This document shows, piece by piece, positions 1 to 21,687 of a stretch of DNA of 21,687 bases. The notes under the pieces are model-generated. The model saw only the letters and a program-made list of their open reading frames with translations. It searched no databases and was not told where the DNA came from. Source of the stretch: a virus. The stretch lies in the IMG/VR virus record IMGVR_UViG_3300006846_000061, positions 1 to 21,687 of that record; one strand, written 5' to 3'. The position numbers and the translations under genes are program-made. Numbering within the stretch: the stretch's first letter is position 1; each line of letters starts with the position of its first letter.

Positions 1-95
1 AGGTCGGAGAGCTCGACCTCGAGCACTGCCTTACACGTCCGGCACTGCACGCGCTCGCGCCAGGCGGACGCCTCAATCTTGCTGATGAGCTTCAC
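1..95 (-). CDS. Small CxxC protein, N-terminal part only
   Basis: The first 31 codons of a leftward gene that leaves the window. It begins with GTG at 95-93, which overlaps the stop of the upstream 68-residue gene (GTGA), and has a strong GGAGGAAG ribosome site six to ten bases ahead. The visible peptide starts MKLISKIEASAWRERVQ and contains CRTC, followed by an acidic stretch EVELSD. A CxxC pair near residue 20 suggests a zinc ribbon whose second pair would lie beyond the edge. Similar short proteins that turn a CxxC motif into a metal site are frequent in phage early operons. No function can be given. Confidence 0.7.
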   Translation of the reverse strand, partial: MKLISKIEASAWRERVQCRTCKAVLEVELSD

Positions 96-298
96 GTCTT
101 CCTCCAGCGATCAGCCTGTTTGCACGTCGCGAAGTGCGAGACGTACGTGTTGCGCACGCGAGCCCGCATCGGGTTGGTGCCGCTGTCGATCACGAAGCGG
201 CGCTCGGGCTCGGCGTCGAGCGGCATGCGCGCGCCGCTCTCCGTGACCACCCAGAGGATGTGCGCGCTGCAGCTCTTGCACTGGCCGCGCTCGCTCAT
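92..298 (-). CDS. Small zinc-finger-like phage protein, 68 residues
   Basis: The start is the ATG at 298, in an ATGA overlap with the preceding gene; a longer in-frame reading to 520 is rejected because it lies antisense-frame over the 165-residue gene. The protein has CKSC at residues 7-10, an ILWVVTESGARMPLD core and VSHFATC near residue 57, giving a C-x2-C plus H/C arrangement that could bind one zinc. The pattern of CxxC, then I-x-W-x-x-T-x-x-G-x-x-MPLD, then SHFATC occurs in many short phage proteins of unknown role. It is translationally coupled to both neighbours in the leftward recombination operon. No catalytic residues are evident. Confidence 0.8.
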   Translation of the reverse strand: MSERGQCKSCSAHILWVVTESGARMPLDAEPERRFVIDSGTNPMRARVRNTYVSHFATCKQADRWRKT

Positions 299-792
299 GG
301 CTGGTCCTTCCCTGGACCGAGCAGCAGCTGGGGGAACTGCGGCATGCCGCCGGTCTCGTACATCTCCACGATCCGCGGCAGCATCGCCTGGCCCATCGTC
401 TCGCCGTTCGCGAGCAGGATGTCCGCGAGGAACTCGCGCTCGAAGGTCGACCCGCCGCTGTCGATCATCTCCAGCTTGGCCTTGCAGACGAGCAGCAGCG
501 CGCGCCAGCGACGGCGCCACTCGCTCTCAGCAGCCTTGGCCAGCTTCTCCTTCGTGAGCAGCGGCGTCTTGAGGTGGTTCCACTTCTGAAAGCCCTTCGC
601 GTCTGGGTACTCCACCTGGTGGCGCACCATCATGCCCTTGAGGCGGTACATGTAGACCGTGCGCTCGTCGCTCGTGTAGACGGCGAACTCGGAGGCTCCG
701 TGCTTGCGCAGCAGCGTCTCGATGTCGGCGCGCGAGCGCTCGGCGCTGATGTCCGTGCCCTCGGCAAATTTGCGCGGCTCGCTCACTGGCAT
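295..792 (-). CDS. Conserved phage protein of unknown function, 165 residues
   Basis: I place the start at the ATG at 792 (MPVSEPRKF), which has GAGGAGACC ahead of it; the frame stays open upstream to 984 but that extension runs through the tRNA and the repeat peptide. The protein has an N-terminal half with ISAERSRADIETLL and a short beta-rich stretch, then WRRRWRALLLVCKAKLEMID and STFEREFLADILLANGETMGQ. The combination of RAxIExLLxxHGA, a W-RALxLxxKAKLE helix and TFExEFLA is a pattern I recognise from unannotated phage proteins that sit beside recombination genes. There is no signal, membrane helix or catalytic motif. Its role is probably linked to recombination or replication, by context only. 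Confidence 0.85.
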   Translation of the reverse strand: MPVSEPRKFAEGTDISAERSRADIETLLRKHGASEFAVYTSDERTVYMYRLKGMMVRHQVEYPDAKGFQKWNHLKTPLLTKEKLAKAAESEWRRRWRALLLVCKAKLEMIDSGGSTFEREFLADILLANGETMGQAMLPRIVEMYETGGMPQFPQLLLGPGKDQP

Positions 793-853
793 CGTTGGTC
801 TCCTCAGCACGCGACTCACGCGTGGACGCCTCGCGGCGTTTCGACCTTGGGGA

Positions 854-925
854 TCAGTCGTCCCCGTACCCGTCCCCGTCCCCGTCCCCGTACCCGTACC
901 CGTACCTACCCTTGCTGTTGTCCAT
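854..925 (-). CDS. 23-residue Gly-Tyr/Gly-Asp repeat peptide
   Basis: A micro-gene starting with ATG at 925, preceded by AAAGGAG and a five-base spacer (ACCAC), one of the best ribosome sites in the window and close in sequence to those of the Sak4 and 165-residue genes (all AGGAGACC or GGAGACC). The product is MDNSKGR, then seven X-Gly dipeptides with X being Tyr, Tyr, Tyr, Asp, Asp, Asp, Tyr, and an Asp-Asp end before TGA. All four Tyr codons are TAC and all repeat Gly codons are GGG. It sits 38 bases after a tRNA-Tyr on the same strand and 61 bases before the next gene. It could be a real peptide, a translated spacer, or a low-complexity tract that happens to be open. The ribosome site is the main argument for translation. 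Confidence 0.5.
   Translation of the reverse strand: MDNSKGRYGYGYGDGDGDGYGDD
863..904 (-). repeat. Seven-unit hexamer tandem repeat (TACGGG / GACGGG)
   Basis: Forty-two bases made of seven units, each TAC or GAC followed by GGG on the minus strand. Units differ only at the first base of the codon (T or G), giving the order T,T,T,G,G,G,T. The unit length keeps the frame, so gain or loss of units would lengthen or shorten the encoded Gly-rich peptide without a frameshift. The tract lies wholly inside the 23-residue peptide gene. Confidence 0.9.
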
Positions 926-963
926 GTGGTCTCCTTTGCGCTGTCAGGCCGCGCGCGCCTCGG

Positions 964-1043
964 TGGTGGGTGGCGGACTTGCACCGCCGCGTCTTTCGAT
1001 TCCGGTCTACAGCCGGACGCCTTCGCTGCTCGGCCAACCCACC
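964..1043 (-). tRNA. tRNA-Tyr (anticodon GTA)
   Basis: Read on the minus strand, a 7-bp acceptor stem GGTGGGT/ACCCACC (1043-1037 with 971-965) is perfect. The D arm pairs GCC with GGC. The anticodon stem TCCGG/CCGGA (1017-1013 with 1005-1001) carries the loop CTGTAGA, anticodon GTA at 1010-1008. A long variable arm of about 12 bases follows, as expected for a class II bacterial tRNA-Tyr, and the T stem GGCGG/CCGCC is perfect. The discriminator is A (964) and base pair 1-72 is G-C, as bacterial tyrosyl-tRNA synthetase prefers. The 3' end is ACCG, so CCA is not fully encoded. Oddities: the T loop reads TGCAAGT (G where U55 is usual) and the D loop seems to lack the usual GG. No protein gene overlaps it convincingly. 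Confidence 0.85.
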
Positions 1044-1047
1044 TAAT

Positions 1048-1128
1048 GCAGACGCCCGCACAGTGACGAAGCGTTGCGTCTGCCGCCGGAGACGGGCTCC
1101 GGCGCTCGCTCCGGGCCTATCCCGGAGC
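1048..1128 (-). other. Three tandem hairpins between ssb and tRNA-Tyr
   Basis: Directly after the SSB-like gene three stem-loops follow in a row: an 8-bp stem GCTCCGGG/CCCGGAGC with a 5-base loop (1108-1128), a 7-bp stem GCCGGAG/CTCCGGC with a 5-base loop (1085-1103), and an 8-bp stem GCAGACGC/GCGTCTGC with a 20-base loop (1048-1083). None is followed by a T tract, so they are not textbook intrinsic terminators. They could protect the upstream mRNA end, act as processing signals for the tRNA, or pause polymerase. Nothing coding is visible here. Confidence 0.6.
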
Positions 1129-1133
1129 AAAGC

Positions 1134-1667
1134 TCAAAACGGAATGTCGTCGTCGCCTGGAGGCGGGGCGCTGGTGTCCCAGCCACCGCCACCGCTCGCG
1201 GCACGTGGTGCAGCGCGGTGCTGCGAGCGCGCACCGGCCGAGCCCGGGGCGGGTGAGCGCGGCGAGGCGGCGCCCGTCTTGGCACGCATGCGCGCGGCGA
1301 ACGCGGCTTTCTCCATCGGGTTCATGACGTTCTTCATCGCGACGCCGATGCGGTTGATGAACGTTGGCTTGAGGAAGGTCTGACCGCTTTCCTCGTCTTC
1401 CTGCTCCTCGAGCTGCAAGTCGAACTCGGTCGACCCGATGCCGGGCAGATTGATGATGTCGTTGCCGTCCCAGCCAGCGATCTGCAGCTGCTCGAGCGTG
1501 CGGTCCTCACTCCGCTCGGTGAAGTAGCCGTACCAGGTGAAGAACTGGCCATCGAGGTCGCCGCCGATCGCCTGCAGACGCAAGCCGACCTGCTGTGCGC
1601 CGGTGCCAGCGAAGCCCCACTCGTGCGATCCGGGTAGTGCGCGGGCCTTGGTCCGAAGCTTTCTCAC
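1134..1667 (-). CDS. Single-stranded DNA-binding protein, phage type
   Basis: The start is GTG at 1667, in a GTGA overlap with the Sak4 gene stop and with AGGAG upstream; 177 residues. The last residues are GDDDIPF, the acidic SSB tail that recruits partner proteins, preceded by a Gly/Ser/Ala/Pro-rich linker (about 145-168). The N-terminal 110 residues (GSHEWGFAGTGAQQVGLRLQ, LDGQFFTWYGYFTE, LEQLQIAGWDG, FLKPTFINRIG) are beta-rich and aromatic, fitting an OB fold. It would coat single strands during replication and annealing. It directly follows the Sak4-like ATPase; Sak4 proteins are known to depend on a cognate SSB for annealing. The family differs from E. coli SSB, so the call rests on the tail, size and neighbour. 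Confidence 0.8.
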   Translation of the reverse strand: MRKLRTKARALPGSHEWGFAGTGAQQVGLRLQAIGGDLDGQFFTWYGYFTERSEDRTLEQLQIAGWDGNDIINLPGIGSTEFDLQLEEQEDEESGQTFLKPTFINRIGVAMKNVMNPMEKAAFAARMRAKTGAASPRSPAPGSAGARSQHRAAPRAASGGGGWDTSAPPPGDDDIPF

Positions 1668-2650
1668 TGTGTGCTCTCCTGCGTCTGCTGCGACTGTTGG
1701 GGCTGGACCCGCTCTCGGAGCTTGTTGAGGATGCGCGCGAGCCGCGGCGCGTCTTCGCCGGAAGCAGCAACGTGCTCCTGGACCTTCGCGCGCGTCGCCT
1801 CGTCCACCTGCTGTGCGAGCTCGGCGATTTCGGCGCGGACGGCTTCGGGGGAAGCGGGTGCTCCGACTGCGATGGCTGCTCGAAACTCGGTCCAGTCGAG
1901 CGGCAGCGTGTCTGGCAAGTTGTCGCGATTCTTCGCTACGTAGGCAGCCGTTTCCACGGTGTGGATCACGCGCGCGCCGGTGCTGATGCCACGCGTGCGC
2001 TTCTTCCGGTCCGTCCGCAGCACGACTTCGTGGCGGGCGAGCAGCACCGTGTCGCACCAGCCACGGAGAAAGCCGTGCGACTTCTCTGCCAGGAGCAGCG
2101 TGTAGCGGTCGTAGTCCTCGCCCTCGGGGTTCTTGATGGTTTTGGTCGTGCAGTGCGCGACCATGCCGATCAGCATTCCGCGCTCGCTCTGGAGCCGCTC
2201 AAGCTTCGCGACCAGCACCCGCCATTCGGCCAGCGCGGCGTCGAAGCCCTTGTTATACCCGCCCCCGTATTCGCCGATGCTCGCCACACCGTCGCGCTTG
2301 CAGAGGCTGGCAAACAGCATTTGTTCGACGTCGTCGAGCAGGTCGATGATGAAGCTCTGGTACTGGTGCTGCGTAGAGAGCAGCTCGTCCACGGCATCGT
2401 GCACGTCCTCCCACGTGCGCGGCTGAGGAAAGCGCCCCACGTCGAGGCGTGTCGTCCCCTCCTGCGTGTCGAGGAAGATCGGCCGCGGCGCTTCGGCGAA
2501 GAAGGTGGTTTTTCCGCAGCCACCCACCCCATACATGAGGATGCGGTCTGGGCCGCGAGCGACGCCGCTGGTCACGGCGCTCAGCTTCATTCGCCGCTCG
2601 ATTGGTGGCGGCGCTGGCCGCCCTGGTTGTCTCGTTCCTTGCATGGTCAC
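1664..2650 (-). CDS. Sak4-type single-strand annealing ATPase (RecA/AAA_24-like)
   Basis: A P-loop ATPase with Walker A GVGGCGKTT (about residues 41-49) and Walker B FIIDLLDD (100-107), followed by an FDAALAEWR helix and a beta strand GMLIGMVAHC. This is the order seen in phage Sak4 proteins, small relatives of RecA/Rad51 cores that promote annealing with their phage SSB. I prefer the GTG at 2650 because AAGGAG lies seven bases ahead, fused to the upstream stop (TAAGGAG), giving 328 residues; ATG at 2590 is the alternative and starts just before the conserved core. The C-terminal 90 residues are helical, charged and end in a Gln/Ser/Thr-rich tail. Genes for a Cas4-like exonuclease and an SSB flank it. 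Another possible label is simply AAA family ATPase. Confidence 0.88.
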   Translation of the reverse strand: MTMQGTRQPGRPAPPPIERRMKLSAVTSGVARGPDRILMYGVGGCGKTTFFAEAPRPIFLDTQEGTTRLDVGRFPQPRTWEDVHDAVDELLSTQHQYQSFIIDLLDDVEQMLFASLCKRDGVASIGEYGGGYNKGFDAALAEWRVLVAKLERLQSERGMLIGMVAHCTTKTIKNPEGEDYDRYTLLLAEKSHGFLRGWCDTVLLARHEVVLRTDRKKRTRGISTGARVIHTVETAAYVAKNRDNLPDTLPLDWTEFRAAIAVGAPASPEAVRAEIAELAQQVDEATRAKVQEHVAASGEDAPRLARILNKLRERVQPQQSQQTQESTQ

Positions 2651-2661
2651 GCCCGGTCTCC

Positions 2662-3681
2662 TTACTCGGCCGCGTCGGCCGAAAGCTCTGGGTGCACGTT
2701 GGTCACGCGCTCGAACCGCGCGGGGTCCTGGAGCGAGGCGACTCCCGTGCAGACATCGAAGTAGCTGCACACGCGCCCGTAGCGCTGGCACGAGTCCGGG
2801 TTGCGCGGGTAGCGGCCGGCGAGCTCGTCCTCGCGCATCGCGCGCGCGAGCTGCCAGGTGTCCTGCTGCGCCTCGCGCTCGTCGGCCTCGAGCCGCACCA
2901 CCTCGCCGCGCTGGTAGTACTTGTCCGGGTTCGCCGCGACCTCCTCGGTGAGGCGCTGCTCGTATTCCTCGGGCGTTTCGGCGCGCGTCTGCAGCACGTA
3001 GCCGAGCTCAGTGTCGCCGGTCTGGCGCCACTTCTTCCCGTCCTTCGTGCGCACCCGCTCGCCGTTGGCGTCGAGTACGATCTTGACCTCGTTATCGTCG
3101 AGCAGCGGCACCTGCGACGGTCGCAGCGCCGGCTTGCGCACCACGTCGTAGAGACAGCCGTCCACTTCGTGGCCCAGCGCCTTGGCGCCCGCGTAGTAAG
3201 TCGACACCTGCGTGTCGAGCGTCAGCCGGCGCCAGTAGAGCGTGCCGGGGCCGATGTCCTCGGCCGTCGTCTTGTGCTCGACGAACTTGCGGCGCAGCAG
3301 CACGTCGAGCTTGCCGGCAAGCGCGTAGGTGCGCGAGGGCGCGCCGGTCTCCGGGTTGACGAGCGGCGCGTAGAACTCGCGCTCGATGGCCACCACGTCG
3401 TCGCTTGGCGGCTCGCCCCATCGCGCATGGTAGCCGCGCAGCAGCACGCGCAGCTTCGCCGCCTCGTACGGGTCGGCGGCCTCCTTGCTCGCGATGTACA
3501 GGGCATCCTCGAGATCGTGTCCGCCCCACAACTCTTCCTGGCCCAGGTGCCACAGTCGGCCGAAGCGCAGCGCCTCCGCGTCTCCCGTCGGACGGTAGCC
3601 GAGCGCGTAGGCGTAGTGGTGCTCGCGCGCGCACCGGCGCCGGCACTTCAGCTCGCTGTTGGTGAGGACGCGGAGCTTCAT
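2662..3681 (-). CDS. Cas4/RecB-like PD-(D/E)XK exonuclease with Fe-S cysteines
   Basis: 339 residues. The nuclease motifs are visible as GKLDVL (Asp in motif II), FVEHKTT (E-x-K motif III) and LDTQVSTYYAGAKALG, the Q-motif of RecB-family nucleases. An N-terminal LTNSELKCRRRC (Cys13, Cys17) plus a C-terminal triad C298, C305, C311 (SCQRYGRVCSYFDVC) matches the split cysteine set that holds a 4Fe-4S cluster in Cas4 and AddB-type nucleases. The expected activity is resection of DNA ends to give single strands for the Sak4 protein. The start ATG forms an ATGA overlap with the upstream 72-residue gene, and the stop overlaps the ribosome site of the Sak4 gene. There is no helicase domain and no Cas1/Cas2 or CRISPR nearby, so a CRISPR role is unlikely. 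Confidence 0.9.
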   Translation of the reverse strand: MKLRVLTNSELKCRRRCAREHHYAYALGYRPTGDAEALRFGRLWHLGQEELWGGHDLEDALYIASKEAADPYEAAKLRVLLRGYHARWGEPPSDDVVAIEREFYAPLVNPETGAPSRTYALAGKLDVLLRRKFVEHKTTAEDIGPGTLYWRRLTLDTQVSTYYAGAKALGHEVDGCLYDVVRKPALRPSQVPLLDDNEVKIVLDANGERVRTKDGKKWRQTGDTELGYVLQTRAETPEEYEQRLTEEVAANPDKYYQRGEVVRLEADEREAQQDTWQLARAMREDELAGRYPRNPDSCQRYGRVCSYFDVCTGVASLQDPARFERVTNVHPELSADAAE

Positions 3682-3896
3682 GCTTGCGCTCCCCCGCGCT
3701 TCACCGCGGCGATGCCCCGCGTAGCCAGATCAGCCACGATACTGGCCTCGACAACCGCCTGATCAGCAAGCGCCGCGGCCGCCGTCGGGAAGGTCTCGCG
3801 CTGTCCGATGAGCTCGCCTTCCAGCCAGCACTGGCTGGCGAAGCCGCCTTCGACCGCGACCACGCGCAAGGAGAAGCCGACTGCGTTGGCCTTCAC
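3678..3896 (-). CDS. Hypothetical protein, 72 residues
   Basis: Not recognised. It begins with GTG at 3896 overlapping the upstream stop (GTGA) and ends in an ATGA overlap with the exonuclease. The first 35 residues are beta-like (VGFSLRVVAVEGGFASQCWLEGELIGQ), and the rest is an Ala-rich helix (TAAAALADQAVVEASIVADLATRG). There is one Cys, no signal peptide and no membrane segment. High third-position GC and the coupled junctions support a real gene. It could be a small accessory protein of the exonuclease. Confidence 0.75.
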   Translation of the reverse strand: MKANAVGFSLRVVAVEGGFASQCWLEGELIGQRETFPTAAAALADQAVVEASIVADLATRGIAAVKRGGAQA

Positions 3897-4288
3897 GGCG
3901 TCACCGCCCGCTGCCCGTACTCCAGCGTGTGCTGGTGCTGCGAGACGCGCTGCGAGCGCTGCGCCACGAGCTCGGTGGCGCGCCCCACGCTGTGGCCCAG
4001 CTCGAGCAGACTCGCGTGCAGCTTCGCCGCAGCCACCGCGCAGTCACGCGTCGGCCAGTCGCACGCGTTGCCGTCAGCGTCCACCGCGTCGATGCGCACG
4101 TCGCGCGCAGCCCACGCGGCGTCCTTCGGGCGGAAGCGCACGTCCCAGTCGCCGCCCATGCGCGACACATAGTACGTGCCGTGCTCGCAGACGCTCTCGA
4201 GCGCAACGGGAGAAAAGTCCAACACGACATCGCTCGGCGCCTCAGCCGCAAGAGCGCGCCTCCGGAACCAGTTCTTCTGCAGCATCAT
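3893..4288 (-). CDS. Hypothetical protein, 131 residues
   Basis: Not recognised. The start is the first of two adjacent ATGs (4288 and 4285), in an ATGA overlap with the HNH gene. The protein has a basic N terminus (MMLQKNWFRRR), a central beta-rich part (VCEHGTYYVSRMGGDWDVRFRPKD) and a helical C-terminal half (AVAAAKLHASLLELGHSVGRATELVAQR) ending in a His/Gln-rich tail. No known motif is seen. Before the HNH insertion it would have been coupled directly to the zincin gene, as the repeat at its start shows. Confidence 0.75.
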   Translation of the reverse strand: MMLQKNWFRRRALAAEAPSDVVLDFSPVALESVCEHGTYYVSRMGGDWDVRFRPKDAAWAARDVRIDAVDADGNACDWPTRDCAVAAAKLHASLLELGHSVGRATELVAQRSQRVSQHQHTLEYGQRAVTP

Positions 4289-4298
4289 GGCAGCCCCC
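4285..4298. repeat. 14-bp direct repeat, copy 1 (3' end of HNH gene)
   Basis: tcatggcagccccc, identical to 4767-4780. On the minus strand it encodes the end of the HNH protein (GLP and stop) and the ATG of the next gene. Copy 2 does the same for the zincin gene and the HNH start. Confidence 0.85.
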
Positions 4299-4770
4299 CA
4301 AGGTTTGTACGAGCGAACTCGCCGAACGCCTCCACCGCGGCACGGTCATAGGCAGCGGCGGCCTCCAAAGCAGTGGCAAAGAGACCTAGGTATTGGTGCC
4401 TCCCAAGAACGGTGATCTGAGCTCGCCACTTTCCGCGCTGTCTGTGCCAATCGACGCCCTTCAGTCCGCTCTTGCTCGAAGAGCTCGGGCGACTATTCGC
4501 GATGTTCTGAGAGCGCGTCGCGGGTCGTAGGTTTTCGCGGCGATTGTCCAGGCCGTCTCCGTTGCGGTGATCGACATCCTTGTCGGTCTGGCAGATCATC
4601 CGATGCATGAGTACGTAGCGAGGTCCGGGCTCGCCTTTCTTCGCGTGGCGGCAAGCGTAAGACTCGCCTCGGTAGTCTGTGACCGCATGCCACTTCCACG
4701 CAGAGAGCCGCTCGTAGTCCTCGTCGTCTACGATTGCGACCAGGCCGCGGGTGAGCTCGATGGTCTTCAT
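4285..4770 (-). CDS. HNH endonuclease with AP2 DNA-binding domain (free-standing homing type)
   Basis: 161 residues from ATG at 4770 (MKTIELTRG). Residues around 50-95 contain the HNH_3 pattern: MHRMICQ, VDHRNGDGLDNRRENLRPAT and QNIANSR, with the DH and N residues of the beta-beta-alpha metal site. Residues about 103-155 (SGLKGVDWHRQRGKWRAQI, YLGLFATALEAAAAYDRAAVEAFG) are a typical AP2 domain that contacts target DNA. Such genes move by cutting alleles that lack them. It sits between two genes with ATGA overlaps on both sides and is bracketed by an exact 14-bp repeat, so it has been inserted without breaking the operon. Third-position GC is lower than in its neighbours, consistent with transfer. 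Confidence 0.93.
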   Translation of the reverse strand: MKTIELTRGLVAIVDDEDYERLSAWKWHAVTDYRGESYACRHAKKGEPGPRYVLMHRMICQTDKDVDHRNGDGLDNRRENLRPATRSQNIANSRPSSSSKSGLKGVDWHRQRGKWRAQITVLGRHQYLGLFATALEAAAAYDRAAVEAFGEFARTNLGGLP

Positions 4771-4780
4771 GGCAGCCCCC
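4767..4780. repeat. 14-bp direct repeat, copy 2 (5' end of HNH gene)
   Basis: tcatggcagccccc, the second copy, exactly 482 bases from the first. It holds the GLP-stop end of the zincin gene and the start codon of the HNH gene. Removing the DNA between the copies would rejoin the zincin and 131-residue genes with an intact ATGA overlap. Confidence 0.85.
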
Positions 4781-5714
4781 ACTTGGCCTTCACGCGTTCG
4801 GCCACCGGCGCAAGAACGTCTGAGTGGTCACACCCGTACTCGGCGAACACCGTGCCTGGCATGTGGCCGCCCGGGCCGAGCAGCACGTGGGCGAGTTCGT
4901 GCAGCGCGACGCAGGGCCTGAGCAGCGCCGGCACGTAAAATATGCGTACGTGGTCGTCGACCGGCAGCGTGCACGCCGGCTCGCCCAGCTCGGTCGAGGC
5001 GCGCACCCGCACGTCGCAGCCCGCGGTCTCGTCGAGCAGCACGGCCGTGCCGATCTCCACGTTCCAGCGCTGCTCCGCCGCCCGCCAGACCGCGCGGTCG
5101 TCCGCCGGCACGCTGCCGTCGAAGCACACCCCGTGCGGCGGCGCCCCGAGCGGCCACTCGTTGCACGCGCAGACCAGCAGCACCGCGAGCAGCGCGATCA
5201 GCTGCCGGATGCGCAGGGCACGCGCGCGCCACGAGGCAGCTGCCTCAGTTCGGTCGCACAACGCCGCGTCGTCAGCCCGCATGGCGCAGTCCTCGGCGCG
5301 AATCTCGAGCTCGCGGCGCATGTCGGCGCGGTCGAGCGCGGTGAGCTGGCCTTGCATGATTGCGACGATCGGCCTGGGCTCCTCGCATGCCTTCTTGCAC
5401 GCCTGCCGGATCGCCTCCAGATCCTCCGCGCTGACGAGCACTGGCTCGGGGCGCAGCGAAGCGCAATCAGCCGGCGCGTGCTCAGCGCAGAAGCGCCAGC
5501 CGCGCGCCGCATCGGCGAGGTGGTCGAGCATCCCGAGCGCTCGCCCGCAACGCGTTTCGACGCCGACGCCAGCGGCGCGATCGTCGCCGAGACGCTCGCT
5601 CGCTGCCCGCGCGTAGCAGGTCGGGCAGCGAGAGCTGGGAGCCGGGGCGCGCTCTCCCTCGGCATGCAGGGTGCCGAGAGCGCCTCCGGTGGGCGGGCCG
5701 ATGCGCTCAGCCAT
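4767..5714 (-). CDS. HExxH zincin-like protein with internal lipoprotein-like segment (possible two-gene fusion)
   Basis: 315 residues from ATG at 5714, with GAGGAG ten bases upstream. Residues 1-100 are Cys/His-rich (CPTC at 30-33, then RC, FCAEH, DC) and may bind zinc. Residues about 100-170 are charged helix. A hydrophobic stretch LIALLAVLLVCAC (172-184) ends in a lipobox-like VCAC and is followed by a 131-residue domain with four more cysteines and HELAH at 272-276, with another His at 284: a zinc metallopeptidase signature. The C-terminal part therefore looks like an exported lipoprotein peptidase, but no ATG or GTG lies directly before the hydrophobic stretch in frame. Either the two halves form one membrane-anchored protein or two genes have fused. 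Substrate unknown; a role at the cell envelope is inferred. Confidence 0.7.
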   Translation of the reverse strand: MAERIGPPTGGALGTLHAEGERAPAPSSRCPTCYARAASERLGDDRAAGVGVETRCGRALGMLDHLADAARGWRFCAEHAPADCASLRPEPVLVSAEDLEAIRQACKKACEEPRPIVAIMQGQLTALDRADMRRELEIRAEDCAMRADDAALCDRTEAAASWRARALRIRQLIALLAVLLVCACNEWPLGAPPHGVCFDGSVPADDRAVWRAAEQRWNVEIGTAVLLDETAGCDVRVRASTELGEPACTLPVDDHVRIFYVPALLRPCVALHELAHVLLGPGGHMPGTVFAEYGCDHSDVLAPVAERVKAKWGLP

Positions 5715-5871
5715 GGCGGCGGCTCTCCTCGCTGGCGCGACGCGCCTCGCGCCGGCGCTTGAGCCACGCGTGCAACTGGATCTGCGCGATGGCGGTGGCC
5801 AAGCCCAGCACGAACGAGGCGACTGCGCAGACCAGGCCGGTCACCAGCGCGATGAGCACGGGGTCATCCAT
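5707..5871 (-). CDS. Small single-helix membrane protein, 54 residues
   Basis: It starts with ATG at 5871 (MDDPVLIALVTG), eight bases inside the preceding gene's end, and its stop lies eight bases inside the zincin gene, the same tight overlap on both sides. One membrane helix is clear (about residues 5-30, LIALVTGLVCAVASFVLGLA), followed by an amphipathic stretch and a basic tail (LKRRREARR), predicting N-out, C-in topology. No family is recognised. Small proteins of this build are common in phage early regions; a lysis role cannot be excluded but nothing points to it. Confidence 0.7.
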   Translation of the reverse strand: MDDPVLIALVTGLVCAVASFVLGLATAIAQIQLHAWLKRRREARRASEESRRHG

Positions 5872-6079
5872 GGCGCACCACCGGCTGGAACTCGCCGCAC
5901 CACTCGTCGGCGGCCACGACGGGCAGCTTCAGGCCGGTCGTGGACCGCCGCTCGCCAAAGATATCGCGCGCGCCGAGCGTCACGACGGTCGGCGGGTAGC
6001 GCCGGCACAGCAGGCGGTCGGCGTGCTCGTCGCCCGCGCTGAAGCGGCATCGGCCGCACTGCTCGCGTAGCTCATCCAT
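5864..6079 (-). CDS. Small four-cysteine protein (CxxCxF...CRRYPP...WCGEF type)
   Basis: 71 residues from ATG at 6079. Cysteines 8, 11, 25 and 61 sit in CGRCRF, LLCRRYPP and EWCGEF, a recurrent phage and proteobacterial pattern with C-x2-C, C-RRYPP, a valine-rich PVV and WCGEF. The four cysteines could hold zinc or an iron-sulfur cluster; the family function is not established to my knowledge. It is the first gene of the leftward operon that I can identify. The ribosome site is a weak GGGGG. Confidence 0.82.
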   Translation of the reverse strand: MDELREQCGRCRFSAGDEHADRLLCRRYPPTVVTLGARDIFGERRSTTGLKLPVVAADEWCGEFQPVVRHG

Positions 6080-6161
6080 GGCATACCCCCGCCAGCATCT
6101 GGTAGGCTCCGGCCCGCGTCGTCGCACTCCCCTCCCAGCGGCGACGCTGAGGAGGCCTGCG

Positions 6162-6749
6162 ATGAAAAGAACGGCGTTGCTGTTGGTCGTGCTCTTGGGC
6201 TGCGCCCAGGACGGTGAAGACGGCGATTCGGTAGAGGTCGAGCAGCTCGCAAGCGGCTCGGTGTGCCCCTCTGGCGGCGTTCGCCTGTCCGCCGGCAAAG
6301 ACAGTCAGGTGGTCTGCAACGGAGAGCGCGGGGCCAGCGGCGCGCAGGGACAGTCGGGCCAGGCTGCTGAGCAGGGCGCCGCCCTCGTCCCTGAGACGAT
6401 CACCGCCTGCAACTCCCTGGCGACCCTTCCGGCCAGCGGCGTACTGGCAAGCTTGGGATACCAACTCGTCACGTTCAGCGACGGCTCTGTGTTCGTCTCG
6501 TGCGAGGCGCAGACGACCCCGCTCGTCGGGGCCAGCCACGCCCAGTTCTACGCCGGATGGCAGCAAGGCGCGGCGGTTGGGGGGTGCATCGTTGCCAGCG
6601 ACGGCTCCGGCACACCTGACGGTGGCTGGTGGGACTTCACGGCGCCCGGGGGCAAGCCGCGCGCGACCTACCACGACATGGGCACAGCGGACGACCTCGC
6701 GGTCCACACGTTCCCCGCTTCCGACTGCGCCGTCATGCGCCCGAACTAG
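6162..6749 (+). CDS. Secreted lipoprotein with short collagen-like segment
   Basis: 195 residues from ATG at 6162, with GAGGAGG seven bases ahead; an earlier in-frame ATG at 6078 is rejected because it would add 28 residues before the signal. The signal peptide MKRTALLLVVLLGC has a lipobox LLGC with Cys14, followed by Ala, so a lipidated, envelope-anchored protein is expected. Next come CPSGGVRLSAGKDSQVVCNG and four G-x-x triplets (GERGASGAQGQS), then a Cys-containing globular domain rich in aromatic residues (YAGWQQG, GGWWDF, AVHTF). It lies alone on the plus strand between the leftward operon and the repressor, the usual place for a lysogenic-conversion gene. A cell-surface role such as exclusion of other phages is inference. 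Confidence 0.82.
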   Translation: MKRTALLLVVLLGCAQDGEDGDSVEVEQLASGSVCPSGGVRLSAGKDSQVVCNGERGASGAQGQSGQAAEQGAALVPETITACNSLATLPASGVLASLGYQLVTFSDGSVFVSCEAQTTPLVGASHAQFYAGWQQGAAVGGCIVASDGSGTPDGGWWDFTAPGGKPRATYHDMGTADDLAVHTFPASDCAVMRPN

Positions 6750-6833
6750 CGCTGACCCGGTGGCGGACGGGGAGCTTCCCTGAGCTGCGGCGAACATGGT
6801 GGCAACGCTAACTCGCCAACCACTACGCGTCAA

Positions 6834-6846
6834 CACCAAGTTGGTG
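6834..6846. repeat. Perfect inverted repeat CACCAA-G-TTGGTG
   Basis: Six-base arms around a single G, followed by AAAA. It overlaps the end of GCGTCAACACC (6827-6837), which matches operator-like sequences in the repressor promoter region. It may be an outlying repressor site or part of the terminator region. Confidence 0.45.
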
Positions 6847-6856
6847 AAAATGAGAA

Positions 6857-6883
6857 AGCCCTCACGGGCTCGCTGTGAGGGCT
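6857..6883 (-). terminator. Intrinsic terminator of the repressor gene
   Basis: A perfect 9-bp stem AGCCCTCAC/GTGAGGGCT with a 9-base loop. On the minus strand it is followed by TTTCTCATTTTC, a fair U-rich tail, and lies 26 bases after the repressor stop. On the plus strand only a weak AT-rich tail follows, so it could also partly stop transcripts from the lipoprotein gene. Confidence 0.75.
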
Positions 6884-6908
6884 AATACCGATTTCTAATT
6901 AGATACAG

Positions 6909-7289
6909 CTACTTACGCTTGGTCAGAAGGTCGACCACAACGCGGGCTGTATGCTGCTCTACGTCCGCCTCCTCGAGCAGCAGCGCGAGCCCCCTGCGTT
7001 GCCGATCGGTGAGTCGTTTTAGTTCGTCTTCAGAAAACAGCTGTCGCAACTGTGCCTCGCTCACGGCCCCCTCCGTTTCCCCGCCGGTCATAAGAACATC
7101 AACGGTTACGCCAAAGTACGACGCCAGGCGTTCCCAGTTGTCGCGGGGGAGCGCCTTACCGGATTCCCAGTTGGACACGGATGACACAGCAACGTCAATG
7201 TGAGCGGCCAGCTGTTGTTGTGTGAGAGTTTTACCGACACGCAGTAACCTGATGAAAGCACCGACTTTTTGGGGATCTGGCTCGGACAT
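6909..7289 (-). CDS. XRE-family transcriptional repressor (CI-like)
   Basis: 126 residues from ATG at 7289. Residues 9-66 form a helix-turn-helix of the Cro/CI (XRE) family: IRLLRVGKTLTQQQLAAHIDV, SSVSNWESGKALP, WERLASYFGV and DVLMTGG. The C-terminal 55 residues are helical (LTDRQRRGLALLLEEA). There is no peptidase S24 domain, so it would not be cleaved by RecA as lambda CI is; induction, if any, needs another signal. It is divergent from the Cro-like gene and 109 bases away. No ribosome site is seen upstream and the inferred promoter would start the mRNA at or next to the ATG, as for lambda cI from pRM. The gene is richer in A+T than its surroundings. Confidence 0.88.
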   Translation of the reverse strand: MSEPDPQKVGAFIRLLRVGKTLTQQQLAAHIDVAVSSVSNWESGKALPRDNWERLASYFGVTVDVLMTGGETEGAVSEAQLRQLFSEDELKRLTDRQRRGLALLLEEADVEQHTARVVVDLLTKRK

Positions 7290-7296
7290 AGGCGCT

Positions 7297-7325
7297 TAGC
7301 GTACACGCCAACTAGGCAGCGTCAA
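7297..7325 (-). promoter_or_regulatory. Putative repressor promoter (leaderless, pRM-like)
   Basis: On the minus strand, TTGACG (7325-7320), 17 bases, then ACGCTA (7302-7297); with 16 bases the -10 would be TACGCT. A start six to eight bases on is at about 7290, immediately before the ATG at 7289. The -35 overlaps the operator-like GCGTCAACA. Confidence 0.5.
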
Positions 7326-7329
7326 CAAG
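7319..7329. promoter_or_regulatory. Operator-like site 1 (GCGTCAACAAG)
   Basis: Shares GCGT-pyrimidine-purine-ACA with 7358-7368 (GCGTTGACACC) and 6827-6837 (GCGTCAACACC). It covers the -35 of the repressor promoter, so binding would affect the repressor's own transcription. Confidence 0.45.
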
Positions 7330-7357
7330 CATTGCAGGCCGGCGGCTATTCGCCACG

Positions 7358-7389
7358 GCGTTGACACCTACGCGAAGACGCTATATAGC
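7358..7389 (+). promoter_or_regulatory. Putative rightward early promoter with operator-like site 2
   Basis: Consensus TTGACA at 7361-7366, 17 bases, TATAGC at 7384-7389 (or 15 bases and TATATA at 7382-7387). It would start transcription at about 7394-7397, only a few bases before the Cro-like ATG at 7399. The -35 lies in GCGTTGACACC (7358-7368), a copy of the operator-like motif. A 9-bp direct repeat ACGCTATAT (7378-7386 and 7392-7400) covers the -10 and the start codon. Confidence 0.65.
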
Positions 7390-7398
7390 CAACGCTAT

Positions 7399-7626
7399 AT
7401 GGGGAAACCTCGCGTCGAGGCTTTTGGGTCGCGCTTCCGCTCCCGGCGGGAAGCGTTAGGCATCTCGCGTTCGGCGGCAGCGCGTGCGGTGGACGTGCAC
7501 GTCACGAACCTGATGGGCTGGGAGGACGAGGGGAAGCTCCCCAAAGACCCGCACGTCTTCCCTCGGGCAGCCAGCCTGCTGGAGTGCGACGGCTGGTGGC
7601 TGCTGACCGGTGAGGGCGCGCCATGA
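7399..7626 (+). CDS. Cro-like helix-turn-helix protein
   Basis: 75 residues from ATG at 7399. FGSRFRSRREALGISRSAAARAVDV, NLMGWEDEGKLPKDP and ASLLECDGWWLLTGEG follow the five-helix XRE layout, ending like many repressors in a W-LLTGEG segment. There is no room for other domains, as in Cro. It is the first gene of the rightward operon and overlaps the next by ATGA. No ribosome site precedes the ATG, which is within a few bases of the inferred transcription start, so leaderless translation is likely. It probably shares operators with the divergent repressor. Confidence 0.82.
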   Translation: MGKPRVEAFGSRFRSRREALGISRSAAARAVDVHVTNLMGWEDEGKLPKDPHVFPRAASLLECDGWWLLTGEGAP

Positions 7627-7706
7627 GCACCGACGCGACCGACACGCTGATCGCGTGGCTGCTGACGGCCTCGGTGCTGCTGGCGCTGCTGTGGTGGTCG
7701 CTGTGA
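7623..7706 (+). CDS. Micro membrane protein, 27 residues
   Basis: ATG at 7623 overlaps the Cro-like stop (ATGA) and the stop overlaps the next start (GTGA). The product MSTDATDT is followed by one hydrophobic helix (LIAWLLTASVLLALLWW) and ends SL. Third-position GC is very high and both junctions are coupled, which supports translation. Function unknown. Confidence 0.55.
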   Translation: MSTDATDTLIAWLLTASVLLALLWWSL

Positions 7707-7993
7707 GCGCGCGTCTCACGCTGCGCAAGCGCGCCGGCCTGCTGCTGCTCCGCCTGTGCGGGCGGGTCGCGCTCTTCGGGCTGCGCCTGTATGGCGCGTC
7801 CTCGCTGCTCGTGGAGACGCCCGAGTACGTCCGGGAGCGCGAGGAGGCTGCGCAGCGCATGCGCGAGGCGTTCACGCGCGCCCTCGTGGGCCCGCCGGTG
7901 CCGGGCATCGCGGGCGCTGCCGATCCGCAGCGGCAGTGCTCCTGCCCACGCTGCACGCAGGCTCGCTCGCAGGCCGCATCGAGGTGGAACTGA
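7703..7993 (+). CDS. Hypothetical protein with hydrophobic N terminus and CxCxxC, 96 residues
   Basis: Starts at GTG 7703 in a GTGA overlap. The N terminus is basic then hydrophobic (LTLRKRAGLLLLRLCGRVALFGLRLYGASSLLV), either a membrane segment or an amphipathic helix. A charged helix EYVREREEAAQRMREAF follows, and the end contains CSCPRC (Cys79, 81, 84). It is coupled on both sides. Not recognised; likely a small membrane-associated protein with a metal site. Confidence 0.65.
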   Translation: MSARLTLRKRAGLLLLRLCGRVALFGLRLYGASSLLVETPEYVREREEAAQRMREAFTRALVGPPVPGIAGAADPQRQCSCPRCTQARSQAASRWN

Positions 7994-8736
7994 TGACCCC
8001 CGCCGAGCGCGCAGCGGTGCACACGATGGCGGGCGCCTTCGGGCGCCTGTCGCTGGCGGCCGAGCTCGCGTCGCTCGACGCTGGCCAGCTGCCGGCGCTG
8101 GAGCGCGTCCGCAAGCTCACGCTGCGAGACTTCGCGGCTGCTCAGGACGCCCTCGCTGGCAGCCGCGTGCACCTCAGCGAGGACGACGCGCCGAACGACG
8201 CTGCCAATGCGGAGTTCCCGCCCCCCAAGACGTCCAGCGCGGCACCTCCTCCCCCGGAGCCCCCCCGCCGCGCTGCACAGACGCTCGCCACCAGCGCTAA
8301 CCCACGGGATTGCCCTCCCGGCGCTGGTGGCGGGCGGGCAGTACCCAAGCCCGGCACGGCTGCAGCGAAGGCGCTCGAGCTCGCTGCCAAGCAGCCCTTC
8401 TCGATCGGCCAGCTTGCGCGGTTCGCGGCCTGCAGCGAGCAGGGTGCGCGGATCGCCTGCCTGGGGCTCATCAAGCGCGGCCTGATGCGACGCCGCGTCG
8501 CAATGGGGCCGCGGGACGGTCGGCTGGGCGCGACGCTTTACGAGCTGGTCACACAGCCGCCGCGATCGGACGACGCACCCGCGCCGCAGCGCGCACCGGT
8601 GGTGCACCCGCCTCGTGGCCGCACAGCAAAGCAGGAGCTCGCGGCTGCTGAGGCGTTCCTCGCGGATAAGCCCGCACTGCCGCCGGCGCGCCCGGTGGCG
8701 TGTGCTGAGCGCGGCGCGCTGCGGAGGTACCTGTGA
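7993..8736 (+). CDS. Hypothetical winged-helix protein, 247 residues
   Basis: ATG at 7993 overlaps the preceding stop by one base (TGATG). Residues 1-65 are helical (TPAERAAVHTMAGAFGRLSLAAELASL). A Pro/Ala-rich linker follows (FPPPKTSSAAPPPPEPPRR, about 77-95). Residues about 120-180 look like a winged helix: AAAKALELAAKQPFSIGQLARFAACSEQGARIACLGLIKRGLMRR, then a short wing and YELVTQ. The tail is Pro/Ala-rich and basic. It may bind DNA as a regulator or replication accessory factor. Nothing decides between these, and no catalytic motif is present. Confidence 0.75.
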   Translation: MTPAERAAVHTMAGAFGRLSLAAELASLDAGQLPALERVRKLTLRDFAAAQDALAGSRVHLSEDDAPNDAANAEFPPPKTSSAAPPPPEPPRRAAQTLATSANPRDCPPGAGGGRAVPKPGTAAAKALELAAKQPFSIGQLARFAACSEQGARIACLGLIKRGLMRRRVAMGPRDGRLGATLYELVTQPPRSDDAPAPQRAPVVHPPRGRTAKQELAAAEAFLADKPALPPARPVACAERGALRRYL

Positions 8737-8939
8737 TCGAGCAGCTCGCAACTGTCTCGCTGAGCCGCGACGAGGCAGGCCTGTACAGCGTTGTGGTGCG
8801 CTTCGACGACGGCTCCGAGCGCGAGGTCAGCTCGTCCGAGTGGCGCACGGTGCTCTCGGTCTTCTCGTATGCCGCCCAGCTGATCGCCGAGAAGCTGCAC
8901 AAGCGCCCCGAGGTGATTGGGGACGGTAGCGTGCCATGA
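8733..8939 (+). CDS. Hypothetical protein, 68 residues
   Basis: GTG at 8733 overlaps the upstream stop (GTGA) and has GGAGG six bases ahead. The protein starts with a beta hairpin (LATVSLSRDEAGLYSVVVRFDDGSEREVS) and ends in a helix (WRTVLSVFSYAAQLIAEKLHKRPEV). It is soluble, acidic-basic mixed, and has no known motif. The next gene starts in its stop (ATGA). Confidence 0.7.
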   Translation: MIEQLATVSLSRDEAGLYSVVVRFDDGSEREVSSSEWRTVLSVFSYAAQLIAEKLHKRPEVIGDGSVP

Positions 8940-9031
8940 GCGAGTCGGAGCTCGCTTGGTGCGTGGTGCTCAGCGCAGGCGCTCTCGCGCTGCAGACGCT
9001 GTGGGTGCTCGCAATCGCGATGGGGGGCTGA
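8936..9031 (+). CDS. Micro membrane protein, 31 residues
   Basis: ATG at 8936 overlaps the upstream stop (ATGA). The product MSESELAW has one hydrophobic helix (CVVLSAGALALQTLWVLAIAMGG) to the end. It resembles the 27-residue micro protein at 7623-7706 in build. The methyltransferase GTG begins one base after its stop. Function unknown. Confidence 0.5.
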   Translation: MSESELAWCVVLSAGALALQTLWVLAIAMGG

Positions 9032-9032
9032 G

Positions 9033-9659
9033 GTGCAGGCGCACCTGTTCGGCGAGCCCGAGCTCCAGCCTTCCCTGTCGCAGTGGCATACGCCTGCGTG
9101 GCTGGCGCGGCGCATGGCCGGCTGGGTGCCGCGCTGGGCGCGCGTGCTCGAGCCGAGCTGCGGAGGCGGCGCGCTGATCGAAGGGCTGATCCGCGCCGGA
9201 CACCAGCCGTCGCTCATCCTCGCGATCGACCTGGACCCCGCTTGGGCGCGGCACTGCGAGGAGCGCTTCCCGGGCCTGCTGGTGCTGCGAGGCGACTTCC
9301 GGGCGTCAGCTCCGGAGCTTCGGGCCGCTGAGCTCGACTTCGTGCTGATGAACCCGCCCTTCGAGGACAACGGCCACCTGCGCTTCGTGCTGCGCGCGCT
9401 CGAGCTCGCGCCCGTGGTGGTCGGCGCCTTCCCCGTGTCTTTCCAGTTCAGCCTACAGCGCGATCGCGAGCTCTGGGCGCCGCGCGCTGTCGTCACACGG
9501 CGAGCAATCCTTCCCGAGCGTGTGGACTACGGCGGCGACCAGTCGCCGAGCTTCGACAGCGTGGTGCTGCAGATCGAGCGCCGCAGGAAGCCGCGTTTTC
9601 CGGGCGAGGTGCGCGAGGTCGAAGAAGAGGTTTGGACGCCGCACGACGTGCGCGTGTAG
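9033..9659 (+). CDS. DNA N6-adenine methyltransferase (orphan)
   Basis: 208 residues from GTG at 9033. Motif I VLEPSCGGGALIEGL (38-52) binds S-adenosylmethionine, AIDLDP (64-69) is the acidic ribose contact, and NPPF (107-110) is the catalytic motif IV of N6-adenine (or N4-cytosine) enzymes. An N-terminal SLSQWHTPAWLARRM segment is also usual for this phage family. It has no obvious target-recognition domain and no restriction gene nearby, so it is probably an orphan enzyme that marks phage DNA against host restriction or tunes regulation. It lies next to a Tad2-like gene. Confidence 0.88.
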   Translation: MQAHLFGEPELQPSLSQWHTPAWLARRMAGWVPRWARVLEPSCGGGALIEGLIRAGHQPSLILAIDLDPAWARHCEERFPGLLVLRGDFRASAPELRAAELDFVLMNPPFEDNGHLRFVLRALELAPVVVGAFPVSFQFSLQRDRELWAPRAVVTRRAILPERVDYGGDQSPSFDSVVLQIERRRKPRFPGEVREVEEEVWTPHDVRV

Positions 9660-9679
9660 CGGCGAGGAGGAAAGAGGAC

Positions 9680-10165
9680 ATGGGCATATTTAGGAAGAAG
9701 CCGGTGATCGTGGAGGCAGTGCAGTTCACTGGTGGCAACGGAACCGACGTGCTCACGTGGGCGGGCGTGGATGGTGCACTCGAAGAGGATCTGCTCAACG
9801 GCCCGCAGGCGGTGGAGTTCGAGACCTCAGAGGGCCGGATGCGTGCCGAGGTCGGGCACTGGGTGATCCGCGGCGTGAACGGCTCGCTGTACACGTGCAC
9901 GCCGGAGAACTTCGCAACGGCGTTCGAGGCACCTGTCGCGGCGTCCGGCAGCTTCGGCTGGGCCATCGAGCAGCTGAAGGCCGGCCAGCGCGTCGCGCGC
10001 GCCGGCTGGAACGGCAAGGGCATGTGGCTCGGTCTGCAGGTGCCGGATGAGCACTCGAAGATGGGGCACCCGTATATCTACATGAGCGATGTCAACGCAA
10101 AGCTGTTCCCATGGAACCCGAACGCGCTCGACATGCTGTCGGAGGACTGGGAGGTGGTGTCTTGA
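9680..10165 (+). CDS. Two-domain protein: phage RKKPVxxEAVQ domain fused to DUF2829 (Tad2-like)
   Basis: 161 residues from ATG at 9680, with GAGGAGGAAAGAGG ahead. Residues 1-84 match a widespread phage domain: FRKKPVIVEAVQFTG, VEFETSEGRMRAEVGHWVIRGVNG, SLYTCTPENFATAFE. Residues 91-161 match DUF2829: SFGWAIEQLKAGQRVARAGWNGKGMWLGL, YIYMSDVNAKLFPWNP and DMLSEDWEVV. DUF2829 is the family of Tad2, which sequesters the signal molecule of Thoeris defence; some homologs also bind cyclic oligonucleotides. The reaction here would be binding, not catalysis. The neighbour upstream is a methyltransferase, so the pair may counter host defences. The N-terminal domain has no known role, and whether this copy binds a nucleotide signal is inference. 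Confidence 0.85.
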   Translation: MGIFRKKPVIVEAVQFTGGNGTDVLTWAGVDGALEEDLLNGPQAVEFETSEGRMRAEVGHWVIRGVNGSLYTCTPENFATAFEAPVAASGSFGWAIEQLKAGQRVARAGWNGKGMWLGLQVPDEHSKMGHPYIYMSDVNAKLFPWNPNALDMLSEDWEVVS

Positions 10166-10602
10166 GCAAAGAGGGCGAGATCGAGACGCAGAAGTTGCCT
10201 TGCAAGCTCTCACCGAGCGAGCGCGAGGCAAAGAACGCGGACCTGGTGCGGCTCGAGCAGGAGCGGAGCACGCAGGAGGCCGAGAAAAAGGCCTGGGTGT
10301 CCGAGAAGAACGCGCAGCTGAAGCAGACGCGCGCGCAAATCGACCAGACCGTCAAGGAGCTGCACGAGGGCGTGGAGCTGCGCGACGTCGAAGTCGAGAC
10401 GGTCTACCTTTTTGGCGAAAACCGCGTCGACTACGTGCGGCGCGACACTCAGGGAGTGGTCTCCTCGCGCGACATGGACGCTTACGACCGGCAGGAGAGC
10501 CTTCCAGACCCGGACATGCTGCCTCCGCCCGCCAAACCGCAGCCGCGCAAGCGCAAGAAGCGCGGCGAGCTCACCGACGTGCCCGATTCTGTAGCCGAGT
10601 AG
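10162..10602 (+). CDS. Coiled-coil phage protein, 146 residues
   Basis: TTG at 10162 overlaps the upstream stop (TTGA), with GGGAGG about eight bases ahead. Residues 17-70 are a charged coiled coil (LSPSEREAKNADLVRLEQERSTQ, KKAWVSEKNAQLKQTRAQIDQTVKELHEG). A beta part follows (VELRDVEVETVYLFGENRVDYVRRDTQGVVSSRDM), and the end is Pro/Lys-rich (PAKPQPRKRKKRGE). The VEVE...R-x-Y-x-RRDT-G-VVSSR pattern is common in unannotated phage proteins. It closes the first rightward gene block, before a terminator. Confidence 0.75.
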   Translation: MSKEGEIETQKLPCKLSPSEREAKNADLVRLEQERSTQEAEKKAWVSEKNAQLKQTRAQIDQTVKELHEGVELRDVEVETVYLFGENRVDYVRRDTQGVVSSRDMDAYDRQESLPDPDMLPPPAKPQPRKRKKRGELTDVPDSVAE

Positions 10603-10607
10603 CGTCT

Positions 10608-10632
10608 TTGGCCCGCTGCGGGCGGTTTCTTC
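10608..10632 (+). terminator. Weak intrinsic terminator
   Basis: Hairpin GCCCG-CTG-CGGGC (10611-10623), followed by GGTTTCTTCC. The stem is only 5 bp and the T tract is interrupted, so it is likely to be partial. It lies nine bases after the coiled-coil gene's stop and separates the two early gene blocks. Confidence 0.5.
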
Positions 10633-10652
10633 CATCTTGACGGGGGCTTCTT

Positions 10653-11051
10653 TTGACGCGGGACCCATTCGAGCTCGACCGGCAGCACCGCGAGCGCCTT
10701 CAAGAGGAGGTTTGCGCGGTGCGCCTCGCACTTTTCGAGGCTCGCGAGGCCCGAGACGGCGCGGCCGCGCTCGTAGCGCTCGATCGGCTGTACGTGCTGG
10801 TCGACCGGTACGACGCGAAGCTGCTCGTCCTGGGCGAATCGGACGACGACACGCAGTCGTTCGTGCTCCCCGCGACCTGTCGGCAGATGACCGCGCGCCA
10901 TCACGGCCAGTGCAAGGCGTGCAAGGGTCGCATCTACCAGGGCGACGTCATGTACTGGGAGCCGAGCGAGCGCGCGACCTACTGCGTTGCGTGCGGCGGC
11001 ATCCCGGGGCTCGCACAGCAGCCCGACGGGCGCAGCGCGGGTGGTAGATGA
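10653..11051 (+). CDS. Zinc-finger protein upstream of the helicase, 132 residues
   Basis: The first start after a stop is TTG at 10653, with only GGGGG ahead. GTG at 10719 has a much stronger AAGAGGAGG site eight bases ahead and would give 110 residues. The 22 codons between them show coding-like third-position GC, so I keep the longer form with doubt. Residues 20-60 are helical; Cys87, Cys90, Cys111 and Cys114 (CKACKGR...YCVACGG) form a treble-clef-like zinc site. Short CxxC-RIYQGD-CxxC proteins often precede replication genes in phages. It overlaps the helicase gene by ATGA, suggesting partner status. Confidence 0.72.
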   Translation: MTRDPFELDRQHRERLQEEVCAVRLALFEAREARDGAAALVALDRLYVLVDRYDAKLLVLGESDDDTQSFVLPATCRQMTARHHGQCKACKGRIYQGDVMYWEPSERATYCVACGGIPGLAQQPDGRSAGGR

Positions 11052-12562
11052 CCGAGCTTTGCGACCTGCCGCTCGAACGCGAAGCCCTGGGCTCGGTGCT
11101 CCTGCGCCCCGAGCTGCTGCAGACCACGGAGCTGGCCGAGGGCGACTTCTACTCGCCATCGCACGCGCGCATCTGGCGCGAGCTCGTGTATCTCGGCGCG
11201 GAGGGTGAGCCGATCAACTCGCTGACGCTGCGAGCGCGTCTGCTCGACGTGCACCAGCTCGCAGCGGTGGGCGGCGACGACTACTTGCTCGGGCTCACCG
11301 ACACGATCCCCGTGGCTGTGCCTGTCGAGCGCCTGCGCCGGCTCGCGCGCCTACGCGCGCTCAAGAGCGCCGCGCAACGCCTCGCCGCAGCCTGCGACTC
11401 GGGCGAGATCGAGCAAGCACAGAGCGCGCTCCAGGTCGTCCAGGACGCGGCGCTCGAGGAGGGGGCGCGCACCAAGCCAATGGCGGCGCTGGACGCGCTC
11501 TGGCAGCCCATCGGCACGTGGATCCAAGAGCAGCCGCGCGCGCGCCGCTGGCTCCTCACGCGCCCAAACGACGAGACGAACGGCGCCACCACGCAAGGCG
11601 TGCTGCCAGTGGGCAAGGCCGGCATGCTCTACGCCGAGGGCGGCACGGGCAAGACCTTCGCGCTGATCCAGCTCGCTGTCTCGATCGTCACGGGCCGCCG
11701 CTGGCTCGACTACTTCGACGTCCCCCACACCGGCCGCGTGCTTCTCGCGCTCGCCGAGGAGGACCGCGAGGAGCTCCACCGGCGCCTATTCGCGGTCGCG
11801 CGAGCTATGCGGCTCACGGAGCAGCAGGAGCGCCTGGCTGGAGAGCGTATCGTGGCGCTGCCCCTAGCAGGCATGCCCGTGTCGGTGATGGACGCGGACG
11901 GCGTCTCGGAGAGCTCGTTCCTGCGCTGGCTGCGCGGCCGCCTCAAGGGCGAGGACTACCGCCTGGTGGTGCTCGACCCGCTCTCGCGCTTCGCCGGCGC
12001 GGACACCGAGAAGGACAACGCCGCGGCCACACGCTTCGTCCAGCAGGTCGAGTCGATGGTCACGCCCGACTGCACGGTGCTCGTGTCGCACCACAGCCGG
12101 AAACCCTCGCAGCAGGGCGACGCGGCCGCCGGCGCGAGCGCGCACAACGCGCGCGGCGCGTCCGCGCTCGGTGCTGGCTTCCGCTGGGCTGCCGAGCTGC
12201 AGACGATCGGCATCGGCGCGCGCTTCGCCGTCACCAAGAGCAACTACTCGCAGCACGGGCGCCCCATCGACCTGCAGCGCGACACGGACACGGGCTACCT
12301 GACGTACTCGACGCAGCCGATCATCCCGAGCCGCGTGGAGCAGAGCGAGGGCCGCTACGCGCGCGACCTCGAGGCGCTGGTCGACCTCGTTCGCCGGAAC
12401 CCCGGAAAGAGTCAGACGCAGCTCATCGCCATGGCCGGAGTGTCCAAGTCGCGTGGTCTGGCGATGCTCGACGAGCTGGAGCAACGCGGCGTGCTCCGCC
12501 ACGTGGACGGCGGGCGCGGAGCCAAGGAGATGCATGCGGCAGATGGCCGCAACGGGTCATAG
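11048..12562 (+). CDS. Replicative helicase: DnaB N-terminal domain fused to RepA/AAA_25 ATPase plus winged helix
   Basis: 504 residues. Residues 4-115 match the DnaB N-terminal helical domain (LPLEREALGSVLLRPELL, FYSPSHARIWREL, LTLRARLLDVHQL, GGDDYLLGLTDTIP). Residues 165-400 are a RepA-type hexameric helicase core: Walker A AEGGTGKT (196-203), acidic ALAEED (235-240), Walker B LVVLD (306-310) and VSHHSR (346-351). Residues about 440-498 are a winged helix (LVDLVRRNPGKSQTQLIAMAGVSKSRG). In bacterial DnaB the ATPase is a different branch, so this is a hybrid build. It would unwind phage DNA at replication and perhaps recognise the origin itself through its own C-terminal domain. No DnaC-type loader or primase gene is seen nearby. 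An ACCGGT repeat cluster starts 37 bases after its stop. Confidence 0.9.
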   Translation: MTELCDLPLEREALGSVLLRPELLQTTELAEGDFYSPSHARIWRELVYLGAEGEPINSLTLRARLLDVHQLAAVGGDDYLLGLTDTIPVAVPVERLRRLARLRALKSAAQRLAAACDSGEIEQAQSALQVVQDAALEEGARTKPMAALDALWQPIGTWIQEQPRARRWLLTRPNDETNGATTQGVLPVGKAGMLYAEGGTGKTFALIQLAVSIVTGRRWLDYFDVPHTGRVLLALAEEDREELHRRLFAVARAMRLTEQQERLAGERIVALPLAGMPVSVMDADGVSESSFLRWLRGRLKGEDYRLVVLDPLSRFAGADTEKDNAAATRFVQQVESMVTPDCTVLVSHHSRKPSQQGDAAAGASAHNARGASALGAGFRWAAELQTIGIGARFAVTKSNYSQHGRPIDLQRDTDTGYLTYSTQPIIPSRVEQSEGRYARDLEALVDLVRRNPGKSQTQLIAMAGVSKSRGLAMLDELEQRGVLRHVDGGRGAKEMHAADGRNGS

Positions 12563-12590
12563 CTGAGCGTCTGGTGCGTTGTGGACTCAG

Positions 12591-12687
12591 CAGTTCTCAC
12601 CGGTTCCGACCAGTTCTGGAACCGGTAGCCCTCCACTATCCGGCCCCTTGGGGCCGGTAGGGCGGAGAACCGGTGGAAGAACCGGTG
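12591..12687. repeat. ACCGGT repeat cluster around a GC hairpin (candidate origin or regulatory region)
   Basis: In 97 bases there are four ACCGGT sites (12599, 12621, 12669, 12681). The first two form a perfect 9-bp inverted repeat ACCGGTTCC/GGAACCGGT with a 10-base spacer, and each is preceded by CAGTTCT (12591, 12611). The last two are a direct repeat GAACCGGTG (12667-12675, 12679-12687). Between the pairs is CCGGCCCC-TT-GGGGCCGG (12640-12657), a perfect 8-bp hairpin without a T tract. It lies between the helicase and the next gene. Iterated sites beside a helicase suggest an origin; a transcription attenuator is the alternative. Confidence 0.6.
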
Positions 12688-12730
12688 AGTCAGAAAGTGA
12701 CTGGCCATGGTCAGTCAGACGGAGGAAGCG

Positions 12731-13216
12731 ATGAGCGAGCGTGAGGACAGGCTGGTGCGGAAGATCGAAATGATGGGCGTGGAGCGCGAATGCGCCGAGA
12801 ACAAGGCCGAGCTCGACGTGCTCAGGCTGCTGGACATGGTGGACGGCCTCTTGGTGGTCGCGCTCGAGATGGGCGGGCGGAAGCCAAGAGCTCGCATCGA
12901 GGCCGCCCGGCGCGCGCTGTCTGGGGCGCCGGCAGTGGACGAATGCGCGCCCAAAGCCTGCAACGTCGCGATGGCTGTGGAAGCGCCCTGCGACGATGCC
13001 AACTACCCCCGCAGCGCTGCCTACGTGGCGCGGCTGTGCGAACTGGTGGCTGACGCGCGATACGTCCTGAACATCCACAACCCGCAGTCATCGAGCGTCA
13101 CCGCCACGCTGCGCGCGCTGCTGATCAACGTGCTGAGCGAGCTCAGCGCCGCGGACCCGCTGCGCGCGAAGATCGAGGACGCGCTGCGCGCAGGTGACGG
13201 GAGGGCGCTTCGGTGA
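12731..13216 (+). CDS. Hypothetical protein, 161 residues
   Basis: I choose ATG at 12731, with GGAGGAAG ahead; an in-frame ATG at 12707 would place that site inside the gene. The N-terminal 50 residues are charged helix (SEREDRLVRKIEMMGVERECAENKAELDVLRLLDMVDGLL). A middle part has two cysteines (ECAPKAC), and the C-terminal half is helical (YVARLCELVADARYVL, ATLRALLINVLSELSAADPLRAKIEDALR). No family is recognised. It opens the third rightward block after the repeat cluster and overlaps the next gene by GTGA. Confidence 0.75.
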   Translation: MSEREDRLVRKIEMMGVERECAENKAELDVLRLLDMVDGLLVVALEMGGRKPRARIEAARRALSGAPAVDECAPKACNVAMAVEAPCDDANYPRSAAYVARLCELVADARYVLNIHNPQSSSVTATLRALLINVLSELSAADPLRAKIEDALRAGDGRALR

Positions 13217-13416
13217 GCCACCTGATCTACCTGGAGTCGACCTGCGACAAGTGCGGCGCGCAGGCGCGCGAACGGTACGTGCCGTCGAACACCGATGCGC
13301 CGCTGCCGCACGGCTGGACCGGCCTGAAGCTCGGTATCGCCCAGACCCGGCACTTGTGCGGGACCTGCAAGCGTGAGATTCGCGAGTGGCTCGGCCTGGG
13401 ACCGGAGGCACCATGA
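13213..13416 (+). CDS. Small zinc-ribbon protein, 67 residues
   Basis: GTG at 13213 overlaps the upstream stop (GTGA), and its own stop overlaps the resolvase start (ATGA). CDKC (Cys11, Cys14) and CGTC (Cys49, Cys52) are 34 residues apart, around a beta-rich PHGWTGLKLGIAQTRHL stretch: a zinc ribbon of the type in which HGW is followed by a beta strand and the second CxxC. Such proteins are common in phages; function unknown. Coupling suggests it could assist the RuvC-like enzyme. Confidence 0.82.
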   Translation: MSHLIYLESTCDKCGAQARERYVPSNTDAPLPHGWTGLKLGIAQTRHLCGTCKREIREWLGLGPEAP

Positions 13417-14042
13417 GCCGCTCCGCCCCCAGCCAGCGCGTCGAGATCTCTGCGTTCCTCACCGTCGACCAGGCCTCGGTCAGCGGCGTGGCGCTCGCCG
13501 GCTACCGCGACAGCCGCATGCACGCCATGCAGAGCGGCACCGCCACCCAGGCCGTGCACCGCGTGCGCACGGTGCAGGCCGCCCTCAAGCGCGCCGGCTG
13601 CATGTGCTTCGTCGGCGAGCAGCCGCCCGAGTACCCGAAGCCGTGCGGCTGCCGACGCATCCATACCTTGGCAGTCGTGCTCGAGGACCACAGCCACATC
13701 CCCGCCGGCAAGGGCGTGGGCACGCCGCAGCTGCTCGGCATGGGCGCCGCGCGCGGCCGGTGGGAGGAGACGCTCGAGCACATGGGCCACCCCGAGGCCA
13801 TGCGCTGGCGCGTCGACATGCCCACCTGGCGCGGCGCTGTGCTCGGCCCGCGCTTCGCCCGCGCGCGCAAGGAGGTCGTCAAGCCCGAGGCGGTGCGCTG
13901 GGCCAAGGCCCGCACGCGACGCCAGGACATCGAGGACGACGAGGCCGAGGCGCTGTGCATCCTGCACTGGGCTGCCGACGCCATCCCGGCGAAGCTCGCG
14001 CGTGAGCGCCTGCAGCGCGACCTGTTCGCGGGGGTCGGCTGA
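13413..14042 (+). CDS. RuvC-like Holliday junction resolvase with cysteine insert
   Basis: 209 residues from ATG at 13413. The RNase H-like pattern of RuvC is visible: LTVDQASVSGVAL with Asp19, VVLED with Glu91, LGMGAARGRWEETLE (109-122) as the conserved helix, and EDDEAEAL with Asp175 and Asp176. These acidic residues would coordinate two metal ions and cut four-way junctions or branched phage DNA before packaging. Between strands there is an unusual C63-x-C65...C78-x-C80 segment (CMCF...PCGC) that may bind zinc; I do not expect this in E. coli RuvC. Its neighbours are a zinc-ribbon protein and an unknown gene, all coupled. Confidence 0.82.
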   Translation: MSRSAPSQRVEISAFLTVDQASVSGVALAGYRDSRMHAMQSGTATQAVHRVRTVQAALKRAGCMCFVGEQPPEYPKPCGCRRIHTLAVVLEDHSHIPAGKGVGTPQLLGMGAARGRWEETLEHMGHPEAMRWRVDMPTWRGAVLGPRFARARKEVVKPEAVRWAKARTRRQDIEDDEAEALCILHWAADAIPAKLARERLQRDLFAGVG

Positions 14043-14377
14043 TGCGCGACGACCAGAAGCGCGAGGTGCGCGGCTTCCGCGTGACCAGCATGGAGTACAG
14101 CGAGCAGGTCCTCTACGACCGGCACGAGGTGGAGCTCCGCGTGGTTCTCACCGTCCTCCACCGCGAGACCGGTGAACCGGGCCCGGTGACACTCCGAGAA
14201 AGCATCGACCTGCGCGCGTGGGAGCGCATGGACGCGCATGGACGCGCCGACTACGCGCACCACGTGTGCCAGCGCGCGTTGCTCCACGAGCTCGACGAGT
14301 GCTTCTACGTCGGCCGCGTGCGCGTGTACGACCCGCACAGGGACGAGGGCACGGACGCGAACGGAGCGCCGGTGTGA
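14042..14377 (+). CDS. Hypothetical protein, 111 residues
   Basis: ATG at 14042 overlaps the resolvase stop by one base (TGATG). The first 55 residues are beta-rich (VRGFRVTSMEYSEQVLYDRHEVELRVVLTVLHRE), the middle is helical (AWERMDAHGRADYAHHVCQRALLHELDE) and the end returns to a strand (CFYVGRVRVYDP). No family is recognised. Short tandem repeat ggacgcgcat (14229-14244) inside the gene looks like codon-level duplication. Confidence 0.75.
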   Translation: MRDDQKREVRGFRVTSMEYSEQVLYDRHEVELRVVLTVLHRETGEPGPVTLRESIDLRAWERMDAHGRADYAHHVCQRALLHELDECFYVGRVRVYDPHRDEGTDANGAPV

Positions 14378-14547
14378 GCAAGCTGGTCAAGCGCCTGACC
14401 GCGCTGCTGGAGCGCGCCGAGGTGGGCGACCGTGGTCAGCTGGGACCGCGAAACCGGCGAGCTCGTCGTGACGCCGGACGACGAGGCCCGGGACGTCACG
14501 CGTCGCCCGTGATACGGAGCAAACCGTGCCCGAATGGCTGGCTGTAG
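14374..14547 (+). CDS. Small gene with a reading-frame switch at about 14431, 57 residues as read
   Basis: GTG at 14374 overlaps the upstream stop (GTGA). The first 19 codons (MSKLVKRLTALLERAEVGD) have G or C at every third position, as real genes here do. After 14431 the same frame loses this bias and reads an Arg/Gly-rich tail to TAG at 14545-14547. The frame shifted by +1 regains the bias and reads VSWDRETGELVVTPDDEARD to a TGA at 14512. Either a frameshift has broken one gene of about 45 residues, the ribosome shifts, or a second start is used. Confidence 0.4.
   Translation: MSKLVKRLTALLERAEVGDRGQLGPRNRRARRDAGRRGPGRHASPVIRSKPCPNGWL
14432..14512 (+). CDS. Second half of the frame-switched gene, 26 codons
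   Basis: Begins with GTG at 14432, with GAGG nine bases ahead, and reads VSWDRETGELVVTPDDEARD and TRRP to TGA. Twenty-four of 26 codons end in G or C. It would be the C-terminal part of the 14374 gene or an independently started peptide. Confidence 0.35.
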   Translation: MVSWDRETGELVVTPDDEARDVTRRP

Positions 14548-14853
14548 GGCCTAAACAGGCCTGCTCGAGGGCTCTGCAGAGCGCGCTGGAGGCGTGTCAG
14601 CGCACGTCCGAGAGTGCCCGTTTAGAGGGCCAAACAGGCCGAAAACACGCGTAATAGGCCTCCTGGGAGCCGCGAGATAACCCCCCAGGGGTGCCGTAGA
14701 TTGGTCGAGCAAACGGAAAGGGGCCAGCCCTCGGAAAATCTCGCTGGTCCAACCGGGGGCGAACGCAAATCGTGCCTGCGCGGCACAGGTATCGTGGTCG
14801 ATGTGCGTAAAACATTGCGCATCAGTGCGTAAGTCGTTACACACTGAGTCGCG
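14548..14853. other. Non-coding region before the terminase genes (candidate pac/cos and late promoter)
   Basis: About 306 bases with no convincing gene on either strand. It holds two copies of GGGCC(T)AAACAGGCC (14547-14561 and 14627-14640), each a short hairpin, another GGCC(T) core at 14657-14661, a GTGCC/GGCAC hairpin near 14773-14787, and GTGCGTAA twice (14803 and 14825). Its right end carries a promoter-like sequence. In many phages the packaging start site lies just upstream of or inside terS, so this is a reasonable candidate, not a demonstrated one. Confidence 0.5.
14815..14843 (+). promoter_or_regulatory. Putative terminase-operon promoter
   Basis: TTGCGC (14815-14820), 17 bases, TACACA (14838-14843). 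The expected start at about 14850 is only a few bases before the GTG of terS at 14854, and no ribosome site lies between, so this transcript may also be nearly leaderless. Confidence 0.4.
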
Positions 14854-15288
14854 GTGCCTCGCCACAACCCCGAAACCCCGCTGCCGGACCCGACGCAAGA
14901 GGCGTACGTCCAGGCGCGGGCGAAGGGCATGGGTCCGACGCAGGCGGCGAAGGCGTCCGGGCTGGAGCGCTACCGGCAGGTGGAGCGTCAGACGGCGTTC
15001 CGGGAGCGCCTGCGGATCCTGAGCGGAGAAGCTGCCAGCGATCCGACGCTGACGCTGCAGTACCTCGTGCTCGAGCTGAAGCGCACTGCGGCGGGCGCGC
15101 GCGCGGCCGGGCAGTACAAGAACTCGAACGAGGCGCTGTCGCAGCTCGCCGAGCTCTACGCGCGGCACCCTGAGCTGCGCGGCGAGAGCGCGGCGGAGCG
15201 CGTCCCGTCAGCGCCAGGCTCGCGCCGAGAGCGGCGCACTGCGCTGCGTGGGCGGCTCGCGGTGGTCCCCGGGTCGGCGAATGAATGA
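14854..15288 (+). CDS. terS: Terminase small subunit (TerS)
   Basis: 144 residues from GTG at 14854. The N-terminal part is helix-turn-helix-like (LPDPTQEAYVQARAKGMGPTQAAKASGL, ERQTAFRERLRIL), the DNA-binding layout of small terminases that recognise the packaging site. The middle is a long helix suited to ring assembly (LTLQYLVLELKRTAAGARAAGQYKNSNEALSQLAELYARHPEL), and the C-terminal 40 residues are Arg/Ser/Pro-rich and probably disordered. It overlaps the large terminase gene by ATGA. No ribosome site is seen before the GTG. Confidence 0.85.
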   Translation: MPRHNPETPLPDPTQEAYVQARAKGMGPTQAAKASGLERYRQVERQTAFRERLRILSGEAASDPTLTLQYLVLELKRTAAGARAAGQYKNSNEALSQLAELYARHPELRGESAAERVPSAPGSRRERRTALRGRLAVVPGSANE

Positions 15289-16871
15289 GCGCGGCGACAC
15301 TCGGCACGCTCCCATTGCGGGCCGTGTGGTCCTCGCCGGTCGTGCCCTGGGAGTACTGCGACGAGGAGCGGCGCGAGGCGCTGCGCGAGGCGTGGTCAGA
15401 GGGAGAAATCTCGCACCAGCTCACGCCGAGCCAATACTCGACCTACGAAAAGCTTCGGACGTGGGAGGAGCGCCCGTACACGGAGCGCGGTCGCCAGTTC
15501 GTGCTCGATTGCTCGCGGCGCTGGGGCAAGAGCATGCTCCTGCTGCTGTGGCTGGTCGAAAACTGCCTGCGCAGTGCGAACCGGCGCTACCTGTACATCG
15601 GGCCCGAACGCAAGCAGATCGAGGACCTCATCCTGCCGCTGATGGCGGCCATCCTGAGCGAGTGCCCGCCGGAGCTGCTGCCGCGCTACCACGGCACGCG
15701 GCGGGTGTACGAGTTCCCGAACGGCTCGCGGATCGAGTTGTACGGGCTCGACAAGAATCCGAACGCGAGCCGCGGTGGCCAGATCGACGGTGCGGTGCTC
15801 GACGAGTGCGGCTTCTTCAAGCGGCTGAAGTACCTGCTCAAGAGCGTGCTTCGGCCCCAGATGCTCGGGCGAGTGTGGGCCTGCCTGGTGCTGGCCTCCA
15901 CGCCTCCGGACACGCCGGCGCACCCGTGGTCGGAGGAGGTCGTCCCCGAGGCGATCGTGCGCGGCGCGTACGACGTCAAGACGATCGAGGACGCGGACCA
16001 GTATCCGCTCGAAGAGATCGAGTCGTTCATCGCGGACGCTGGTGGACGCGACGATCCGGACTGCCAGAGGGAGTACTTCGCGAAGCACGTGGCGGACGCG
16101 AGCCGCATCGTGGTGCCGGAATACGCGGCGGTTGCGAAGGAGATCGTGCGGGAGGTGCCGCGCCCGGCCTGGTTCGACGCCTACACGGTGATGGACCCGG
16201 GCTGGCACGACCTGTTGGCAACGCTGTTCGGGTACTGGCACTTCGAGGATGCGGTGCTGGTGGTCGAGGACGAGCTGTGCGAGGTCAAGATGGCCTCGAG
16301 CAGACTCGCGACGCAGCTCAAAGCGAAGGAAAACGCGCTCTGGAGCGGCGTGCAGCGGTTGGGCTCGAAGGGCGAGCTCAAGTCGCAGCCGTATCGGCGC
16401 TACACGGATCGCGAGCCGCGGCTGGTGGCCGACCTGCGCACGGATCACAGCCTGCGTTTCTCGGTGGCGAAGAAGGACACGCCAGAGCAGGCCGTGAACC
16501 AGCTACGCAACGCGATCGAGGCCAAGCGCATCCTGATCCATCCGCGCTGCGTGAAGCTGCAGGCGCATCTGCGCGCCGCGATCTGGAAGAACGAGCTCCA
16601 CAAGGCCTTCACGTGGCAGGGCGGCTTGTTCGGGCACTTCGATCTGGTGGCGGCGCTCATCTACATGTGGCGCAACGTCAACCGCTCGCGCAACCCCGCG
16701 CCGCGCACGACGCTGATCCTCACGGCCGATCAGCACCATGCAGCGCCGCGCGAGGAGCGCGAGGGGTCGCGGTGGACGCGCGAGCGTCAGCCGTCGCAGT
16801 GGGCGAAAGCGGCGCCGGAGCCGCGAGCGAAGTGGACGCGCGAGGGCGGGCGCTTCGTGCGCACGCGTTGA
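15285..16871 (+). CDS. terL: Terminase large subunit (TerL)
   Basis: 528 residues. The packaging ATPase has a Walker A-type loop SRRWGKS (77-83), Walker B VLDE (171-174) with the catalytic Glu174, and the coupling motif LVLASTPP (201-208). The C-terminal RNase H-like nuclease begins with VMDPG (Asp304) and continues through VVEDELCEVKMAS and the last motif HFDLVAALIYMW. It drives DNA through the portal and cuts the concatemer. The C-terminal 40 residues are basic (TRERQPSQWAKAAPEPRAKWTREGG). It is full length for the family. The ATG overlaps the terS stop. Confidence 0.95.
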   Translation: MSAATLGTLPLRAVWSSPVVPWEYCDEERREALREAWSEGEISHQLTPSQYSTYEKLRTWEERPYTERGRQFVLDCSRRWGKSMLLLLWLVENCLRSANRRYLYIGPERKQIEDLILPLMAAILSECPPELLPRYHGTRRVYEFPNGSRIELYGLDKNPNASRGGQIDGAVLDECGFFKRLKYLLKSVLRPQMLGRVWACLVLASTPPDTPAHPWSEEVVPEAIVRGAYDVKTIEDADQYPLEEIESFIADAGGRDDPDCQREYFAKHVADASRIVVPEYAAVAKEIVREVPRPAWFDAYTVMDPGWHDLLATLFGYWHFEDAVLVVEDELCEVKMASSRLATQLKAKENALWSGVQRLGSKGELKSQPYRRYTDREPRLVADLRTDHSLRFSVAKKDTPEQAVNQLRNAIEAKRILIHPRCVKLQAHLRAAIWKNELHKAFTWQGGLFGHFDLVAALIYMWRNVNRSRNPAPRTTLILTADQHHAAPREEREGSRWTRERQPSQWAKAAPEPRAKWTREGGRFVRTR

Positions 16872-16881
16872 GGAGAGCAGC

Positions 16882-17172
16882 ATGAGCAAGAGCACGAGGA
16901 CCACCGAGGGCTTCAGGGCGGCCAGCGCCGCAAAGCAGGCGGTCGAGCTCGCTGCGGCCATCGCGGGACCGCCGCAAGAGTACCCATTCGCTTACGCGCT
17001 CATCGAGGAGACGCCGGGCAAGTGGTCCGCGGTGCTGCTCGAGGGCGTGCGCGCGGAAGCGATGGAGCGGCTCGAGGTGAACGGGCAGCCGGAACCACAG
17101 GGCAGGGCGATGATGCGCGCGATCTCCGCGATCGAGCGCCGGACCATCGCGAAGAAATGGAGCAAGCCATGA
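16882..17172 (+). CDS. Hypothetical protein, 96 residues
   Basis: ATG at 16882 with GAGGAG ahead, ten bases after the TerL stop. An Ala-rich basic N terminus (STRTTEGFRAASAAKQAVELAAAIAG) leads to a beta-rich part (YPFAYALIEETPGKWSAVLLEGVRAE) and a helix (ERLEVNGQPEPQGRAMMRAISAIERRTIAKKW). Not recognised. Its place between TerL and portal suggests a head-assembly accessory. The end overlaps the next gene by ATGA. Confidence 0.75.
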   Translation: MSKSTRTTEGFRAASAAKQAVELAAAIAGPPQEYPFAYALIEETPGKWSAVLLEGVRAEAMERLEVNGQPEPQGRAMMRAISAIERRTIAKKWSKP

Positions 17173-17426
17173 CCGTTCACGTGATTTGGGCGCTGGTAGC
17201 AGCGATCTGGGCGCTCGCCCTCTGGGACATGGTGCGGCGCTGGTCGTTTGCGACCGCTTCGCGCGCGCTCAAGGCCGAGCTGGACGCGCTGCGCGCCGAG
17301 CTCGGGGACGCGAAGCTGCCCGCGCGCGTGAAGCAGCTCGAAACGGTGGTGATCGCGCTCAAAACGCACGCCGAGACGCAGCGTGTGGCGCGCGCGAACC
17401 CGTTTCTTAGGAAGGCTGGCGGCTGA
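17169..17426 (+). CDS. Small membrane-anchored coiled-coil protein, 85 residues
   Basis: ATG at 17169 overlaps the preceding stop. One N-terminal membrane helix (VIWALVAAIWALALWDMV, about 5-22) is followed by a basic turn RRW and a long coiled coil (ALKAELDALRAELGDAKLPARVKQLETVVIALKTHAETQ). This is the build of a spanin-like or membrane-tethered protein, but position between TerL and portal is unusual for lysis genes. The stop overlaps the portal start by one base. Confidence 0.7.
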   Translation: MTVHVIWALVAAIWALALWDMVRRWSFATASRALKAELDALRAELGDAKLPARVKQLETVVIALKTHAETQRVARANPFLRKAGG

Positions 17427-19561
17427 TGGACGGCCGAACCGCAGCCCTCGCGCGCTTGGACGCGAACGATCGCGGGCTTCAGGCGCGCCACGAGCCAGCG
17501 GCGCCCTACGACTGGCGCGCGGACTACTGGCTGGCGCGCCCTGCGTACTCCAAGGACTTCGCTAGCGCGGTCTGGGACCGCTTCAAGAAGCACAGCGAGC
17601 AGTGGAACGCGAGCAGCGATCCGATCGCGCAAGCCGTATGGAAGTCGTACCGCACCTATCACGGCATTTCGTCGCCCGACTCGACGGTGGCGGTTCCGGA
17701 CATCGATCTCGTCGAGAACGGCGACGATGGCGCGCTCATCTCGATGGCGATCAACCACTACCGCTCGCTCGTGCGTCACAAGCTCGCGCTGAACACCGCG
17801 CAGCGCGCAGCGTGGGACCCTCAGGCGCGCACCAGCGGCGCCGAGGCGATGAAGCAGGTACGCCTGACGCGCAACATCTGCGACTACTACTGGACCGCGA
17901 AGCGCTTCGATCAGCGCAACTACGACCAGGCCGAGCTGATGGAGGTCGCCGGGGTCGGATTCTGCGTGCAGGGCTGGGACTACAACGCGGGCATGCAGGC
18001 AGCGGGCGACGTGTGGGCGCAGACCCTCGCGCCCTGGGAGGTGTGCCACCAGGACGTGCGCAACTATCTCGACTGCCGCTGGTGGATCTTCGTGCGCTGG
18101 GAATCGCGCTGGGATTGGGTCGCGAGGCTCGCGCAGCACCAGCCCGAGCAGGCGCGCCGCCTCGCCGAACTCGACGTGAACGACATGTTCACGGCCGGCG
18201 TCAAGACGCTCAGACCCGACCAGAACCGGAGCGAGACGGACCAGATCCCGCTGCTGTATGTGTATGCGGACGCGAGCACGTCGTCGCCGCAGGGCCGCCT
18301 GGGCATCGTGGCCGCGAGCGACCTTGTGCTCATGGACACGCCGCTCCCGTACCCGAAGGCGCCCGTATCGCGCATGTGCGCGGCCGAGTACCAAGGCACG
18401 TCGAAGCCGCTCGCCAACTCGTGGTCGATGCTGCCGCTGATGGATGGGCTCTACGTGGCCGTGACCGCGGTGATGACACGGCTCGACTTCGGCGCGATCC
18501 CGGACGTGGCGATCAGCGAGGACACCGAGTTCGAGCAGGGCGACCTGGGCGGCCTGAACCTGCTGCGCGTGCCCGAGGGCACCACGATGCTGCCCACGCT
18601 GGTGGACGCGCTGCAGATCCCCAACGTGCTGCCGGAGATCATCAAGTTCCTGGTCGCCACGATGGAGGCGATGACGGGCATCAACAGCGTCACGCGCGGG
18701 CAGCCGGACGCGAACATCACGTCAGGCGCGATGGCGGCGCTGATCCAGAGCATGTCCGCGCAGTACAACTCGGCCGAGGACCGCGCCTACAACCTCGCCC
18801 TTGAAGAGCTGGGGACGTACCTGATCGGCATCGTGCAGCGACTCGCTGGCGAGGGGCAGCTCGTCAGCATCGCCGGCGAGGACGAGCGCTGGGCCATCAA
18901 GAGCTTCAAGGCCGAGGACCTCAACCAGATCCAGCGCGTCGCTGTGAAGGTCGTTCCGGCCATCCTGAAGACGCTCGGCGGCAAGATGGAGATCGCCGAC
19001 AAGCTCCTCGAGCGCGGCCTGATCAAGCACGCTCAGGAGTACTACTCGGTGCTCGAGACCGGGAACCTGAGCAGCCCGTTCAAGGGCGCCGTCGACGAGC
19101 TGAACATCATCAGCAGCGAGAACGAGCGCATGCGCCGCGGCGAGCCCGTCTTCGTGCTGATCACGGACAACCCCTACCTGCACATCCAGCACCACAAGTG
19201 CGAGCTGGACACCGACGCCCGCGACGACGTCGAGTACACGCAGCGCCAGCTGGAGCACATCCAGCAGCACTTCAAGGTCGCCAACGATATGTCTCTCAAG
19301 GCGCCGGACATGTGCCACGCGATGGGCTGGGAGCCGTTTCCTCAGGCCGCGTCGATCGCGCAGGCGGTGCAGCAGATGCAGGGCGGCGGGTCGATGCCCA
19401 CTCCCCAGCCGCCGGCGCCGCAGGAGCGCCCGAACGCCGAGCCGCGCAAGAAGCCTGGGCCCGCTCCGCAGCCACCGGGCGACGAGCCCTCGGAGGCCGC
19501 GCCCAGCATCCCCATGCCCGCCAAACCAGCGGCTCCGGCCGCCCCACCCCGCACTGCCTAG
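17426..19561 (+). CDS. Portal protein
   Basis: 711 residues, in the size range of podophage-type portals. It sits between TerL and the scaffold gene. Features include an N-terminal wing with aromatic residues (YDWRADYWLARPAYSKD, QAVWKSYRTYHG), a central part with WAQTLAPWEVCHQD and WWIFVRWESRWDWV, a stem/clip part with SAMxALIQSMSAQYNSAEDRAYN-type helices, and a Pro/Ala/Gln-rich disordered tail from about 655. It would form the dodecameric ring at the head vertex through which DNA passes. The ATG at 17426 overlaps the previous stop. Identity is by position, length and helix pattern; individual residues are not diagnostic. Confidence 0.88.
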   Translation: MDGRTAALARLDANDRGLQARHEPAAPYDWRADYWLARPAYSKDFASAVWDRFKKHSEQWNASSDPIAQAVWKSYRTYHGISSPDSTVAVPDIDLVENGDDGALISMAINHYRSLVRHKLALNTAQRAAWDPQARTSGAEAMKQVRLTRNICDYYWTAKRFDQRNYDQAELMEVAGVGFCVQGWDYNAGMQAAGDVWAQTLAPWEVCHQDVRNYLDCRWWIFVRWESRWDWVARLAQHQPEQARRLAELDVNDMFTAGVKTLRPDQNRSETDQIPLLYVYADASTSSPQGRLGIVAASDLVLMDTPLPYPKAPVSRMCAAEYQGTSKPLANSWSMLPLMDGLYVAVTAVMTRLDFGAIPDVAISEDTEFEQGDLGGLNLLRVPEGTTMLPTLVDALQIPNVLPEIIKFLVATMEAMTGINSVTRGQPDANITSGAMAALIQSMSAQYNSAEDRAYNLALEELGTYLIGIVQRLAGEGQLVSIAGEDERWAIKSFKAEDLNQIQRVAVKVVPAILKTLGGKMEIADKLLERGLIKHAQEYYSVLETGNLSSPFKGAVDELNIISSENERMRRGEPVFVLITDNPYLHIQHHKCELDTDARDDVEYTQRQLEHIQQHFKVANDMSLKAPDMCHAMGWEPFPQAASIAQAVQQMQGGGSMPTPQPPAPQERPNAEPRKKPGPAPQPPGDEPSEAAPSIPMPAKPAAPAAPPRTA

Positions 19562-19579
19562 CCAGGAGCCGATACCAAC

Positions 19580-20686
19580 ATGCCGTCCGAAGCAGCAACC
19601 GCAGCAGCAACCGCACCCGCAGCGCCGCCACCAGGCGGTGCGATCAGCGACCCGCCCGGCCTTTCCACCAAAGCGCCGCGCGGCGGCGTCGCGCCGCTCG
19701 ACCCGTTGGCTCGGCTCGAGGCCGCGGGCATCGAGGACGGCGACGAACCCTACGAGGACCTGAGCGAGCTCGGGCTCGAGACGCCCGGCGGCGACGAGGA
19801 GGGCGACGAGGAGGGAGCTGCCAAGCCCGACGAAGAGCAGCCCGAGGAGCGTCAGCTCTCGCAGACGAACGGCAAGGGCACGCGCGAGCAGCCGCTGAGG
19901 CACAAGGACCTGCCCGCAGACACGTTCGTCGAGCTCAAGACGCCCGATGGCAAGCGCGTGGTCATGTCGCTCAAGGACGCTGTGTCGGGGACGTTCATGT
20001 CTCGCAGCATGGTCGACCAGCATGTCAGCACCGCGAAGGAGACGATGGTCCGCGCGCGCCAGATCGCAGAGAGCTCGGTCCAGCGTCTGGAGCAGAACAC
20101 CGCGAGAATGAACGCGGTGCTGCGCGATCCCGTGGAGCTCGTGAAGACGCTGATCGAGCAGAACGAGGGGGTCCTCAAGCAGGTGGCGGTCGCCTACGCC
20201 AAGATCGTCAAGAACCCCGCGCTGCGCGACGATCTGCTGGCCGTCATTCGGCGCGAGCGTCTGGACGCTCAGGAGCGCGACACGCAGCAGCGCCGGCGCG
20301 CGCTCGAACAGCAGGAGCAGGAGACGCGCGAGCTGAGTCAGATGCAGCAGGTCCTCGGTCCGGCTTACAACCTCGGCCTCAAGGACGCCGGGCTTCTCCA
20401 GCTCGCGAAGGAGGGCCTTCCCGAGGATCTGAAGGACGAGATCCGCATGCGGTTCGATTTCGTCCGGTCCCGGAACGGCGGTCAGATCACGCCCGAGCAG
20501 ATGCGGGCCTGCGTCGTCTCGGGCGCCAAGGCGGCCGGCTACCCGAAGGCCCCGGCGGCCCGGCCCGGCCCGGCGCCCAGGGCACCCGAGCCAAATCCTC
20601 GCCCGGCCAACGGAAAACGCGACTGGAGCGCGGTCCCGCGCGAGGTGCGGATGCGCGACGTGGACTATCTGTTCCGCCGTCGCTGA
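19580..20686 (+). CDS. Scaffolding protein of the procapsid
   Basis: 368 residues from ATG at 19580, with AGGAG eleven bases ahead. An Ala/Pro-rich N terminus is followed by an acidic stretch (GLETPGGDEEGDEEGAAKPDEE, about 65-90), a beta segment (TFVELKTPDGKRVVMSLKDAV), then a long Gln/Glu/Arg-rich coiled coil (about 150-270: AKETMVRARQIAESSVQRLEQ, RRRALEQQEQETRELSQMQQ) and a short basic C terminus (MRDVDYLFRRR), the part that usually docks on the capsid subunit. It lies directly before the major capsid gene. No protease motif is seen. Confidence 0.85.
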   Translation: MPSEAATAAATAPAAPPPGGAISDPPGLSTKAPRGGVAPLDPLARLEAAGIEDGDEPYEDLSELGLETPGGDEEGDEEGAAKPDEEQPEERQLSQTNGKGTREQPLRHKDLPADTFVELKTPDGKRVVMSLKDAVSGTFMSRSMVDQHVSTAKETMVRARQIAESSVQRLEQNTARMNAVLRDPVELVKTLIEQNEGVLKQVAVAYAKIVKNPALRDDLLAVIRRERLDAQERDTQQRRRALEQQEQETRELSQMQQVLGPAYNLGLKDAGLLQLAKEGLPEDLKDEIRMRFDFVRSRNGGQITPEQMRACVVSGAKAAGYPKAPAARPGPAPRAPEPNPRPANGKRDWSAVPREVRMRDVDYLFRRR

Positions 20687-20705
20687 ATCCGACCGCTTGA
20701 CAATG

Positions 20706-20831
20706 CGTTGGCAGCCGCGCCAACGTATTGGCAACGAAGCAGGTAGGCTCGAGGCCTGTGGAGTCCGCCCACCCGGGCGGGCCATCCCACGGCACACCCC
20801 GATTCCGAACGCGTCGGAAACCAACGTTTCC
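20706..20831 (+). promoter_or_regulatory. Structured leader of the major capsid gene
   Basis: Four short perfect hairpins: CGTTGGC/GCCAACG (20706-20725), CCGCCC/GGGCGG (20765-20780), TTCCGA/TCGGAA (20803-20819) and GGAAAC/GTTTCC (20816-20831). The last two share GGAA (20816-20819) and cannot form together; the last ends two bases before the GGAG ribosome site. A TTGACA at 20697-20702 overlaps the start, but no matching -10 lies 17 bases on. A leader that controls capsid expression is possible. Confidence 0.5.
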
Positions 20832-20845
20832 CACGGAGTCGAGGC

Positions 20846-21687
20846 ATGACTACAGCCACTGGCGTTGCCGCGGATATCACCCGCGTCGACAAGATGCTCA
20901 AGATTGCATACGCAGACAACGTCGCGGAGGTCCTTCCCAAGGAGCTCACGACCCTCGCCGACGACATCATGATGATGGACAAGGAGAAGGGGCCCGGTAA
21001 CAAGTACTACCAGCCCGTTCCCACCAGCATCTCGGGCGGCTTCACGTACTCAAACTCTGGCGCGGTGGTGACCCTGAACCAGGGCATCTCGCCGGAGATT
21101 CTGAACGCCGAGCTGAACGGCTCGGAGATCACCGGCCGCGAGTTCATCAGCTACCCGGCGCTCAACCGCGCGGCGAAGGGCAAGCGCGCCTTCGTCGATG
21201 GGCTGGGGCACATCATCGAGTCGCTCAGCAAGGGCGCCGCCAAGCGCCGCGAGCTCGCGCTGCTGTACGGCGGCGGCGCGGGCGGCGATGCGAACCTCGG
21301 CGTCGTCGAGGCGATCACCGGCTCGTCGGGCACCACGCTGATCGTGACCTTCACCGATGCGACCTGGAATCCGGCGACCTGGATCGGGATGAAGGACCAC
21401 GAGTTCGACGCGTACAACGGCAGCACGAAGCTGAACACCAACGGCTCGGACCGCACGGCAGTACTCGTCGCCACTGGCGCGGTCGATGTGGCCGCGCGCA
21501 AGGTGACCTTCACCTCGGACGCGGGCAACGTGTCTGCGGTCGCTGCGACGCACCTGATCAAGTTCGCGGGCTCCCACCAGGCCGACATGCTCGGCCTGCA
21601 GGGCATCCACACCGTCACCACGCTTTTCAACATCGCGACCACGAATGCGGCCTGGAAGCCTCAGACGCTCGCGGTGGGCGGTCAGCT
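20846..21687 (+). CDS. Major capsid protein (partial, C terminus beyond window)
   Basis: 280 complete codons from ATG at 20846, with GGAG upstream, open to the window edge. The N-terminal half has MLKIAYADNVAEVLPKELTTLADD, FTYSNSGAVVTLN, ISYPALNRAAKGKRAFVDGLGHIIE, and RRELALLYGGGAGG followed by GVVEAITG, the pattern of phage capsid proteins in which an R-x-E-LAxLYG segment precedes a beta-rich domain. Residues 150 onward are beta-rich with TWIGMKDHEFDAYNG. Together with the scaffold directly upstream this fits an HK97-fold shell protein. The fold is inferred, not seen. Confidence 0.88.
   Translation, partial: MTTATGVAADITRVDKMLKIAYADNVAEVLPKELTTLADDIMMMDKEKGPGNKYYQPVPTSISGGFTYSNSGAVVTLNQGISPEILNAELNGSEITGREFISYPALNRAAKGKRAFVDGLGHIIESLSKGAAKRRELALLYGGGAGGDANLGVVEAITGSSGTTLIVTFTDATWNPATWIGMKDHEFDAYNGSTKLNTNGSDRTAVLVATGAVDVAARKVTFTSDAGNVSAVAATHLIKFAGSHQADMLGLQGIHTVTTLFNIATTNAAWKPQTLAVGGQ

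Follow-up and report, generated by a model that had tools for sequence, protein, structure and literature searches.

A phage gene that joins a PGDYG-like N-terminal domain to a Tad2-like domain with a rewritten beta4-alpha3 loop

Tad2 sponges whose structures are solved are small, single-domain proteins; what, then, might be the role of a phage protein in which a Tad2-like domain follows a second domain that is very common in phages but uncharacterized? The gene in question is a 161-amino-acid (aa) open reading frame (ORF) at positions 9680 to 10165 (+) of the window, by which we mean the whole stretch of DNA analyzed here: a linear virus record from IMG/VR, 21,687 bases long with 68% GC. We found no close relative of the window in the phage, viral, and genome collections, and using its portal, terminase, and helicase to find relatives of the phage yielded nothing useful. 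The frame is open from an ATG start to a TGA stop and has a good Shine-Dalgarno-like sequence (AGGAGGA, 9665 to 9671, +) ∼9 nt 5′ of the ATG at 9680. GC content by codon position shows coding periodicity both in the N-terminal part (0.65/0.46/0.81) and in the Tad2 part (0.61/0.44/0.90). A methyltransferase-like gene (9033 to 9659, +) ends 20 bp upstream, and a small ORF (10162 to 10602, +) overlaps the fusion stop codon (TTGA); it is followed by a terminator-like stem-loop with a T-rich tail (10611 to 10625, +; consensus match only). The fusion gene is possibly coexpressed with the upstream methyltransferase and this one downstream ORF.

The initial annotation assigned the C-terminal 70 residues to DUF2829/Tad2, and this identity is well founded: Pfam PF11195 (Tad2-like) matches residues 91 to 160 (9950 to 10159, +) with 84.6 bits (cutoff, 25) and an E value of 7e-24, and phmmer matches include the SPO1 Tad2, ModTad2, SptTad2, and HgmTad2 chains. 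Given 97 aligned proteins from the window and the loci, AlphaFold2 modeled the fusion with a mean pLDDT of 92 and a pTM of 0.59; thus, both domains are confidently predicted, but their mutual orientation is uncertain. Comparison of the predicted structure with Tad2, which the annotation had proposed, bears out the assignment. The Tad2 half matched ten Tad2 entries at Z 10.2 to 11.7 and ∼40% identity, with unrelated rows starting at Z 4.2; the ten include the SPO1 Tad2 gcADPR complex, the ModTad2 His-ADPR complex, and HgmTad2/AcrIIA7, and the best of them was SPO1 Tad2 8wje_B (Z 11.7, rmsd 2.7 over 75 residues).

SPO1 Tad2 (Gp34.65; 8smf and 8wje), which sequesters gcADPR, has the same fold and the same GWNGKGM loop as the window domain, at ∼40% identity over 75 residues; however, it stands alone, whereas the window protein has an extra N-domain, and it reads WVPSQTD where the window domain reads WNPNALD. 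ModTad2, from a Myroides odoratus prophage (9eib, His-ADPR complex), likewise has the fold of the window domain (Z 11.2) and lacks an N-domain; its beta4-alpha3 loop (PSVSD) also differs from S-Q-T, although the serine is kept. HgmTad2/AcrIIA7 and SptTad2 (8kbj, 8kbk, and 8wjd; Z 10.2 to 11.5) share the fold as well, but their structures, determined with cGG, contain a long insertion that is missing from the window protein, in which N-A-L also takes the place of S-Q-T. The stretch between GMW and the loop tryptophan, counted from alignments, is 28 residues in the window, compared to ∼41 in SPO1 Tad2 and ModTad2 and ∼53 to 60 in SptTad2 and HgmTad2.

A review (PMC12043709) locates the gcADPR pocket of Tad2 at three loops (beta1-beta2, beta3-beta4, and beta4-alpha3), strand beta4, and helix alpha3; we assigned pocket residues by secondary-structure element from that review, rather than from coordinates or residue contacts. 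On this basis, the expectation that the pocket would retain Tad2 ligand residues was only partly borne out. The beta1-beta2 loop GWNGKGM (residues 109 to 115; 10004 to 10024, +), 100% conserved among the sampled Tad2 domains with which it was aligned, is intact, and the window is identical over the conserved R-x-GWNGKGM. The beta4-alpha3 loop, which in the window model is W145-N-P-N-A-L-D151 with a helix at 149 to 153 (residues 145 to 151; 10112 to 10132, +), retains the W and D of the aligned family motif W-x-x-S-Q-T-D, but S, Q, and T are replaced by N, A, and L; S-Q is present in ∼126 of 141 sampled Tad2 domains. The altered loop recurs as WNPNN(I/L)D in four other contigs (L002, L003, L006, and L008), which group with the window in one clade (support, 100/95), and a tight WNPN motif scan of the viral collection recovered only these four. 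Among the relatives, L002 and L006 have stand-alone WNPN proteins, L005 an S-Q-A fusion, and L174 a PSV-type fusion. Because a Tad2 that binds gcADPR and one that binds His-ADPR are unlike in their beta4-alpha3 loops, a role for this loop in specificity is a fair inference, and its rewriting in the window's small subclade suggests that Tad2 specificity has shifted. S-Q-T is not strictly defining for a working sponge, given the PSVSD of ModTad2. The WNPN loop, as a variant that occurs in nature, can be used to ask which residues determine the specificity of Tad2. At L002, the nearest relative, a MazG-like gene lies directly 5′ of the Tad2 gene, and near the WNPN Tad2 gene of L003 (L003:3064-4982) are a nucleoside 2-deoxyribosyltransferase-like protein and a PNKP-type HAD phosphatase.

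An insertion that lies between beta2 and beta5 is reported as the site where Tad2 binds cyclic dinucleotides (PMC12043709), and SPO1 Tad2 does not bind 3′3′-cGAMP (PMC11722364). Since the corresponding stretch, at 28 residues, is shorter in the window protein than in the solved Tad2 proteins, this protein is unlikely to bind CBASS cyclic dinucleotides, an activity of some Tad2 proteins that the initial annotation had raised.

The N-terminal domain (residues 1 to 84; 9680 to 9931, +) is distantly PGDYG-like. By profile match, its residues 4 to 84 belong with phrog_419, phrog_1810, and phrog_4502 (E values of 1.7e-18, 7.7e-18, and 3e-12), families without an assigned function. Modeled alone, the N half reached a pLDDT of 91 and a pTM of 0.78. 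A fold search of the PDB with this half gave no convincing match (best row, Z 2.6, which we treated as no information); in BFVD it resembles many predicted phage proteins, several of them named “PGDYG protein.” The Pfam PGDYG model, PF14083 (cutoff, 27 bits), is weakly matched by 33 of 84 N-domain relatives (best E value, 9.5e-5), while the window N-domain itself does not match it. The window copy is a member of the phrog families and resembles viral PGDYG proteins in its predicted fold, but falls below the Pfam model. The N-domain is found in 782 of 50,697 phage records, and stand-alone copies are common; most sampled N-domain proteins are 80 to 120 aa long, in agreement with the earlier view that this domain usually occurs alone in phages. 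The window copy has lost many residues that are >90% conserved in the family (for example, D60, E69, P72, K74, T81, and Y82); because the most conserved residues are eroded, it may be inactive or repurposed. A search with the eroded motif YTCTPExF returned two chance matches, neither of them an N-domain.

The fusion itself is real, as the initial annotation proposed, but it is not a one-off: besides the window, 18 proteins from the fetched loci have an N-domain ahead of a Tad2 domain, although one of these is truncated where its contig stops, in one the N match is split, and two (L009 and L010) are identical in sequence. Because loci were sampled for their resemblance to the window and to L005, the counts should not be read as population frequencies. 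The same arrangement occurs in Latilactobacillus phage TMW 1.2272 P1 and in prophages of cultured bacteria from the genera Palleronia, Novosphingobium, Halocynthiibacter, Pantoea, and Stenotrophomonas (Novosphingobium rosa and Palleronia pelagia among the hosts), and the two domains are also encoded by separate adjacent genes, in both orders (L076, L218, and L149; L168 and L172). A full MAFFT alignment of 119 fusion, N-only, and Tad2-only proteins, which stacked the two domains on each other, was set aside for a checked subset. When N-fusion is mapped onto a tree of 132 Tad2 domains, whose values are rough given the short alignment, 11 changes are required, and well-supported branches force at least 6 of them. 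The N-domain was probably joined to Tad2 several times independently. The window's fusion is probably one such joining, because its Tad2 domain falls in a compact-loop clade otherwise unfused to the N-domain.

A different N-terminal module stands ahead of Tad2 in 24 rows of the tree, including that of coliphage N4 gp49; by motif, it is mostly of the GYISWSPK type. Like the window protein, N4 gp49 (L082:2938-3420) and related prophage DUF2829 proteins have a similarly sized N-terminal module in front of their Tad2-like domain, a layout common in prophages, but the N4 module is of this other type (GYISWSPK...FEEAY); we do not equate it with the window N-domain (hhalign probability, 2.8%; no homology shown). 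Klebsiella phage-plasmids also carry DUF2829 proteins. Tad2 sponges, and fused DUF2829 proteins in public records, are already known; the recurrent N-fusion, the WNPN subclade, and pairs of Tad2 with Acb2/Tad1 are not described in the searchable literature, which included few subscription papers.

The N-domain also has other partners: it is fused to NADAR (E value, 3e-29), PRA-PH, and WDGH domains. One protein (L090:3956-5083) consists of the PGDYG-like N-domain and a NADAR (ADP-ribose glycosidase-type) domain; L085:1986-2735, L119:3153-3797, and L067:5420-6001 are further fusions, including PRA-PH/MazG-type and WDGH partners, and the L067 protein, in which Phage_gp49_66 is joined to a weak N-domain match, lies directly upstream of an N-Tad2 fusion. 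In Gordonia phage OneUp (gp102-103; L084:1983-2860), an N-domain protein directly follows genes for PRPP synthetase and NAMPT, which are gene types of phage NAD+ salvage, and precedes a YspA-type SLOG protein, in an NAD-salvage-like operon. A tblastn span had made OneUp gp102 a candidate Tad2 fusion; its C terminus lacks a Tad2 motif, and we therefore count it as an N-domain protein only. The RyDEP study described a cADPR-cleaving phage protein encoded within an NAD+-making NARP1 operon (PMC13232231).

Acb2_Tad1_hairpin was the commonest Pfam family next to Tad2 genes (5 of 114 neighbor proteins). Of 50 contigs that encode relatives of the Tad2 domain of the window, 12 have such a gene above the cutoff, and in 9 of the 50 (L015, L018, L021, L024, L046, L048, L053, L066, and L070) it lies on the same strand, 6 to 116 bp from Tad2, where random placement predicts 0.28; such chance figures overstate independence, because the paired loci are partly one lineage and represent fewer than nine independent events. 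In these loci, a compact-clade Tad2 and an Acb2/Tad1-hairpin gene appear, from gene order, to form a two-sponge operon. The signal is one of adjacency, not of whole-contig enrichment: over whole contigs, Acb2/Tad1 genes occur in 12 of 50 with Tad2 versus 5 of 50 with the N-domain only, a difference that is not significant (Fisher P, 0.11). Stand-alone N-domain genes have an Acb2/Tad1 gene 30 to 242 bp away in 3 of 50 contigs (of 5 positive), with 0.09 expected; N-domain genes so placed include those of L152 and L153. Fusion contigs rarely carry one (1 of 16), and our search of the window found none. A counter-defense context for the window's Tad2 clade is supported by these neighborhoods.

We lean toward reading the fusion gene as encoding a Tad2-type counter-defense protein of the phage. 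Judging from SPO1 Tad2 and ModTad2, its Tad2 domain would assemble into a tetramer that holds an alarm molecule derived from ADP-ribose (His-ADPR, one of the gcADPR isomers, or a related compound), and with the signal so held the Thoeris effector would not be switched on. The rewritten beta4-alpha3 loop has probably shifted which signal is held. Counting against this reading, the pocket loop lacks S-Q-T, the N-domain is missing many conserved residues, our search of the window gave no Acb2/Tad1 gene, and no Thoeris system is in sight. The N-domain appears to be a separate module, joined to Tad2 several times, and may too act on, bind, or help clear NAD/ADP-ribose-type or other nucleotide signals, as suggested by its partners (NADAR and MazG/PRA-PH) and its neighbors (Acb2/Tad1-hairpin genes, and PRPP synthetase with NAMPT); alternatively, it may only steer assembly. 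Its recurrent fusion to Tad2 hints that it is also a counter-defense part.

Several other explanations bear on the whole gene or on the Tad2 half. Decay of the fusion gene, or an annotation artifact of a high-GC genome, is very improbable: although several conserved residues are gone from both domains and long spurious ORFs are plentiful at 68% GC, the frame is intact, the ribosome site strong, the periodicity coding, and the predicted fold of both domains of high confidence, and the loop change is common to four relatives. The initial annotation paired the fusion with the adjacent methyltransferase as a possible early anti-defense pair. The neighbor is as described: the gene at 9033 to 9659 (+) matches phrog_799 DNA methyltransferase (E value, 1.7e-9) and PADLOC MTase_II (E value, 1.3e-8) and contains EPSCGGG and NPPF motifs, its Pfam methyltransferase matches all being below the cutoff. 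With the two genes 20 bp apart on one strand, a terminator-like site after the next ORF, and a DNA modification methylase after the fusion in Latilactobacillus phage TMW 1.2272 P1, a dedicated pair (anti-restriction plus anti-Thoeris) has some appeal. Nevertheless, we consider it improbable, because a methyltransferase lies within two genes at only ∼3 of 80 Tad2 loci, these are all of different families (EcoRI-type, C5, and Dam), and we saw none beside the WNPN relatives that we read. Rather unlikely, in our view, is that the WNPN-subclade Tad2 is kept but is no Thoeris sponge, binding another small molecule or serving only as a scaffold. The change from S-Q-T to N-A-L at the pocket rim is heritable in the subclade rather than a random error, and the loop has 28 residues against ∼41 to 60 in solved Tad2 proteins; on the other hand, GWNGKGM and the beta4-alpha3 aspartate are both intact, and ModTad2 binds His-ADPR with PSVSD, so the loop may vary while a signal is still bound.

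The sponge explanation is compatible with a further reading, which covers the N-domain only and which we regard as quite possible, if short of an even chance: that this domain has no counter-defense activity and is a passenger or oligomerization module altering the solubility, stability, or assembly of the sponge. Erosion of the strongest family motif in the window copy, the lack of a convincing match to a solved structure, and the many different, adaptor-like fusion partners all fit such a module, but an assembly module would not need the common stand-alone copies (782 of 50,697 records), some beside Acb2/Tad1 genes. At the other extreme, the PGDYG-like N-domain could be a counter-defense module in its own right, with an NAD/ADP-ribose-type immune signal as its ligand or substrate; its repeated fusions to Tad2, NADAR, and MazG-type domains would be two-pocket (or bind-and-process) proteins, and the signal of the WNPN Tad2 subclade would differ from both gcADPR and His-ADPR. 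We put this fuller proposal forward as a speculative one that is unlikely to hold as a whole. The recurrent fusion to Tad2 gives a handle on this very common phage domain and leads to the prediction that stand-alone N-domains beside Acb2/Tad1-hairpin genes should interfere with nucleotide-signal immunity.

Elsewhere in the window are a tRNA-Tyr gene with anticodon GTA (962 to 1043, −), a tandem repeat of four copies of CGTCCCCGTACC (859 to 906), and a homing-type HNH endonuclease with an AP2 domain (4285 to 4782, −). Upstream of the methyltransferase and Tad2 genes, a CI-like helix-turn-helix (HTH) repressor (6909 to 7289, −) faces a second small HTH-like protein (7399 to 7626, +), and the two may constitute a lysogeny switch.
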